This document shows, piece after piece, positions 1 to 64,000 of a stretch of 64,000 nt of DNA (position 1 is the first letter of the stretch; every line of letters begins with the position of its first letter). Under the pieces are notes generated by a model. The model worked only from the letters and a program-made list of their open reading frames with translations. It was not told the origin of the DNA and did not search any database. Source of the stretch: an uncultured bacterium (lineage in GTDB: Bacteria; Planctomycetota; Phycisphaerae; Phycisphaerales; SM1A02). The stretch lies in the NCBI GenBank assembly GCA_903891095.1, contig CAITDI010000022.1:1-64000 (forward strand), given 5' to 3'. The translations under genes and the position numbers were made by a program.

Positions 1-3
1 GCA

Positions 4-144
4 GTGCCTGGCACTGCACGGCACGTGCCGGGCACCCGCTTGGTCGCATGCAAGTCCATGGTGGAGCGCGGCTCCGTGGTCATTGAGATTGTGCACGGCA
101 GGTGCCAGGCAGTGCCAGGCACTGGACGGCACGTGCCGTGCACC
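4..144. repeat. REP-like palindromic repeat array
   Basis: Two clusters (about 4-38 and 92-144) are built from GTGCCTGGCAC, GGCACGTGCC and GTGCACGG words in both orientations, so each can fold on itself. The same words make the array at 18957-19128. No coding potential is evident. The array lies just past the stop of the minus-strand ABC exporter, so it could also act as a 3' hairpin. It may extend beyond the left edge of the window. Confidence 0.7.
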
Positions 145-150
145 GGCCGA

Positions 151-2100
151 TCAGCGCGGACGGCGGGTCTCGGTCTGCAGCACCACCATCGTCGCGTAGC
201 GGCCGCTCGTGGCGATCAGCTGGTCGTGCGTGCCGCGCTCGACGACCTTGCCGTCCTCCATCACCAGGATGAGGTCGGCCTCGCGGATCGTCGAAAGCCG
301 GTGCGCGATCACAAAGCTCGTGCGTCCGCGCAGGATGTCGCCGAGCGCGGCCTGGATGTGCCGCTCGCTCTCGGTGTCGAGGTTGCTGGTCGCTTCGTCG
401 AGGATCAGGATGCGCGGATCGGCCAGCACCGCGCGCGCGAGCGCGAGCCGCTGGCGCTCGCCGCCCGAGAGCTTGACGCCGCGTTCGCCGATGCGCGCGT
501 CGTACTTGCCGTCGAGCTTGTCGATGAACACGTCCGCACGCGCGACGCGCGCAGCGTGGAGGACTGCCTCGTCGCTTGCGTCGGGACGCGCGTAGGCGAT
601 GTTCTCGCGGATCGTGCCGTCGAAGAGGAACACATCCTGCTCGACGATGCCAAGCAGCCTGCGGAACGACGGCAGCGCGATGTCGCGGAGATCGTGTCCA
701 TCGAGCGTCACGCGGCCCTCGGTCGGATCGTGAAAGCGCGCGACGAGGTTCGACAGCGTCGTCTTGCCCGCGCCCGAGTGACCGACGAGCGCGACCATCG
801 TGCCGGGCGGCGCGTCGAAGTCCACGCCGTCGAGCACGGGGCGGTCGCTTCCGGGATAGCGGAAATGCACGCCTTCGAAGCGCATGTGTCCGCGCACGGA
901 CTGCGGCTCGAGCTGCACGGTCGCGCGCGCGCTGGTGTCGGCGAACTCGTCCTTCTCGTCGAGGAGGTCAAGCGTGCGGTCCAGGCTCGCGAGCCCGGTC
1001 TGCAGGCTGGTCGCGGTGTTGGCGAGGACTTCAAGCGGCCCGAGCAGGAGCGTGATGTAGGTGAGGAACATCACGAGGTCGCCCGCGGTGAGGCGGCCTT
1101 GCACGACCTGCGTTCCGCCGTACCAGAGCAGGGCCGCGGTCGCTGCGGGGATGAAGAGTTCCCACGCGATCTCGACGCCGCGCGACCACCACCACACGAG
1201 GAGCTCGGTGCGCGCCTGCATGTTGGTGCCGCGCGAGAAACGCGCGGTCTCCGCGCCTTCGCGCGCAAATCCGCGCACCACGCGGATGCCGCTGAACGAC
1301 TCGGCTGCGTGGCCGTCGATCTCGTCGCGGACCTTCTTGAGATCGCGGTAGATCGGGCGGATGCGGCCGATCCACGTGCGGTGGCTGAACCACACCATCG
1401 GCAGCAGCACGACCGCGCCGACGAGCAGGCGCCAGTCGGTCCACGCGAGGATCGCGAGGCTGCCGAGCAGCTGGATCACCGCGCGAAAGGGGTTGTAGAG
1501 AAGGCCGAAGAGCAGTTCGCCCGCGGCGCCCGCGTCTTCGCGCAGCATGCTCGCGACGCCGCCGGCCTTGAGGTCGTGCACGCGCGCGAGCGGAAGGCGA
1601 ATCGCCTTGGCAAACGCGCGGCGGCGCATCGACACCTGCAGACGCTTGGCGATGATGGTCGCGCGGCTGCGGCCGACGAGACCGATCGACACCTTGACCA
1701 TGATCGTCACGAGCGTGAGGCCCGCGACCATCGCGAGGATCGCGCTGCGGTCGTGGACATCGAGCCACGACGGCGCAATGCGCGCGAGCCACTCAGGCAG
1801 CGGCTTGTCGCCGAACACGCTGTCGATCGCGATCTTCACGCCGGCAGGCGGCACGAGCGCGAGGCAAGTCGCGATCGCGAGCGAGGCGAAGGTGATCACG
1901 AGCGACGGGCGGTACGGGCGCAGGAGGCCGAGATACGCGCGAAACAGCGCGCCGAACGAGCGCTGCCGCTGGCCCTTCGGCTTGCCGCGCGCGTCTTCCT
2001 TCTTGCTCTTGGCGCGCTGCGCGAGTTCGCTGCGATAGCGCTCGAAGCGCAGGCGGCTGGAGCCTTGGCGCGGGGTGGCGTCGTGCTTGATCTCGCTCAT
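151..2100 (-). CDS. ABC exporter, fused membrane and ATPase domains (MsbA/multidrug type)
   Basis: A 649-residue half-transporter with the exporter (ABC type-1) fold. After a basic cytoplasmic N-terminus of about 60 residues come hydrophobic helices to about residue 380, then the nucleotide-binding domain. This shows Walker A GHSGAGKTT (about 440-448), a Q-loop (VEQDVFLF), signature LSGGERQ (about 544) and Walker B ILILDEATS, followed by the H-loop in AHRLST. Such proteins work as dimers, exporting lipids, drugs or peptides; the substrate cannot be told here. The start codon overlaps the rlmN stop (ATGA), which favours this start over longer in-frame extensions and suggests translational coupling. 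It is the last gene of a leftward operon with rlmN and the AAA ATPase. Confidence 0.9.
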   Translation of the reverse strand: MSEIKHDATPRQGSSRLRFERYRSELAQRAKSKKEDARGKPKGQRQRSFGALFRAYLGLLRPYRPSLVITFASLAIATCLALVPPAGVKIAIDSVFGDKPLPEWLARIAPSWLDVHDRSAILAMVAGLTLVTIMVKVSIGLVGRSRATIIAKRLQVSMRRRAFAKAIRLPLARVHDLKAGGVASMLREDAGAAGELLFGLLYNPFRAVIQLLGSLAILAWTDWRLLVGAVVLLPMVWFSHRTWIGRIRPIYRDLKKVRDEIDGHAAESFSGIRVVRGFAREGAETARFSRGTNMQARTELLVWWWSRGVEIAWELFIPAATAALLWYGGTQVVQGRLTAGDLVMFLTYITLLLGPLEVLANTATSLQTGLASLDRTLDLLDEKDEFADTSARATVQLEPQSVRGHMRFEGVHFRYPGSDRPVLDGVDFDAPPGTMVALVGHSGAGKTTLSNLVARFHDPTEGRVTLDGHDLRDIALPSFRRLLGIVEQDVFLFDGTIRENIAYARPDASDEAVLHAARVARADVFIDKLDGKYDARIGERGVKLSGGERQRLALARAVLADPRILILDEATSNLDTESERHIQAALGDILRGRTSFVIAHRLSTIREADLILVMEDGKVVERGTHDQLIATSGRYATMVVLQTETRRPR

Positions 2101-3308
2101 ATTGAGTTCTTCTTGTCGCTGCTGCGAAGCGGAATGCGCAGCTGCACCGGTTCGCTGCCGCCGTCGTCGCACACGACCTTGCGGTTGCGGATCTTCTCGT
2201 TGCCGAGTTGGCCGCACGCGGCCATCACGTTGCGGCCCTTGGTTCCGCGGCGCTTGGTGAACTGCCCGTTGGCAACGGCGCGCGCGATGAAGCGATCGAC
2301 ATCGCCCTCGTCGGGCGCTGGCCACGGCGAGTTGCGCCGCGGGTTGTAGGGGATCACATTGAGCGAGCAGCGGATCTCGCGCAGGAACGCGCAGACTTCG
2401 TCGCAGTGTTCGTCGCGGTCGTTGACGCCGGGGATCAGCACGTACTCGACGCAGAACGCAGCCTGCGAATAGCGGGGGAACGAGAGCAGCGCGTCCTTGA
2501 GGCGCGCCATCGGCCACGCCTTGTTGACGGGCATGATCTGCGTGCGGATCTCGTCGTTGGGTGCGTTGAGCGAAAGCGCGAGGTTGAGCCGGTGGAAGCC
2601 CGCCTCGCGCACGAGCTCGCCGATCTTGACGATGCCGTCGGGATTGCCGACGGTCGAGATCGAGATGTTGGACGCGGGAACCTGCGCGCCGTCGTGATCG
2701 ACGAGCACGCGGATCGCCTGGATCACTTCGTCGATGTTGTCGGTGGGCTCGCCCATGCCCATGAAGACGATGTTTTTCACGGCGCTTCGCGCCTGGGGGT
2801 TCTTCACTGCGCTGCGCGCCTGGGGGTTTTTCACAGCGCTTTGCGCCTGGGCGTTCTTCACGGTCTGATCCGCGCTGCGCTGCACGCGATGCGTCGCCGC
2901 CCACCACTGGTGCACGATCTGGTCCGCACGCAGGTTCTTGATCAGGCCCATCTGCGCGGTCTCGCAGAAGCGGCAGCCCATCGCGCAACCGACCTGGCTC
3001 GAAACGCAGAGCGTGGTCGTCGTGCCAGTCGAGCGCGGCATCGGGATGAGCACGCTCTCGGTCTCGAGGCCGTCTTCATGGCGCAGCACGAACTTCGAGG
3101 TCTCGCCCTCGACCAGCGTCGCGGTCACGGGATAGTCGGCGACCTCGCAGCCGGCGGGCACCGTTCCCTCGCGGAACAGCGCCTTGTACTCATCGCGCGG
3201 CGCGCCGCGCCGACCCGCCGCGCGCGAGCGCTCGACGAACTGCAGGCTCGTGAGCCCGAGCGGGCGCAACGGAGTCGGGCAAAGGGGAGATGCGGCGTCC
3301 GAAGCCAT
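2097..3308 (-). CDS. rlmN: 23S rRNA (adenine2503-C2)-methyltransferase RlmN, radical SAM
   Basis: A 403-residue radical SAM enzyme that methylates A2503 of 23S rRNA (and A37 of some tRNAs in the family). The cluster motif CxxxCxxC is visible as C108, C112 and C115, and the C-terminal ACGQL cysteine is the usual methyl-carrying residue. The MGMGEP motif follows at about 183-188. Directly before it the protein carries an unusual insertion of about 36 residues made of three nine-residue repeats (KNPQARSAV type). The rest looks intact and full length. It sits 48 bp after the AAA ATPase and overlaps the ABC exporter start by 4 bp. RlmN rather than Cfr is judged from length and context. Confidence 0.93.
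   Translation of the reverse strand: MASDAASPLCPTPLRPLGLTSLQFVERSRAAGRRGAPRDEYKALFREGTVPAGCEVADYPVTATLVEGETSKFVLRHEDGLETESVLIPMPRSTGTTTTLCVSSQVGCAMGCRFCETAQMGLIKNLRADQIVHQWWAATHRVQRSADQTVKNAQAQSAVKNPQARSAVKNPQARSAVKNIVFMGMGEPTDNIDEVIQAIRVLVDHDGAQVPASNISISTVGNPDGIVKIGELVREAGFHRLNLALSLNAPNDEIRTQIMPVNKAWPMARLKDALLSFPRYSQAAFCVEYVLIPGVNDRDEHCDEVCAFLREIRCSLNVIPYNPRRNSPWPAPDEGDVDRFIARAVANGQFTKRRGTKGRNVMAACGQLGNEKIRNRKVVCDDGGSEPVQLRIPLRSSDKKNSI
2773..2860 (-). repeat. In-frame 27-bp tandem repeat inside rlmN
   Basis: Three 27-bp units (2773-2799, 2800-2826, 2827-2853) plus a partial fourth, differing at a few positions. Each encodes nine residues of the type VKNPQARSA. They lie between the radical SAM cluster motif and the MGMGEP motif of RlmN, where the family normally has no such block. 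The reading frame is preserved. Confidence 0.9.
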
Positions 3309-3356
3309 TCCCGAAGAGTATCAGCGAGGCGCGTCCGTTGCCGCGGGAAACGCCGC

Positions 3357-4868
3357 TCAATCCGCAGGAACGCAGCGCGTCGAAGCCCACTCGCGCAGAT
3401 CCGCGATGCGGTCGGCCATCACCTGCGATATCGGCGGACTCGCGCGGTACGCGTCGACGAGATCGCGCGTCGTGAGCGCGCGCTTGTCGTCCGCGAACGC
3501 CACGCGCAGCGCGCTCTCGATGCCGGCCTCGATCTCCGCGCCGCTGTAGCCGTCGGTCGCGGCGACGAGCGCGGGCATGTCGAACTGCTTGGCGTCGCGC
3601 TTGCGCTGCGCGAGGTGGATCCCGAGGATCTGCGCGCGCACGCTCGCATCGGGCAGGTCGACGAAGAAGATCTCGTCGAACCGCCCCTTGCGGAGCAGCT
3701 CGGGCGGAAGCGCAGAAATGTCGTTCGCCGTCGCGACCATGAAGGTCGCCGAGCTGCGCTCCTGCATCCACGTGAGCAGCGTGCCGAACATGCGCCGCGA
3801 GAGACCGCCGTCCGACGACTGCGAGCTCGCGCTGGCGAAGCCCTTCTCGATCTCGTCGATCCACAGCACCGCAGGCGCCATGCGGTCGGCCTGGTGCAGC
3901 GAATCGCGCAGCTTGCGCTCGCTTTCGCCGACGAACTTGTCGAACAGCGCGCCCGCGTCGAGCCGCAGCAGCGGCACGCGCCACGCGGTCGCGACGGCCT
4001 TCGCGGCGAGGCTCTTGCCTGCGCCCTGCACGCCGAGCAGCATCACGCCGCGCGGGAGCGAGAGGCCGAATTCCGCGGCTTCATCGGCGCTGGTGAGCTG
4101 GCGCGCGTCGAGCCATTTCTTGAGCCGTGCGAGGCCGCCGATCTTGTCCATCGACACGGGCGCCTGCACGAACTCGAGCACCCCGTCGAGGTCGGTGCAC
4201 GCGTTGCGCTTGTGCAGCATCACCTGCTCGAGATCGTCGTCGTTGAACTTGTCGTCCTGCGCGACCGACGCACTGATCACGCGGCGCGCCTGGCGCGGCG
4301 TGAGTCCGCGCAGGCTGCGCGCGATCGCCTCGAGCGTGCTGCGGCGGATCGACGCTTCGATCGAGCGCGTCTTGGCGACCTCGCGCACGGTGTCGCGGAC
4401 GAGCGCGATGAGCTCGTCGTCGCCCGCGGGCGGGAGGTGGACTTCGTGCACCTCGGACCGCACCTCGGGTGGCAACTTGGCATGACGCTCGACGAGCACG
4501 ATCACGCCAAAGTTCGCGCGCGCCCAAGTGATCGCCTCGCGCAGCGCGCGAAGCGAGCGCGGATCGGCGAGATGCGCGGAGAGGTCGTAGAACACATTGA
4601 CCGAGCGCCCCGCGCCGCCGTGGAGCGGCAGCCATGCGAGCGCAGCAACGGCGGGCTCGCTGTCGGCGACGGCCTTCGTTTCCGCCATGCGCGCGGGCGC
4701 AAGGCCCTGCACCGCGGTCCAGCGGCGATAGGCGATCCCAGAATCGATCGCCCCGAACAGCGCCTCCTGCACGGTCGGCTCGTCATCCGACTCGACGAGC
4801 ACCAGCGGGTGGGTCCCGTCGAGGTCGCGCTTGAGGAGCATCGTGAGCCGGTCTGCGTCGTGGGCCAT
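3357..4868 (-). CDS. AAA-family ATPase, Ycf46-like
   Basis: A 503-residue protein resembling the Ycf46 family of AAA ATPases (about 500 residues, found in cyanobacteria and plastids and widely in bacteria). The N-terminal half is family-specific. The AAA domain carries Walker A GVQGAGKS (about 279-286), FVGESERKL and Walker B VLWIDEIEKG (about 334-343), then sensor-like TAN and the arginine-finger region LLRKGRFDE. The partner and substrate are unknown; Ycf46 has been linked to inorganic carbon use in cyanobacteria, which need not apply here. I chose MAHDADR because family similarity starts there and because the region upstream is a short tandem repeat. First gene of the leftward operon with rlmN. 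Confidence 0.85.
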   Translation of the reverse strand: MAHDADRLTMLLKRDLDGTHPLVLVESDDEPTVQEALFGAIDSGIAYRRWTAVQGLAPARMAETKAVADSEPAVAALAWLPLHGGAGRSVNVFYDLSAHLADPRSLRALREAITWARANFGVIVLVERHAKLPPEVRSEVHEVHLPPAGDDELIALVRDTVREVAKTRSIEASIRRSTLEAIARSLRGLTPRQARRVISASVAQDDKFNDDDLEQVMLHKRNACTDLDGVLEFVQAPVSMDKIGGLARLKKWLDARQLTSADEAAEFGLSLPRGVMLLGVQGAGKSLAAKAVATAWRVPLLRLDAGALFDKFVGESERKLRDSLHQADRMAPAVLWIDEIEKGFASASSQSSDGGLSRRMFGTLLTWMQERSSATFMVATANDISALPPELLRKGRFDEIFFVDLPDASVRAQILGIHLAQRKRDAKQFDMPALVAATDGYSGAEIEAGIESALRVAFADDKRALTTRDLVDAYRASPPISQVMADRIADLREWASTRCVPAD

Positions 4869-4899
4869 GCGTTGTCCTTCGGTGGGTTGACCTTCGGCC

Positions 4900-4954
4900 G
4901 AGAGTCCTACAGCCGAGGTCCTACAGCTGAGAGTCCTACAGCTGAGGTCCTCAG
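4900..4954. repeat. Compound ~29-bp tandem repeat in leader of the AAA ATPase gene
   Basis: Alternating units GAGAGTCCTACAGCC and GAGGTCCTACAGCT (15 and 14 bp) run from 4900 to 4943, ending in a degraded copy. The repeat lies 31-85 bp upstream of the minus-strand start at 4868. It is translatable if a longer start were used, but it looks like a leader duplication. Confidence 0.75.
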
Positions 4955-5052
4955 TTTCGCGCGGAGAATATCGCAATACCCGCGGCGAAGGCGCAGGTAT
5001 CATCCGCGCCCCGCGTGTGCCGCACGGCGCGCCGGTGGAACCCATCCGGCGA

Positions 5053-5091
5053 CAGTATCGAGCGACAGCATCGAGCGAAAGTATCGAGCGA
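5053..5091. repeat. 13-bp tandem triplication abutting the ferredoxin start codon
   Basis: Three copies of a 13-bp unit (CAGTATCGAGCGA, CAGCATCGAGCGA, AAGTATCGAGCGA) end four bases before the ATG at 5096. They therefore occupy the ribosome-binding region; no other strong Shine-Dalgarno sequence is seen. Confidence 0.85.
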
Positions 5092-5095
5092 AACC

Positions 5096-5512
5096 ATGCA
5101 TCTCAAGCGCGACGACAGCCATCAGCACGGACCCGACGTCATCCCGATCACGTTCCTTCTCGAGGACCCCGAGGGGCTCACGGGCACGACGCAGAAGGAA
5201 TGGCACGTCAAGGGCGGCGAGCACGAGTCGCTCCTCGAGGTCGCGATCGACAACGGCATCAACATCGAGCACGCCTGCGGCGGCGTGTGCGCGTGCTCGA
5301 CCTGCCACATCTATGTCGAGCAGGGCGCCTCGCAGATGAACCCCGCGAGCGAGGACGAGGAAGACCGCGTCGAGGAAGCTCCCGGCATCAAGCGCACCTC
5401 GCGCCTCGCGTGCCAGTGCGAGCTCAAGGACCTCGGCGAAGGCAAGCGCGTGCCGATCGTGGTGCGCGTGCCGTCGTGGAACCGCAACGCCGTCAAGGAA
5501 ATCCCGCACTGA
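5096..5512 (+). CDS. fdx: 2Fe-2S ferredoxin, ISC/adrenodoxin type
   Basis: A 138-residue ferredoxin of the adrenodoxin class used in iron-sulfur cluster assembly. The cluster ligands follow the CX5CX2C...C pattern: HACGGVCACSTCH (which has one extra cysteine between the first and second ligands), with the last ligand in the LACQC segment. The core aligns with ISC ferredoxins; the roughly 20-residue N-terminal part is variable. The start MHLKRDD is the first Met after the 13-bp repeats and gives the usual N-terminal length. It is followed after 8 bp by iscX, supporting a role in ISC-type assembly, although iscS, iscU and hscAB are not in the window. Confidence 0.9.
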   Translation: MHLKRDDSHQHGPDVIPITFLLEDPEGLTGTTQKEWHVKGGEHESLLEVAIDNGINIEHACGGVCACSTCHIYVEQGASQMNPASEDEEDRVEEAPGIKRTSRLACQCELKDLGEGKRVPIVVRVPSWNRNAVKEIPH

Positions 5513-5520
5513 GCGGCGCC

Positions 5521-5718
5521 ATGCACTGGCTCGACGTCCAGCGCATCGCGGAGTCGCTCGTTGATATCCATCCGGATATCGACCCGGTGGCGGTCGCGTT
5601 TCCCAAGCTCAAGGCGCTTGTGGCCGCGCTGCCTGGTTTCGCCGAGCAGCCTGGGCATCCGTGCAACGAGCGCATCCTCGAGGCCATCCAGCAGGCGTGG
5701 ATCGACGAGCGCGACTGA
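5521..5718 (+). CDS. iscX: Fe-S cluster assembly protein IscX
   Basis: A 65-residue acidic protein matching the IscX (YfhJ) family in length and pattern: MHWLDVQ at the start, ALxxIHPDxDP near the middle and a final ILEAIQQAWIDE segment. IscX binds the cysteine desulfurase IscS and iron and tunes cluster assembly. It starts 8 bp after the ferredoxin stop, the same order as at the end of the E. coli isc operon. A longer in-frame ORF from 5017 is only the antisense-free shadow of the ferredoxin reading frame. Confidence 0.85.
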   Translation: MHWLDVQRIAESLVDIHPDIDPVAVAFPKLKALVAALPGFAEQPGHPCNERILEAIQQAWIDERD

Positions 5719-5747
5719 GCGCAAGCGCGCAGACCGCCAAGGAACAC

Positions 5748-6746
5748 ATGAAGAAGCTCGAACGCTACCACGCCGCCGCGATCCAGACCGCGTTCGAGAA
5801 TCCGAGGACGCGCGACGAGATCCCGTCGCGCGTCGCGCGCATGATCGCGATGGCCGAGCAGACGGTCGCGGGATACAAGCCGTTCTTCGATGTGCGTCTC
5901 GTGGTGTTCCCCGAGTTCGCGCACGCGGCGCCGTGCTACTTCACGGTCGAGGAGCTCGACGAGCATCTCGCGGTCGAGATCCCCAACGACCACACCGATG
6001 CCTACACGCGTTTCGCGCGCAAATCCGGCTGTTTCGTGCAGACGGGCACGTTCATCGAGCGCGATCCGAAGTACCCCGGCGCGCTCTTCAACACCACGTG
6101 CCTGATCGGCCCTGATGGAATCCTCGCGAAATACCGCAAGGTCAACCCGTGGATCCCGTGGGAAGTGCACGCGAGCCCGCACGACATCGCGGGCTACGCC
6201 GAGGAGCCGTTCCCCGTCGCCGACACCGAGATCGGGAAGATCGGCTGCGCGATCTGCTACGACTGGCTGTTTCCCGAGTCGATCCGCCAGCTCGCGTTCA
6301 ACGGCGCCGAGGTGCTCGTGCGCGTGAGCGCGTACATGGACCCGTGGGGCGCGACCGCGCCGATGGACTGGTGGACCACGATTAACCGCGCGCGCGCGAT
6401 CGAGAACACCGCGTTCGTCGTCGCCTGCAACCAGGGCGCGAGTTTCGCGGGGTATCCGCCGTTCTCGTGGCCGGGCGGCTCGATGGCCGTGGACTTCGAC
6501 GGGCGCATCCTCGCGCAGGCCGATCCCGGCGCGGGCGAGAAGGTCGTCGTCGCGCCGATCGACCTCGCGGCGCTCCGCGACGCCCGCGCGCGGCGCATGG
6601 GGCACGACATGCTCGCCCATTACCGCGCGGAAGTTCACCCGTATGCGCGGACCGCGCGATTCCAGCCGGCGCGCACGGGTGCGGCCGCGATCACGATCGC
6701 TTCGAACGAGGCGCGGATCGCCGACGCCAAGCGCACGCTTGCGTGA
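5748..6746 (+). CDS. Carbon-nitrogen hydrolase (nitrilase superfamily)
   Basis: A 332-residue member of the nitrilase/amidase superfamily, which hydrolyses amide or nitrile C-N bonds. The catalytic triad is visible: Glu in FPEFAH, Lys in KYRKVN and Cys in AICYDW. The following WWTTINRARAIENT segment and GGSM...D-GRIL are the usual superfamily landmarks. Aliphatic amidases, formamidases and carbamoyl-hydrolases share this layout, so the substrate is not assignable. The start at 5748 has an AAGGA Shine-Dalgarno about 7 bases upstream and follows iscX by 29 bp, so it may be co-transcribed with fdx-iscX. Confidence 0.87.
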   Translation: MKKLERYHAAAIQTAFENPRTRDEIPSRVARMIAMAEQTVAGYKPFFDVRLVVFPEFAHAAPCYFTVEELDEHLAVEIPNDHTDAYTRFARKSGCFVQTGTFIERDPKYPGALFNTTCLIGPDGILAKYRKVNPWIPWEVHASPHDIAGYAEEPFPVADTEIGKIGCAICYDWLFPESIRQLAFNGAEVLVRVSAYMDPWGATAPMDWWTTINRARAIENTAFVVACNQGASFAGYPPFSWPGGSMAVDFDGRILAQADPGAGEKVVVAPIDLAALRDARARRMGHDMLAHYRAEVHPYARTARFQPARTGAAAITIASNEARIADAKRTLA

Positions 6747-6764
6747 CTTGCGTATCCTGCGCGG

Positions 6765-9700
6765 ATGCTTCGTTTCCGCGCGATTGGAACCGTGTTGCCC
6801 GCCGCTGTTCTCTGCGTCTTGTCTGCGCTGCCGCTCGCGTGCGGCGGTGACAAGGGCGCGACGCCGCAGCCGTCGCAACAGTCATCGTCGAAGGCCGCCG
6901 CAGCCGCGCCGACGTACGACGCCGCGACCATCGCGGCGATGAACCACGCGTACGGACTCATGGGCAAGTTCGAGTTCGAGGCCGCGGCCGCCGAGTTCGA
7001 CGCCATCGCCAGGAAGGCCGGCGCGCCGCCGGAAGCCACGCTCGACCGCGCGATCGCCACGATGAACCAGTCGCGCGACGGCGCGCAGGAGCAGGCGATC
7101 GCCATGCTGCGCGAGTTCGTGAAGGCGAACGCGAGCAAGGACCAGCCGGCGAAGGACCTCGTCCTGCGCGCCCGCTACGCGATCGCGCTCTGCGATCTCT
7201 ATCTCGGCCGCGCCGCAGAAGCCGCGCCCGCGTTCGTCGAGATCGCGCAGGCGCGCGGAGCCGACGCCTACGCGCAGTACTTCGCGGGCCAGTCGCTCGA
7301 GCAGGTCGGCGAGCACGCCAAGGCGCTCGGCTGGTACGAGCGCGCCGCGGAGCGCGATGGATATCTCAAGAGCGCCGAGCTCGGCATCCAGCGCTGCGCG
7401 CGCAAGACCGGCGACGACGCGCGCGCCGAACGCGCGCTCGCTGCGTTCGAGAAGCTCAGCGCGAACCCCCGCGCGCGCGCCGCGGAGTTCAAGTACACGC
7501 GCATGGGCGACATGGGTCTCGCGGTCGTCGTGGACGACGCCGCGCGTGCGCCGTACACGCCGCCGACAGGGCCGATCTTCGAGGCGCCGCAGGAGATGGC
7601 GATCGATATCCCTGCGGATTTCGCGATCCAGTGGTCGACCGAGGTCGAGCAGCATGCGGCCACCGTCGATCTCAACGGCGACGGCCGGCTCGACATCGTC
7701 GTGACCCGCGGAATCCTGCTGCCAAACGAGAGCGGCGCCGTCGAGCCTCGCACGCTCGTCCTCCTCGCGCGCGACGGCGGAAGGTTCGTGCTTGCGCCCG
7801 ATCATCCGCTGTCCAGGCTCGCAGGCTCGCGCGTGAACTCGATCCTCTTTGGCGACATCGACGGCGACGGGCTCGCCGACGCGTACGTCTGCCGCGTCGG
7901 CGGCAACGCGCTGCTCCTGCAGACCGCCGACCACGGATTCCGCGACGCGACCAAGGAGTCGAAGGCCGGCGGCAACGGCGGCATCTGCGTCGACGGCGCG
8001 CTCGCCGATCTCGACCACGATGGCGACCTCGACATCTTCGTGCTCTTCCGCGATGTGCCCAACGATCTCCTCGCGAACAACGGCGACGGAACCTTCCGCT
8101 CGATCGGCGCGCAGGCAGGCGTCGCCACCGACGAGCGCGGGCCGCGCTCGGTGATCATCGGCGACTTCGACTACGACCGCGATGCCGACATCCTCGTGCT
8201 CAACGACACGCTGCCGCACGAGCTCTTCCTCAACGACCGGCTGTGGAAGTGGACGCCGGGCACCACGCCAGGCATCTCCACGACGCAGCTCAACGACAGC
8301 GCCGCGTCGGCGGCGATCGTCGAGATGGCCGATCTTCCGCTGCGCCGCGCGGTGTTTGCGACATCGAGCTACCTGCGCTTGCCGCGCCGCGTCGACCAGA
8401 TCACGCAGAACCGCAGCATCGAGCTCGGCGTCGCCGATGTGACGGGCGACGGCCATCTCGATCTCATGGAGTTCGGCTTCGACCGCATCGTGATGCGCGA
8501 CGAGACCTGCAAGAACGTGCAGGAATGCACGGTTCCCGCCGACAGCGTGCGCACGCAGCTGGTGATGCTCGATCCCGTGCACGGCTCGCACCTGATCACG
8601 CTGCGCGTGGGCAAGCCGCCGCTGCTTTGGGCGCCAGGCAGCGGACGCGGGCCGTTCACGGCAATCGCGTTCAGCGGCCGCGTCGATCCGTCGCAGTCGA
8701 TGCGCTCGAACACGAGCGGCATCGGCACGGGTTATGCCGCGCGCATCGGCGGCGAGTGGATGGGCGGCGAGGGGTTCCGTCCGTCGACCGGCCGCAGCCA
8801 GTCGCTCGCGCCCGTCGCGATCGGCACGGGCCCGATCGGGAAGATCGACGCGCTCGAGATCGAGTGGTCCGACGGCGTGTTCCAGAGCGAGGTCGACCTC
8901 GCGGGCGGCACCACGCACGCGATCACCGAGACGCAGCGGCAGATCTCGTCGTGCCCAGTGCTTTCTGCGTGGAACGGCCGCGAAATGCGCTTCGTCACCG
9001 ATCTCCTCGGCGTCGGCGGCGTGGGCTTCCTGCTCGAGCCGGGCGTGTACAGCGAGTCGCGGCCGATCGAGTCGCTCGTGCTTCCCGAAGGCGCGCTCGC
9101 GCCCAAGGCGGACGGAACGCTTTCGCTCGCGCTCGCCGAACCGATGGAGGAAAGCTGCATGCTCGACAGCGTGCGCTTGCGCGCGATCGACCTGCCCGCG
9201 GGCTGGGACATCGCGCCCGACGAACGCATGGCGATCGGCGGCGCTGCGCCGATGAGCGAGATCATCGCGTGGAAGACCGCGTGGTTGCCCAGTGGAAATC
9301 CCGCGCTGGCCAAGGCCGATCTCGTTGCCAGCGAAGTCGGCAAGGTCGATCCGCGCTTCATCGGCCGGCTCGCGCAGGAGCAGGTGATCGAGCTCGACTT
9401 CGGCACCGCGATCGACGCGATCGCCGAGCCCTGGCTCGTGATCGACGGCTGGATCGAGTACCCGTACTGCCAGACGATGTTCGCCGCGTGGCAGGCGGGT
9501 GCGAAGTACAAGGCGCCCGGCCTCGAGGCGCGCGCGGCCGACGGCACATGGAAGGAGCTCGTCGCCGAGTGGGGCTACCCCGCAGGCATGCCGCGCCGCA
9601 TGGCGCTGCCGATCCCGAAGTCCGCGCTGCCCACTGGCACGACCGCGCTGCGCATGCGCACCAACATGGAGATCTACTTCGACAGCGTGCGGCTCGTCGC

Positions 9701-10148
9701 ACGCGAGCCGCTGCCTGTGCAGCCTGTCGAGCTCGCGCTGTCGCGCGCATCGCTCGCCTCGCCGGGATTCGCCAAGCGCACGACTGGCCCGCAGAAGCAG
9801 CCGTTCTACGACAACGCGAACCGTCTTCCGCTGTGGGATTGCCGCTTCCAACGCGGTCTTTACACGGAGTTCGGAGACGTTCGCGAGCTGCTCGCCGCGC
9901 ACGACAGCGCGACCGTCGTGTTCGGTCCTGGCGAAGAGGTGTCGGTCGACTTTGCCGCGCCCGCACAGGCGGCGCCTGCGGGCTCGACGCGCCGTTTCGT
10001 GCTGGAAACTCGCGGCTGGTGCAAGGACATGGACCTCTACACGCGCGACGGCGAGACGGTCGAGCCGATGCCCGCCGACGCGACGCTCACGCCTTCGAGC
10101 CGCGCAATGCAGGCGAAATCGCGCACCCGCGCGATGGGCGGGCGTTGA
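6765..10148 (+). CDS. Large FG-GAP/VCBS-repeat lipoprotein with N-terminal TPR-like helices
   Basis: A 1127-residue predicted outer lipoprotein. The signal peptide ends in a lipobox (LPLAC, about residue 26). Residues about 45-230 are helical and TPR-like. Several FG-GAP/calcium-loop repeats follow: DLNGDGRLD, DIDGDGLAD, DLDHDGDLD, DFDYDRDAD and DVTGDGHLD. A UnbV/ASPIC-like segment (IEWSDGVFQ) comes near residue 700, then a long C-terminal region I do not recognise. Such propeller proteins bind surfaces or partners outside the cell; no catalytic residues are evident. The next gene, 21 bp downstream, is a multihaem cytochrome that also has TPRs, so the two may form an extracytoplasmic complex. 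Confidence 0.85.
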   Translation: MLRFRAIGTVLPAAVLCVLSALPLACGGDKGATPQPSQQSSSKAAAAAPTYDAATIAAMNHAYGLMGKFEFEAAAAEFDAIARKAGAPPEATLDRAIATMNQSRDGAQEQAIAMLREFVKANASKDQPAKDLVLRARYAIALCDLYLGRAAEAAPAFVEIAQARGADAYAQYFAGQSLEQVGEHAKALGWYERAAERDGYLKSAELGIQRCARKTGDDARAERALAAFEKLSANPRARAAEFKYTRMGDMGLAVVVDDAARAPYTPPTGPIFEAPQEMAIDIPADFAIQWSTEVEQHAATVDLNGDGRLDIVVTRGILLPNESGAVEPRTLVLLARDGGRFVLAPDHPLSRLAGSRVNSILFGDIDGDGLADAYVCRVGGNALLLQTADHGFRDATKESKAGGNGGICVDGALADLDHDGDLDIFVLFRDVPNDLLANNGDGTFRSIGAQAGVATDERGPRSVIIGDFDYDRDADILVLNDTLPHELFLNDRLWKWTPGTTPGISTTQLNDSAASAAIVEMADLPLRRAVFATSSYLRLPRRVDQITQNRSIELGVADVTGDGHLDLMEFGFDRIVMRDETCKNVQECTVPADSVRTQLVMLDPVHGSHLITLRVGKPPLLWAPGSGRGPFTAIAFSGRVDPSQSMRSNTSGIGTGYAARIGGEWMGGEGFRPSTGRSQSLAPVAIGTGPIGKIDALEIEWSDGVFQSEVDLAGGTTHAITETQRQISSCPVLSAWNGREMRFVTDLLGVGGVGFLLEPGVYSESRPIESLVLPEGALAPKADGTLSLALAEPMEESCMLDSVRLRAIDLPAGWDIAPDERMAIGGAAPMSEIIAWKTAWLPSGNPALAKADLVASEVGKVDPRFIGRLAQEQVIELDFGTAIDAIAEPWLVIDGWIEYPYCQTMFAAWQAGAKYKAPGLEARAADGTWKELVAEWGYPAGMPRRMALPIPKSALPTGTTALRMRTNMEIYFDSVRLVAREPLPVQPVELALSRASLASPGFAKRTTGPQKQPFYDNANRLPLWDCRFQRGLYTEFGDVRELLAAHDSATVVFGPGEEVSVDFAAPAQAAPAGSTRRFVLETRGWCKDMDLYTRDGETVEPMPADATLTPSSRAMQAKSRTRAMGGR

Positions 10149-10169
10149 TCTCGCGTTAGACTCGCCCTC

Positions 10170-13061
10170 GTGGCGCAGTTCCGTCCCGCAGTCGGTCCGC
10201 GATTGAAGTGGCTTCTTGCCGCGGTGTTCGCGCTGTTCGCGGTGCTTGCGGTCAACAGCGTGTACCTCGCGGCGGTCACGTTCCTCGAGTGGCGCACGGG
10301 CACGACGCTGCAGAACCAGTTCTACCTGTGGAACTTCCTCGCGCACCTCGTCCTCGGGTTCGCGATCGTCGTGCCGACGATCGTGTTCGGCATCGCGCAC
10401 TGGCGCAACGTGAGCAATCGTCCGAACCCGCGCGCGATCGCGGCGGGCATCGCGACCTTCGTCGCGTCGATCGTGCTGCTCGCGACCGGCATCGCCCTCA
10501 CGCGCGTCGAGATCGCGGGCGCGACCATCGGAGTGCGCGAGCCCGCGCTGCGCGAATCGGTGTACTGGCTGCATGTCGTCGCGCCGCTCGCGGTCGTGTG
10601 GCTCTTCGTCGTGCATCGCCTGTCGGGCCGGCGCATCAAGTGGGCGATCGGCGCGCGCTGGGCCGCGGTGGCCGCGGTCGCCGCCATCGCAGCGACGGCG
10701 TTCCACACGCTTTCGCCGCGCGAAGCCGCGAAGGTCCCGCAGGACGGCGCGCGCTACTTCGAGCCTTCGCTCGCCAAGACTTCGACGGGCGGTTTCATTC
10801 CCGCGGCGTCGATGACGGTGAACTCGTACTGCCTCGAGTGCCACGCGGATGTCGTGCATTCATGGGCGCATTCCGCGCACGCCGCGAGCTCGTTCAACAA
10901 TCCGCTCTACACGGCGAGCGTGCGCGAGACGCGGCAGAAGGCCTTCGCGCGCGAGCACAGCGTGCAGGACGCGCGTTTCTGCGCGGGTTGCCACGATCCC
11001 GTGCCGTTCTTCTCCGGCGCGTTCGAGGACCGCAAGTGGGACGACCCCGCGTACGACGTCGCCAGCGATCCGCTCGGACGGGCGAGCATCACCTGCACGG
11101 TGTGCCACGGCATCGTGTCGGTCGACAGTCCGCGCGGCAACGCCGACTACACGATTGAATCGAGCCCGCACTATCCGCTCGCGTTCAGCGATTCGCCGCT
11201 GCTTGCGTGGACGTCGAGCCAGCTGATCAAGGCCAAGCCCGCGTTCCACAAGCGCACGTTCCTCAAGCCCGAGGTGCATCGTTCGAGCGAGTTCTGCGGC
11301 GCGTGCCACAAGGTCGCGTTGCCCGAGGCCGTCAACGACTACAAGTGGCTGCGCGGGCAGGATCACTACGGATCGTTCCTGCTGTCGGGCCGCAGCGGTC
11401 ACGGCGCGCTGAGCTGGTACTACCCCGACAGGCCCGCGCCCAAGTGCAACGACTGCCACATGCGCGCGACGCCGAGCGACGATTTCGCCGCGCGCGACCG
11501 CGACGGCAGCGGGACGCGCAGCGTGCTTTCGCACGCGTTTCCCAGCGCGAACACGGCGCTTCCTGCGCTCGGCGTGCTGCCCGACGCAACGGCGGCCAAC
11601 GACGCAACCGCCGCGTTCAACGCCAAGACGCTGCGCGTCGATCTCTTCGCCGTGCGCGAGGGCGGCGCGGTCGACGGCGCGCTGCATGTGATCAGCGGCG
11701 AGAGGGCGCCCGTGCTCGAAGCGGGCAAGCGATACCTGCTCGAGATCGTCGTGCGCACGCTCGACATCGGGCATGAGTTCACGCAAGGCACGGCGGATTC
11801 GAACGAGGCGTGGCTCTTCGCGCGCGCGACGCTGGGCGACGCCGAAGTCGGATCCGAACTCGGCACCACGGGCGCGCTCGACAGCAGCGGGGCGCTCGAC
11901 CCGTGGTCGAAGATGTTCAACGCGTTCGTGATCGACCGCGAGGGCAACCGCATCGATCGCCGCAATCCGCAGGACATCTTCCTGCCGCTCTACAACAACC
12001 AGATTCCGCCTGGCGCGGGTGATGTCACGCATCTCGCGATCGATGTCCCCGCCGACGCGCGCGCGCCGCTGCATGTCGAGACCGAGGTGCGCTACCGCAA
12101 GTTCGACGCGGCGTACATGCGCTACGTCTTCGGCGCCGAACGCGTGAACGACCTGCCCGTGATGGTGCTCGCGCGCGATGTCGTCACGCTTCCCGTGCGC
12201 GCGAGCGATGGATCGGTGCATGGATTGGCGCATGGGTTGGCGCATGGATTGGCGCATGGATTGGCGCATGGGGCAGTGCAGGTCGCCGCGCCCGACGCGA
12301 TCCCCGAATGGCAGCGCTGGTACGACTACGGCATCGGGCTCTTCCGCGAGAGCGATCGCGGCGCGGGCCGCGGTTCGCTGCGCCAGGCCGACGAGGCGTT
12401 CGCCAAGCTCGAGTCGCTCCGTCCCGCGACGGGACAGCTTGCGCGCGCGCGACTCGCGATCAAGGAAGGCCGCCTCGAAGACGCCGCGGCGTTGCTCGCG
12501 AAATCCGCGGGTGCGCAGCTCGACGCTCCGTGGACGCTCGCGTACTTCACCGCGCTGGTCGACAAGCAGAACGGCAACTTTGCCAAGGCCATCGAGGGTT
12601 TCCGCCGCGTGCTCGCCACTGATTTCGCCGGCGCGCGCGAGCGCGGCTTTGACTTTGCGATCGACACGCGCGTGCTCAACGAGCTCGCCGAGACCGCGCT
12701 CGAGCTCAAGCAGCCTGCCGACGCGAAGGACGCGCTCGTCAGGTCGCTCGCCGTCGATCCCGAACAGGCGCAGGCGTGGTGGCTCATGAACCGCGCGTGC
12801 GAAATGCTCGGTGATTCCGCAGGCGCCGACGCTGCGCGCGCGAAACACGCCAAGTACAAGCCCGACGAGAACGCGCGCGACACCGCCGTGCGACTCGCGC
12901 GGCAGAAGTACCCGTGGGCCGATCACGCTGCCGAAGCAACGGTCATCTACGACATGCAGCGCGCAGGCCGCGCGACCGGCGAACTCCTGCCTGGAACAAA
13001 GCTCGGCGTCCCCGCGCCGCTAGCGACGGCCGCCAGCGCGCCCGCCGCCGCTCGGCCGTGA
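10170..13061 (+). CDS. Membrane-anchored pentahaem cytochrome c with TPR tail
   Basis: A 963-residue protein with a GTG start. Residues 1-180 hold about five hydrophobic helices; two of them carry histidine pairs (H59/H77 and H135/H149, the latter spaced HX13H), as in haem-b membrane anchors. Residues about 215-435 carry five CXXCH haem-c sites: CLECH 221, CAGCH 271, CTVCH 309, CGACH 376 and CNDCH 426. The domain resembles cytochrome c554-type proteins. The last 250 residues are TPR-like. Likely role: quinol-linked electron transfer to periplasmic or outer partners (inference). A five-fold GLAH repeat (12210-12269) links haem and TPR parts. Its 3' end overlaps the convergent gene by 42 bp. 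Confidence 0.85.
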   Translation: MAQFRPAVGPRLKWLLAAVFALFAVLAVNSVYLAAVTFLEWRTGTTLQNQFYLWNFLAHLVLGFAIVVPTIVFGIAHWRNVSNRPNPRAIAAGIATFVASIVLLATGIALTRVEIAGATIGVREPALRESVYWLHVVAPLAVVWLFVVHRLSGRRIKWAIGARWAAVAAVAAIAATAFHTLSPREAAKVPQDGARYFEPSLAKTSTGGFIPAASMTVNSYCLECHADVVHSWAHSAHAASSFNNPLYTASVRETRQKAFAREHSVQDARFCAGCHDPVPFFSGAFEDRKWDDPAYDVASDPLGRASITCTVCHGIVSVDSPRGNADYTIESSPHYPLAFSDSPLLAWTSSQLIKAKPAFHKRTFLKPEVHRSSEFCGACHKVALPEAVNDYKWLRGQDHYGSFLLSGRSGHGALSWYYPDRPAPKCNDCHMRATPSDDFAARDRDGSGTRSVLSHAFPSANTALPALGVLPDATAANDATAAFNAKTLRVDLFAVREGGAVDGALHVISGERAPVLEAGKRYLLEIVVRTLDIGHEFTQGTADSNEAWLFARATLGDAEVGSELGTTGALDSSGALDPWSKMFNAFVIDREGNRIDRRNPQDIFLPLYNNQIPPGAGDVTHLAIDVPADARAPLHVETEVRYRKFDAAYMRYVFGAERVNDLPVMVLARDVVTLPVRASDGSVHGLAHGLAHGLAHGLAHGAVQVAAPDAIPEWQRWYDYGIGLFRESDRGAGRGSLRQADEAFAKLESLRPATGQLARARLAIKEGRLEDAAALLAKSAGAQLDAPWTLAYFTALVDKQNGNFAKAIEGFRRVLATDFAGARERGFDFAIDTRVLNELAETALELKQPADAKDALVRSLAVDPEQAQAWWLMNRACEMLGDSAGADAARAKHAKYKPDENARDTAVRLARQKYPWADHAAEATVIYDMQRAGRATGELLPGTKLGVPAPLATAASAPAAARP
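12210..12269 (+). repeat. In-frame 12-bp repeat (GLAH units) in the cytochrome gene
   Basis: Five consecutive 12-bp units of the type GGATTGGCGCAT encode SVH/GLAH tetrapeptides. They form a histidine-containing linker between the haem-bearing part and the TPR region. Confidence 0.9.
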
Positions 13062-15710
13062 CGGCGCTGGCCGCGACGGTGGTGTCGCGCTCGGTGCGTT
13101 GGTGCCTCGTGACGGGCTCTGTCCCGCGCCGCCCGACCATCCGCTGTTCCATCCACCGCGCGCGCCGAACGATTGATAGCTCTGCGTGCCGCGATTGCCG
13201 CGATCGCGCGCCGAAGCATCGCGCGCCACCGCAGGCGGCGGAGTCGGAACGGGTCGCACCGTCGTCGGCGGACGCTTCGCGGGCGGAGTCGCGGTGGGGC
13301 GCTGCCGCGATTCGTCTGGCTTGCGCTCGGACGGGGCGCGCCCCTGCGGCGTCGAATCGCGTGGCTTCTCGCGCGTTGGCGCAGCGTCAGCCGGGCGAGT
13401 GCCTGTTGGTTTCTCGCCTGATTCCTTCGCGCCACCTGGCTTGCCCGGCGTCGCTGGCTCTCGCGATTCCGGCTTGCGATCCGCGGGCTTCTTGGTCGTC
13501 GCTGTGGCCGTGTTTGCCGGCGCAAGCGGCGCGCGCCGCGGCACATCGCCAACGCGCGCCCAGTTCTTTTCACCAGCCCTTTCACCTGCCTTTCCGCCTG
13601 CTTTCTCGCCCATCTTCTCACCCTTGCGATACACCGTGCCGTCGCGGTCTGCGTACATGTCGCCGTCGCGCATGCGCGCGATCGGCTTGCCGTTGGCCCA
13701 GTTTGGTGCTGGCGTCGCAGCCGCGCGCGTTGCCGCCCCGTACTGCGCTCCCGCGCGCACCAGCCGATCGCCATGCTGCGCGACGCCGCGCGTCCACGAC
13801 GCATACGGCACGACGTTTCCAACGCGCGCGCCGCGCACGTCGACCGACGGGTTGAACGCGGAGCGAAACCCGAGCTCGTGCGCCGCGCCATACCGCTGTC
13901 CGCCGCGCGAATAGCGCTCGCTGCCCGCGCGATAGTGCGCGCAGTGGCCCGCGCCGCCATACGGACCGTATCGATGTCCCGCGGTCACGAAGCCGCCGCA
14001 TCCGTGATGCCACACCGCGCCGCATCCGTACGAGAAGTAGTACGGGCGGTAGAAGTACGGCCAGCACCAGTCGTCGTTGTCGATGTATCCGCCGTAGATC
14101 ACGCCGAGTCCGAACATCACCACGCCCGTCGAAGCGACCGTTGCGCCCCAGTATCCCGCTGTGTAGCCGCTGACCACCACCGTCGGCGTCGATTGGTACA
14201 CGCGCACGTAGGTCACGTTGTGCCGCGGGAAATCCGCAGGAATCTCGTAGATCGCCGGCGGCACGAAGTCCGCCACCGCCCACGGTCCCGTCGGCGAGCT
14301 CGACACGAACCACACCGCATCGCTGCAGCAGTAGTACTTTCCGTCGACGAGAAACACATCGAACGGCGAGTTCGCCGCGTAGCGCACGCCGATCCGCGCG
14401 ATCGGCCGGAAGTCGGGCGTGCCGTCGTAGGTCACGGCGATCGTCACCGCCTTGCGGTCGACCTCGGCCTTCTGCGGTATCGACGCAAGCACGGCAGCCG
14501 CGTCCGCCGCCGCAGTGCCAGGCACCGACGCGAGCAGGTCGCCCGCGTTCGAATCCTCTGGAATCCGCTGAAACTCCGCAGGCAGCGTCGCGCTCGCGTC
14601 GTTCCACGGCCCGCCGAGCGAGTTCGCTCGGAACCACCGTCCCGCCGCGAGCAGGTAGTACTGCTTGCCGCGCCCGTCGTAGACAATGTCGTTCTCGGTG
14701 TTGGTCGCGAGCAGCAGCCGCGTGCTCGGAATCGCCTCGAACACCGGCTGGCCCTGCGTGACGATCAGCTCCGTCGGCTCGCTCGTCACGTACACGGCGG
14801 GCACGCTCTCGACCGCGCGCGCGGGAAGCGCCGCCGCAACGTCGCTCCAGTTTGCGTCCTTCGGCAGGCGCGCGATTGCCGCGGGAAGTTGCACGGCAGC
14901 CGTCCACGGCCCGCGCTCGAGGTTGTCGGTCTCAAGCCACGCGCCGTCGTTGAGCAGGTAGTAGCGCCCCGACGCAGGCTCGAGAAAGACATCCCAGTTC
15001 GTGTTGATGGCGAAGAGCAGGTCGGTCGCCTCGCCCGAAACCGACTCAAACCGCGGCTTTCCGATGAAGTTCACCAGAATCGCATCGCGGTTGCTCCAGA
15101 TGATCCGCGGCGGTGCGGTGTTGACGGGCACCTTGCGAACGTCGGCGTCGTCCGGCTCCAGCGCCGCGATCACGCGGTCGAGCGCGATCGTCTGCTGCTT
15201 GCGCGCGGGCATCGCCGCGGTCACCACGCGCGAGAGTTCCGCGGCCTCGTCCTCGTCGACATCGGTGAAGGTGATGCTCTCGATCCGTCGGTCCGTGAGC
15301 ACGACGAGTCGGTCGGCGAGCGAGACTTCCGTCGCGGCGCTCACCCGCATCGTGCCGAACGCGCGCGCATCGGGGTCGGCGCTTCCGTTCGCGCTCGGCG
15401 CGACCGCGATCGCGGAGGTGAACACCAGCCGCTCGTAGTCCTTCCAGCTCTCGATCTGCGGCTGGAAGACGCGGACCACGCGACCCTCCGCCTCGAAGTC
15501 GCGCGGCCAGCCGTTGTCCTTCGCCTCGTCAGGAATGGGCGGAACGGCTGTGGGCGCTGGTTCCGACGTGTTCGCCCCCGAGCCGGACCACGAGCCCGAC
15601 CACGAGCCCGACAACTCGGTCGCAACGCTCCATGCTGCGCCCGCGAGGACCGCGGTCAGCACAAATCCACCGAACAACTGCAACACGGAGATGCGGCGGG
15701 AGACGTGCAT
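13020..15710 (-). CDS. Large membrane-anchored or secreted surface protein with low-complexity C-terminus
   Basis: An 896-residue protein with an N-terminal membrane/signal segment (about residues 8-32). It is followed by a long region of repeated modules with the pattern YYLL..GxWF....GPW, each about 70-80 residues, then a Gly/Tyr/His-rich stretch and a Lys/Pro/Gly-rich tail ending GGGRAGGRR. The modular part resembles a family sometimes labelled carbohydrate-binding family V/XII-like in proteobacteria; I assign this only loosely. The start at 15710 is the first Met giving a signal-like N-terminus. Short 12-bp repeats (encoding SWSG) occur near residue 40. Its end overlaps the convergent cytochrome gene by 42 bp. 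Probably exported; function unknown. Confidence 0.8.
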   Translation of the reverse strand: MHVSRRISVLQLFGGFVLTAVLAGAAWSVATELSGSWSGSWSGSGANTSEPAPTAVPPIPDEAKDNGWPRDFEAEGRVVRVFQPQIESWKDYERLVFTSAIAVAPSANGSADPDARAFGTMRVSAATEVSLADRLVVLTDRRIESITFTDVDEDEAAELSRVVTAAMPARKQQTIALDRVIAALEPDDADVRKVPVNTAPPRIIWSNRDAILVNFIGKPRFESVSGEATDLLFAINTNWDVFLEPASGRYYLLNDGAWLETDNLERGPWTAAVQLPAAIARLPKDANWSDVAAALPARAVESVPAVYVTSEPTELIVTQGQPVFEAIPSTRLLLATNTENDIVYDGRGKQYYLLAAGRWFRANSLGGPWNDASATLPAEFQRIPEDSNAGDLLASVPGTAAADAAAVLASIPQKAEVDRKAVTIAVTYDGTPDFRPIARIGVRYAANSPFDVFLVDGKYYCCSDAVWFVSSSPTGPWAVADFVPPAIYEIPADFPRHNVTYVRVYQSTPTVVVSGYTAGYWGATVASTGVVMFGLGVIYGGYIDNDDWCWPYFYRPYYFSYGCGAVWHHGCGGFVTAGHRYGPYGGAGHCAHYRAGSERYSRGGQRYGAAHELGFRSAFNPSVDVRGARVGNVVPYASWTRGVAQHGDRLVRAGAQYGAATRAAATPAPNWANGKPIARMRDGDMYADRDGTVYRKGEKMGEKAGGKAGERAGEKNWARVGDVPRRAPLAPANTATATTKKPADRKPESREPATPGKPGGAKESGEKPTGTRPADAAPTREKPRDSTPQGRAPSERKPDESRQRPTATPPAKRPPTTVRPVPTPPPAVARDASARDRGNRGTQSYQSFGARGGWNSGWSGGAGQSPSRGTNAPSATPPSRPAPSRPSGGGRAGGRR

Positions 15711-15813
15711 GTCGGCAATCAAACCCGCCGCGCCCGCGGATCGCGGCGAGGAATACTGCGCGACTTCCGCAGACAGGTGACTCCCCGCGCCGCGCACCTG
15801 CGAAGATGGCTCC

Positions 15814-17229
15814 ATGCCCGCACCGTCGATCACGACCCTCGCCGAACTCCGCGCCTCCGGCTGGCGCTCGCGCTCCGTCAAGGATGAACTCCGCAACAAC
15901 TTCACCCGCGCGCTCGCGAGCGGCGCGGCGATGTTCCCCGGCATCGTCGGCTACGACGACACCGTGCTGCCCGAGGTCGCGAACGCGGTCCTCGCGGGCC
16001 ACGACATGCTCTTCCTCGGCGAGAAGGGCCAGGGCAAGAGCCGCCTCATGCGCCTGCTGCCTGCGTTCCTCGACGAGTGGATTCCGTACCTCGACATCGC
16101 GGGTTCGCCCGTGCACGAGGATCCCGAGCGCCCGATCACGCGCGCGGGCCGCGAGTTTCTCCTGGCGAATCCGCCCGAGCGCGTGCGCATCGCGTGGTGG
16201 CACCGCAGCGAGCGCTACGCCGAGCGCCTCGCGCCGGGCACCAAGTTCGCCGATGTGATCGGCGAGATCGATCCCGCCAAGCTCATCTCGGGAACCAGCA
16301 TGTCCGCCGAGGACGCGCTGCACTTCGGCCTCATCCCGCGCCACCACCGCGGCATCTTCGCGATGAACGAACTGCCCGACCTCGACGAGCTCGTGCAGGT
16401 CGGGCTCTTCAACATCCTCGAGGAGCGCGATGTGCAGATCCGCGGCTATCCCGTGCGGTTCGACCTCGACATCCTCGTCCTCTTCAGCGCGAACCCGAGC
16501 ACCTACAACCGCTCGGGCAAGGTGATCCCGCAGCTCAAGGACCGCATCGGCTCGACGATCGTCACGCACTATCCGAAGGAGCGCGAGCTCGGCATCGGCA
16601 TCATGAAGCAGGAGGCCGGCATCGACCTCGGCGGCGAATTCCCCGTGATGGTGCCGCCGTTCATGGAGGAGATCGTCGAGGAAATCTCGCGCGTCGCGCG
16701 CAAGTCGCGCTACGTGGATCACGCGAGCGGCGTGAGCGCGCGCTTCTCGATCGCGAACTACCGCACCATGGTCGCGAACACGCGCCGCCGCGGCATCGCG
16801 CTCGGCGAGAAGCCCGCGGTCCCGCGCATCAGCGACCTCGCGCATCTCAAGGCGAGCGCCGTCGGAAAGCTCGAGCTCGACCTCATGGGCTCGCACCAGA
16901 TGACCGAGCAGCAGGCGATCGACGCGATCGTCGCCGAGGCGATCGAGCATGTGTTCGGCGAGTACGTCGACGCGCACGGTCTCGGCGACATCGCCGAGGT
17001 CTTCGCGAAGGGCGTGCGCATCGAGGTCGGCGACATGCTCCCCTCGTCGCACTACGAGAAGGTGCTCAAGGCCGTGCCCGAGGCCTGGAACAAGGCGTTC
17101 GAGGTGAATGCGTCGGAGAATCCCGCCGTGCGCGCGAGCTGCGTCGAGTTCGTCCTCGCGGGCCTCTGGGCGACCGAGCGCATCTCGCGCAGCGAGAAGC
17201 ACGGCCGCGTGTCGTTCGAGGTGAAGTGA
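15814..17229 (+). CDS. MoxR/magnesium-chelatase-type AAA+ ATPase
   Basis: A 471-residue AAA+ protein with Walker A GEKGQGKS (about residue 69) and a Walker B-like FAMNELPDL segment, in the arrangement of MoxR and magnesium-chelatase subunit I ATPases. It is immediately followed by a VWA-domain protein. MoxR-VWA pairs act as chaperone-like machines that insert cofactors or activate client complexes; the client is not evident here. The start ATG at 15814 gives a normal N-terminus. It is divergent from the surface-protein gene, with about 100 bp between the two starts. Confidence 0.87.
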
Positions 17230-18948
17230 TTGGACGAGCGCGCTGACAATCCCGAATCTCCTGCGCAACCCCGCGCGCTCGGCGGCGTCGTGCACTCGTA
17301 CCTCGGCTACGACCCGATCGAGTTCCCGCCGCCCACGCAGCCGCGCGGCGCCGACGCGGGCGATGCGATGCTCGATCACATGCTGATGTACGGCTCGCGT
17401 CGCAAGTTCACCGACCGCGATCTCGCCAACGCGATCCGCCTCGATCCGTCGCAGATCCGCGGCCTCGGTCCGAGCCTCGACGCGATCAAGGCGATGCTCG
17501 AGGAGAAGAAGCGCAAGATCCTCGAGCGCTACGAGACGACGCGCGCGGAGGATCTCGCGCGCGACGCGTACGGCGATGCGGTCAAGCGCGTCGATGTGCC
17601 GGATCCGCTCGCGCCGCGATTGCGGCCCGCGCTCGATCTCGGGCAGCTCGCCGATCTCGAGCGCATCCAGCGCCGCGTTCCCGACGCGACGCCGCTCGCG
17701 CACGAGCTCATGCGCGTGATCGCACGCCTCCGCGACCGCTACTCGGTCGAGCAACTCGCGTCGAAGTACCCGTTCACCGGCCGCGAGGCGATGGATGTCG
17801 CCAAGGCCCTCGAGGTCAAGGAGGAGCTCGAGAAGATCGACCGCCTGCTCAAGCAGATCGAGGACGCGCTCAAGAACGCCAAGCCCGCGATCATCGACAT
17901 GGAGTCGCTCGGCGAGTTCGCGAGCGAGGAGCAGATGGAGGACCTCGCGCGCCTCCAGCGCCAGGTCAACGAACTCCTGCGGAAAATGGCCGAAGAAGCG
18001 GGGCTCGAGCGATCGCCCGACGGCTACAAGGCCTCGCCGAGCGCGCTGCGCACCTATCAGAAGCGGCTGCTTTCGATGATCTTCGCCGACCTCGCCGACG
18101 CGCGCCGCGGTCGTCACGATGGCATCACTTCGAAGGACGGCGCGGTCGAGCTGCCGTCGACGCGTGCGTACGAGTTCGGCGATTCGCCCGCGAATCTCGA
18201 CGTGCCGCAGTCGATCCTCAACGCCGTCGCGCGCACGGGCCAGGCGCGGCCCGCGGGCGAGGACCTCGTCGTCCACCGCACGCGCCGCACGCCGAAGTGC
18301 GCGACCGCGCTCATCCTCGACATGTCGGGCTCGATGCGCTACGGCGGCCAGTACATCGCGTGCAAGAAGATGGCGCTCGCGCTCGACGGGTTGATTCGCA
18401 GCGAGTATCCAGGCGATTTCCTGCAGGCGATCGAGATGTACACGGTCGCCAGGCTGCGCCGCCCGAGCGAGATCATCGAGATGCTGCCGAAGATGGTCTC
18501 GATCAACGACCCCGTCGTGCGCCTGCGCGCCGACATGGCGGATCCCGAGATCACCGAGATGGACCTGCCGCTGCACTTCACGAACATCCAGCGTTCGCTG
18601 CAGCTCGCGCGGCAGGTGCTGAGCGCGCAGGACACTCCGAACAAGCAGGTGTTCCTGCTCACGGACGGTCTGCCGACGGCGCACTTCGAGGGGAGCGAGC
18701 TGTTCATGCTCTATCCGCCCGACCCGCGCACCGAGCGCGAGACCATGCGCGAAGCGATGCGCTGCAAGCAGGAGGGGATCGTGATCAACATCTTCCTGCT
18801 GCCGTCGTGGTCGCAGTCGGAGGAGGACGTGCAGTTCGCGCATCGGATGGCGGAGACGACGGGCGGTCGCGTGCTCTTTGCGGGCGGCGAGGAGCTCGAC
18901 AGGTTTGTGGTGTGGGACTATGTGAAGATGCGTCGCACGATCCTCTGA
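17230..18948 (+). CDS. VWA-domain protein, partner of the MoxR-like ATPase
   Basis: A 572-residue protein whose C-terminal half is a von Willebrand A domain with an intact MIDAS (LDMSGSM, DxSxS, about residue 360). The N-terminal half is helical and charged, with a probable coiled coil around residues 190-250. The best start is a TTG directly abutting the ATPase stop, implying tight coupling; a later start cannot be excluded. No signal peptide, so it acts in the cytoplasm, presumably as adaptor of the ATPase as in CbbO/NorD-type or BchD systems. REP-like repeats follow its stop. Confidence 0.87.
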   Translation: MDERADNPESPAQPRALGGVVHSYLGYDPIEFPPPTQPRGADAGDAMLDHMLMYGSRRKFTDRDLANAIRLDPSQIRGLGPSLDAIKAMLEEKKRKILERYETTRAEDLARDAYGDAVKRVDVPDPLAPRLRPALDLGQLADLERIQRRVPDATPLAHELMRVIARLRDRYSVEQLASKYPFTGREAMDVAKALEVKEELEKIDRLLKQIEDALKNAKPAIIDMESLGEFASEEQMEDLARLQRQVNELLRKMAEEAGLERSPDGYKASPSALRTYQKRLLSMIFADLADARRGRHDGITSKDGAVELPSTRAYEFGDSPANLDVPQSILNAVARTGQARPAGEDLVVHRTRRTPKCATALILDMSGSMRYGGQYIACKKMALALDGLIRSEYPGDFLQAIEMYTVARLRRPSEIIEMLPKMVSINDPVVRLRADMADPEITEMDLPLHFTNIQRSLQLARQVLSAQDTPNKQVFLLTDGLPTAHFEGSELFMLYPPDPRTERETMREAMRCKQEGIVINIFLLPSWSQSEEDVQFAHRMAETTGGRVLFAGGEELDRFVVWDYVKMRRTIL

Positions 18949-18956
18949 CGGAAATG

Positions 18957-19128
18957 GTGCCTGGCACGTGCCGTGCACTGCCGGGTGCAACACGGCACGT
19001 GCCAGAGACCTGCTCGGCGCCGCGACATCCCACGGGTTTTCGCGGCTGGACGCGGGGATCGCCCCGGCCGCGCGGGTGCCTGGCACGTGCCGTGCACTTG
19101 CCGGCAGTGCACGGCACGTGCCAGGCAC
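18957..19128. repeat. Paired REP-like palindromes
   Basis: Two long inverted repeats. The right one is perfect: a 22-bp arm (19076-19097), a 9-base spacer and the complementary arm (19107-19128). Each arm itself contains the palindrome GGCACGTGCC. The left one (18957-19009) has arms of 19 bp with two mismatches. About 65 bp of unrelated sequence separates them. The same words form the array at 4-144. The transcript of the upstream VWA gene would form very stable hairpins here. Confidence 0.85.
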
Positions 19129-19142
19129 CGTAGACTCGGGGG

Positions 19143-21095
19143 GTGCCGCGACCGCCAGCTCCCCAAGCCCCTCAACCCGAGACTCCCGGTGACGACGCCC
19201 TCGTCGCCCGCGGCTTCTGGCGATCGATCGCGGTCATCGCATTCATCACGCTCGTCATCGTGCTCTTCAAGCAGTTCCGCACCAAGCCCGCGCAAGCGCC
19301 AGGTTCCGACGCGCCCGCGTCCGCACCCGCCGCTCCGCCATCTCTCGCGCTCGCCGCGCCGAACTCCGTCCCATTCCGCGACGTCGCCGCCTCCGCGCAC
19401 GTCGACTTCATTCACGACTCCGGCGCGCGCGGCGCGAAGCTCCTCCCCGAGTGCCTCGGCGGCGGTGTCGCGATCGCCGACCTCGACGGCGACGGCCGCC
19501 TCGACCTCGTGTTCACGCAAGGCCAACCGCTAGAAGCCGCAGCCGAAGCCGCCGCCGACGCCGCCGCCGCCAACACCGGCGGCCTCCGCATCTACCTCAA
19601 CACGACTGCTCCCGGCGGCGCTCCCGGCGGCGCTCCCGGCGGCGCGCTCGACTTCGCGCGCCTCGCCGGCGACGACACGCTCGCGCGCGGCTCCTACGCC
19701 AACGGCCTCGCCATCGGCGACGTCGACGGCAACGGCACGCCCGACATCTACATCGCGTGTGTCGGCCACGACCGTCTGCTCGTCAACACCGCGCCTCGCG
19801 GCAGTTCGCCCGCGTTCGCGGAGCGCGAACTTCCCGACGAGCGCGAGTGGGGCACGAGCGCCGGCATGCTCGACGCCGACGCCGACGGCGACCTCGACAT
19901 CGTCGTCGCGAACTACGTGCGCTGGTCGCCCGACATCGACCGCGCCGTCAACTTCACGCTCGACGGCATCGGCCGCGCCTACGGCCCGCCGACCGGCTTC
20001 GCGGGCACATCGCTCGCGCTGCTCGTCAACGACGGCCACGGCGCGTTCCGCGACGCGACCGCCGATTCCGGCATCGCCGTCAAGAACCCCGTCACCGGCG
20101 CGCCCTACGCGAAGGCCCTCGGCCTCGTGTTCGTCGACGCCGACCGCGACGGGCGCACCGACATCCTCGTCGCCAACGACCGCACGCCCAAGTTCATGCT
20201 CCGCAACCTCGGTCCCGTGGCCGACGGCACGCCGCGCTTCGCCGACATCGCCGTCGCTGCGGGCTTCGCCTTCGATCGCGACGGCAGCGCGACCGGCGCG
20301 ATGGGCATCGACGTCGCGTGGCCGCGCAACGACGACACGCTCGCGGTCGCCGTCGGCAACTTCGCCAACGAGCCGACGTCGCTCTATCTCGCCGACCCAA
20401 CCCGCGCGCGCGGCGCGACGCCCGTCCTCTCCGACGACGCGCTCGCGCTCGGCATCGGCGCGCCCACGCGGCGCTTCCTCACCTTCGGCGCGGTCTTCGC
20501 CGACTTCGACCTCGACGGCAACATCGACTTCGCGCAGGCCAACGGCCATCTCGAGCCCGACATCGCGCGCGTGCAGCCGAGCCAGACCTACGCGCAGCGC
20601 GGGCAGCTCTTCATCAACCGCGGCCGCGCAGGCGGTGACGCGAGCACGGCGCCGCTCTTCACCGAAGCCGATCCCGCATCGACCGGCGACCTCGCGATTC
20701 CCGCCGTCGGCCGTGCGCTGGCTGCGGGCGACCTCGACAACGACGGAGATCCCGACCTCGTGCTCGTCGATCTCGCTGGACACGCGCGCGTCCTCCTCAA
20801 CGAGCAGCGCACGGCCAACCACTGGATCGCGATCGCGCCCGACGCGCCATGCGCCATCGGCGCCGAAGTCGAGATCACCGCAACCATCCGCGGCAGGCCC
20901 GTCACGCAGCGCCGCGTCTTCTCGCCCACGCGCAGCTATCTCTCGCAATGCGAGCCCGTCGCGCGCTTCGGCATCGGCAACGCGACGCGCATCGATCGCG
21001 TCGTCGCGCGTTGGTCCGACGGCTTGACCGCCGAACGCACTGCGGTCGACGCCGACCGCATCGAGCGCATCCAACGCCCACGCGTCGCGCGGTAG
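19143..21095 (+). CDS. FG-GAP repeat protein of CRTAC1/UnbV (ASPIC) type
   Basis: A 650-residue predicted membrane-anchored extracytoplasmic protein with one N-terminal hydrophobic helix (about 24-41). It opens with the family motif FRDVAASA and contains calcium-loop repeats of the DLDGDGRLD type (at least six, for example DVDGNGTPD, DADADGDLD and DLDNDGDPD). It ends in an ASPIC/UnbV module (RSYLSQCEPVARFGIG, WSDG). These propellers are common in planctomycetes; no enzymatic role is established. GTG start at 19143, 15 bp after the REP-like palindrome. An in-frame 12-bp triplication (GGAPGGAPGGA) lies near residue 160. A strong hairpin follows the stop. Confidence 0.87.
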   Translation: MPRPPAPQAPQPETPGDDALVARGFWRSIAVIAFITLVIVLFKQFRTKPAQAPGSDAPASAPAAPPSLALAAPNSVPFRDVAASAHVDFIHDSGARGAKLLPECLGGGVAIADLDGDGRLDLVFTQGQPLEAAAEAAADAAAANTGGLRIYLNTTAPGGAPGGAPGGALDFARLAGDDTLARGSYANGLAIGDVDGNGTPDIYIACVGHDRLLVNTAPRGSSPAFAERELPDEREWGTSAGMLDADADGDLDIVVANYVRWSPDIDRAVNFTLDGIGRAYGPPTGFAGTSLALLVNDGHGAFRDATADSGIAVKNPVTGAPYAKALGLVFVDADRDGRTDILVANDRTPKFMLRNLGPVADGTPRFADIAVAAGFAFDRDGSATGAMGIDVAWPRNDDTLAVAVGNFANEPTSLYLADPTRARGATPVLSDDALALGIGAPTRRFLTFGAVFADFDLDGNIDFAQANGHLEPDIARVQPSQTYAQRGQLFINRGRAGGDASTAPLFTEADPASTGDLAIPAVGRALAAGDLDNDGDPDLVLVDLAGHARVLLNEQRTANHWIAIAPDAPCAIGAEVEITATIRGRPVTQRRVFSPTRSYLSQCEPVARFGIGNATRIDRVVARWSDGLTAERTAVDADRIERIQRPRVAR

Positions 21096-21122
21096 GGCTC
21101 ACGCTCCGCGCGCCCACAAGCA

Positions 21123-21152
21123 AACAGGACGCGCCACTCGGCGCGTCCTGTT
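21123..21152. terminator. Bidirectional hairpin terminator
   Basis: A perfect 13-bp stem (21123-21135 with 21140-21152) around the loop ACTC lies between two convergent genes. On the minus strand it is followed by TTGCTTG-type sequence; the T-tract is weak on both sides. Position and symmetry fit a shared terminator. Confidence 0.75.
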
Positions 21153-21196
21153 CAGTGATTTCGTTTGGCTTTCGCCAGCTCGATCCGCGCACTCGC

Positions 21197-22084
21197 TCAG
21201 AGCTTGCGCGTCTTCTCGAACTTCGCCTTGTCCGCGCGGTCGCGCGCAGCCTGGTCCATGACCGGCGGGGGCTGGAGGCCAGCCTTCGCAGCGGCCTTGG
21301 CGGCCTTCGCGACCTTCGCCTCGGCCTTGTCCTTCTCGGTCGCGGCGCCCGGGTGGTTCGCCTCGGCGAGGAAGAGGATGCGCGTGCAGCTCTTGCACTG
21401 GATCGCCACGTCGGAGTTCGACGCGAGCTTGGCGTAGGTCTCGAACGGCACCTCGATGTTGCACTCACCGCACGCGAACTCGCGGTGGCGGAGGTCGACG
21501 ATGGTGACTTCCGACATCGACTCGCCTTCGGTCAGGTCGGCGACCTTGTCGAAGAGCTTGCGCTCGCGGTCGGGGATCAAGTCGGCGGCGCGGCTGCGCT
21601 CGGCCTCGAGCTGCGCGAGCCGCTCGCCCACGTCGCCCTTGCACTCCTCGAGCTTGGTCTTGGCCACGTCGCGGATCTTGATGCGCTCCGCGATGGTCGC
21701 GGCGTGCACCTCGAGGCGCTTCTTCGTGTCCTCGGCGCGCTGCATCTCGTCGACGGCGCGCTTGACGATCTCGTCCTTGCTGCCCTCGAGGACCTTCATC
21801 TCGTTGAGGATCGCCTTGTACTGCTTGTCGTTGGTCGACGTGTTGAGCTCGTTGCGGAGCTTGGTCACGCGCTCGGTCGCGGCGGCCTGCTCGACCTCGG
21901 CAGCGTGCACGCTCGCCTGGAGCTGGCGGTGCTGCGTCTCGAGCTCGGTCTTCTGCCGCTCGAGCGTCGCAAGGAGCTTTTCCTGAGCGGTGAAGAACGT
22001 CTGGGCCGACTCAACGCGCGTGCGGAGCGCACGAACTTGACTGTCGACCCGGTGAAGTGTCAGAAGGTTGTCGAGAAGCGCCAT
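21197..22084 (-). CDS. Coiled-coil protein with C4 zinc ribbon (CT398-like)
   Basis: A 295-residue protein. Residues about 10-190 form a long coiled coil rich in Glu, Lys and Ala. A zinc ribbon follows with two knuckles: CGEC (in FACGECNIEVP) and CKSC (in IQCKSCTRILF). This is the architecture of the CT398/zf-RING_7 family, whose members have been proposed to link secretion-system or nucleic-acid components; the function is not settled. The C-terminus is a short Ala/Lys-rich extension. It precedes cdsA by co-orientation only; the two starts are more than 900 bp apart and no overlap exists. Confidence 0.83.
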   Translation of the reverse strand: MALLDNLLTLHRVDSQVRALRTRVESAQTFFTAQEKLLATLERQKTELETQHRQLQASVHAAEVEQAAATERVTKLRNELNTSTNDKQYKAILNEMKVLEGSKDEIVKRAVDEMQRAEDTKKRLEVHAATIAERIKIRDVAKTKLEECKGDVGERLAQLEAERSRAADLIPDRERKLFDKVADLTEGESMSEVTIVDLRHREFACGECNIEVPFETYAKLASNSDVAIQCKSCTRILFLAEANHPGAATEKDKAEAKVAKAAKAAAKAGLQPPPVMDQAARDRADKAKFEKTRKL

Positions 22085-22170
22085 AAGAGGGAGGGATGTT
22101 ATCAGGAAACCGCGCGCGGAAACTGAGGAAAAGACGCTGTTTCACGCGACGACCCGAGAGGGCGCGCGCG

Positions 22171-23049
22171 TCAGCCGTGCGGTGCGACGCGCAGCAGCCA
22201 GTACACCATCGGTCCCGTGAAGAGCGGGCTGTCGAGCACATCGAGCACGCCGCCCATGCCGGGGAGAATCGCGCCGGAATCCTTGAGCCCCGCGTCGCGC
22301 TTGAACGCGCTCTCCGCGAGGTCGCCTGCCTGGCCGATCACCGCGGCGAGCGCGCCGCCGATCGCGCCGATCCACCACGGGATCTGGTCCGCGCCCGCAG
22401 CGTGCGTCGACGCAAAGTGCGCGAGTCCCGCGCCGACGAGCGTCGCGGTCGCGATGCCGCCCGCGAGGCCTTCCCAGGTCTTCTTGGGCGAGAGCCACGG
22501 GATCATCTTGTTGCGGCCGATCGACATGCCCGTGAAGTACGCGCCGATGTCGCACGATTTCGTCGTGAGGATCGCGCCGACGAGCATCCACGGCGAGTGC
22601 TCGAGCCGCACGAGCATCCAGAATCCGAGCAGCACGCCGCCGTACACGCCCGCAAGCAGCGCGCCGCCCGCGAGCGTGAGCGCGTTCTTCGGATTGCGAT
22701 GCGTCGCCATCACGAAGAGCCCCGCAAGCAGCGCCAGCGACATCGCCGTCGCGAGTGCGCCCGACGACGCGATCGGCGTGGCGAGCACGGCGCTCCCCGC
22801 GGTGCCGAACAACCCGAGCAGCGCAGCGACCGCGGCCACCGCCGTCGGCATCGCGATGCCCGCCGCGCGTTCAAACGCCGCGACTTCGCGCGCGATCAGC
22901 ACCGCGAGCAGCGACGCAAAGCCCAGCAGCACGAGTCCCTGCGGCAGCCCGCGCTCCGCCAGCGTCGCATCGAGCGACGCATCGAACCACACCACGCCCA
23001 GGATGAGCGCGATGAGCAGGGGTCCGGTGATGAGTCGTTGCCAGAGCAT
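22171..23049 (-). CDS. cdsA: Phosphatidate cytidylyltransferase CdsA
   Basis: A 292-residue multipass membrane enzyme that makes CDP-diacylglycerol from CTP and phosphatidate, the branch point of phospholipid synthesis. Eight or so hydrophobic helices precede the C-terminal CTP-transferase signature (FKRDAGLKDSG...PGMGGVLDVLDS). The usual PGHGGxxDRxD appears here as PGMGGVLDVLD, so His and Arg of the common motif are replaced; the Asp residues are kept. KKTWEG and the GDLAES motif are intact. It is 30 bp downstream of the rhodanese gene, so the two are probably co-transcribed. Confidence 0.92.
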   Translation of the reverse strand: MLWQRLITGPLLIALILGVVWFDASLDATLAERGLPQGLVLLGFASLLAVLIAREVAAFERAAGIAMPTAVAAVAALLGLFGTAGSAVLATPIASSGALATAMSLALLAGLFVMATHRNPKNALTLAGGALLAGVYGGVLLGFWMLVRLEHSPWMLVGAILTTKSCDIGAYFTGMSIGRNKMIPWLSPKKTWEGLAGGIATATLVGAGLAHFASTHAAGADQIPWWIGAIGGALAAVIGQAGDLAESAFKRDAGLKDSGAILPGMGGVLDVLDSPLFTGPMVYWLLRVAPHG

Positions 23050-23080
23050 GTGGCCTCGTTCGGCGTGGGACGATTGGGGT

Positions 23081-23470
23081 TCAGTAGGTCGGCATCTTCG
23101 GATCGACGTCGGTCGCCCACAGGTGGATGCCGCCCGCGAGGCTGGTGACGTTGGTAAAGCCCGCCGCGCGCATCATGTAGGTCGCGGTCAGGCTGCGTCG
23201 GCCGTGATGGCAGTTGACCACGATCCTGCGCCCGAGATCGTCGTCGAGCTCCGCCTTGAGCTCATCCATGCGGCGCTCGATTTCCTGCAGCGGGAAGAGC
23301 TTCGCGCCGTCGATGCGGCAGATGTCCCACTCGGGCTGCGTGCGCACGTCGACCACCACGACGCCGCTCTTCGGGTCGTGCCGCAGAACGTTGAGCTCGC
23401 GCGGCGTCGTCTCGTCCTCGGGGCGGTAGGGGTAGCCAGGCGGAAGCCCGCGCGCGTCGGTGTTGCTCAT
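23081..23470 (-). CDS. Rhodanese-domain protein
   Basis: A 129-residue single rhodanese domain with active-site Cys in VVNCHHGRRS and the VVVDVRTQPEW motif, typical of sulfurtransferases that carry persulfide sulfur. The active loop CHHGRRS resembles the rhodanese domains found at the end of MoeB/ThiF-like proteins, so a role in sulfur transfer for cofactor or thiolated-RNA synthesis is possible. The start MSNTDAR was chosen as it gives a normal domain length; an upstream extension to 23551 is Met-poor and non-conserved in style. Confidence 0.85.
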   Translation of the reverse strand: MSNTDARGLPPGYPYRPEDETTPRELNVLRHDPKSGVVVVDVRTQPEWDICRIDGAKLFPLQEIERRMDELKAELDDDLGRRIVVNCHHGRRSLTATYMMRAAGFTNVTSLAGGIHLWATDVDPKMPTY

Positions 23471-23576
23471 CTGCGGTATTCCGTCGTCAAGGTGCATGCA
23501 TGCAGAAGCGTCGCGTCCGAGCGGACCATCCGCGCGGGGAAACGTTCCCACTCTTCGTGGTTTCTGCTGTGGTTTC

Positions 23577-24041
23577 TCAGGCGATCCAGCCGTTCTTCGC
23601 GAGGGTCGCGACGGCGCGCTTGGCGCCAGCGTCGCCGCCGAGCGACTTCTCGAGCTGTGCGCGCGAGGTCTTGCCGTCCTTCGCGAGCAACGCCATCGCC
23701 TTCGTGAACAGCTCCTGATCGCGCTGCGCCTCGAGCACGCGGCCGAGCACGGTGGGGCTCCACGCGCCGCCGACCTTGATGCCCGCGCTCTGCGCCGCGC
23801 CCGTCGGCAGCTTGATCGCGTCGCCGGTGTTGGTCTTCACGGTCCACGACGCGCCGTCCTTGGTCGGAGTGATCGACGCGATGACGACCGAGGTGGGCTT
23901 CTTTGCCGGGGCCTTCTTCCCCGGGGTCTTCTTCGCCGTGGCCTTCTTGGCAACGGCCTTCTTCGCGAGGGTCTTCTTCGCAACGGTCTTCTTCGCGACC
24001 TTCTTGCTCGTCTTCCGTGCGGTCTTCTTCTTCGCAGCCAT
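23577..24041 (-). CDS. Lys/Ala-rich histone H1-like protein
   Basis: A 154-residue protein. The first 50 residues are AKKT/AKKA-type repeats like the tails of bacterial histone H1-like (Hc1/AlgP) DNA-binding proteins. The C-terminal 100 residues form a small folded-looking domain (SITPTKDGASWTVKT, later LGRVLEAQRDQELFTKAM) of unknown family ending GWIA. Likely nucleoid-associated (inference from composition). The 5' flank has short repeats of the type GATCGTTG. It stands 106 bp upstream of the rhodanese start. Confidence 0.8.
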   Translation of the reverse strand: MAAKKKTARKTSKKVAKKTVAKKTLAKKAVAKKATAKKTPGKKAPAKKPTSVVIASITPTKDGASWTVKTNTGDAIKLPTGAAQSAGIKVGGAWSPTVLGRVLEAQRDQELFTKAMALLAKDGKTSRAQLEKSLGGDAGAKRAVATLAKNGWIA

Positions 24042-24143
24042 GTGTTCCCGGCCTCTCTCGATCGTTGGTTCGATCGTTGTTCAGTCGTTGATGTTCGTCG
24101 CGCGCTCGCCGCTCACTCACTCCATGCGCTCAATCCATAGCGC

Positions 24144-24464
24144 TCACTCCATGTCGTCGAGATATCCCTCGATCTCGCTCGCAGCCTTGTGGTCGCCGAC
24201 CTTGCGCGCGTGCGCGAGCCCCGTGCGCAGCGTGGCCACGGCCTCCGCGCGCTGGCCCGCCTGCTCGAGCGACTTCGCCTTGTGGAAGAACGCGTAGCAC
24301 TGCTTCGGGTCGACCGCGATCACGCGGTCGTACTGCGCGGCGGCTTCGGCGTGCCGCCCCAGCTTCTGGAGTTCCTGCGCCAGCCCGTAGAGCAGGAACC
24401 CGTCGTCGGGTTCGGCCGCGAGCAGCGCCATGAGCTTGGAAAGTCGGTCGGATTCGTTCGCCAT
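24144..24464 (-). CDS. Small TPR protein
   Basis: A 106-residue soluble protein with two to three tetratricopeptide repeats (GLAQELQKLGRHAEAAAQYDRVIAVDP is split between two of them). The start MANESDR at 24464 is used rather than the upstream MQTR, since planctomycete relatives begin with a short polar segment (inference). Probably a protein-interaction adaptor; no partner is evident. It is divergent from the beta-propeller-like lipoprotein with only about 50 bp between starts. Confidence 0.78.
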   Translation of the reverse strand: MANESDRLSKLMALLAAEPDDGFLLYGLAQELQKLGRHAEAAAQYDRVIAVDPKQCYAFFHKAKSLEQAGQRAEAVATLRTGLAHARKVGDHKAASEIEGYLDDME

Positions 24465-24516
24465 CGAAGGTCGCGTCTGCATCCCCGGTTGGGGAGGGTG
24501 GGTACTCTACCGAACC

Positions 24517-26190
24517 ATGGCTTCCTTCTGTCAGCGACTGGTTCTGCCGATTCTCGCGACGATGTTCGTCGGTTGTGCCGCGATGCTCCCCGCGGGCTGC
24601 TCCAACGCGCCCAACGGGTCGCCCGTCATCGACGAGGCGCACGCGGCCGCGCTGCTGGTGCCCAAGTCGATGCGGGTCTACAGCTCGTTCGGCGGCTGCC
24701 ACGGCGTGATGGAGATCGTCGACAACGTGTGGTACCAGGCGTACGCCAACCGCATGCTGCTGCTCGACGCCGAGAGCGGCACCGTGATCACCGACCTCGA
24801 GCTCGCGCCGCGCGGCACGACGGGAACGGTTTCGGACTTCGTGCTCGTCGGGACGCGCCTGTACGCCGTGCTCGAGGGCGACGCCGTCGTCGAGATCGAC
24901 GTCGAGGCGCCGCGCACGCCCAAGCCCGTCACGCGCTGGGGCCGGCCTGAGCTCGGCATCTCGCCGCGCTGGATTTCCCGCGTCGGGAACGACGTGATGG
25001 TCTCAGGCGACGGCGGCGTGATCCGCCTCGCCGACGCGCCGATGGAAGGCACGACCTTCGACGAGAAGGGCCAGCCCGCTCCGCCGGTGCCGCCGCCGGC
25101 GCTGCTCGTGGGCCTGGAACCCGGGCGTGCGATCGCAGCGGAGGGTGGCGCGGTCGCTTGCGTCGGCCGCCGCATCCTGCGCATTGCAGACGGCTCGTAC
25201 CTCGGCGCCGCGAGCATGCTGATTCCGCTCCCCGAGCAAGCTGGCGCGGGCTTCGGCTTCGTCCTGCAGCAGACGGAGGGCGCGCAGGTCGGGCTCATGG
25301 GCACCGACTTCCGCGAGCGTTCGTCGAGCGCGCTGCGGGGCACGGTCCGCTCGATCCATGTGTTCGACGACCGCTTCTTCGCGATCAACGACTTCGAGGC
25401 CGCGACGTGGAAGCTCGAGACCAAGCCCGGTCCCGACACCGTCGTGTCCGCCACCGCGGGCGACGGCCTGGTGCTGGGCACGCTCGTCTCCGTCCCCGTT
25501 CGCGGCGCGCGCGACTGCGCGAAACTCCGCAAGAACCGCTTCGCCGTCGCGGGCTCGTTCGGCCGCGCGCTCTATCGCTATCTCCCCGAAGGCGACAAGC
25601 CCGGCGACACGTTCTACTGGACCGAGCGCACGCCCGGCCGCATCGACGTGGCCACGACCGACCGCCGCCGCGTGCTCGCCGCGAGCAACGAAGGCGTGTG
25701 GATGTACCTCATCGGCGAGAAGGCCGAGCTCGTCGACCGCGAGATCGCGTCGCCCGACCGCCCCGACTTTTCCGTCGAGGTGACATGGGGCTCCGCGACC
25801 GCCGACGAGAAGCGCGAGGAAGTCATCTTCCACATCGGCGATCGCTCGGAGACATACCGCCCATCGCGCGGTGGACGCGTCTCTGCACTCGCCGCCGCGG
25901 ACGGCAAGGTCTGGATCGGCCACGATCACGGCATCGATGTCGTCGGCTACGACGCGGTCGCCAAGGTGCTCATCGCCGAGGACCGCATCCGCCTGCGCGG
26001 GCCGATGACCGCGATCTACCAGAATCGCGTCGGCGGCGGCGTGACCTACGTCGCGCGCTACGACGGCTTTGGCGTGATCCGCCCGATTCCGATCGATGCG
26101 CCGTCGATCTCCACGGCGGGCACGATGCGCGGATTCGATGTCCCCGACGCGCCCGTGCCGCCGACCACCGACAAGTCCAAGAAGAAGTGA
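24517..26190 (+). CDS. Exported beta-propeller-like protein, probable lipoprotein
   Basis: A 557-residue protein with an N-terminal signal sequence. Two Cys (FVGC at about 18 and PAGC at about 27) could serve as lipidation sites; neither lipobox is perfect. The body consists of repeated beta-rich motifs such as VVEIDVEAPRTPKPV and VWIGHDHGID, like LVIVD/PQQ-type propellers. No catalytic motif is recognised. It ends with a Lys-rich tail. The NtrC-family regulator begins 43 bp downstream, so the two may form a unit. Confidence 0.75.
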   Translation: MASFCQRLVLPILATMFVGCAAMLPAGCSNAPNGSPVIDEAHAAALLVPKSMRVYSSFGGCHGVMEIVDNVWYQAYANRMLLLDAESGTVITDLELAPRGTTGTVSDFVLVGTRLYAVLEGDAVVEIDVEAPRTPKPVTRWGRPELGISPRWISRVGNDVMVSGDGGVIRLADAPMEGTTFDEKGQPAPPVPPPALLVGLEPGRAIAAEGGAVACVGRRILRIADGSYLGAASMLIPLPEQAGAGFGFVLQQTEGAQVGLMGTDFRERSSSALRGTVRSIHVFDDRFFAINDFEAATWKLETKPGPDTVVSATAGDGLVLGTLVSVPVRGARDCAKLRKNRFAVAGSFGRALYRYLPEGDKPGDTFYWTERTPGRIDVATTDRRRVLAASNEGVWMYLIGEKAELVDREIASPDRPDFSVEVTWGSATADEKREEVIFHIGDRSETYRPSRGGRVSALAAADGKVWIGHDHGIDVVGYDAVAKVLIAEDRIRLRGPMTAIYQNRVGGGVTYVARYDGFGVIRPIPIDAPSISTAGTMRGFDVPDAPVPPTTDKSKKK

Positions 26191-26233
26191 GCGGGACCAC
26201 GAGCATGCAGCCAGGACACGAGGAGCGAATTCG

Positions 26234-27613
<1,380 letters not shown>

Positions 27614-27649
27614 CGATTGCTGGCGGCAGCGATGCGGTAGATTGCGCTG

Positions 27650-28363
27650 ATGTCCGTTGACCATTTCCCAACCACGCAGCGCACTTGGCTTGTGGAGCAG
27701 CTTGGCGAAGGCGAGGTCGGTCTCGGCGTAGCGCGCGCGCATGTCATGGCGCGCAGCCGTGCGGCGTTGGTGGCGTATGTGCGCGGCGCGCGCGTGACCG
27801 CGCTTGGCGAGGCCGACGACATCGTTCATGGTTTTTTCGCTCAAAATTTCGGCAAATCCGACTATCTCGACCGCTGGCTCGCGAGCGGTCTGCCGCTGCG
27901 GCGCTGGCTGATGAACGGCGTGTCCGCGCACATCCGCGCGCTGTGGCGCGAGCGCGCCACGCACGCAGGCCGTCACGAACCGCTCAGCGAGTCGGCCCGC
28001 GCGATCGAGTCTGGCAACCGCGGCGCCGAGCGCGAGTTCGAACGCGCGTGGATCCGCGCCACGCTTGGCGAGGCGTGCCGCCGGGTTGAAGAATCGCTGC
28101 GTGCCGCGGGCGACGGCGATGGGTGGAGCGTTTTCCAGCGCCATGTGCTTGACGGTCAGTCGTATCGCGCGATCCTGCTCGCCGCCGGTGAGCAGCCGAC
28201 GCGCGAAGCAGAGGAGCGCCACGCGGTTGCCGTGCGTCGCGGGCTGCGGCTCGTGCGCACCGAACTCAAGGCGATCCTGCGCGAGGACGGCCTCCGCGAA
28301 AGCGAGCTCGACGCCGAAGTCGACCGCATGACCCATCTCATGGACAACGGACTCGACGCGTGA
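27650..28363 (+). CDS. ECF-like sigma factor
   Basis: A 237-residue protein with planctomycete ECF sigma character: it opens FPTTQRTWLVE, a variant of the TTxW start of this group. A sigma region 2-like segment (EADDIVHGFFAQNF) follows, then a region 4-like helix-rich stretch. The conservation is weak compared with the sigma factor at 56782, so DNA binding is inferred. Its TGA overlaps the GTG start of the downstream ORF by 4 bp, the usual arrangement for a sigma factor and its regulator. Confidence 0.72.
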   Translation: MSVDHFPTTQRTWLVEQLGEGEVGLGVARAHVMARSRAALVAYVRGARVTALGEADDIVHGFFAQNFGKSDYLDRWLASGLPLRRWLMNGVSAHIRALWRERATHAGRHEPLSESARAIESGNRGAEREFERAWIRATLGEACRRVEESLRAAGDGDGWSVFQRHVLDGQSYRAILLAAGEQPTREAEERHAVAVRRGLRLVRTELKAILREDGLRESELDAEVDRMTHLMDNGLDA

Positions 28364-30795
28364 GCGCGCGCAGGCCGTTCAGCGACATCCCCGACGCGTC
28401 GGCGCTGCGTCTTGCGCAGTCGCTTCGCGCGCAAGCGCCCGTGACACGCACGCTTGCGCGAACACGCCGCGCGACCGCGCTTTTCGCACTATTTCTCGGA
28501 TTGGTCCTCCCGATGGCCGCCGCGTCGCGCTTCATGGGTGCGTCGCGAAGCGACATCCCAAGGAGTCCCGAGATGCAGATGAAGTCGATGGCGGCGGTGG
28601 CGTTGGCGACGAGCGGTTTGATCACAAACATTGCTGCAGGCGACGCGGTCGAGTGGCGCGTGGCGGATGGGGGGAATGGGCATTGGTACCAAGTCGTGGT
28701 GTCTGCGTCAGATATCTCGTGGTTCGATGCCCGAGAGCACGCAATCAGCGTGGGAGGCGCACTCGCAACGCTGACGTCCGACGCTGAGAACACTTGGGTT
28801 CACGCCCAAACCAAAAACGTGCCCGGTGCATGGGGGCTCAACGGCCATCCGTGGTGGATCTTTGGTCCTTGGATTGGTGGATTCCGCTCGTCGCCAAGTG
28901 ATCAGCAATGGCAGTGGTTGTCGGGAGAAGCTTGGACCTTCACGGCGTGGCATCCAAGTCAGCCAGATCCGTTGAATGACCCGAATCAGACCGTGATTAG
29001 CTTTGGCGGTGGCGGGCCAACTGCTGCGACTTGGGCGGACACAGCGCCGAACTCGCCAGTCAGGTCATACATCATCGAATGGTCCGCCGACTGCAACAAC
29101 GACGGCATCGTCGACTACGGCCAGTGCCGCGATGGCTCGCTGCCTGACTTCAACGGCAACAACATTCCTGATTGCTGCGAGCAGGGGACGGCGTGCGCAG
29201 TTGGAAGCTATCCAGTGGAGTGGCGTACCGAAGACGGTGGCAACGGCCATTGGTATCAGATGCGAGATTCAGGCCAGACCTGTTTCCTCAACGCCATTGC
29301 CTATGCAGAATCGATTCGCGGTTACTTGATGACTGCCAACTCGCACGCAGAATGGACGTTCGCATCCAAGTACGCTCGAGCGATTGGACGCCCGCACTTT
29401 ACGATTGGAGCGAAGGGCCCGCAGTTGGCAGGTGGTGATTGGGCTTGGGTGACTGGTGAGCCGTGGTCGTACACCGCGTGGGGTGGACAAGGGGGTTGTG
29501 ACTATGGTCCTTATCCCAACAACGGCGCGAGCGGCTATTTCATCTGGACAGCAGCGTGCGGCAGCCTCCCGGACAACGTTCTCCCATGGGATGACGGGGT
29601 TTCCTACAACCAGTGCCAGAGTTTCTTTCCCGTTGTTCTGGTCGAATGGTCCGCCGACTGCAACAACGACGGCTTCGTCGACTACGGCCAGATCCTCAGC
29701 GGCTCGCTCGCTGACGCGAACGCCAACGGCGTCCCCGACATCTGCGAGTCCACACTCCTTGTCCCATCGCAATACCCCACAATCCAAGCCGCAATCGACG
29801 CGGTTCCCGCAAACTCGCAGCGCACTGTGCAGGTCGCTGCTGGCACCTACAACGAGTCCTTCTCGCTGAACGGCAAGGACGTGCTTGTGCGCGGCGCTGC
29901 GAAAAACGCCACGATCCTCGACGGCACTGGCCTCATCACTTCCATCGCGAAGTTCACCGGTGGCGAACCGGCGACCGCTGGCGTCGAGAGCCTCGTCTTC
30001 CGAAATGGCACTGCGGGCTCTCGGCTCACTCCCAAGTCGACCTTCACCGTTGGCGGCGCGATCTTCGCCAACACGACCGCCGCACACATAAAGGACTGCC
30101 GCTTCGAGAACTGCCGTGCGGATTTCGGTGGCGCGGTCTACCAGTATGTCGGCTCGCTCGCGTGGGACAACTGTGTTTTCACTGGCAACACCGCCAACGC
30201 TGAAGGCGGCGCAGTGCTCACCTACAACTGCACGGGCTCGGTGCATGGATGCAGTTTCACAGCGAATCGCTGCGGACTGTTCGGCCCCGGCAGTGGCAGC
30301 GCGTTCAAGTCAGTCGGCTCGAACGGCGACGGCGAAACCATCGTCCTCGACACCTGCACGATCACTGGCAACATCGCCGGCGATTCGGGCTCCGCGGTGG
30401 AGCACTACGAGCACACAAAGTATCACCCTGGCGTGCTGCGGGTCGTGAACACCTCGATCACCGGCAACACCTCAGGCCAGCCCATTCCGCACGACGCCGC
30501 AGGTCTTCGCGTCCTCGGCCGCATGCAGAGCTGCGTGCTCGCGACGGGCACCAACATCTGCAACAACGCGCCAAAGAACGTCGACGGCCCGTACTTCATC
30601 GAGGGGTCCGTGACCGTCTGCGGATGCGCGGCCGACATCACGGGCGACGGTCTCGTCAACGGCGGCGATCTCGGCGTCATGCTTTCGGCGTGGGGTGCGA
30701 CTTCACCGACAGGTGTCGGGGATGTGACGCACGACGGCTTCGTCGACGGAGCTGACCTCGCCATCCTGCTGTCGAACTGGGGCGCCTGCCAGTAA
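28360..30795 (+). CDS. Secreted two-lectin, beta-helix, dockerin protein; possibly membrane-tethered sigma regulator
   Basis: An 811-codon ORF from a GTG overlapping the sigma gene. Residues 1-71 hold a cytoplasmic-looking part and a hydrophobic helix (about 38-57). At 28573 an in-frame ATG has a perfect AGGAG Shine-Dalgarno (28561-28565) and begins a normal signal peptide (MKSMAAVALATSGL...), so the mature secreted protein may start there (740 residues). It holds two C-type-lectin-like domains (each with HWYQ and WSYTAW/WTFTAW), two DCNNDGxVDYGQ calcium-loop linkers, a right-handed beta-helix (residues about 465-740) and a C-terminal dockerin-like pair (ITGDGLVNGGDL, VTHDGFVDGADL). G+C is visibly lower than in its neighbours after about 28600, suggesting transfer. 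Confidence 0.83.
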   Translation: MSARRPFSDIPDASALRLAQSLRAQAPVTRTLARTRRATALFALFLGLVLPMAAASRFMGASRSDIPRSPEMQMKSMAAVALATSGLITNIAAGDAVEWRVADGGNGHWYQVVVSASDISWFDAREHAISVGGALATLTSDAENTWVHAQTKNVPGAWGLNGHPWWIFGPWIGGFRSSPSDQQWQWLSGEAWTFTAWHPSQPDPLNDPNQTVISFGGGGPTAATWADTAPNSPVRSYIIEWSADCNNDGIVDYGQCRDGSLPDFNGNNIPDCCEQGTACAVGSYPVEWRTEDGGNGHWYQMRDSGQTCFLNAIAYAESIRGYLMTANSHAEWTFASKYARAIGRPHFTIGAKGPQLAGGDWAWVTGEPWSYTAWGGQGGCDYGPYPNNGASGYFIWTAACGSLPDNVLPWDDGVSYNQCQSFFPVVLVEWSADCNNDGFVDYGQILSGSLADANANGVPDICESTLLVPSQYPTIQAAIDAVPANSQRTVQVAAGTYNESFSLNGKDVLVRGAAKNATILDGTGLITSIAKFTGGEPATAGVESLVFRNGTAGSRLTPKSTFTVGGAIFANTTAAHIKDCRFENCRADFGGAVYQYVGSLAWDNCVFTGNTANAEGGAVLTYNCTGSVHGCSFTANRCGLFGPGSGSAFKSVGSNGDGETIVLDTCTITGNIAGDSGSAVEHYEHTKYHPGVLRVVNTSITGNTSGQPIPHDAAGLRVLGRMQSCVLATGTNICNNAPKNVDGPYFIEGSVTVCGCAADITGDGLVNGGDLGVMLSAWGATSPTGVGDVTHDGFVDGADLAILLSNWGACQ

Positions 30796-30808
30796 AGACC
30801 TGCCGCCG

Positions 30809-31279
30809 TCACCGGCTCAACTTCGCGCGCCCCGCATCAAGCCGCCACGTCGCGAGACTCGCGCCGCGCTGGTCCTTGAGCACGAGCGTCGGCACGCCCT
30901 CATCGCGTGCGCCGAGCGAGTCGAACTGCGCGAACACGCGCGCGTCTTCCTGCTGCACGACGAGCTTGAGCCCTTGCTGCTCGGCAAATCCGCCGCGGCC
31001 GAACACGCGCAGCGTGCCGTCGATCGGCTCGTCGACCGCGCTCGCGCGCGCGATCCACCAGCCGTCGCCCTTGGGCGACGCGACCGCGACCATCGTCTCG
31101 CCGCGCATCATCGCCTCGGTGCGCGCGCGCAGGAGATCCGCCTCGAGCACCTGCGCGACCGGCTCCGCCAGCGGCTTGGTCGACGCCGCGAGGCCCGGAA
31201 TCACCACGCCCGCGAACAGCCCGATGATCCCCACGACCACCATCAGCTCGATGAACGAGAAGCCGTTGCGACGCGGCAT
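30809..31279 (-). CDS. Type II secretion/type IV pilin-like pseudopilin (GspH-like)
   Basis: A 156-residue pseudopilin. The prepilin-peptidase site is G|FSFIELMVV, with Glu at +5, followed by the hydrophobic helix VVGIIGLFAGVVIPG. The globular part is beta-rich, as in GspH/FimT minor pseudopilins. The start overlaps the stop of the upstream gene by one base. It is the last gene of a four-gene leftward operon of pilin-like proteins. Confidence 0.83.
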   Translation of the reverse strand: MPRRNGFSFIELMVVVGIIGLFAGVVIPGLAASTKPLAEPVAQVLEADLLRARTEAMMRGETMVAVASPKGDGWWIARASAVDEPIDGTLRVFGRGGFAEQQGLKLVVQQEDARVFAQFDSLGARDEGVPTLVLKDQRGASLATWRLDAGRAKLSR

Positions 31280-33081
31280 CAGTTGTCCTCGCTCCGCGGC
31301 TTGTCGAACCCGATCGAGACGAACTTCGCCGAGTCTTCGTCTTCCGATTCCGATTCCGACTCGTCCTCGGACTCCTTCGATTCGTGTCCCTCCCGGTGCT
31401 TGCCCGACGACTTGCCCGGCTGCTTGCCGTCCGCGATGTCGGTCGCGCCGAGCTTCTTGGCATTGGCCGAGGCGACCTGGATCGCCACGATCTGCTTGAG
31501 CAGCGCGCGGATCGACTTGAGGTCGGAGGTCGCGACCGCCTGGATGCTCGACGCGAGCGCGGGCGTCGTCGCCGCGACCTGCACGACGGTGACCGCCGCG
31601 TCCGCGACGCTCGCAGGATCCGCCTCGATGCCCGTCTTGACCGCGAACTCCATCAGCGACGCATCGCTGAGTTCCTTCACGTTGCGCACTTCGGAGAGCA
31701 CGGTGCCCGACGCAGTCCAGATGCCGGACGACGCGTTCGACCAGCCGCGGCGCGCGTCGAGCGTCGGGTCGTAGAACAGCGCGACGCCTTCGCGCAGGTA
31801 GATGTCCTTGCCGAGCACGCGCCCGTAGACCGCGCTGCGGTTCTCGACGTCGACGCGCGCGGTGGGACCGTAGACCTGGCCCTTGAGCACGGTTCCGTCG
31901 GTGATCAGCACGCGCTTGTCGCCCGACGCGAAGAACATCACGCGGCCCGCGCCGCCGTCGAACGCAGCCGCGCCCGTCGGATCGTGGCCTTCGCTCGGAT
32001 CGCTCTGCGCGCCGCCCACGAACGCGCCGTCGAGCGTGATGTCGCCGAGCGCGATCATCGTGAGCGAGCCCGTGCGCGCGACCTCGACCGAGCACGCGTC
32101 GAGCACCGCGTTGCCGCGCACGACGATCACCGTCGGCGACTCGACAAACATGCGCGCGCCGCGCTCGATGAAGAAGTTTCCGCCGACGTCGATCGTGTGC
32201 GTGCCGCGCATCGTGGCCGAGCCGCTCGCGGGGACGCGGGCGTCGCCCGTGCACGCGGCGTCGCGCTGCATGAGTCCGTCGAACTGCAGGGTCGGCTCGA
32301 GCGCAACCGCGCCGAGCGCCTCAGGCACCGGCGCCGCGGGCACGTAGATCTCCGCGGGAATCGTGCAGATCTTGTCGGCCATCGCCATCGCCGCCTGCTC
32401 GCCGCTCGTCGGGAACGCCGCATTGCGGAGCTCGACGCAACCGAACACGCTGGCATCGCGGCTCACCGAGATGCCGCTCGGCGAACCCTTCGTGGTGCCG
32501 AAGCGCACGGGCTCGCCGAGCACGGCGAGCGGCGACTTCTCCCATACGCCGAGATGCGCGCCGGTCTCGACGGTCATCGAGCCCGAGGCGAGCACCGCGA
32601 ACTCCGAGCCGTCGAGGTCCGCGCGCACGGCCGTGTCCGCGCTCGGCGTGCGGCCGACGGCGCGCGCCACCTGCACGGTGCCCTCGAGGTCGCTGTGCAC
32701 GACGATCTCGACCGCCGCCGAATCCGAAGTCGCCGCGAGGCGCGTCTCGACATCGACGACTTCGGCGCGCACGGTCGCGCCGCCGATGGTGAGGTTCTGG
32801 AACAGCGTCGAGCCCGCGCTACCGCCGAGCTGGTCGAGCGAGCCGGGCTTGGCGAGCATCGTGGTCGCGAGGTCGAGCGCGCTCGCCGCCGAGGCGCGCG
32901 CGCTGGCGACCTTCGAGAGGTTCGAGCTGGTCGCCACGTTGGCGTCGCGGCTCGATGCGAGCGAAAGCCCGAGCACCGTCGCGACCGAAACCGCGATCAG
33001 CGCGAGGATCACGGCCACGCCGCGCTTCCGTGATTGCTTGCCGATCATCTCGTCTCCAGACTTCATGAGGTTGGATTTCAT
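31279..33081 (-). CDS. PilX/GspK-like large pilus-associated protein
   Basis: A 600-residue protein with an N-terminal hydrophobic helix after a basic leader (RKRGVAVILALIAVSVATVLGLSLASS), as in PilX and GspK-type minor pilins. There is no canonical G|F..E site. A long beta-rich region with polymer-forming-like repeats follows, then a Ser/Glu/Asp-rich tail near the C-terminus. Its position between two pseudopilins supports a place at the tip or in the assembly of the pseudopilus. 4-bp overlap with the upstream gene and 1-base overlap with the downstream gene. Confidence 0.75.
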   Translation of the reverse strand: MKSNLMKSGDEMIGKQSRKRGVAVILALIAVSVATVLGLSLASSRDANVATSSNLSKVASARASAASALDLATTMLAKPGSLDQLGGSAGSTLFQNLTIGGATVRAEVVDVETRLAATSDSAAVEIVVHSDLEGTVQVARAVGRTPSADTAVRADLDGSEFAVLASGSMTVETGAHLGVWEKSPLAVLGEPVRFGTTKGSPSGISVSRDASVFGCVELRNAAFPTSGEQAAMAMADKICTIPAEIYVPAAPVPEALGAVALEPTLQFDGLMQRDAACTGDARVPASGSATMRGTHTIDVGGNFFIERGARMFVESPTVIVVRGNAVLDACSVEVARTGSLTMIALGDITLDGAFVGGAQSDPSEGHDPTGAAAFDGGAGRVMFFASGDKRVLITDGTVLKGQVYGPTARVDVENRSAVYGRVLGKDIYLREGVALFYDPTLDARRGWSNASSGIWTASGTVLSEVRNVKELSDASLMEFAVKTGIEADPASVADAAVTVVQVAATTPALASSIQAVATSDLKSIRALLKQIVAIQVASANAKKLGATDIADGKQPGKSSGKHREGHESKESEDESESESEDEDSAKFVSIGFDKPRSEDN

Positions 33082-33671
33082 CGGAGCGGCTCCTCTGGCA
33101 GGGCGGGCGTGATCACCACGCCCGAGGTCGTGCCTTCGGCCGCGACCTCGAGTACGACGCTGCCCTTGGTGCTGGCCGCGCGAAACGACGCAGCGTCGAT
33201 TCCCTCGGCAAGCACGCGTGTGTGCAGGACGCCGGCCTTGCGCGCCGCTGCGAGCGCCGCGAGAAAGTCGTCGCCCGCCTCGAACTCGGTCTCGAGCGTG
33301 CGGTCCGCGGCCATCGTCGCGTCGTCGATCGTGTCGAGCAGGAGCTCGCCGCGATCGAGGTCGACGCGCAGGCAGCCGAGCTCGCTCAGGTGGACGGTGT
33401 GGCTCGGCACGCGGTCGGAGAGCCAGAGCGCCGCCGACGTCTTGTCGGCCGCGAGCACGCTGCGGAATCCAGGCGCGATCGCCTCGAGCCGGCGCACCGC
33501 GAGCGTCGCTTCGAGCGCGGGGTCGGACACCCGCGCGCGCGCCGACGAGCCCGACGCGAACGCGCCGAGAAAGGTCAGGATGCCCGAGCCCACGATGCCG
33601 AGCAGCGCCGCGGCGAGCATGACCTCGACCAGCGTGAAGCCTCGTGCGCTGTGGGCGCGACGGCGCATCAT
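33078..33671 (-). CDS. Pseudopilin (GspJ/PulG-like)
   Basis: A 197-residue prepilin-type protein: RG|FTLVEVMLAAALLGIVGSG, with Glu at +5, then a globular beta-rich domain. It begins with two adjacent Met codons (33671 and 33668); the ATGA overlap with the upstream gene uses the first. Likely a minor pseudopilin of the same assembly as its neighbours. GspJ is favoured over other types by length and gene order only. Confidence 0.82.
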   Translation of the reverse strand: MMRRRAHSARGFTLVEVMLAAALLGIVGSGILTFLGAFASGSSARARVSDPALEATLAVRRLEAIAPGFRSVLAADKTSAALWLSDRVPSHTVHLSELGCLRVDLDRGELLLDTIDDATMAADRTLETEFEAGDDFLAALAAARKAGVLHTRVLAEGIDAASFRAASTKGSVVLEVAAEGTTSGVVITPALPEEPLR

Positions 33672-34210
33672 CGCTTGACCTCGCTCACGGGTTGGGCAGT
33701 GGTTCCGACGCCCTTGGCGCCAAGCGCGCTGATCGACGACGAGCTCGGCACGATCCGCTCGAGGGTCGCGAGCAGGGCGCCCGACGGGTCGCGGATCTCC
33801 GCGATCACGCGCACGACGGGCATCACCACCGACTGGCCGTCCGCGATCGCGATCGACATCGACTCGCGCGACTCGCTCACGGTCGCCGTGCAGCCGCCGA
33901 GCGCCTCGGCGGCGGTGCCCGCGTCGAGTTCCTCGCTCTTGGCGGCCGAGTTCTGCGACTTGACGGCAGCGGCTGCTTCCGACAGCAGCCGCTCCGCCTC
34001 GACCGACGCCAGCGCCTGCCGGCGGGCGAACAGGCTCGACGAGTCGTTCCGCGCGAGCATCTCCAGCGCCGCCAGCGCCGCCACCGACAGGATGACCGAG
34101 GCGACGAGCACCTCGATCAGTGTCAAGCCGCGAGTGCGCGGATTGGCGATTCGGCTGGGATGTGCCTGGATTGGCTTCACGCGTGACTTCCTCAGTTGCC
34201 ACGGACGCAC
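33668..34210 (-). CDS. Pseudopilin (GspI-like)
   Basis: A 180-residue protein with a long basic leader (about 28 residues), then the prepilin site RG|LTLIEVLVASVILSVAALAA and a short globular domain. This matches GspI-type minor pseudopilins. It is the first gene of the leftward pseudopilin operon. Three consecutive overlaps of 1-4 bp tie the four genes together, and the order I-J-K-H-like parallels the minor pseudopilin tip complex of type II secretion. Other secretion genes (gspD, E, F) are not in the window. Confidence 0.8.
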   Translation of the reverse strand: MRPWQLRKSRVKPIQAHPSRIANPRTRGLTLIEVLVASVILSVAALAALEMLARNDSSSLFARRQALASVEAERLLSEAAAAVKSQNSAAKSEELDAGTAAEALGGCTATVSESRESMSIAIADGQSVVMPVVRVIAEIRDPSGALLATLERIVPSSSSISALGAKGVGTTAQPVSEVKR

Positions 34211-34424
34211 AGGTCGGCGGGAACGATGCCGACCTCACGACGAGGCTTCCCCACAAAGGTGGGCTTCTTCCAAGGTCGTAAACGCGGGCGCGCAATCGGA
34301 GCCCGTCGGAAGCACCGACCGAAATCGGGGTCCGCGCCGTTCGGTCTGTGCGGATCGCACCGAAGATGCCGAAAGTCCGCGAGTTGCGTCTTTGGTCCAT
34401 TCGGGGGACGATCCGCGCCCCCGC

Positions 34425-36065
34425 ATGCCGCGCATCCTCTTCCGGCACATCACGGCGGATCTCCTCCGCATCAAACTGCTCACGGCGAGCGTGCTCGTCG
34501 CCGTGATCGCGTTCGGCGCGGCCATTCGTCCGATCATGCAGAACCTCCTCGGCGCCGACGACGTGATCCAGTACGTCGCGCTCGCCTCGGTGCCGATGCT
34601 GCAGTTTGCGCTGCCCTTCGCGGGAGCGTTCGCAGGAACGATCGTCTACGCCCGCCTCGCCGCCGACAACGAGATCCTCGCGATGTCGGCCGCGGGCCTG
34701 TCGTACCGCCGCATCCTCATGCCCGCGTTCGGCGTCGGCGTCATGCTCTTCATCGTGATGGCGGTGCTGGTCGACGCGGGCGTCCCGCGGTTCTGGACCT
34801 CGATGCGCATGCTGATCACCCGCGACGTCACGCGGCTCTTCGTCAGCTCGGTCGAGCACGGCGAGGCGCTCGCGATCGGCGGCACGCAGCTCTACGCCGA
34901 CGAGGTCGCGGTCACGCCGGGCTCGCTCGACGGCAGGGGGCCCGCCACGCGCCTCGCGCTCGCGGGCGTCGCCGCGATCGAGATCGGTTCCGACGGACGG
35001 CCGACCACCGAGTTCACCGCCGAGCTCGCGACCGTCGACGTCTACCGCGAGAACGACAGCGCGTACCTCAAGCTGCTCTTCAAGAACGCCACCGCGTACA
35101 ACAGCGATGAAGGCACGCTCGTCTATGTCCCGCAGGCCGAGCCGCAGCCGATCGACCTCGGCAAGGGCATCCGGCTGACCGCGAAGGACCTCGACTTCAG
35201 CGGGCTCATGCACCTGTGGAACAACCTCGACGGCTACTACGCGGTCTCCGAGCCGCGCACGCGCACGATCGCCGCGCTTGCCGCGCGCGACCGCTGGCAG
35301 TGCGTCGAGCGCGGGCTCGCGGCGGGCGCGCTCAAGCTCGTCGACGTCGATGCGCACCGCGCGTTCGAGATCCGCGGCGCGCGCGTGGAAGGCGACGATC
35401 GGCTCGTGCCCCGCACGGGCGCGACGTTCGAACTGATCGAACTCGACCGCGGAGGCGCGGGCCGACGCGCGAGCGTGTCCGAGGCGATCCTCCGCCAGGC
35501 CGTTCGCGCAGGCAGCGGCGAAGTCGCCTTTGAACTGCTCGCAAGCGCCGACCACATCGTCGACACGCGCGGTAGCACCGCAGGCCGCTGGCCGCCGCGC
35601 ATCAACGGCCTTTCGCCCGATGGATGCGCGGTGCGTGATCGCGCCAACGACTCGGTCGTGCAGCTCGCCGCCGAGGCCGCGCAATTCGAGCCGAATCCCA
35701 GCGAAGCGCGCGCCGCCAAGGCCGCCGCCGCCGCGAAGGACTCGAGCCAGCAGATGTCGAACGCGATCCGCCTCGTGCGCGCCGACATCGTGGCGCGCAT
35801 CGTGCAGCGCATCAACCAGTCGCTCTGCGGCCCGCTGATGATCCTGCTCGGCGCCGTGCTCGCGATCCGCCTGCGCGGCTCGAACCCGCTGCAGGTCTAC
35901 ATGCTCGCGTTCATCCCGTCGATCATCGACATCCTGCTCATCTCCGGCGGCGAGCAGATGCTCCGCGACGGAACCTCCGCGCTCGGCATCTTCGTCGCGA
36001 CCAGCGGAAACATCGGCATCGCCGTGATGATTGCAATCGCCTATCGGCGGGTGGCGAGGAACTGA
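34425..36065 (+). CDS. lptF: LptF/LptG-type permease with enlarged periplasmic domain
   Basis: A 546-residue YjgP/YjgQ-family permease of the LPS-export ABC complex (LptB2FG). Three membrane helices at the start (ILFRHITADLLR to about residue 115) and three at the end (about 455-546) enclose a periplasmic domain of over 300 residues, larger than in E. coli LptF (366 residues in total). The neighbour is a second permease of the same family. Which is F and which is G is guessed from order. The start is the ATG at 34425, divergent from the pseudopilin operon across about 214 bp. Confidence 0.85.
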   Translation: MPRILFRHITADLLRIKLLTASVLVAVIAFGAAIRPIMQNLLGADDVIQYVALASVPMLQFALPFAGAFAGTIVYARLAADNEILAMSAAGLSYRRILMPAFGVGVMLFIVMAVLVDAGVPRFWTSMRMLITRDVTRLFVSSVEHGEALAIGGTQLYADEVAVTPGSLDGRGPATRLALAGVAAIEIGSDGRPTTEFTAELATVDVYRENDSAYLKLLFKNATAYNSDEGTLVYVPQAEPQPIDLGKGIRLTAKDLDFSGLMHLWNNLDGYYAVSEPRTRTIAALAARDRWQCVERGLAAGALKLVDVDAHRAFEIRGARVEGDDRLVPRTGATFELIELDRGGAGRRASVSEAILRQAVRAGSGEVAFELLASADHIVDTRGSTAGRWPPRINGLSPDGCAVRDRANDSVVQLAAEAAQFEPNPSEARAAKAAAAAKDSSQQMSNAIRLVRADIVARIVQRINQSLCGPLMILLGAVLAIRLRGSNPLQVYMLAFIPSIIDILLISGGEQMLRDGTSALGIFVATSGNIGIAVMIAIAYRRVARN

Positions 36066-37192
36066 TGCTGATGCTCGACCGCTGGATCGCCCGCAGGTTC
36101 CTGGGCAACTTCATCCTCATCTTCGCGGTGATGTTCCTCTTCGCCGTGTCGATCGACACGATCCTGCAGCTTGACTCGTACATCGAGGGCGCGCGTCTCG
36201 CCGTGAAGGCGGGGCGCTTCTCGACGTTGCTCACCGCGGTTCCGGCGGCGATCGTCGACTTCAACCTGCCGCGGCTCTTCCAGTTCTTCGCATACATGGT
36301 CGGGCTCTGCTCGGTCGCCGCGGCGGGATTCACCTTCACGCAGATGGTCCGCGCGCGCGAGGTCGTCGCGATGCTCGCGGCGGGCATCAGCCTCTGGCGC
36401 GTCGGCCTTGCGGTGATCGGCGTGGCGTTCTTCCTCAACCTGCTGCAGCTGATGAACGGCGAGCTCGTGCTGCCGCGCCTCGCGCCGCTCCTCGTGCGCG
36501 AGAACTCCGCGATCCTCCAGCAGACGGCGCAGAGCTTTCCCGTCAAATTGATCGAGGACCGCGGCGCGCGGCTGCTGCTTGCGTCGAGCTTCGATCCCGC
36601 GACCGAGTCGCTGCAGAACCTCGTCGTCCTCGAGCGCGACGAGCACGGCGCGGCCACGCGCCGCATCGAGGCCCCGCGCGCCAAGTGGAACGCGCAGGCC
36701 GGCGGCTGGGATCTCGAGAACGGCTTCGCCTCCAAGCGCACGACGCGCGAGCGGCAGGGCGCGCGCGAAGTGCGCATCGAGCCGCAGGAAGGCGTCACCT
36801 TCATCGCGAGCGATGTCTCGCCGCGCGCGATCCTCGCGCGGCGTTTCCGCGGATTCGCGCAGCTGCTCTCGTCGCCGCAGATCACGCAGCTCGCGAGCGA
36901 AGGCGGCATCGATGTCGGCGCCGCGACGCGTCTCGTCGGCCAGCGGTTTGCCGGCGCGTGCGTCAACCTGCTCATGCTGGTGATCGTGCTGCCGTTCTTC
37001 CTCGTGCGCGAGCCGAAGAAGATGCTGCGCCCGAGCGTGATCTGCGCGGGCGTCGCGGTGCCTGGACTGCTTGGCAGCCTCTTCATGATGACCGTGGATA
37101 TGCCGCATGTGCCTGCGACGGTCGGCGTGTTCCTGCCGGTCGCGGTGCTGCTGCCGATCGCCGCGTGGCGTGTTGGCGCGCTGCGGAGCTAG
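36065..37192 (+). CDS. lptG: LptF/LptG-type permease
   Basis: A 375-residue YjgP/YjgQ-family permease of normal length. Three N-terminal helices, a periplasmic beta-jellyroll-like part (about 110-270) and three C-terminal helices are seen. It starts one base inside the stop of the preceding permease (TGATG), so both are translated together, as expected for the two halves of the LptFG pair. The ATPase partner LptB is not in the window. Presence of the pair implies an outer membrane with lipopolysaccharide. Confidence 0.85.
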   Translation: MLMLDRWIARRFLGNFILIFAVMFLFAVSIDTILQLDSYIEGARLAVKAGRFSTLLTAVPAAIVDFNLPRLFQFFAYMVGLCSVAAAGFTFTQMVRAREVVAMLAAGISLWRVGLAVIGVAFFLNLLQLMNGELVLPRLAPLLVRENSAILQQTAQSFPVKLIEDRGARLLLASSFDPATESLQNLVVLERDEHGAATRRIEAPRAKWNAQAGGWDLENGFASKRTTRERQGAREVRIEPQEGVTFIASDVSPRAILARRFRGFAQLLSSPQITQLASEGGIDVGAATRLVGQRFAGACVNLLMLVIVLPFFLVREPKKMLRPSVICAGVAVPGLLGSLFMMTVDMPHVPATVGVFLPVAVLLPIAAWRVGALRS

Positions 37193-37215
37193 CGCTGCGT
37201 ATGAGGGCTGTTTCG

Positions 37216-38214
37216 TCAGCGGGTTTTGGTCGGCGCGGGCGCGCCGTCGAACGCGCGATCAAACACCGTGACCCGCTCGAGCGACGAGAGTTCGCGCGCG
37301 AGCGCCTCCATCAGCAGCCGCTCGCGACTGAGCCGCACCATCGCCTCGCAGCGCGCGCGCGACGCGTCGAGCGTCACGCCGTCCGCGGGCTTTTCCTCGA
37401 GGACCTGCAGCAGATAGAACCGTCCGCCGTCGAGCACGGGCGTCGACACGCTGCCGACGGCCGTCGCGAACAGCCCCACGCGGATCGGCTCGGGATAGCT
37501 CGGGTCGCGCCGCGCGATCGGCGCGAGCAGTCCGCCGCGCACGGCGCTTTCATCGAGCGAGCGCTCGACCGCGAGATCGGCAAACGGCCGCTGCGCGAGT
37601 TCGCGCGCGAACTTCTCCGCGTCAGGCAGCGATGAAAGCACGGCAAGCCGCGCGACGCGCTTCGGCCCGTGCAGCATGTCGAAGGCGTTGGCGATGCCCG
37701 CGTCGTCGATCTTGACCGCCGACGCGACCAGCGCGCGCAGTCCCGCATTGCGCTTGATCAGCTGCGCGAAACGCGTCTTGCCGAGGCCTTGCCGCGAGCG
37801 GATCTCGCCGAGCAGTTCGACCGCGCGCGCGGGATCCTCCGAAAGCGTGTCGAGCAGCAGCTTGCGCTCGCGCTCGATCGCGGCGTCGTCGATCTTGATG
37901 CCGGATTCCTTGAGGCGCTTGGCAAGGCGCGCGTCGAGCACGGCGTCGCGCAGCGCGGTCTGTCCCGCGAGCTCGACCAGCGGCTCGCGCAGCGCGTTGA
38001 ACTCGATCGACTCGCCATCGACGATCGCGACGAGCGAACCCTGCGGCGCGCGCGGCTGCGGAGCAGCGGCGGGGGGCGGCGCGACGGTCGCGCCTTGCTG
38101 CTGCGGCGCCGGCGCAGTCGCGCATCCCCCGAGCAGGATCGCGTGCACGCCGACAACGGCGGCGCGGCGTGCGGAAGCAGGAAGACGGCGGGATGCAGCG
38201 GTGATCGCAACCAT
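37216..38214 (-). CDS. Parvulin-like (SurA/PrsA type) lipoprotein
   Basis: A 332-residue lipoprotein. The signal peptide ends LLGGC. A Pro/Ala/Gln-rich linker follows, then a SurA_N-like helical part (about 60-170) and a parvulin-like segment around residues 200-290 (DESAVRGGLLAPI, VGSVSTPV, GRFYLLQVLEEK). Such proteins chaperone outer-membrane or exported proteins and may isomerise prolyl bonds. The catalytic residues cannot be verified from the sequence alone. Convergent with the lptFG operon. Confidence 0.8.
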   Translation of the reverse strand: MVAITAASRRLPASARRAAVVGVHAILLGGCATAPAPQQQGATVAPPPAAAPQPRAPQGSLVAIVDGESIEFNALREPLVELAGQTALRDAVLDARLAKRLKESGIKIDDAAIERERKLLLDTLSEDPARAVELLGEIRSRQGLGKTRFAQLIKRNAGLRALVASAVKIDDAGIANAFDMLHGPKRVARLAVLSSLPDAEKFARELAQRPFADLAVERSLDESAVRGGLLAPIARRDPSYPEPIRVGLFATAVGSVSTPVLDGGRFYLLQVLEEKPADGVTLDASRARCEAMVRLSRERLLMEALARELSSLERVTVFDRAFDGAPAPTKTR

Positions 38215-38330
38215 GGAGCGGCGCGCAGCGTACTCCCACGCTCGCGCGCGTGCGTGCGTGGCCCTCGGGCATCGTGGCTATGCTCCCTCATTCCGCTGCT
38301 CGCGCCTTTGCGCGCGACCGGCGTCTCATC

Positions 38331-38450
38331 ATGTCCGACGAACTCATGTCCGACGACCCCATGTCTGACGAACCCATGTCTGACGAACCCATGTCCGACG
38401 CAACCAAGGCCTACGACCCCAAGGCCTACGACCCCAAGGCCTACGACCCC
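38331..38450 (+). repeat. Two adjacent 15-bp tandem repeats at a gene start
   Basis: Five units of ATGTCYGACGAMCYC (38331-38405) are followed directly by three exact units of AAGGCCTACGACCCC (38406-38450). Both are in frame. The first type multiplies the start codon itself. Confidence 0.92.
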
Positions 38451-39323
38451 AAGGCCATCCTCTGTCCCTACTGCGGCGACGCGCAGAAGCCCGCGCTTGC
38501 CTGCCGTTCCTGCGGCGGCAGCTTCGACCAGTGGAGCCTCGCCGCCACGCAGAACGACATGGGCACGTGGCAGGTGCGCGATTCGTCGCGGCCGCATTTC
38601 ATCGGGTTGTCGCACGAGGCGATCGTCGCGGCGATCCGCGCGGGCGAGATCGGCATGAACTCGATCGTGCGCGGACCGACCACGCGGCAGTTCTGGACGC
38701 TCGCGCGGCGCGCGCCTGGGATCGCGCATCTCTTTGGTCGTTGTCACGCGTGCCAGTCGCCGGTCGCGCCAGCCGCGCCGAGCTGCAGCGCGTGCGGCAC
38801 GGTGCCGTCGACGCCGCCGGCGCGCAACTTCGCGGGGCTTCCCGCCATCGAGCGCGTCGCGACGCCTGCCGACGCGGTGCCTGATCTCGCTGGTTTCATC
38901 GAGGATTCCGGCGTGCTGCTCGTCCGCGTGACCGCAGTGGCGGAGGAGCGCGTTGCAGTCGCGCCCGTCGTCGTCGCCGCGCCCACGCCCACGCCCACGC
39001 CTACGCCGCGCGACGCCGTCTCCATCGTCGATCGCGCGCTCGCCGAACGCACGCGCAAGCTCGAGCGCACCAACCGCGCGCTGTTCGCGGCGGTGGTCGT
39101 GGCGTCGATCGGTGCGGTCGTGCTGTTCTTCTTCCTGTTCGACAAGCTCGAGCAGAATCGGCGGCTTCAGTCGATCGTTCGTCAGCGCGACGCTGAGATC
39201 GCCAAAGCCAAGCAGGCACAGGATGAGCGCGACCGCAAGGCGCCCGCGGCCGTCACTCCCGTGGTCAACGCTCCACAGCCTGAGCTTCCGAAGATTCCCG
39301 AAACGCCGCGCGCCACGCCGTAA
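38331..39323 (+). CDS. Zinc-ribbon membrane protein with tandem-repeat N-terminus
   Basis: A 330-residue protein. It opens with five MSDE(L/P)-type pentads and three KAYDP pentads, then two zinc ribbons (CPYCGD...CRSCGG and CHACQSP...CSACG), a Thr/Pro linker, a charged helix and one membrane helix (about 246-266) with a coiled coil after it. The middle part may carry a GYF-like fold (FIGLSHEAIVAAIRAGEIG). The start is the first Met of the repeat; because each unit begins with ATG, five in-frame starts are possible. No function is recognised. Probably membrane-bound with the zinc ribbons inside the cell. Confidence 0.75.
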   Translation: MSDELMSDDPMSDEPMSDEPMSDATKAYDPKAYDPKAYDPKAILCPYCGDAQKPALACRSCGGSFDQWSLAATQNDMGTWQVRDSSRPHFIGLSHEAIVAAIRAGEIGMNSIVRGPTTRQFWTLARRAPGIAHLFGRCHACQSPVAPAAPSCSACGTVPSTPPARNFAGLPAIERVATPADAVPDLAGFIEDSGVLLVRVTAVAEERVAVAPVVVAAPTPTPTPTPRDAVSIVDRALAERTRKLERTNRALFAAVVVASIGAVVLFFFLFDKLEQNRRLQSIVRQRDAEIAKAKQAQDERDRKAPAAVTPVVNAPQPELPKIPETPRATP

Positions 39324-39344
39324 CGCGGCGGCGCGCAGGCCGAC

Positions 39345-41735
39345 TCACGGCTTGCTGCCCGAAGGCAGCGGAATCGCCGGCGGCGTGAGCGGATCCGACA
39401 GCGGCGCAGTCAGCGGCCGCGTGAACTGTTGTCCGGAGTCCGGCTGTGCGCTTGGCATTCCGCCGGGGAGCCCCGTCGGCGGCGCCTGCGTCGCAGACTG
39501 CTGCGGTTGCTGTTGCTGTTGCGGCGGAGGCTGCAGCAGCAGAATCAACTTGCCATCCGTCGTCCGCGTGAACACCGTGTTCGACGCGATGAACGGCGCA
39601 AGCCACGCCCCCGACGCAAGCGCTGGATTGATCCAGCCCGCCTGCGCCCAGACCTCCAGCATGCCGCGGTCGACGATCGCGAACGCATAGCCACGCGAGC
39701 GCAGCTTCACGCCCCATTCCGTCGGCGCGTTGGGCGACTCTTCGACCACGCGATCAAATTCGCCGCGATCCCACACGGTGTTCCAGCTGAGCGACGAAGG
39801 GACGCGCGCCGAGTAGAACGGCGTCGAGTAGCCGATCGCCACGACCTTCGCCTCGGGAGGTATCGCGAAGTTCAGCGCAAACGCGCTGTCGATCTGCTGG
39901 GCGAGCTCGCGCTGCTCCTCGGGCGTCTTCGCTTGCTTGAGCCGCATCGATATCGCCTCGCCGGTGCGGTTGGCCATGCCGTCGATCATGACGGAGGGAG
40001 CTCGGCCTTCCTCCCACACGAGCGTGGGCGCTTGGCCGATCGCGCTTTCCTTCGCCTTGAGCGACATCGGCTCGCGCATGTAGGTCACGAACGGCAGCGC
40101 CAGCGCGATGAGCACCGTCCACGCTGCGTACTGCCGCCCGATCTTTCGTCCGAGCATGGCGAGCAGCACGGTCGCGCCGAGCGCCATCGGCACCACGGCG
40201 GGCAGCATGAAGCGGCTCTTGAGATGCGTCGCCAGCAGCCAGCCCGCGCACATCGCCGCGGTGACGGCCAGCGCTTGCCGCGCCCACGCGCTGCGACGGC
40301 TCGCGACCGCGAGTCCGATCAGGCCTGCGATCGGCGCAACGCTCCACAGCGGGAACCACGGCTCGGTCGGCGAAGGCGCCGCGACGAAACCGTAGAGCAG
40401 CCACTGCTGCACCAGCGCGCCGAGGCGATCGCCCACGCCGCCGACCGGTCCATGCGCGGCAAGGAACACCTGCGCCTGCTCTTCGCTCCACGGTCCTGCG
40501 CCAAACATGTGCCGCAGGAACGGGAAGAACGGATTTCCATACGCGAGCCCGTTGCGCACCATCCACGGCGCAAGCATGAGCGCGCCCACGCCAAGCACGA
40601 CCGGCGCGAACTTGAGCGAGCGGGGACCCGCGCGCATGATCGTGATCACGAGCAGGGGGATCGCGGTAAAGAAGAGCGCGCTCGGCTTCGCGCCGAACGC
40701 CGCGGCCGCGAGGACCGCAAGCGCGATCGCCGCGCGCACGTCGAGCCGGCGTTCCGATTCCGTCGCGCGCACGAGCAGCAGCCAGCCCGCGGCGAGCGCG
40801 AGGCACGGATACATGTCGTTGTATGCGAGCGTGCCGACGACCATCGTCCACGGCACCGCGAGAAACACCGCCGCCGCGAGAAAGCCGACCGTCTCATCCA
40901 CCATCGCGCGACCAAGCCGCGCGACCACGAACGCCGTCGCGAGCGTCGCGAGCACCGCCCACCACTGGCACGCGAACGCGCCGTCGATCGGCGTGCCGCG
41001 CACGAGCATCAGGTGCATGAACGCGCTCTCGACGAACGACGGCAACGCCGAGTACACATTGCCTGTGACCGGCGCGATCGTGCCCGTCGCGGTGAGCCAG
41101 TGCTTGGGCAGCGTCAGGTGGTAGCTGAGCGCGTCGTAGCCCTTGAACTCGCTCGACCAGAGCCATCCAGGCGCGTTCGATGCGGCGACGATCAGCAGTC
41201 CCGCGACCGCGCCGAGCGCGGTCCAGAACGCGAGCTGCCCCGCGCGCGAGATCGCCGGCGGAGCCTGGTCGTCGTCGCTGCCGCTGTGGTCGCCGCGAAT
41301 CGGCGCATCACGCAGCACGCGCGCGCCGACCACCACGCCGATGCCCACCGCCACCCACGGGATCAGCCCGCCGCCCGCGGTGATCACGCCGAGCGAACCG
41401 AGCGTCGTGTCCAGGAAGAGCATCGCCGCCGAGCCGAGGCCGAGCGCGATCGCGAGTTCGTCCAGCGTGGTGCGCTCGCCGTCGCCGAGCGTCCGACGCA
41501 TCGCCGCCGACGCGATCGATTGCACGCTCGGACCGATCGCCACGCGAACGATCCCGAGTCCGAGACCGCACGAAGCGGCCCACCAGAGGAGCGCATGCAA
41601 GCCGTCGCGGTAGGCGACGCTCGCGACACCCACAAGCAGGTTCGCCTCCAGCGGGCCGGTCATCCCGGCGAGCACGAAGGCCGCAGCAACGAGTCCGAGG
41701 GCAAAGGGAACGATCGTCCGCATCGACTTTGACAT
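39345..41735 (-). CDS. Multipass membrane protein, GT39/ArnT-like glycosyltransferase fold
   Basis: A 796-residue protein with 12-14 predicted membrane helices and a periplasmic C-terminus of about 170 residues ending in a Gln/Pro-rich tail. The region GYDALSYHLTLPKHWL and the Asp pair near it resemble the first external loop of ArnT/PMT-type glycosyltransferases, which move sugars from polyprenyl carriers. Donor and acceptor are unknown. The start MSKSMRT at 41735 removes an implausible 38-residue extension. Divergent from flgI; about 117 bp lie between starts and contain the sigma-54 site. Confidence 0.78.
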   Translation of the reverse strand: MSKSMRTIVPFALGLVAAAFVLAGMTGPLEANLLVGVASVAYRDGLHALLWWAASCGLGLGIVRVAIGPSVQSIASAAMRRTLGDGERTTLDELAIALGLGSAAMLFLDTTLGSLGVITAGGGLIPWVAVGIGVVVGARVLRDAPIRGDHSGSDDDQAPPAISRAGQLAFWTALGAVAGLLIVAASNAPGWLWSSEFKGYDALSYHLTLPKHWLTATGTIAPVTGNVYSALPSFVESAFMHLMLVRGTPIDGAFACQWWAVLATLATAFVVARLGRAMVDETVGFLAAAVFLAVPWTMVVGTLAYNDMYPCLALAAGWLLLVRATESERRLDVRAAIALAVLAAAAFGAKPSALFFTAIPLLVITIMRAGPRSLKFAPVVLGVGALMLAPWMVRNGLAYGNPFFPFLRHMFGAGPWSEEQAQVFLAAHGPVGGVGDRLGALVQQWLLYGFVAAPSPTEPWFPLWSVAPIAGLIGLAVASRRSAWARQALAVTAAMCAGWLLATHLKSRFMLPAVVPMALGATVLLAMLGRKIGRQYAAWTVLIALALPFVTYMREPMSLKAKESAIGQAPTLVWEEGRAPSVMIDGMANRTGEAISMRLKQAKTPEEQRELAQQIDSAFALNFAIPPEAKVVAIGYSTPFYSARVPSSLSWNTVWDRGEFDRVVEESPNAPTEWGVKLRSRGYAFAIVDRGMLEVWAQAGWINPALASGAWLAPFIASNTVFTRTTDGKLILLLQPPPQQQQQPQQSATQAPPTGLPGGMPSAQPDSGQQFTRPLTAPLSDPLTPPAIPLPSGSKP

Positions 41736-41804
41736 GGCGGCGATATCGGCGGAACGCGAGGGGAAGGGCGCAAACTCCGCCGTGCGCCGTCGCCCCGTCC
41801 CCCG

Positions 41805-41819
41805 TGGTACGCGGCTTGC
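41805..41819 (+). promoter_or_regulatory. Sigma-54 promoter of the flgI operon
   Basis: TGGTACGCGGCTTGC matches the sigma-54 consensus TGGCACGN4TTGC at all but one conserved position, with the required 10 bases between GG and GC. Transcription would begin near 41831, about 22 bases before the flgI ATG and just ahead of the AGGAGGT Shine-Dalgarno. An NtrC-family activator is encoded at 26234-27613. Confidence 0.72.
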
Positions 41820-41852
41820 CTCTGCAGCGGCACAGGACAGGAGGTCCACCCG

Positions 41853-43022
41853 ATGACAGGCGCACTCGGCTCATTCCGCGCATTCCTTGCTTCAATTCTG
41901 CCCGCGGGGGCGAACCCGCACCGAACCCTCGGTGCAGTTTCTGCGCCGCTCTGGGCGTTGCTGATCGCGATCCTTGCCGCCCCGGCCAGCGCGGGCGAGC
42001 TCCAGGAGTACGCCCGTCTCCGCGGCCTCGAAGGCGACAAGTTCGTGGGCATCGGCCTGGTCTACGGCCTCGCCGGCACCGGCGACAGCATGAAGGACGG
42101 CGCCGCATCCAGCCGGCCCTACGCCCAGCTCCTCAAGAACCTCGGCAACATCGGGTCCGACCCGAAGTCGCTCGCCAAGACCAAGTCCGTCGCGCTCGTC
42201 CTCGTGACCGTCGAGATCCCTCGGAACGGCGTCCGCACCGATGACCGCCTCGACGTGACGATCGGCACCTACGGCACCGCTTCGAGCCTCGCGGGCGGCC
42301 AGCTCGTGACGAGCTTCCTCAAGAGCCCGGTCATGCCCGCCGACCCCGCCGAGTGGCTGCCCTACGCGGTGGCCGAAGGCGAGCTCGAGGTCGACCCGAC
42401 GACCCCGACCAAGGCCAAGATCCGCGGCGGCGCCCGCATGGTGCGCGACGTGGTCATGAACCCCTTCGAGGGCGACTCGGTCGCGCTCGTCCTCTACCCG
42501 CAGTACGCGGGCTATCCGACCGCGTCGAGCATTGCGGACCTCATCAACGACGAGCTCTCCGTGTCCGGCCACTCGGGCGCTGCCAAGGTCGAGGACGCGC
42601 AGACGATCCGCGTGCGCATTCCCGCCGACGACCTGCAGAACCGCAACAAGTTCGTCGCGCAGCTGATGACCTTCTCCGTGCCAGGCGACCTGATCCGCAC
42701 GCCGGCGCGCATCGTGATCGACCGCGCAGGCAAGGTGATCACGGTCGACGAGCGCGTCGAGTTCCGTCCCGCGGCGATCACCGCGGCGAACCTGCGCATC
42801 ACGACGATCACGCCGCCCATCCAGCCGACTCCCGACCAGCCGATCACCGACACGACCGCGTGGACCGGCGTCGCTACGGGCGAGACGCAGCGCCAGAGCA
42901 TGCGGCTCAAGTCGCTCATCGACGCGCTGGTGCAGGTCGACGTGCCGTTCGAAACCCAGGTCCAGGTCATCCGGGCGCTCGAGCGCCAAGGCGCGCTCAA
43001 GGCGCAGGTGATCGAGCAATGA
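41853..43022 (+). CDS. flgI: Flagellar P-ring protein FlgI
   Basis: A 389-residue FlgI, the subunit of the basal-body P ring that lies in the peptidoglycan layer around the rod. The signal peptide ends near the Ala-rich ASAGELQEYARLRG junction. The family motifs VGIGLVYGLAGTGDS and KNLGNIG and the C-terminal TQVQVIRALERQGALKAQ helix are present. Length is normal. AGGAGGT lies 8 bases before the ATG, and a sigma-54 site lies 34 bases further upstream. Its stop overlaps the start of flgJ (ATGA). No flgH appears nearby. Confidence 0.95.
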   Translation: MTGALGSFRAFLASILPAGANPHRTLGAVSAPLWALLIAILAAPASAGELQEYARLRGLEGDKFVGIGLVYGLAGTGDSMKDGAASSRPYAQLLKNLGNIGSDPKSLAKTKSVALVLVTVEIPRNGVRTDDRLDVTIGTYGTASSLAGGQLVTSFLKSPVMPADPAEWLPYAVAEGELEVDPTTPTKAKIRGGARMVRDVVMNPFEGDSVALVLYPQYAGYPTASSIADLINDELSVSGHSGAAKVEDAQTIRVRIPADDLQNRNKFVAQLMTFSVPGDLIRTPARIVIDRAGKVITVDERVEFRPAAITAANLRITTITPPIQPTPDQPITDTTAWTGVATGETQRQSMRLKSLIDALVQVDVPFETQVQVIRALERQGALKAQVIEQ

Positions 43023-43363
43023 GCTACGTGACCTCCGCCAGCAACGCGTCGCTCCTCGCGCCCGACGCGCGTCTCGCGCAGCACGCGCGCAGCGGCGACA
43101 CCCGCGGCCTCGCGCTCGAGGCCGCCAAGACCCTCGTCGGCGAGGCGTTCGTCAAGCCCGTGCTCGCCTCGCTCCGCGACTCGGGTCTCGCCGCCGACGC
43201 CTTCAAGCCAGGGACCGCCGAGAAGCGCTTCCGCCCGATGTTCGACGCGATGCTCTCCGACCGCGTGGTCGAGAGCTCGCACTTTGCGCTCGTCGAGCGC
43301 GTGGCAGATCGCTTCGAGCGCTCGATGGGCCACACGGCGAAGCCCGAAGGAGCCGCACGATGA
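43019..43363 (+). CDS. flgJ: Rod-binding protein FlgJ, single-domain form
   Basis: A 114-residue protein corresponding to the N-terminal rod-binding domain of FlgJ (FKPGTAEKRFRPMFDAMLSDRVV). The C-terminal muramidase domain of enteric FlgJ is absent, as in many other phyla, so a separate enzyme must open the peptidoglycan. It overlaps flgI and the next gene by 4 bp each (ATGA), implying a tightly coupled operon. Confidence 0.85.
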   Translation: MSYVTSASNASLLAPDARLAQHARSGDTRGLALEAAKTLVGEAFVKPVLASLRDSGLAADAFKPGTAEKRFRPMFDAMLSDRVVESSHFALVERVADRFERSMGHTAKPEGAAR

Positions 43364-43902
43364 ACGCCGCCGCGCATCCAGCATCCGCGCAGCGTCCCGC
43401 GCAATCCCGCGCGAGCGCGGCGCGATTGATCGAGATCCTCGAGTCGAGCCACGCGCTCTACACGCAGCTTCTCGCGCAGATCCGCGCGCGCCGCGAGGCG
43501 ATCCGCACCGCGGACTTCGTGCGCCTCGAGCAGCTCGAGAACAGCGAGCAGGTGATCGCCGCCAGGCTCGCGCTCCTCGACCAGGACCGCACGGCCGAGG
43601 TCGCCGCGCTCGCAGTGCGCCTCGCGCTCGCGCCGGGCGCTGCATTGACCGACATCGCCGCGCGCCTCGGCGAGCAGGAGCGCGCGCGCCTCGACATCGT
43701 CCGCAGCGAGCTCCGCACGCTGATCGAGGAGACGCGACGCGAGTCGAGCATCCTCCGTCAGGCGAGCGACCGGCTCTCGTCGCACATGGCGGGAATCCTC
43801 CAGACCGTCCACTCGGCGATGGCGCACGCGAAGGTGTACTCGCGCGGCGGCCGAATCGCAGTTGGCCAGAACGTCGTGTCGAGCCTCGACATCCGTTCGT
43901 GA
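43360..43902 (+). CDS. flgN: FlgN-type flagellar export chaperone
   Basis: A 180-residue almost entirely helical protein with the leader and coiled-coil pattern of FlgN (LIEILESSHALYTQLLAQI, later LRQASDRLSSHM). FlgN escorts the hook-filament junction proteins FlgK and FlgL to the export gate, and flgK lies 24 bp downstream. The family is poorly conserved, so the call rests on position, size and predicted fold. Confidence 0.8.
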   Translation: MNAAAHPASAQRPAQSRASAARLIEILESSHALYTQLLAQIRARREAIRTADFVRLEQLENSEQVIAARLALLDQDRTAEVAALAVRLALAPGAALTDIAARLGEQERARLDIVRSELRTLIEETRRESSILRQASDRLSSHMAGILQTVHSAMAHAKVYSRGGRIAVGQNVVSSLDIRS

Positions 43903-43926
43903 ACGCAGCTTGAAAGCGAGCAACGC

Positions 43927-45627
43927 ATGAGCATCAACGGCGCACTTCAAATCGGTCAGTCCGCGATCCTCGCGAGCCAGACCGCGCTGCAGGTCGCAGG
44001 CAACAACCTGGCCAACGCGTCGACGCCCGGCTACAACCGCCAGGTCGCGCGCATGACGCCGAGCCGCCCCGAGTTCGTCGGCGGCGCGGGCTTCGTCGGC
44101 ACGGGCGTGCAGCTCACGCGCATCATGCGCACCGTCGACACCGCGCTGCAGGGCCGCACGCGCTCGGCGATCAGCGAGCAGAACTCCGCCGAGATCGACC
44201 AGCGCTTTCTCAACGCCGTCGAGACCGTGCGCAACGAGCTCTCCGACCAGGATCTCTCGAGCCGCCTGAGCGCGTTCTTCAACAGCTTCAGCGAGCTGGC
44301 GAACAACCCCACGGACCAGGCCGTGCGCACCGTCGTCGTGCAGCAGGGCAGCGGCCTCGCCACCGCGATCCGCGAGCTCCGCACCGAGCACGCCAACATC
44401 CGCACCGAGATCGACCGCGCGCTCGGCTCGACCATCCGCACCGCGGACGGGCTGCTCGATCAGATCGCCTCGGTCAACCGCCAGATCGTCGAGACCGAGC
44501 AGGGCGGCGCGGGCGGCGACGCCAACGCGCTGCGCGACCGCCGCGACGCGCTCGTCGACGAACTCTCGCAGTACATCCCCGTCAGCACCATCGAGCAGGC
44601 CAACGGCTCGCTCGATGTCCTCGTCGGCTCCGTCCCCGTCGTCCTCGCCGGCGAGTCGCGCGGCATCGTGCTGCGCACCGACGCAAGTGCGAGCGGCACG
44701 ACCGTCTCGCTGCGCGTCAAGGCCGACGGCACGACGTTGCAGCCCGACGGGGGCCAGGTCGGCGCGCTCTTCCGCCAGCGCGCCGACACGATCGACCCCG
44801 CGATCGCCGATCTCGACACGCTCGCGCAGCAGCTGGCCTTCCAGGTCAACCGCATTCACTCGCAGGGCCAGGGCACGATCGGCTTCTCGAGCGTCGTCGG
44901 ACTCAACAGGGTCAACAGCACCACCAGCAACCTCGCCGCCGACGCGACGGGCATTCCCTTCGACATCCGCAACGGCTCGTTCGAACTCAACGTCACCAAC
45001 AAGGCGACGGGCGTGCGAAGCACCGTGCTCGTGAGCGTCGATCCCAACACGACCTCGCTCGACCAGCTGGCGACGCGCATCGCGGCGGCGTTCCCGAGCG
45101 GCACCGGCTCCGCGTCGGTGACGGCCGACGGCGCGCTGCGCATCGACGCATCGAGCGGCTACGAGGTCAGCTTCGGCAACGACTCGAGCGGCGTTCTCGC
45201 CGCGCTCGGCGTGAACGGATTCTTCGGCGGCACCGACGCGACCGACATCACGGTCAACCAGGCGATCATGGACGACCCGCGGCTGCTCGCCGCCGGGCAG
45301 GGCCATGTCGCGGGCTCGAACGGCGGCGCACTCGCGATCGCCAACCTCGAGACCCAGGCCGTCGACGGACTCAACGGCCGCAGCATCCGCGGATTCTGGC
45401 AGTCGGCGACCACCGATCTCGCCGTGCGCACGCAGGCCGCGAACAGCAAGGCCGAGAGCGCGCAACTTGTCCGCGACAACCTCGAGTCTCAGGTGCAGGC
45501 CGCAAGCGGCGTCTCGATCGACGAGGAGTCGATCAACATGCTGACGTACCAGCGTCAATTCCAGGCCGCTGCCAAGTACATCTCGACCATCGACGAGACG
45601 CTCAAGACATTGCTGGCGATGGTCTGA
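43927..45627 (+). CDS. flgK: Hook-filament junction protein FlgK
   Basis: A 566-residue FlgK (HAP1). The N-terminal D0 motif LQVAGNNLANASTPGYNRQ and the C-terminal SIDEESINMLTYQRQFQAAAKYI are intact. A flagellin-IN-like insert (FELNVTNKATG, near residue 355) is present in the middle, as in many family members. It forms the first junction ring between hook and filament. The operon flgI-flgJ-flgN-flgK ends here. Unlike in most flagellated bacteria, flgL does not follow directly: 3.6 kb with three other genes intervene. Confidence 0.94.
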   Translation: MSINGALQIGQSAILASQTALQVAGNNLANASTPGYNRQVARMTPSRPEFVGGAGFVGTGVQLTRIMRTVDTALQGRTRSAISEQNSAEIDQRFLNAVETVRNELSDQDLSSRLSAFFNSFSELANNPTDQAVRTVVVQQGSGLATAIRELRTEHANIRTEIDRALGSTIRTADGLLDQIASVNRQIVETEQGGAGGDANALRDRRDALVDELSQYIPVSTIEQANGSLDVLVGSVPVVLAGESRGIVLRTDASASGTTVSLRVKADGTTLQPDGGQVGALFRQRADTIDPAIADLDTLAQQLAFQVNRIHSQGQGTIGFSSVVGLNRVNSTTSNLAADATGIPFDIRNGSFELNVTNKATGVRSTVLVSVDPNTTSLDQLATRIAAAFPSGTGSASVTADGALRIDASSGYEVSFGNDSSGVLAALGVNGFFGGTDATDITVNQAIMDDPRLLAAGQGHVAGSNGGALAIANLETQAVDGLNGRSIRGFWQSATTDLAVRTQAANSKAESAQLVRDNLESQVQAASGVSIDEESINMLTYQRQFQAAAKYISTIDETLKTLLAMV

Positions 45628-45631
45628 GCGG

Positions 45632-46186
45632 TCAGCGCAGCATGCGTCCGCGCGCGTCGGCCTTGACCGTCAGCGCTTCGTACGCGCTCATCGTGAACAG
45701 CACGATCCACAGCGGCACGCTGAAGCACGCGCACGGCGGCGCGAAGCAGCAGCAGCACGTTCCGCTGAACACCAGCAACGACAGCAGCAGCTGGATGATG
45801 CCGCGCGTCGTGAACCCCGCGACGATGTTGTGCACGCCAAAGATCCCGATGAACGGCGGCAGCAGCGCGAGCAGCACGAAGGCCGCGCGCGAGGTGCCCG
45901 ACGGTGTCGCCGTTGGTTCTGAGGACGTCGGCGCTGGCGGGACGACGGGCGGCGTGTTCGCAGCCATGGGCGAAACGGGCGCCGCGGCGTCGGGCGCCGG
46001 CGGAGGCAGGGGGCTTGGCGCTGCGAGCCATGGGACCTCGGCGACCTTCCACGAGTTGCCGGTGTCCGCGAGTTCGACGCGCCCATCGGGTTCGAGCAAT
46101 CCCCGACTCGCAAGGAACTTAAGTTCGGCCTCGGTAAACGGGCCAGAGCGCTTGCCGCGCGGATCGGTGTAGTGGAAGTCGTTCAT
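45632..46186 (-). CDS. GYF-like/TM2-domain membrane protein
   Basis: A 184-residue protein. Residues 1-55 match the GYF_2 pattern (FHYTDPRGKRSGPFTEAEL). A Pro/Ala linker follows, then a TM2-type pair of helices (LLPPFIGIFGVHNIVAGFTTRGIIQLLLSLL) with a Cys-rich stretch between the helices. GYF_2/TM2 proteins are common in planctomycetes and of unknown function. It is on the opposite strand to the flagellar genes and converges on flgK, 4 bp from its stop. Confidence 0.82.
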   Translation of the reverse strand: MNDFHYTDPRGKRSGPFTEAELKFLASRGLLEPDGRVELADTGNSWKVAEVPWLAAPSPLPPPAPDAAAPVSPMAANTPPVVPPAPTSSEPTATPSGTSRAAFVLLALLPPFIGIFGVHNIVAGFTTRGIIQLLLSLLVFSGTCCCCFAPPCACFSVPLWIVLFTMSAYEALTVKADARGRMLR

Positions 46187-46311
46187 AGCGGCGCGGTGTT
46201 TGGAGCCGCGCGCGCGGGCTTTCCACCAAGTTGGCGATTCTCTGCGCGCGTCGACTCAATCGCGGATTCATCCCGATGCGCACGGTTTCGCGGTTCGAGG
46301 CGCTGCAGGGG

Positions 46312-46339
46312 TTGAATCAGAAGTCCAACTCTCTATAGT
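46312..46339 (+). promoter_or_regulatory. Sigma-70-type promoter of the PEP-CTERM-like gene
   Basis: TTGAAT and TATAGT are separated by 16 bases. Transcription would begin near 46346. The region 46187-46311 shows nothing else recognisable. Confidence 0.5.
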
Positions 46340-46706
46340 CCGCCTCGGAGAAACGGAATTTGGGCTTTGGGCGAGAAGTGCGTCTGTCGCGCGCGTATCT
46401 ACGCGCGTCGCCAGTGCGCGTGTGTGTGCGAGTCCGATCCCGTTTCGTTTCCGCTTGGCCAGTTCGCATCGCGATAGGCCCTCAAACAAGCAGCAACGCA
46501 ACCGGATCCGACTCGCGGCGGGCCGCAAGGCCGAGCCGAAAGAGGTGCGCGTTGTGGCGTCCAGGCCACTGCACATCTCCCAGGACTTGACTTGATCCCG
46601 CGTGTGCGAAGCGTATCCCTGTGTTTGGTCTGTCCCTGTCCTGTGTCCCACCGAGCGTTTGTCTGACGCTCGGCCAAAACTTGCGGCTCTTGCCGCGGAG
46701 AATCTG
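46340..46706 (+). other. Long leader upstream of the PEP-CTERM-like gene
   Basis: About 360 bases without a convincing gene lie between the promoter-like site and the start at 46707. A perfect 8-bp stem (CCGAGCGT 46650-46657 with ACGCTCGG 46665-46672) lies 35 bases before the start codon. No known riboswitch was recognised. Confidence 0.5.
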
Positions 46707-47408
46707 ATGTCCCTCAAGTCCCTGTGCACCATGGCTGTCGCCGTCGCCATCGCGTCGAGCGCCTCCGCTGAGATCGTCTGTGGTTGGACGATCACCACCG
46801 CATTCCCCACCGGCGCGGGCAATGTCCCGACCGGCACGACCTACACCGTCGGCGCTGGCGATCTCGGCGTCCAGACCGCGGGTTCGTCGCTCACCAGCGT
46901 GCACGCGCTCGCTGCCGCGACCTACACGTCGCCCTCGGGCAACGGCTCGCAGTTCGGCTTCTCGAGCAACAACTGGTCGGCTGGTGACTACTACCAGGCC
47001 ACCGTCTCGACGACCGGCTACAGCGACATCTACCTCACCTGGGACCAGACCCGCAGCGCGACCGGTCCGTCGGTCTTCGAGCTCCTCATGAGCACCGACG
47101 GCGGCGCCAACTTCAGCGTGATCAACGTCGCTGGCGCGGCGACCTACACCGTCCTCCAGTCGGGTGGCGGCGGCGCTCCCGGCACCTGGAGCACCACGGT
47201 CTACAACTCGATCTACACGACGAGCGTTTCGATCGCCGCGGCCGACAATCAGGCGGAGGTCATCTTCCGCTTCCGTTCGACGGTGACCACGGCTGCTGCT
47301 GGTTCGAACCGCATCGACAACGTGACGGTCAGCACCGGCGCCCTCCCGGCCCCGGGCGCGATCGCGCTCCTCGGCCTCGCGGGCATCGTCAGCCGCCGCC
47401 GCCGCTGA
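46707..47408 (+). CDS. Secreted protein with PEP-CTERM-like sorting tail
   Basis: A 233-residue exported protein. The signal peptide (MSLKSLCTMAVAVAIASSASA) is followed by a beta-rich domain with no recognised family and a C-terminal PAPGAIALLGLAGIVSRRRR tail: a PEP-like motif, a hydrophobic helix and an Arg cluster, the sorting-signal layout of PEP-CTERM proteins (here PAP instead of PEP). Such proteins are exported and handled by exosortase-type enzymes; none is in the window. The start was chosen to fit the signal peptide. An intrinsic terminator follows. Confidence 0.8.
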   Translation: MSLKSLCTMAVAVAIASSASAEIVCGWTITTAFPTGAGNVPTGTTYTVGAGDLGVQTAGSSLTSVHALAAATYTSPSGNGSQFGFSSNNWSAGDYYQATVSTTGYSDIYLTWDQTRSATGPSVFELLMSTDGGANFSVINVAGAATYTVLQSGGGGAPGTWSTTVYNSIYTTSVSIAAADNQAEVIFRFRSTVTTAAAGSNRIDNVTVSTGALPAPGAIALLGLAGIVSRRRR

Positions 47409-47451
47409 GCGGACTCGGCTGCGACAAGTCGACAAGACAACAAGACGAATC

Positions 47452-47492
47452 AAGGCCGGCGCACATGCGCCGGCCTTGTTCGTTTGTTCATT
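47452..47492 (+). terminator. Intrinsic terminator after the PEP-CTERM-like gene
   Basis: A perfect 13-bp stem (47452-47464 with 47467-47479) around a two-base centre is followed by TTCGTTTGTTC. It ends the rightward transcript and may also serve the convergent dockerin gene. Confidence 0.85.
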
Positions 47493-47551
47493 CCGATGTC
47501 GCCGTGTGCGGATCCCGCCAAAGGAAGCAGCCGCAGCTGCGACCGCTCACA

Positions 47552-48595
47552 TCACGGACACACGCCCCACGCGCCCAGCAGGATCGCGAGATCCGACGCC
47601 GCGACATCTCCGCTGTGATCGAGATCCGCCGCGGCGTCCGCGCTGCCCCACGCACCGAGCAGCGTCGCGAGGTCGCTCGCGTCGACCACTCGGTCGCGGT
47701 TGATGTCGCCAGTGCACGGCGCCGGCGGGGTATAGCGCGTGACCCAACGGAAGCTCGCGCCCACCTGGTTCGCCAGGTTCACGTTGATGTAGTTCTTGGT
47801 GCTGAACTTGTCGACGCGCGTTCCGCCCGTGTAGAGGTACTCGCCGTTGTCGAGCACCGTCGCGCCGCGGCAGCTCAGGAACACCTCAGGCGCGCGGTAC
47901 GACGCGTAGTTCAGGCCCGCGGAATCGAAGAGATACAGACCCCACGGCGCAGAGAAGCCCGTCGCCATGACGTTGCCGCCACCGAGGTCCACGAGCTGCT
48001 GCGGGAAGTTGAGGCTCGAGATGCCGTCGGAGTTGAAGAACGGCACGGGATTGACCGAGCCCTTGTCGTTCACCAGCTCGAGGTCGTCGTCGACCGAATT
48101 GCCGACCATGAACCCGTTGCCGTAGCGGATGATCCCGCGCGGGTCGCCAATGCCAGTCCAGTCGCTAAACACGACGGGCGCCGACCCATCGAGCGCGAGC
48201 TTGTAGATCTTGCCTCCGACGGAATTGCCGAACCCCGACGTCACATACGCGAAGCCGTTGTACATGCAGATGCCGTAGGCGCCGTCGAGACCCGAGGCGA
48301 GCGTGCGCAGGTAGGTGCCGTCCGCCGAGTACTCGAACACCGACTTGGCCACTTCGTCCGTGATCAGAAAGGTCCCCGACGGAGACACCGCGATCTGGAT
48401 CGGCTGCGTGAGCCGCGCATCGCCCGGGATGAAGTTGTTGCTGACCAGCGAGCCGTCGACCGCGCTAAAGGCCCAGACCCTGCCCAGGAGGGGGCCTGAG
48501 TCGGGGATCAGCAGGACGTCCGTGGACTGCGCGACGGCAGACGAGGCGAGCATGGAGGCGCAGGCAACTGCGGCGGTCAGGCGAAACATCGACAT
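47552..48595 (-). CDS. Secreted NHL-like propeller protein with C-terminal dockerin-like module
   Basis: A 347-residue exported protein. Signal peptide (ending SSAVAQ), then a propeller-like body of NHL type (ADGTYLRTLASGLDGAYGI) and two calcium-loop repeats at the C-terminus: DINRDRVVDASDLATLLGAWG and its partner DLDHSGDVAASDLAILLGAWG. These form the small dockerin-like module frequent in Phycisphaerae and thought to anchor proteins to partners. It lies between flgK and flgL but has no flagellar feature. Confidence 0.82.
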   Translation of the reverse strand: MSMFRLTAAVACASMLASSAVAQSTDVLLIPDSGPLLGRVWAFSAVDGSLVSNNFIPGDARLTQPIQIAVSPSGTFLITDEVAKSVFEYSADGTYLRTLASGLDGAYGICMYNGFAYVTSGFGNSVGGKIYKLALDGSAPVVFSDWTGIGDPRGIIRYGNGFMVGNSVDDDLELVNDKGSVNPVPFFNSDGISSLNFPQQLVDLGGGNVMATGFSAPWGLYLFDSAGLNYASYRAPEVFLSCRGATVLDNGEYLYTGGTRVDKFSTKNYINVNLANQVGASFRWVTRYTPPAPCTGDINRDRVVDASDLATLLGAWGSADAAADLDHSGDVAASDLAILLGAWGVCP

Positions 48596-48643
48596 GGGTC
48601 AGGTTGTATCCGAGCCGCCCGCCGATTCGAAACCGAATCTGCC

Positions 48644-48687
48644 CCAAAAACAACGATCGCCGGCGAGTCTCCTCGCCAGCGATCGTT
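48644..48687 (-). terminator. Intrinsic terminator on the minus strand, upstream of the dockerin gene
   Basis: A 15-bp stem with one mismatch (48652-48667 with 48672-48687), loop TCTC; read leftwards it is followed by GTTTTTGG. It lies 5' of the leftward dockerin gene, so it ends a minus-strand transcript coming from the intergenic region to the right, or shields the dockerin gene from it. Confidence 0.65.
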
Positions 48688-48689
48688 TG

Positions 48690-49130
48690 TCTCGAGTTCA
48701 GAGGGCGCACAACCGGCAATGCGCTGGACGAATTGCGCGCTACCCGTCTGGAGACCGCTCGATCCAAAGGCGCCCGGGATGCCTGCCCTTCGCAACGAAC
48801 CACCACTCTCGGTTCGGTACGCGGGCGGACCCCGACCTTCAGATGCCCCCGAGCACGGCTTCCAGCCTTGGTTTGAAGCGTTTGCTCGTTGCCTCAACGA
48901 GCCGACGCTCCGTGTCTGGAAGCCGCAGTTCCGAAACCCGCCGCGACAGCACCGTTGCGGTTGGCTTGGAACTTGTTCAATCTCTGCACCACATGCTGTA
49001 CTCAAGACGCAGACTGCTCTGCAGTCGCCCCCCGGAGGGGCATCTACTTCATGCGACGTAAGTTGGGCGCCATGCAGACATTCGGCGAAAATCCCTTGGC
49101 TGGGCTCGAATCGCCGTTACGAGGACGCGG
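48690..49130. other. Gene-poor segment with unusual composition
   Basis: About 440 bases of lower G+C than the surroundings, with no convincing ORF on either strand. The word TCTGGAGACCGC/TCTGGAAGCCGC appears twice, and GGCTTCCAG occurs inverted between them, as in dispersed intergenic repeats. A perfect hairpin GACTGC-TCT-GCAGTC lies near 49010. A minus-strand ORF over it (to 49005) has no protein-like features. Confidence 0.4.
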
Positions 49131-49166
49131 GGTTTCACGAGGACTCACGGTTCCACGAGGACTCAC
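49131..49166. repeat. 18-bp tandem duplication upstream of flgL
   Basis: GGTTTCACGAGGACTCAC and GGTTCCACGAGGACTCAC stand in tandem, preceded by a decayed third copy and followed by a partial one. They end 56 bases before the flgL start codon. Confidence 0.88.
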
Positions 49167-49222
49167 GGTTCCCGCGCCGCGCCAAGGCACGCGCCTTGCC
49201 AAATGCCCCGTGAGAAACCTCC

Positions 49223-51202
49223 ATGGGCGCAATTCCTGCCAACCTCGCGCGTGTGCCGAACGCTTTGGCGTCGAGAATTGCGCTCAGCGGCGTGCAGAAG
49301 GCCAATCGCGACCTTCTGCTGCTGCAAGTGCAGCTCGCAGCCGGCAAGGCCTTCACCCGTCCGTCTGAGAACGCCATCGGCGCTTCGACGGTCACCGTCC
49401 TCGATGACGCGATCGAGCGCCGCAACCAGCGCGGTCGCAATCTCTCGCAGGCGGACGCCACGCTGAACTCCCTCGACGGCGCGATCGGCGACGTCACCGA
49501 TCTCCTGCAGGAGGCCCGAGGTATCGGTCTCTCGCAGATCGGCGTGGGTAGCGATGCGACCACCCGCCGCAACCAGGCGTCGGTGATCGACTCGATGCTC
49601 AACTCGATGCTGTCGATCGCCAACCGCGACCTCAACGGCATTCACTTCTTCGGCGGCGACCAGCATGTGTCCGAGCCGTTTGGCTCGCTGCTCGGCGGCG
49701 TGCGCTATCTCGGCGGCGGGCAGGGCATGCGTGCGGACCTCGGTCTCGCGTCGGATGTCCGCGTCACCACCAGCGGCGAGGCGGCCTTTGGCGCGCTCTC
49801 TGGCCGTGTGCAGGGTGATCACGATCTGGATCCCTCGATGACGCTCGGCACGCGCCTGAGCGACCTTCGCGGCGCCAACGGCCGAGGCGTGCAGCCGGGC
49901 ATGGTCGAGATCGATGTCAACGGCACGATCACGCAGGTCGATCTCTCGTCGGCGGACTCGATCGCCGACGTGATCACCGGTCTCTCCACCGCCATTGGCG
50001 CCATCGATCCCGGTGCGACGGTCGGTATCGACCCCGCGACTGGCGACCGCATCGCGATCACGCCGTCAGCTGGCGTCAATGTCATCATCCGCGATTCGAA
50101 CTCCGCGACCACCGCGGGCGATCTCGGGCTTTCGGGCAGCTACTCGGGCGGACTGACTTCGACCGGCGCGGATCTCGATCCCAAGCTCACCGAACTCACG
50201 CGGCTCGACTCGGTCACGGGCGTCACCGTCCCGATGAGCGAGATCGTGATCCGCAACGGCGGCCAGACGCGGCGCATCGACCTCTCGCAGGTCGTGACCG
50301 TGCAGGACTTCCAGAACGCCGTTGCCTCCGCAGGCCTCGGCGTGCGCGTCGAGATCGCGGCCGACGGACGCCGCCTCAACGTGCGCAACGAACTCTCCGG
50401 CGCCTCGATGTCCGTCGAGGACCTCGGCGGAACCAGCGCGCAAGAGCTGGGAATTCGCTCCTTCACTGGCACGACGAGCCTCGCGGACTTCAACGAAGGC
50501 CGCGGCGTCCGCAAGGTGAGCGGGGCGGTCGATCCGCTCACGGGCCTGCCTGATCCCGCGGCGAACCGCGACATCAAGGTGACCGTCAAGGACGGCCGGT
50601 CGTTCGAGATCGACATCGACGGCGCGGCGACCGTCCAGGACGTCCTCGACAAGATCAACGCGGCCGCTGCCGCCGCCGGCGTCACGCCCGCGGAGTTCAC
50701 CGCGCAGCTCGCCGGCACCGGCAACGGCATCGAACTCGTCGACTCGACCGTGGGCACCACGCTCAAGATCGAGGACATCAACAACAGCGGCACCGCGACC
50801 GACCTCGGCATCGCGGGGCAGACCACTGCGGCAAGTTTCGTCGGTACCGACCACGCAACAGTTGCCGTGGACAGCGTGTTTTCGCACCTCATCACGCTCC
50901 GGGACGCGCTCAACCGCAACGACGAGCGTGGCATCGAGTTTGCGACAGGGAAGCTGGAATCCGACCTCACCCGCGCCTCCGAGGCGCGTGCCGACGTCGG
51001 AGTCCGCTCGCAGCGCGTTGCCGACGCAACGAACCGCGAGCAGGAGCTTGGCATTCAGGACATGGCGTTGCGATCGAGCATCCAGGATCTCGACTTCACC
51101 TCCGCGGCCACGCGATTCTCCAACCTGCAGCAGCAGCTGCAGGCGGGCCTCGTGGGCGCATCGAAGTCGGTGAACATGAGCCTGCTCGACTTCCTCCGCT
51201 AG
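49223..51202 (+). CDS. flgL: Hook-filament junction protein FlgL, expanded
   Basis: A 659-residue FlgL (HAP3), twice the enteric length (317). The N-terminal D0/D1 helix (VPNALASRIALSGVQKANRDLLLLQ, LAAGKAF..PSENA) and the C-terminal helix (SSIQDLDFTSAATRFSNLQQQLQAG) are intact. The extra length is a beta-rich centre with about three flagellin-IN-like repeats (for example VEIDVNGTITQVDLSSADSI and VTVKDGRSFEIDIDGAATV). It forms the second junction ring. It heads the cluster flgL-fliW-csrA-fliC1-fliC2. The 18-bp repeat lies in its leader. Confidence 0.92.
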   Translation: MGAIPANLARVPNALASRIALSGVQKANRDLLLLQVQLAAGKAFTRPSENAIGASTVTVLDDAIERRNQRGRNLSQADATLNSLDGAIGDVTDLLQEARGIGLSQIGVGSDATTRRNQASVIDSMLNSMLSIANRDLNGIHFFGGDQHVSEPFGSLLGGVRYLGGGQGMRADLGLASDVRVTTSGEAAFGALSGRVQGDHDLDPSMTLGTRLSDLRGANGRGVQPGMVEIDVNGTITQVDLSSADSIADVITGLSTAIGAIDPGATVGIDPATGDRIAITPSAGVNVIIRDSNSATTAGDLGLSGSYSGGLTSTGADLDPKLTELTRLDSVTGVTVPMSEIVIRNGGQTRRIDLSQVVTVQDFQNAVASAGLGVRVEIAADGRRLNVRNELSGASMSVEDLGGTSAQELGIRSFTGTTSLADFNEGRGVRKVSGAVDPLTGLPDPAANRDIKVTVKDGRSFEIDIDGAATVQDVLDKINAAAAAAGVTPAEFTAQLAGTGNGIELVDSTVGTTLKIEDINNSGTATDLGIAGQTTAASFVGTDHATVAVDSVFSHLITLRDALNRNDERGIEFATGKLESDLTRASEARADVGVRSQRVADATNREQELGIQDMALRSSIQDLDFTSAATRFSNLQQQLQAGLVGASKSVNMSLLDFLR

Positions 51203-51337
51203 CAAGTGATCAACAACCCGCGCGGTTGCGCGGATACCAACCGGAGGCTCGGCCCCTCCGCGCGGAACCAGGGACGGAGCCCGACCGGCATGGATGCCGG
51301 ACTCCAAGGATTGGAAAGGCCGAATGGAGCACCCGAT

Positions 51338-51784
51338 ATGCTGATCCAGACCACGCGCTTTGGCCCTGTCGACATCGACGAGTCGCGCATCATCGATTTC
51401 CCGGCGGGACTGCTGGGATTCTCGAGCTACAAGAAGTTCGCACTGCTGCAGCCCGACGACAACGGAGTCTTCTTCTGGCTCCAGTCGACGGACAGCGCTG
51501 ACCTCGCCTTCGTCGTCACCGACCCGGCGCTCTGGCTGCCGGACTTCCAGGCCAACATCCGCAAGGAGCAGATGGAAGAGCTCGGCCTCCGCGAGGTCAG
51601 CGACGCCCAGGTGCTCGTGATCGTCAACAAGCGCGAGCAGTCGCTCACGGCCAACCTCCAGGGCCCGCTCGTCGTGAACTCCGCCAACCGCACGGCCATG
51701 CAGCTCGTGCTCGCGGAGAAGAAGTGGTCCACCCGCCATGAGCTCGTGAAGCTCGCGGAGACCCAGGTTGCGAAGATCGCCTGA
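51338..51784 (+). CDS. fliW: Flagellar assembly factor FliW
   Basis: A 148-residue FliW. The motif IDFPAGLLGFSSYKKFALLQ near the start and the WLQS..LAFVVTDP segment are characteristic. FliW binds free flagellin and, when unoccupied, binds and inhibits CsrA, so flagellin translation follows secretion. It is directly followed by csrA and then flagellin, the order known from Bacillus and Campylobacter-type circuits. The start MLIQTTRFGPV was chosen by family; an extension to 51206 is not supported. A GGAG lies 8-12 bases upstream. Confidence 0.93.
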   Translation: MLIQTTRFGPVDIDESRIIDFPAGLLGFSSYKKFALLQPDDNGVFFWLQSTDSADLAFVVTDPALWLPDFQANIRKEQMEELGLREVSDAQVLVIVNKREQSLTANLQGPLVVNSANRTAMQLVLAEKKWSTRHELVKLAETQVAKIA

Positions 51785-51841
51785 CCGCAAGGTCGGCGAG
51801 AGCGCGTCGAGATGGATGACGTGCCGGCCTATGCCGGCGTG

Positions 51842-51884
51842 ACACGGATGGACTCTAACGGGCACGGAAGCCCAACAAGGAAGG
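51842..51884 (+). promoter_or_regulatory. Cluster of CsrA-type sites in the csrA leader
   Basis: Three ANGGA motifs occur: ACACGGATG (51842-51850), close to the CsrA consensus; CACGGAAG (51863-51870); and ACAAGGAAGG (51875-51884), overlapping the Shine-Dalgarno sequence. A GCCGGC-CTAT-GCCGGC hairpin precedes them (51823-51838). The layout suggests translational autoregulation of csrA. Confidence 0.55.
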
Positions 51885-51894
51885 AGCCCGCAAC

Positions 51895-52206
51895 ATGCTG
51901 GTGCTCTCCAGACAGATCGATGAAACGATCATGATCGGCGACGATGTCGAGCTGACGATCGTGGACATCAGAGGCGACAAGGTGCGGATCGGCATCAAGG
52001 CCCCCGCGACGGTGGCTGTGCACCGCAAAGAGGTGTACGACGCCATCAGGAATGAGAACCAGCAGGCCGCGGCTTTCCGCGGTGAGCTCGGTTCGCTCCG
52101 CCCGCGTGGGAGTACGCGCGGTGCGAAGGCCACGACAGGTGGGACGGTCCTGCCTGCTGCCGCGAAGCTCGCGGCCACTCAGACGTCTAGACGCGAGACT
52201 GCCTGA
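51895..52206 (+). CDS. csrA: Carbon storage regulator CsrA with basic C-terminal tail
   Basis: A 103-residue CsrA. The core [15 protein letters not shown]...[19 protein letters not shown] is complete, including the key R44-type position (VHRKE). CsrA dimers bind GGA in RNA loops and block translation. Residues about 60-103 form an extra Arg/Thr/Ala-rich tail not usual in the family (60-75 residues). Strong AAGGAAGGAG upstream. Its place between fliW and fliC1 argues that flagellin mRNA is a main target. Confidence 0.95.
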
Positions 52207-52249
52207 CCGCAGCGCTCGCTCAGGGCCTTTCCAGTCAAGGAGGATTGCC

Positions 52250-53719
52250 ATGGGCCGCATTAACACCAACGTTCCGTCGATGATCGCGCAGAACAATCTC
52301 GCGCGGTCGAACTCCGACCTCTCCACCCGCCTCCAGCGCCTTGCCACCGGCGTCCGCATCAACCGCGGCGCCGACGATCCCGCAGGTCTCATCGTGAGCG
52401 AACGGCTCCGATCCGAGATCAAGGGCATCGGGCAGGCGATCAACAACTCCGAGCGCGCCAGTTCGGTGGTCGCGACGACCGAAGGCTATCTCGCCGAAGT
52501 CGCCGACCTGCTGAACTCCGTCAAGAGCCTCGTCGTCAACAGCGCCAACACCGGCGGCATCTCCCGCGAGGAGATCGACGCGAACCAGCTCGAGATCGAC
52601 AGCGCGATCGAGTCGATCACGCGCATCTCGAACACGGCGAGCTTCGCGGGACTGCAGCTGCTCAACGGCTCGCTCGAGTACGTGACCAGCGGCATCAACT
52701 CGAATGACGTCGCTGGCGTCGACATCCACGGCGTCCAGTTCGGCACCAACTCGTCGGTCGCCGTCTCGGTCGAAGTCACGCAGTCGGCGCAGACTGGACG
52801 GCTGTTCCTCTCCGCGGCGACGGGCGCGCTCGCATCGAGCGTCACCATCGAACTCGCGGGCAACCTGGGCGTGCAGACGCTCACCTTCGTCTCGGGTACG
52901 GCGCTTTCCGCGGTCATCGCTGCGGTCAACACCGTGAGCGACACGACGGGCGTGAGCGCGAGCCTGAAGAACGGCGCGAGCCAGACCTCGGGTCTCTACT
53001 TCAACTCGACCAGCTATGGCAGCAGCAACTTCGTCTCGGTCCGCAAGCTCGGACAGGGCGGTTCCTTCTTCCAGACCTACGACGCACCGGGCGGCACTGC
53101 GACCCAGCGCGACCTCGGCCGCGACGTCAGCGCGATCATCAACGGCGCGCTCGCAACGGGCAATGGAACCAAGGTGTCGCTCAATACGCCGGCTCTCGCG
53201 GTCGACGTCGACCTGAGCACGCTGTTCGCGACTTCCGTGACCGGCAACCCGAGCAGGTTCGAGATCACCGGCGGCGGCGCAAAGTTCCAGCTTGGACCGC
53301 AGATCTCCACCACCCAGCAGGTCGGCATCGGCATCAAGTCGGTGGCGGCGAGCCGGATCGGTGGAACCACGCTCGGCGCGGGGCGCTACTTCCTCGACAG
53401 CCTCAAGAGCGGGCAGCCGAACGCGCTGAGCGGCGGCCGCACCGCGGAGGCGAGCCTGGTTCTCGACGCTGCGATCACCGAAGTTTCGGTGCTCCGCGGA
53501 CGTCTGGGCGCCTTCGAGCGCAACACGCTGCAGACCAACTCGCGCAGCCTTCAGATCGGACTCGAGAACATCACCTCGAGCGAGTCGAAGATCCGCGACA
53601 CGGACTTCGCTGCGGAGACCGCCCTGATGACCCGCGCGCAGATCCTGCAGCAGGCCGGCACCTCGGTGCTTGCGACGGCCAACGCTTCGTCGCAGAACGT
53701 CCTCAAGCTGCTCGGCTAA
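52250..53719 (+). CDS. fliC: Flagellin 1
   Basis: A 489-residue flagellin. The N-terminal D0/D1 (RINTNVPSMIAQNNLARS, LATGVRINRGADDPAGL) and C-terminal D1/D0 (IRDTDFAAETALMTRAQILQQAG) are intact. The central part holds a flagellin-IN-like motif. It starts 43 bases after csrA with an AAGGAGG Shine-Dalgarno that also matches a CsrA core (AAGGA). A strong terminator follows. Paired with a second flagellin at 54147. Confidence 0.95.
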   Translation: MGRINTNVPSMIAQNNLARSNSDLSTRLQRLATGVRINRGADDPAGLIVSERLRSEIKGIGQAINNSERASSVVATTEGYLAEVADLLNSVKSLVVNSANTGGISREEIDANQLEIDSAIESITRISNTASFAGLQLLNGSLEYVTSGINSNDVAGVDIHGVQFGTNSSVAVSVEVTQSAQTGRLFLSAATGALASSVTIELAGNLGVQTLTFVSGTALSAVIAAVNTVSDTTGVSASLKNGASQTSGLYFNSTSYGSSNFVSVRKLGQGGSFFQTYDAPGGTATQRDLGRDVSAIINGALATGNGTKVSLNTPALAVDVDLSTLFATSVTGNPSRFEITGGGAKFQLGPQISTTQQVGIGIKSVAASRIGGTTLGAGRYFLDSLKSGQPNALSGGRTAEASLVLDAAITEVSVLRGRLGAFERNTLQTNSRSLQIGLENITSSESKIRDTDFAAETALMTRAQILQQAGTSVLATANASSQNVLKLLG

Positions 53720-53757
53720 CCGCGCGGAGCAATCCGCACGACCAGCACAGATCCACC

Positions 53758-53793
53758 AACCGCCCGGCGTCTCGCCGGGCGGTTGACTTTTTC
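53758..53793 (+). terminator. Intrinsic terminator after flagellin 1
   Basis: A perfect 12-bp stem (53758-53769 with 53773-53784), loop TCT, followed by GACTTTTTCC. It separates the csrA-fliC1 transcript from fliC2. Confidence 0.9.
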
Positions 53794-53951
53794 CTCAACC
53801 TTTGCGGCAACGTCATGAGAACCATCGGCGGTAACCGCGCGGGGACGTGCGTTGTCGCGGGTACTCGTTCCCCATCCGTGCGCGAGGCATGCGGCATTTT
53901 CCCCATCAGCGCGGATGTCGCCCGAATCGTGCGGGAAATGCAGTCTGTGCG

Positions 53952-53979
53952 TGAAGTTGGCCTGCTGCTCCTCCGATCT
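53952..53979 (+). promoter_or_regulatory. Candidate sigma-28 promoter of flagellin 2
   Basis: TGAAGTTG (6 of 8 with TAAAGTTT) and TCCGATCT (5 of 8 with GCCGATAA) are spaced by 12 bases, one more than usual. It lies about 170 bases before the flagellin 2 start. Moderate match; the rest of the 53794-54146 gap holds no gene I can support. Confidence 0.4.
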
Positions 53980-54039
53980 CCTCCGCGTCAGGATCCTCAG
54001 CCCTGACTGTGCCGGCGCAGGACGCGCCTTCAACTTCGT

Positions 54040-54138
54040 ACGGAACCTGCCGGAGGACCAGCAGGCAGCCGAGGCAGACCACCCGTGAACGCGGGCGGTC
54101 GAAAGACAACCGCCGGAACACCGGCAAATCACGGAGGA
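54040..54138 (+). promoter_or_regulatory. CsrA-type sites in the flagellin 2 leader
   Basis: ACGGA occurs at 54040-54044 and again as ACGGAGGA at 54131-54138, the latter forming the Shine-Dalgarno sequence. Between them a hairpin GCCGG-AACA-CCGGC near 54112-54125 has GGA at its loop edge. The spacing suits occupation by a CsrA dimer. Confidence 0.45.
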
Positions 54139-54146
54139 CAGTCGTC

Positions 54147-55619
54147 ATGAGTCGTATCAGTTCCAACATTCCGTCGCTCATCGCTCAGCGCGTTCTGGGT
54201 AACCAGAACAAGGGTCTCGCCACGAGCCTTCAGCGCCTCGCAACCGGTACCCGCATCAACCGCGGCGCCGATGATCCGGCAGGCCTCATCGCCTCCGAGA
54301 ATCTCCGCGCCGAGAAGGCCGCGATCAACAGCGCGATCACCAACTCGCAGCGCGCCGACCAGGTCATGAACGTCGCCGAAGGTGGCCTCCAGGAAGTCTC
54401 GAACATGCTTGTCGAACTCCAGGGCCTCGTCGGCGCGACCGCCAACGAAGCAGGCGTCTCGCAGGAAGAGCGCGACGCGAATCAGCTCCAGATGGACTCG
54501 ATCCTTCAGACGATCGACCGCGTCGCCAACGCGACGAGCTTCCAGGGCACCAAGCTCCTGAACGGCAACTTCGACTACACGGTCAGCGGCCAGTCGGCCA
54601 ACCTGACGGACGTGACGATCAACGCTGCCAAGCTCTCCGACGCTGGCACCGCTCGTTCGGTCTCGGTCACCGTGCTCCAGTCTGCTCAGACCGGCGCAGT
54701 GTTCCTGTCGACCGGCGCGACCTTCGGTAACGGCGGCTCGGGCGAAGTTTCGTTCGAGATCACCGGCACCAAGGGCGTCCAGCAGTTCACCTTCGCCTCG
54801 GGCACCTCGCAGGCGAACATCCTCGCCGCGATCAACAGCTTCAAGGACTCGCTCGGCGTGTCTGCGATCCAGTCGACCGACGCTGCCCGCGTGCAGCTGA
54901 ACTCGACCGGCTACGGCTCGGATTCCTTCATCCGCGTCAAGGAGCTGTCGAACCAGAATGCGGGTACGTCCTTCATCTACGACGCGGTTGCCTCGGCAAG
55001 CGCGGTCGACGACCTCAAGGACTCCGGTCGCAACGCGACCGTCCTCATCAACGGTACCCAGGCCACTACGGACGGCCTGCGCGCCCGCGTCTCCAGCGAC
55101 GGCTTCGATGTCTCTGTGAGCATCGATGGCACGAGCGCCCTCAACGCGGTCGGTGCATCCACCACCTTCGCGATCACCAGCGGTGGCGCGAACTTCAACC
55201 TCTCGCCGTCGGTCAGCCTCGCCGGCAAGGTCTCGCTCGGTATTGAGACCGTCACCACGGGCAACCTCGGTGGCACCGCTTCGGGCTTCCTCTCCGACCT
55301 CAAGTCGGGCGGAACCGCGAACGTCCAGAACGGCGACCTCTCGAAGGCCCAGAGCATCATCGACTCGGCCATCAAGCAGGTCTCCAGCCTCCGCGGCCGC
55401 CTCGGTGCGTTCCAGAAGAACGTCGTCGGTTCGACCATCTCGAGCCTCGGCGTCGCCCTTGAGAACACCACGGCAGCTGAGAGCGCCATCCGCGATACCG
55501 ACTTCGCGTCGGAAACCGCGAGCATGACCCGCAATCAGATCCTGTCGCAGGCAGCGACCCAGTCGCTCGCCCTCGCGAACAGCGCCCCGCAGTCGATCCT
55601 CTCGCTCCTCCGCGGCTAA
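54147..55619 (+). CDS. fliC: Flagellin 2
   Basis: A 490-residue flagellin close in layout to flagellin 1 (shared QSAQTG.xFLS, DDPAGLI and RDTDFA(A/S)ETA..TR motifs) but clearly diverged. Codon choice looks more biased toward GGT, ACC and CTC than in neighbouring genes, as expected for an abundant protein. D0 helices at both ends are complete. It has its own leader and terminator, so it can be regulated separately from flagellin 1. Confidence 0.95.
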   Translation: MSRISSNIPSLIAQRVLGNQNKGLATSLQRLATGTRINRGADDPAGLIASENLRAEKAAINSAITNSQRADQVMNVAEGGLQEVSNMLVELQGLVGATANEAGVSQEERDANQLQMDSILQTIDRVANATSFQGTKLLNGNFDYTVSGQSANLTDVTINAAKLSDAGTARSVSVTVLQSAQTGAVFLSTGATFGNGGSGEVSFEITGTKGVQQFTFASGTSQANILAAINSFKDSLGVSAIQSTDAARVQLNSTGYGSDSFIRVKELSNQNAGTSFIYDAVASASAVDDLKDSGRNATVLINGTQATTDGLRARVSSDGFDVSVSIDGTSALNAVGASTTFAITSGGANFNLSPSVSLAGKVSLGIETVTTGNLGGTASGFLSDLKSGGTANVQNGDLSKAQSIIDSAIKQVSSLRGRLGAFQKNVVGSTISSLGVALENTTAAESAIRDTDFASETASMTRNQILSQAATQSLALANSAPQSILSLLRG

Positions 55620-55686
55620 ACACCCGGACAGCGAGGGGCGGAGGAGCCCCGACGGTTCTCCGAAGGGGTACAACACGAGAAAGAGG

Positions 55687-55720
55687 GGGCGGCCCGCAGG
55701 GGCCGCCCCTTTCTGTTTTT
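55687..55720 (+). terminator. Intrinsic terminator after flagellin 2
   Basis: A perfect 10-bp stem (55687-55696 with 55701-55710), loop GCAG, followed by TTTCTGTTTT. Its T-tract overlaps the promoter elements of the next transcript. Confidence 0.92.
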
Positions 55721-55748
55721 GACATGCCTGCCGATAAAAGTTATGGTC
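55712..55748 (+). promoter_or_regulatory. Sigma-28 promoter, with overlapping sigma-70 elements
   Basis: GCCGATAA at 55731-55738 is an exact sigma-28 -10 box. Eleven bases upstream stands TTCTGTTT (5 of 8 with TAAAGTTT). The same stretch also reads TTGACA (55720-55725), 17 bases, TATGGT (55743-55748) as a sigma-70 promoter. Either would start a rightward transcript near 55745-55755, just past the flagellin 2 terminator. Confidence 0.6.
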
Positions 55749-55885
55749 ACGACCGTTGGTCGCCGATATTTGCGGTCGCTGGGACAAATCTTCGGTGTTT
55801 TCACCAGATTGTCCTCGCCTCGCGCAGAACTCAGAGCATTGTCACTACTGGAGGGAGGGTCCCTCAAAGGGAGAGAGACCCTCAC

Positions 55886-56203
55886 ATGTTTGTAGAACGT
55901 GGAACCGCTGCGCGGCAAATGTCGCGTGGCAAAACTGCCTGGACTGTCCAGGTAGGAAATGGGGCATGGCGCCTCATGCAGTCCGCTGCAAATCGCCATG
56001 CGAAGCTTTTGCTCATTGTGGCAGTTTCACTGCCGGTGAGCGCGATCGGGCTGGGCGCAGGATCGCTCCTGAACTCAGCGCACGGTCAGAGTGAGTCCAA
56101 CGCGGTCGTTTCGTCCGTGCAGGAGCAATCCTCGCGCGTCCGCAGCGAGCCCATGGTGACCGGAGCTGCGATGCATGTCGCACTCTTCGTCCCGCGCAAC
56201 TGA
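55886..56203 (+). CDS. Small putative membrane protein
   Basis: A 105-residue ORF with one hydrophobic helix (LLLIVAVSLPVSAIGLGAG, about residues 42-60) and a polar C-terminus. The start ATG has GGGAGAGAGA upstream at Shine-Dalgarno distance. The leader (55745-55885) folds well: GGACAAATC near 55785 can pair with GATTGTCC near 55805, and a GAGGGT/ACCCTC hairpin with a TCCCTCAAAGGGA core precedes the start codon and carries several GGA. Codon use is less G+C-biased than in neighbours, so the ORF is uncertain. No family recognised. Confidence 0.45.
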   Translation: MFVERGTAARQMSRGKTAWTVQVGNGAWRLMQSAANRHAKLLLIVAVSLPVSAIGLGAGSLLNSAHGQSESNAVVSSVQEQSSRVRSEPMVTGAAMHVALFVPRN

Positions 56204-56540
56204 GGCTGTCTGGACAACAGACCTCGGTGATGGACAGCTCCGGAGGTTGGGAGATAGTCCAAAAGGACGTCCTTGCACTCGCTGTAAGGACACGACGGAT
56301 AAGACAGGGACAACTGGGACTCACATACTTAGCGACTCCAGGCTCAGGGACAATTTGCCTGGACGTCTTCTCCGAGGGAGGGACTCGTCGCGAGCCGCAA
56401 GGCGCCGCGCTACAAGAACCCGAAGAGAAAACTATGGAGTGTCCGTCGTATCCGGATCAAGGCGTGGGACCGCCGAGATCCGACTCCCAAATCTCGAATC
56501 GAGGCTCCGCTGGTTTCCAGCGGGGCCTCGGTTCTTTTTA
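56204..56540 (+). ncRNA. Candidate CsrA-sequestering RNA (CsrB/RsmZ-like)
   Basis: From 56206 to 56470 I count 16 GGA triplets in 265 bases, several times the density of ordinary sequence. At least six lie in hairpin loops: CTGT-CTGGACA-ACAG (56206-56220), CTCC-GGAGGTTG-GGAG (56238-56253), CAG-GGACAA-CTG (56305-56316), CCAGGC-(13-base loop with AGGGA)-GCCTGG (56338-56362), CGAG-GGAGGGA-CTCG (56373-56387) and GGCG-TGGGAC-CGCC (56461-56474). An intrinsic terminator closes the segment. This is the architecture of CsrB/RsmZ RNAs, which titrate CsrA. csrA lies 4.3 kb upstream. The 5' end is not defined; the transcript may begin at the 55712-55748 promoter. Confidence 0.5.
56500..56540 (+). terminator. 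Strong intrinsic terminator of the GGA-rich RNA
   Basis: A 14-bp stem (56500-56513 with 56517-56530, one wobble), loop TTT, followed by GTTCTTTTT. It closes the GGA-rich segment. Confidence 0.92.
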
Positions 56541-56578
56541 CTGCCTCGGTTCTTTTTACTGCCTCGGTTCTTTTTAGT
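56525..56578 (+). repeat. 18-bp triplication of a terminator tail
   Basis: GCCTCGGTTCTTTTTACT is repeated at 56525, 56543 and 56561 (last copy ends AGT). The unit is the right arm end plus the T-tract of the terminator at 56500-56540. The rest of the gap to 56781 shows only a GCGGTT/AACCGC hairpin near 56733-56750. Confidence 0.92.
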
Positions 56579-56781
56579 ACCTCAGGTTCCTTTGAAAGTC
56601 TTCGGCTGTCTTTGGAGCGCTTTGGCGCCATTTCGCGCAGCCGAGTGAGCTGAGTTGCCTGCCGTCCTGCCCATCGCTCTGCACTGTTTGGTCCGTCGCG
56701 CCGATGTACGTTCCGTGCCGGGGTGCGTCAGAGCGGTTGCGGTAACCGCCGACGTACGCGATTGCTCACCGGGAATCTTGC

Positions 56782-57360
56782 ATGCAGCAGGGTGTACTCA
56801 CAGGACTCCTCAAGCGCGCAGCCGACGGCGACGCCGATGCCGCTGGCGAGGTCTGGTCGTTGGTCTATCGCGACATCCGCGCGATGGCTGCCAGCGCGAT
56901 CGCCGGTGAGGCCCGCCGCGGCGAGTTTGAACCCACGCTTGTCGTAAACGAGGTCTACCTCCGCATCGCCGCACAACCTGCGCGCAAGTGGGAATCGCGC
57001 CGCCACTTCTTTGGCGCGGTCGCCCGCGCGATGGAACAGTTCCTGATCGACACCGCGCGCAACTTCTCGCGCAAGAAGCGGACCGCGATGTTTGTCGACG
57101 CGAGCGTTGCCGAGCTCACCGCGACCCTCGAGAACGAGCCGCAGCGCACCGGCGAGGATGCCATCAAGCTGATCCAGCAGGTCGCGCGCCTCGAGAAGGA
57201 ATCATCCGGCGCCGCGGAAGTCGTCCGCCTTCGCTACGTCTTCGGCCTGACCAATCAGCAGGTCGCCGCCGCGCTCGGGATCTCCGAGTCCGAGGTGGCG
57301 AATCTGGTGCGCTTCGGGCGTGCCTTCATTTCCGACGCCATGCGTCGCGACGAGGAGTGA
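56782..57360 (+). CDS. ECF sigma factor coupled to a Ser/Thr kinase
   Basis: A 192-residue sigma factor of the ECF group typical of planctomycetes and other kinase-linked systems. Region 2 (LVVNEVYLRIAAQ, ESRRHFFGAVARAMEQFLIDTAR) and region 4 (VVRLRYVFGLTNQQVAAALGISESEV) are complete. The stop is 1 bp from the kinase start. In such pairs phosphorylation of the sigma factor is thought to control its activity in place of an anti-sigma factor. Confidence 0.9.
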   Translation: MQQGVLTGLLKRAADGDADAAGEVWSLVYRDIRAMAASAIAGEARRGEFEPTLVVNEVYLRIAAQPARKWESRRHFFGAVARAMEQFLIDTARNFSRKKRTAMFVDASVAELTATLENEPQRTGEDAIKLIQQVARLEKESSGAAEVVRLRYVFGLTNQQVAAALGISESEVANLVRFGRAFISDAMRRDEE

Positions 57361-57361
57361 C

Positions 57362-59515
57362 ATGGTCGAGCCGTTGCCGCCGCTCGAACAGATCTTCATG
57401 CGAGCCGTCGGGCTTCGTGGGCATGAACGCGACATGTTCGTTGCCGAGATCGCCGCGACGAGTCCGGCGACCGCGGCGAGGCTTGCGGCGCTGCTCGCGG
57501 CGGATGCCGCTCAGGATTCCGAGCACACGCGGCGCGGCGAGGATGCGCTCGTCACCATCCGCTCGACGGCCGGCGTGCTCGGCGATGCGGGCATCCTGAC
57601 CGGGCGAAAGATCGGTGGATTCCAGGTCGGCGACCTGATCGGGCAGGGCGGTAGCGGCGCGGTCTATCGTGCAAAGCAGCTGCGCCCCGCGCGCGAAGTC
57701 GCCTTCAAGGCGCTGCGCCCCGAGCTCGCGGGCGCCAAGGTCCGGCGCCGATTCGAGCTCGAGGCCGAGCACATGGGCCTGCTTTCGCACCCGAACATCG
57801 CAAGCGTGATCGCCGCGGGCTTTGACGATGAGGCGCGCGTCTCGTGGATGGCCGTCGAGTACGTGCCGAACGCACGATCGATCGTGCGCGCCGCGGAATC
57901 GCGCGCGGTTGGACTCGCCGGAAGGCTCGAACTGCTGCGGACCGCGTGCGCTGCCGTTTCCGCCGCACACGCGAAGGGCGTGCTTCATCGCGATCTCAAG
58001 CCATCCAACATCCTCGTCGGAGAAGACGGCGTGGTGAAGGTGATCGACTTCGGACTCGCGCGCGCACTTGCGGGCGTCGATGAGCGATCCGCCGCGACCG
58101 AGACGGGTGAGATCATCGGCACGCTGCTCTACATGAGCCCCGAGCAGTGCACGGGCGATCCGCGCGCCACCGACGTGCGGTCGGACGTCTTTGCGCTCGG
58201 CGCCGTGCTCTACGAACTGCTGACGGGCAAGGCCCCGCGCGAATTCGACGGTCTCGCCGTGCATGCCGCGATCCTTTCGGTCGCCGAGCACGACGTGCCT
58301 GTGCCGAGCAAGCTCAACCCGGAAGTCTCTCGCGACCTCGATGCCGTCGTGGCGATGGCTTGCGCGCGCGATCCGCAGTCTCGGTACGCATCGGTGCGCG
58401 AACTCTCCGACGATCTCGACCGCGTGCTTGCCGGCGAGCCTGTGCACGCGCGGCCGCCGGGCAGACTCCGCAAGCTGCGATCTTGGATCCGCCGCGAGCC
58501 TGCGCTTGCCGCGGCGACGGGGCTCTCTGCGGCGGCGATCCTCGCGCTGGTCGCGGGATCGTTCATCTATGCGAGCAGCAAGCGCGAGGAGGCCGAGCGC
58601 ATCAGCGCCATCTCGCGCCACGTGAAGGACCAGCTTGTTCCTGCCGCGATGGCGCTGCGGCTCACGCAGGACGCCCCGCGCGTCCGCGAGATCGGCCAGG
58701 CGGCCTATGACATGAGCGCGCTCGTGAATGGCGTCGAGGACGAGGAGACCGCGCACATCGCGGTAAAGCTCTCCGAGGCGTGGCTCAAGGGCGACGGCGC
58801 CGATCCCAAGGAAAGCGAGAACTGGGCGCGCATCGCCGAGCAAGGCGCGACCGTCGCGAGCGGCGCCAACAGCACGACCGCGGTCGAGGCGCGATGCCTG
58901 CAGGCGTGGGCGCTGGTCAAGCGCGCCGCGCAGGCGCGCGAGCATCGCGAGGAACTGCAGGCCGCCGCGCGCGCAAGGTTGCTCGAGCTGCTTCCCGTGG
59001 TCGATGCGCGCGACGACGTCGACGTGACGAGCGACTGCCTCGGCGCTTTGGGCGAGTATGCCGAGGCCGATGGCGACGCCGCGCAGGCGACCGAGTACTA
59101 CCGTCGTGCCATCGCGCGGACGACCCGCATCCGCGGCGCGAACGACGAGGCAACCGTGCAGACCCGCAGCTACCTCGTCGACACGCTGCGAAAGCAGAAG
59201 CGGTGGCGTGAGGCGCTGGCAGAGCTCGATGCACTCCTGCTCATCCAGCGCGAGCACGAGCGGGGATTCTCGCCGTGGACCGTGCGATTCGCGATGCAGC
59301 GGGGCGAGGTGCTGCTTGAGCTCGACGACCTGAAGAACGCCGAGCGCCAGTTGATCGAGGCCGACATCCTCGTGCGCGATCACATCGGTCCCGCGCACGC
59401 GATGCGCAACCACGTGCGCGCGTACCTGCGCGCGGCGCTCGAGAAGCAGGACCGCGCCGACGAAGCGCGCCGCCTCTGGGGCGAGGTGGATGCCAGCACG
59501 TCGGACGCCCGTTAG
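57362..59515 (+). CDS. Membrane Ser/Thr protein kinase with extracytoplasmic TPR region
   Basis: A 717-residue Hanks-type kinase. P-loop GQGGSGAVY (94-102), K116, HRDLKPSN (D211), DFG (229-231) and MSPEQ are intact, so it should be active. One membrane helix (about 381-404) is followed by a 310-residue TPR-rich region outside the membrane that could sense partners. The first 80 residues, before the kinase, are helical. The start at 57362 directly follows the sigma-factor stop, supporting a signalling pair. Its stop overlaps the convergent gene by 4 bp. Confidence 0.92.
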   Translation: MVEPLPPLEQIFMRAVGLRGHERDMFVAEIAATSPATAARLAALLAADAAQDSEHTRRGEDALVTIRSTAGVLGDAGILTGRKIGGFQVGDLIGQGGSGAVYRAKQLRPAREVAFKALRPELAGAKVRRRFELEAEHMGLLSHPNIASVIAAGFDDEARVSWMAVEYVPNARSIVRAAESRAVGLAGRLELLRTACAAVSAAHAKGVLHRDLKPSNILVGEDGVVKVIDFGLARALAGVDERSAATETGEIIGTLLYMSPEQCTGDPRATDVRSDVFALGAVLYELLTGKAPREFDGLAVHAAILSVAEHDVPVPSKLNPEVSRDLDAVVAMACARDPQSRYASVRELSDDLDRVLAGEPVHARPPGRLRKLRSWIRREPALAAATGLSAAAILALVAGSFIYASSKREEAERISAISRHVKDQLVPAAMALRLTQDAPRVREIGQAAYDMSALVNGVEDEETAHIAVKLSEAWLKGDGADPKESENWARIAEQGATVASGANSTTAVEARCLQAWALVKRAAQAREHREELQAAARARLLELLPVVDARDDVDVTSDCLGALGEYAEADGDAAQATEYYRRAIARTTRIRGANDEATVQTRSYLVDTLRKQKRWREALAELDALLLIQREHERGFSPWTVRFAMQRGEVLLELDDLKNAERQLIEADILVRDHIGPAHAMRNHVRAYLRAALEKQDRADEARRLWGEVDASTSDAR

Positions 59516-61206
59516 CGCGTCGTCGCCGGCGTCTCGCGGATCGCCATGATTTCCCGAGCATTGCGGTGGTACAGCGCGCCATCGGCGTACGACGGCCCGC
59601 TCATGGACCACGTGTCGCCGAGCGGCCCGAGGTCACTGACGGACAGCAGCGCGCGAGCGTCGAGCGCCGCGGCCTTCGTGTCGATCACGTAGGTCACGCC
59701 AAGCGCCGTCGTGATGTAGAGCTTGTCGCCAAGCACGACGGGCGACGGGAAGAACGCGTCGATTTCCCAGCCGTCTGTGCGCGAGCGGTCCTCGTCTGCG
59801 ATCTCGATGCCGCGGTCGTCGACGGTCTTGGTGCGCAGCGATTCGCCGTAGCGAAAGATGTCCTTCGCACCCGGCTCGCGCGCGACGCCGACGGGCAACT
59901 CGAGATACTCCACGCGGCCGGTCTCGACATGCACGCGTCCGAGCGCGTGGGCGGGGCCGCTGTGTCCAGGCGGCGCGTAGCCGTTGCGGCGATTGTTGGT
60001 CGTGCAGAGGAACCAGTGGTAGCCGTTGGCAACGATGTTCGCGTGCCACTCGGGAAGCACGTGCAGCGACTCGCCGGCCGCGAGCGGGTACGACGGATCG
60101 TCGAGCTTGCGGATGTTCGCGTCGGCGAACAGCTGGTAGCCGTGACCTGCCGCGCTGTAGCGGCGGACGTCCGCCGTGCGCGCGAGCGGTTGCTCGCGCA
60201 CGAGCGCGCCGGTCGACGCATCGAGCACGACGTGCGCTTCCTCGGGCGCGTTGCGGAACCAGTACGCGTACTTCTCGTCGAAATGCAGCGTGTACAGCGC
60301 CATCCAGGTCGTGCCGTCGAGCGGCGCGTGTTCGCTGGCAGCGGGCGAGAAGCGCCAGATCGCCTTGCCTTCCTCGCCCTTCGCGAGGCTGATCATGCTG
60401 AGGCCGATGGGCGTCTCGGGAACTCCGTGCGGTCCGCCTCGGCCGACGAGCACCGCGCGTCGGCCATCCGCGAGCGTGCCCATGCAGGGAGTGCAGTAGA
60501 ACGTGCACGCGTCTTCGGCGATCCAACGCAATCTCCCCGTGGTCTTGTCGAACGCCTGCAGGTAGTTCCACTCGGCCTTCGCGGGATCGCGCTGGCGTGC
60601 GTCGTCGGCAAGCGGCGCGACGATCAGGATGTCGTCGCCCGCGAGGATCGGTTCGCACTGGCGGTTGAACGGAAAGTGCTCGGGCTGCGTGGGAAAGCCC
60701 TGTCGCCAGAGCTCGTGTCCATCGTGGTCGTAGCACGCGATCAGTCCGCCCGAGTTGAAGAACCACACGCGCGACTCGTCGGCGATCGGCGTCCAGGACG
60801 TCGAGTCGCTGAACGCGTAGAGCTGCGGGCTCGCGCGCCCGCCCTTGAGCGAGACGCTCCAGAGCAGCTTGCCCGTCGCGCGGTCGAGCGCGTGGCAGAG
60901 GACTTCGTTCGACTGGCGCGGCGCGTTCGGATCCTGTCTCGCGAAGGTCTCGATGAAGAGCTTGTCGCGCGTGACCGCGATGCCGCCTTGGCCGGCGTTC
61001 GGAAGCGGCGTGCGCCACGCGATGTTCTCGTTGCGCGCGGCGCTCCAGGAGGCCGGCGCCGCTGCGGCGTTGGCCTTCCATGTCGCATCCGGGCCCGCCG
61101 CCTGCGGCCAGACGCGCGTCTCGCTCGAGCCCATCGACGCGCAACCGACGAGCAGGAGCAGCGGGGCGGAACAACTGGCGACGAGGAGGCGGAGTGTGTG
61201 ATGCAT
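59512..61206 (-). CDS. PQQ-type beta-propeller lipoprotein
   Basis: A 564-residue lipoprotein (LLLLVGC lipobox near residue 22). The body has recurring PQQ-like blades such as ALDRATGKLLWSVSLKG and AFDKTTGRLRWIAED. No catalytic site is visible, so it may bind a ligand or act as a scaffold, as BamB-like proteins do; it is longer than BamB. The start MHHTLRL gives a proper signal peptide. It lies between the kinase operon (convergent) and a co-directional ABC operon 44 bp away. Confidence 0.83.
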   Translation of the reverse strand: MHHTLRLLVASCSAPLLLLVGCASMGSSETRVWPQAAGPDATWKANAAAAPASWSAARNENIAWRTPLPNAGQGGIAVTRDKLFIETFARQDPNAPRQSNEVLCHALDRATGKLLWSVSLKGGRASPQLYAFSDSTSWTPIADESRVWFFNSGGLIACYDHDGHELWRQGFPTQPEHFPFNRQCEPILAGDDILIVAPLADDARQRDPAKAEWNYLQAFDKTTGRLRWIAEDACTFYCTPCMGTLADGRRAVLVGRGGPHGVPETPIGLSMISLAKGEEGKAIWRFSPAASEHAPLDGTTWMALYTLHFDEKYAYWFRNAPEEAHVVLDASTGALVREQPLARTADVRRYSAAGHGYQLFADANIRKLDDPSYPLAAGESLHVLPEWHANIVANGYHWFLCTTNNRRNGYAPPGHSGPAHALGRVHVETGRVEYLELPVGVAREPGAKDIFRYGESLRTKTVDDRGIEIADEDRSRTDGWEIDAFFPSPVVLGDKLYITTALGVTYVIDTKAAALDARALLSVSDLGPLGDTWSMSGPSYADGALYHRNAREIMAIRETPATTR

Positions 61207-61250
61207 CGCGATATCTCGGCTGAAATCTGCGGAAACGCGCTGGCCCGCCG

Positions 61251-62063
61251 TCACCTGTACTGCGCCGCGACCATCGCGCACGCATCGTCGTCGAAGCGAT
61301 CGTCGCGCCGCATCTGGCTGAAGAGCGCGAGCAGGTCGGACTCCATCAGCTGGCGCTTCTCGCTGCCGGACACGTCGAGGTACACGCGGCCACGGTGCAT
61401 CGCGATCAGGCGGTCGCCGAGCGACGCGGCCTGCTGCATCGAGTGCGTGACCATGATCGTGGTCGAGCTTGAGCGCGCGACGAGTCGCGTGGTGAGACCG
61501 ATCACGAGTTCGGCGCTGCGCGGATCGAGCGCCGCCGTGTGCTCGTCGAGCATGAGCACCTTGGGATTCGTGAGTGTCGCCATGAGCAGCGTGATCGACT
61601 GGCGCTGGCCGCCCGAGAGGAGGCCGATCGGATCGTCGAGCCGGTTCTCGAGCCCGAGGCCGATCTGCGCGAGAAGCTCGCGCCACGCACCGCGCTTTGC
61701 GCCGCGCAGGAGCGGCGCGAGCGTGCGCGGCTTGCCGCGCTTCGACGCGAGCGCGAGGTTCTCCGCGACGGTGAGTTCCGGCGAGGTGCCCGCGAAGGGA
61801 TCCTGGAACACGCGGCCGACGACCTGCGCGCGGCGATGTTCGGGCCAGCGCGTGATGTCGGTGCCGTCGACGGAGATCGATCCCGCATCGAGCTCGAATG
61901 CGCCTGAAATCGCGCCTTGCAGCGTGCTCTTTCCAGAGCCGTTCGTGCCGATCACGACCGTGAACGATCCCGGCGCGAACTCGAGCGTCACGCCGCCAAG
62001 CGCGCGGACTTCGTTCGCGGTGCCGGGATTGAAGGTCTTTCGAACGCCGTCAAGCCGGAGCAT
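61251..62063 (-). CDS. ABC transporter ATPase, importer type
   Basis: A 270-residue ATPase with Walker A GTNGSGKST (about residue 39), signature LLSGGQRQ, Walker B VLMLDEHTA and an H-loop (VTHSMQQA). Together with the permease that overlaps it by 14 bp it resembles the ABC systems annotated for tryptophan/tyrosine-like or other uncharacterised uptake (BPD_transp_2 permease class). No substrate-binding protein is in the window. C-terminal residues are acidic and have no known regulatory domain. Confidence 0.87.
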   Translation of the reverse strand: MLRLDGVRKTFNPGTANEVRALGGVTLEFAPGSFTVVIGTNGSGKSTLQGAISGAFELDAGSISVDGTDITRWPEHRRAQVVGRVFQDPFAGTSPELTVAENLALASKRGKPRTLAPLLRGAKRGAWRELLAQIGLGLENRLDDPIGLLSGGQRQSITLLMATLTNPKVLMLDEHTAALDPRSAELVIGLTTRLVARSSSTTIMVTHSMQQAASLGDRLIAMHRGRVYLDVSGSEKRQLMESDLLALFSQMRRDDRFDDDACAMVAAQYR

Positions 62064-62982
62064 GCGCGCCTCGCTTTCGCCCGAGCGACTTGATCCATCC
62101 TGGCCCGACGATCGCAGCGAGCACCACGACCGCGGTCACGAGCTTGAGGTCGTTCGCATCGAGGCCCATGCGGATCGCGAGCGCCACGAGCAGTCGGAAC
62201 AGCACCGCGCCGATGACCGCGCCCGCCACCGCGAGGCTGACCGAGCGCACGTTGCCGACGAGCGATTGCCCGAGGATCACGCTGGCGAGTCCGAGGACGA
62301 TCACGCCGATACCCATCTGCGCATCGGCAAACGCCTGCATCTGCGCGAAGAGCGCGCCCGAGAGCGCGACGAGGCCGTTGGACAAGGCGAGTCCGAGCAC
62401 GAGCATGCGGTCGGTGCTCGTGCCGAGCGCGCGCAGCATGCGCGCGTTGTCGCCCGTTGCGCGCATCGCCGCGCCGAGCTCGGTCTTGAGGAAGAGGACC
62501 AGCGCGATCGCGGTGATCGCGGCGATCACGACGGTGGTCGCGAGGATCCCGAGGTCCTGCGAAGGCACGCTGCGACCGAGGATCGCCGTCTCGCGGCCGA
62601 ACGTGCGCACCGCGAGCTCCTCGAGCGGGCTGAACAGCGTGCGCGCGGTGATCGGCGTGTTGCTCGAGCCCATCACGCGCAGGTTGACCGAGTAGAGCGC
62701 GGTCATCACCAGGATTCCCGCAAGCAGCGCGTTGACCTTGAAGCGCACGTGGATCACGCCCGTGCACAGGCCCGCGAGCGCGCCGGCGATCATGCCGGCG
62801 ACCGTGGCCGCGAGCGGATTCCATCCGTGCTTGAGCAGCGTCGCGACGACGGCTGCGCCGAGCGTGAACGATCCGTCGGCCGTGATGTCGGGCACCTGGA
62901 ACACGCGGAACGAAAGGTAGATGCCCAGCGCGAGGATCGCGAAGATCAATCCGATCGCGAGGGTGGCGACAAGCAGGCTCAT
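62050..62982 (-). CDS. ABC transporter permease, BPD_transp_2 type
   Basis: A 310-residue permease with 8-9 hydrophobic helices, of the branched-chain/sugar class (motif GLALSNGLVALSGALFAQMQ and a Gly-rich core). It belongs with the following ATPase. The start MSLLVAT overlaps the stop of the upstream STAS-type gene by 4 bp (ATGA), so the three genes form one operon. Substrate unknown. Confidence 0.86.
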   Translation of the reverse strand: MSLLVATLAIGLIFAILALGIYLSFRVFQVPDITADGSFTLGAAVVATLLKHGWNPLAATVAGMIAGALAGLCTGVIHVRFKVNALLAGILVMTALYSVNLRVMGSSNTPITARTLFSPLEELAVRTFGRETAILGRSVPSQDLGILATTVVIAAITAIALVLFLKTELGAAMRATGDNARMLRALGTSTDRMLVLGLALSNGLVALSGALFAQMQAFADAQMGIGVIVLGLASVILGQSLVGNVRSVSLAVAGAVIGAVLFRLLVALAIRMGLDANDLKLVTAVVVLAAIVGPGWIKSLGRKRGAHAPA

Positions 62983-64000
62983 CGTGATCCTCCGGCTGCG
63001 GCGCGGCCGATGCGCCTGGCCCACACGCTGCCGCGGACGAATCCGCTCTCGGTTCCGTCCGCGGCGCGCAGCGCGTGCATCACCGAGCGCAGCGGCTGTT
63101 CGGCGAGCAGTTCGCCGGCTGTGCGGAGATTCGTGGTCGACCGCGGGACGGGGCGGTACGAGACCAGCGCGACATGCGCGTGCAGGAGGCACGAGCCGAC
63201 GTCGAAGAGCGTGGTCGCGACCTCGGGCGGAAGCGTGTCGCGGGCATCGCGCGCGCATGCGATCGCGACCAACGCCATCGACGCGCCCGCGTGCATGCGC
63301 TCGCCTGCGAAGCGGAGGTTGGCGCGGATCTCGTCGGGCTGCATCTCGGCAAGCGGACGTTTCCATTCGTCGGGCGAGACGCGCGCCCACGCGCCGAACG
63401 CGCCGTCGGATTCGCCGATCGCGGTGAACGCGACGGCGCCGCCCGCGTGCTCCACGAGTGCGGACGCGAGCGAGGACAGCGTGATGTGCGCCTCGGCGGA
63501 GCGCTCGAAATGCCCTTGAAACGTAGGCTTTCCGCGCACGACGACCGCGTCGCGCGCGATGCAGCTGACGAACTCGTGCGCGCCTGACACAAGGCAATCG
63601 GGACGCGGCGAGCCTGCGGGCGCGACCGCGACGGTTCCGCCGACAGCGATTCCGTCGCCAAAGAGGCCGCGCGCTTCTTCGATCGTGCCGGCGAGCGCGA
63701 AGTGCCCGAGCGCGATGGTGTCGGCGTCGAGCGTGAGGCGCGCATTGCGCATGAACTCGACGTGCGCGTGCGCGTAGGTGTGGCCCATCGTGGCGAGTTC
63801 GCCGGTCCAGCCGCGTCCGAAGGGAGTCGTCGCGGCGACGGCTCGCGGGGCCGCGGCGGGGGCGGGGACACCCACGTGCAGCAGCGCGTCGAGCCGCGAG
63901 AGACGGAGCATCTCGCGCACGTTCTCGCTGGCGGCGACGATCGCGAGGACGCCCTTGACCGCGCGGAACCGCACGTTTGCCCGCAGAATCGCACCGATGC
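62979..64000 (-). CDS. STAS-domain protein fused to an unknown C-terminal domain (partial)
   Basis: The open frame runs to the window edge, so the 5' end is missing; a GTG at 63974 is internal rather than a true start. The visible N-terminus (IGAILRANVRFRAVKG, VREMLRLSRLDALLHV) matches the last helices of a STAS (anti-anti-sigma) domain. About 280 residues of unknown family follow (conserved-looking segments GHTYAHAHVEFMRN, FQGHFERSAEAHITL). It overlaps the permease gene by 4 bp. A regulatory role for the transporter or a sigma pathway is possible (inference). Confidence 0.7.
   Translation of the reverse strand, partial: IGAILRANVRFRAVKGVLAIVAASENVREMLRLSRLDALLHVGVPAPAAAPRAVAATTPFGRGWTGELATMGHTYAHAHVEFMRNARLTLDADTIALGHFALAGTIEEARGLFGDGIAVGGTVAVAPAGSPRPDCLVSGAHEFVSCIARDAVVVRGKPTFQGHFERSAEAHITLSSLASALVEHAGGAVAFTAIGESDGAFGAWARVSPDEWKRPLAEMQPDEIRANLRFAGERMHAGASMALVAIACARDARDTLPPEVATTLFDVGSCLLHAHVALVSYRPVPRSTTNLRTAGELLAEQPLRSVMHALRAADGTESGFVRGSVWARRIGRAAAGGSR

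Follow-up and report, generated by a model that had tools for sequence, protein, structure and literature searches.

The present study asks what kind of RNA is encoded by a GGA-rich stretch lying beside fliW, csrA and two flagellin genes in 64 kb of planctomycete DNA (the whole stretch analyzed, hereafter the window), i.e. a free-standing sponge RNA of the CsrB/RsmZ type, as the initial annotation proposed, or part of something else. The stretch appears to belong to a larger whole, which looks like a short transcription unit at 55850–56540 consisting of a leader hairpin, a 105-aa open reading frame (ORF), a GGA-rich tail and a terminator. The explanation we prefer, at slightly under even odds (about 0.47), is that this unit yields a CsrA-bound, dual-function mRNA of ~690 nt with a tail that titrates CsrA alongside FliW; because copies of the CsrA signal are many on this mRNA, it may serve as a sink for CsrA besides encoding a small membrane protein.

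The locus and its small gene

Genes at the locus are arranged on the plus strand, with a flgL-like gene (from 49223) followed by fliW (51338–51784; Pfam FliW, E 6e-37), csrA (51895–52206, encoding 103 aa with an extended C-terminus; Pfam CsrA, E 1.2e-23), and, placed by gene order, the flagellins flaA (52247) and flaB (54147–55619), while an ECF sigma factor (from 56782) and then a protein kinase lie downstream of the terminator. Gene order thus upholds the proposal that fliW, csrA, two flagellins and the GGA-rich stretch share one locus, and the order flgL-fliW-csrA-flaA-flaB was intact at 9 of the 10 loci examined in the genus, the tenth (G014) lying on a contig that begins past flaB, so that the order is not covered there. 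The genome encodes both CsrA and FliW by Pfam, and its CsrA aligns with solved CsrA chains and retains L4 and R44, which we take to be RNA-contacting residues. A second CsrA-like match in the same genome (G000:C122:11644–11889) has 41% identity and a stop within the aligned stretch; two CsrA matches per genome were seen in 15 of 16 genus genomes.

Two hairpins at this locus have loops containing ANGGA, the CsrA core motif. One precedes fliW (CCGGC-AUGGAU-GCCGG, 51285–51300) and the other lies in the csrA leader region, 51785–51897 (GGGC-ACGGAA-GCCC, 51860–51873), where it is a likely CsrA autoregulation site. The AUGGAU loop before fliW, also a likely CsrA site, was found on variable stems in 9 of the 10 genomes of the genus that were read, and the ANGGA loop before csrA on a constant stem likewise in 9 of 10, with G005 the exception for both. 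Such textbook hexaloops make it likely, as far as sequence can indicate, that CsrA acts on the fliW-csrA locus. Upstream of fliW, at 51200–51340, GGA reaches 14 per 265 nt, the second-highest peak in the window.

Between flaB and the GGA-rich stretch is a small ORF (55886–56203, plus strand) that starts MFVERG, includes a hydrophobic segment and ends in VTGAAMHVALFVPRN. It has 10 orthologues of 105–191 aa in which both ends are conserved, and none of the 10 matched a Pfam or NCBIfam family. The ratio pN/pS was 0.43–0.57 among the five close genomes and 0.49–0.81 among the other five, and on these sequence comparisons we judge the ORF to be real and under purifying selection. The close group, comprising the window, G008, G009, G013 and G014, was set by ORF identity, which was 60–64% in the four closest relatives vs 37–40% in the rest.

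With an ORF profile the unit was recovered in 10 of 16 genus genomes, and the other 6 had neither a match to this profile nor a DNA match to the leader stretch. At the corresponding place, G004, G005 and G007 have a different sequence 3′ of a flagellin, and G003, G011 and G012 gave partial flagellin matches only. The unit was convincing in no genus searched outside this one; among 165 family genomes outside the genus the ORF profile gave marginal matches in 3 (E 0.006–0.01), of which two have internal stops. The genus relatives are metagenome assemblies of planctomycetes or uncultured bacteria, some from lake and pond, and two records with this locus (L122, L129) bear the title Candidatus Kuenenia stuttgartiensis, most likely through mislabelling.

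Some further features flank the unit. Just past the flaB stop is a hairpin, GGGGC-GGAGGA-GCCCC (55635–55650), and in 11 of 12 stretches read from relatives GGGCGGAGG occurs 3′ of the flagellin stop, with the 3′ arm of the hairpin variable; the one stretch without it is that of G014, whose contig starts there. In several relatives (L031, L032, L033, L034, L038) the interval from tail to ECF sigma factor holds a minus-strand ORF of 354–702 aa with an N-terminus that is sensor-like by eye, for which there is no room in the window.

GGA triplets in the tail

The tail (56204–56495) contains, within the 265 nt at 56206–56470, 16 GGA triplets, 9 of them as ANGGA, and our recount agrees with the 16 GGA first reported there. 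This is the highest GGA density per 265 nt on either strand of the window, where the plus-strand mean is 3.2 and the maximum is 16 on the plus strand and 12 on the minus. In 369,074 bases, made up of the window and 20 stretches from the same genome, one further place reached 16 GGA (L118:5013, minus strand), and it is probably coding because it is spanned by several long ORFs. Compared with dinucleotide shuffles, the window tail had a modest surplus of GGA, 16 vs 11.3 when the terminator was included (P 0.039) and 16 vs 10.4 without it (P 0.007). The 9 ANGGA compared with 2.6 expected, a count equalled in 0 of 1000 shuffles. TCC was over-represented as well (9 vs 4.7, P 0.012). Of 600 stretches of 337 nt drawn at random from the genome sample and assumed to be mostly coding, one matched the tail in accessible GGA and none in ANGGA or GGA, and no close tail was equalled in accessible GGA or ANGGA by more than 1 of the 600. 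A coding reading of the tail, through ORFs at 56175–56648 and 56227–56577, was rejected as these have no Pfam match, and stops occur in every plus-strand frame of the tails of 8 relatives except for one frame of G014.

In relatives, GGA counts cover 9 of 10 tails, that of G015 being N-masked and excluded. The post-flaB GGA maximum in the four closest starts from 10 nt before to 82 nt after the ORF end, and windows of equal or higher GGA density occur elsewhere on the loci of G008, G009 and G013. All 5 close tails were enriched for ANGGA (6–9 per tail vs 1.7–2.7 expected, P up to 0.013), and GGA itself was in significant excess in 4 of 5, G009 being the exception (P 0.09 and 0.15). In the distant tails of G001, G002, G006 and G010 neither GGA nor ANGGA was significantly enriched over shuffles. 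Motif number is thus kept only in the closest relatives. Elsewhere in the family, GGA-dense spots often precede fliW, csrA or flaB, and in other genera (L085–L101) dense GGA, up to 14 per 265 nt, was seen between two flagellins; these flaA-flaB intergenic stretches are possibly CsrA leaders of flaB.

How many of these triplets would be open to a protein depends on the fold considered. The initial annotation placed at least six GGA in hairpin loops. This stands when hairpins are taken singly, since a scan for hairpins with at least 4 pairs, at most one G-U and GGA in the loop gave 6 loop GGA across 5 hairpins, a number reached by 0.6% of 337-nt genome windows. It fails for the whole-tail fold, because the minimum-energy structure has only 3 GGA in hairpin loops, which is still above shuffles (0.6, P 0.03), as that annotation expected; 4 GGA were unpaired in this structure vs 1.3 in shuffles (P 0.015). 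Expected accessible GGA in the window tail was 6.0 of 16 vs 3.8 in shuffles (P 0.042). With unpaired probability below 0.5 for 10 of 16 GGA, and TCC in excess, several window GGA are predicted to sit in stems, which speaks against a sponge. The Escherichia coli csrB control has more accessible GGA, 17.5 of 22 expected vs 7.8 in its shuffles, compared with the 6.0 of the window tail.

Expected accessible GGA exceeded shuffles in all 9 tails counted (P 0.000–0.092), at 6.2–9.0 vs 2.6–4.7 in G008, G009, G013 and G014 (P up to 0.008) and at borderline significance in the four distant tails (P 0.017–0.092). The number of GGA for which open is favored over paired was not significantly high in G009, G001, G006 or G010 (P 0.15–0.38). 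In minimum-energy folds of the four close relatives, hairpin-loop GGA never significantly exceeded shuffles (P 0.16–0.50) and unpaired GGA significantly exceeded them in G008 alone, and the hairpin scan found 1–4 loop GGA per tail in relatives. The many-hairpin layout of the window tail is therefore not kept in relatives, but two of its hairpins are.

Conserved hairpins and two alternative explanations

The leader hairpin (55850–55883) ends 2 nt 5′ of the ATG and presents the loop AAAGGGA (55866–55872) on an outer helix of GAGGGUC (55855–55861) and GACCCUC (55877–55883) with an inner CUC/GAG. Besides the window, 9 relatives in the genus have it, G015 in a divergent version; a search of the contig database gave 8 matches, and among 397 sampled genomes of the class it was found in 3, all within this genus. 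The loop is AAAGGGA or longer, and 100% of cells were paired across 8 sequences (6 distinct), a count made without G015 and without the window, whose leader MAFFT put two bases out of register. A single pair is exchanged, being U-A in one group vs A-U in the other. In 10 of 10 genomes the GGGA ends 13–16 nt 5′ of the ATG, and the hairpin would thus cover the ribosome site.

Two hairpins of the tail are also conserved. H1 spans the stop codon (56202–56225; GAGG-CUGU / ACAG-(A)-CCUC) with the loop CUGGACA (56210–56216), and was seen only within the close group, where the loop is identical in 5 of 5 genomes while the stems differ. Five of its 6 pairs show an exchange of both partners, each in a single sequence, and its covariation score was 0.533 vs 0.182 in shuffles, with 0 of 500 as high, while permutation of whole arms gave only P 0.04–0.05. 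The last hairpin before the terminator (56453–56482) has GGCG-UGGGAC-CGCC (56461–56474) inside CGGAUC/GAUCCG, and at this place a GGA-loop hairpin was seen in 9 of 10 genomes, G001 being the one where it was not found, with 35 of 36 inner cells paired and a whole-arm permutation P of 0.0005. Pairing percentages are flattered because the hairpins were picked by eye before counting, and the exchanged pairs are the stronger evidence. Covariation in relatives, which had been named as a check on the initial annotation, is thus seen as stem-pair exchanges at H1 and the last hairpin. Loops of tail hairpins are mostly CUGGACA or CGGGAC rather than ANGGA, and are less canonical than the loops before fliW and csrA.

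An alternative explanation could be an ordinary CsrA target, in which CsrA bound to the leader and 3′ UTR controls translation or stability of this mRNA itself, with little titration. This would account for the observation that the leader hairpin is the best-conserved piece and adjoins the start codon, that just three GGA-loop hairpins (leader, H1 and last) were found conserved, and that ANGGA is scarce in distant tails (2–4). Control in cis needs few sites, however, yet the close group keeps 12–16 GGA over 270–361 nt, and strand asymmetry of GGA is strong in the four close relatives, with GGA:TCC of 13:1, 14:1, 16:2 and 16:3 (16:11 in the window), such that we regard this explanation as rather unlikely.

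It could also be that the tail is a structured 3′ UTR and terminator region with no CsrA role at all, its GGA reflecting purine-rich sequence or another RNA-binding protein. The modest GGA excess in the window (P 0.007–0.039) and its lack of significance in G009 and the four distant tails are what this would predict, and in most conserved tail loops the −2 position is not A. Over the five close tails, which are related and non-independent, A does stand at −2 of 37 of 72 GGA vs 24% A overall; GGA remain in loops as stems change; and ANGGA hexaloops precede fliW and csrA at the same locus. An absence of any CsrA role is improbable on this evidence.

Predicted transcript ends and comparison with known CsrA antagonists

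The strong terminator that the initial annotation placed at 56500–56540 was recovered in a scan of the window as an 18-pair stem at 56496–56534 followed by TTTTT, the whole at 56496–56539 on the plus strand. Tails of G008, G009, G013 and G014 end, by folding, in a very stable hairpin (−34.9 to −40.0 kcal/mol) and a short T-run; a pattern scan flagged none of these four, since G008 and G013 have a bulge or mismatch and G009 and G014 have under five T, and terminators of the other five relatives were judged by eye. In the window GCCTCGGTTCTTTTTA is repeated three times in tandem (56525, 56543 and 56561; span 56525–56576), the first copy inside the terminator, and the copies yield several T-runs.

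For the 5′ end, a promoter-like box of TGGAC(A/T) or TTGAC(C/G), 16 nt, and (T/C)ANNTT, scoring 8–9 of 12, was found in 8 of 10 genomes and ends 6–7 nt 5′ of the leader. The window and G015 have nothing similar before the leader (best 7), and another window site, at 55719, scores 10 of 12. The shared box suggests that the RNA probably begins at the leader hairpin (55850). Neither in the window nor in four relatives did a scan in the transcribed direction find a sigma-70-like site from ORF start to tail. With a selected ORF upstream and no such site in between, the tail resembles an mRNA 3′ UTR that follows a coding sequence, and we infer that the RNA of the initial annotation is this 3′ UTR.

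The proposal of a CsrB/RsmZ-type gene was not supported, as the stretch comes directly after the stop of an ORF under selection and has no Rfam match. At gathering score the whole window had no Csr/Rsm match; on 55800–56600 with E up to 10 there were 8 weak matches, with no Csr/Rsm family among them; and RF00018 and RF00166 found nothing in the window's own genome, while the CsrB control was detected in E. coli. Membership in the CsrB/RsmZ families was not supported, for want of such a match. That a CsrB/RsmZ-like RNA is nonetheless released from, or started within, the ORF 3′ end gains support from the discreteness of the GGA-rich stretch, which has a terminator to itself, from a tail fold more stable than shuffles (z −7.2) and from a precedent in RsmW (PMC7821165, available text), but is quite improbable given that the sole plus-strand promoter-like site past the leader in the window (56231–56258, 9 of 12) lies inside the tail, that a site occurs mid-tail in G008 and nowhere in the tails of G009, G013 and G014, and that the site common to 8 of 10 genomes lies 5′ of the leader.

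As part of a dual-function mRNA, the tail possibly works like CsrB/RsmZ RNAs. It resembles CsrB/CsrC and RsmX/Y/Z in having a terminator and, in close tails, 13–16 GGA in 320–406 nt (an available table gives 22 GGA for CsrB and 14 in a second row, taken as CsrC; PMC10729762), and differs in apparently lying within a coding mRNA. Among the closest likenesses in kind is Campylobacter jejuni flaA mRNA, described in the available text of PMC4894983 as a target that also titrates CsrA, along with FliW; it too is a coding flagellar-locus RNA of a FliW organism with GGA hairpin loops in its leader, and our unit has an ORF under selection and a GGA leader hairpin near the ribosome-binding site, with CsrA and FliW encoded in the same genome. 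On what is available of that source, flaA encodes flagellin and does titrate CsrA, whereas here the product would be a small membrane protein, GGA are mostly in a long 3′ UTR, and titration is what we would infer. RsmW of Pseudomonas aeruginosa, by the available text an RsmA sponge derived from the 3′ UTR of PA4570 (PMC7821165), would share sequestration of a CsrA-type protein by an mRNA 3′ UTR if our reading is right; set beside RsmW as described there, ours is from another phylum and has FliW encoded nearby. The Salmonella fimAICDHF leader is another CsrA-titrating untranslated region (PMC4894983, in part), in that case a 5′ UTR in a CsrB/C organism as opposed to a 3′ UTR here. According to the portions available, GGA-bearing 3′ UTR-derived RNAs were predicted by machine learning in Vibrio fischeri (PMC5568370), and 3′ UTRs recognised by CsrA are few with their role, if any, unknown (PMC7821165). 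In accessible literature on CsrA in planctomycetes, including the available texts of PMC10729762, PMC9029176 and PMC4682653, we found no CsrA-binding RNA from the phylum, nor was one found in accessible literature on planctomycete small RNA with flagellin.

The CsrA-titrating, dual-function mRNA that we prefer would operate as follows. Transcription would start at or near the GGGA-loop leader hairpin just 5′ of the start codon of the small membrane-protein gene and would end with the GGA-rich 3′ UTR and strong terminator. CsrA on the leader would repress, or time, translation of the small protein, and ANGGA motifs and GGA-loop hairpins of the tail would take up further CsrA dimers. Were the unit co-expressed with flagellar genes and its transcript abundant, free CsrA would fall, which would release the flagellin, fliW and csrA leaders and add to the effect of FliW. 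More specifically, and only tentatively, at odds well short of even, this would be a planctomycete mRNA in which a repressed small membrane-protein gene is flanked by CsrA sites on either side, and whose 3′ UTR sponge gained sites in one species group of the genus.

In the available text of PMC4682653, FliW and BarA-UvrY, which drives sponge RNAs, are strongly anti-correlated modes of CsrA control, and planctomycetes are among groups possibly using FliW. If true, a two-ended mRNA together with FliW from the same locus would constitute control of CsrA by two antagonists, one protein and one RNA, and joint action of FliW and small RNAs is stated to be undetermined in any species in the accessible part of a review (PMC7652899). 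A GGA-rich RNA beside fliW, csrA and flagellins would make that question directly testable, and, if the reading is correct, RNA control of CsrA would extend to planctomycetes, which have been thought to control CsrA by the FliW protein.
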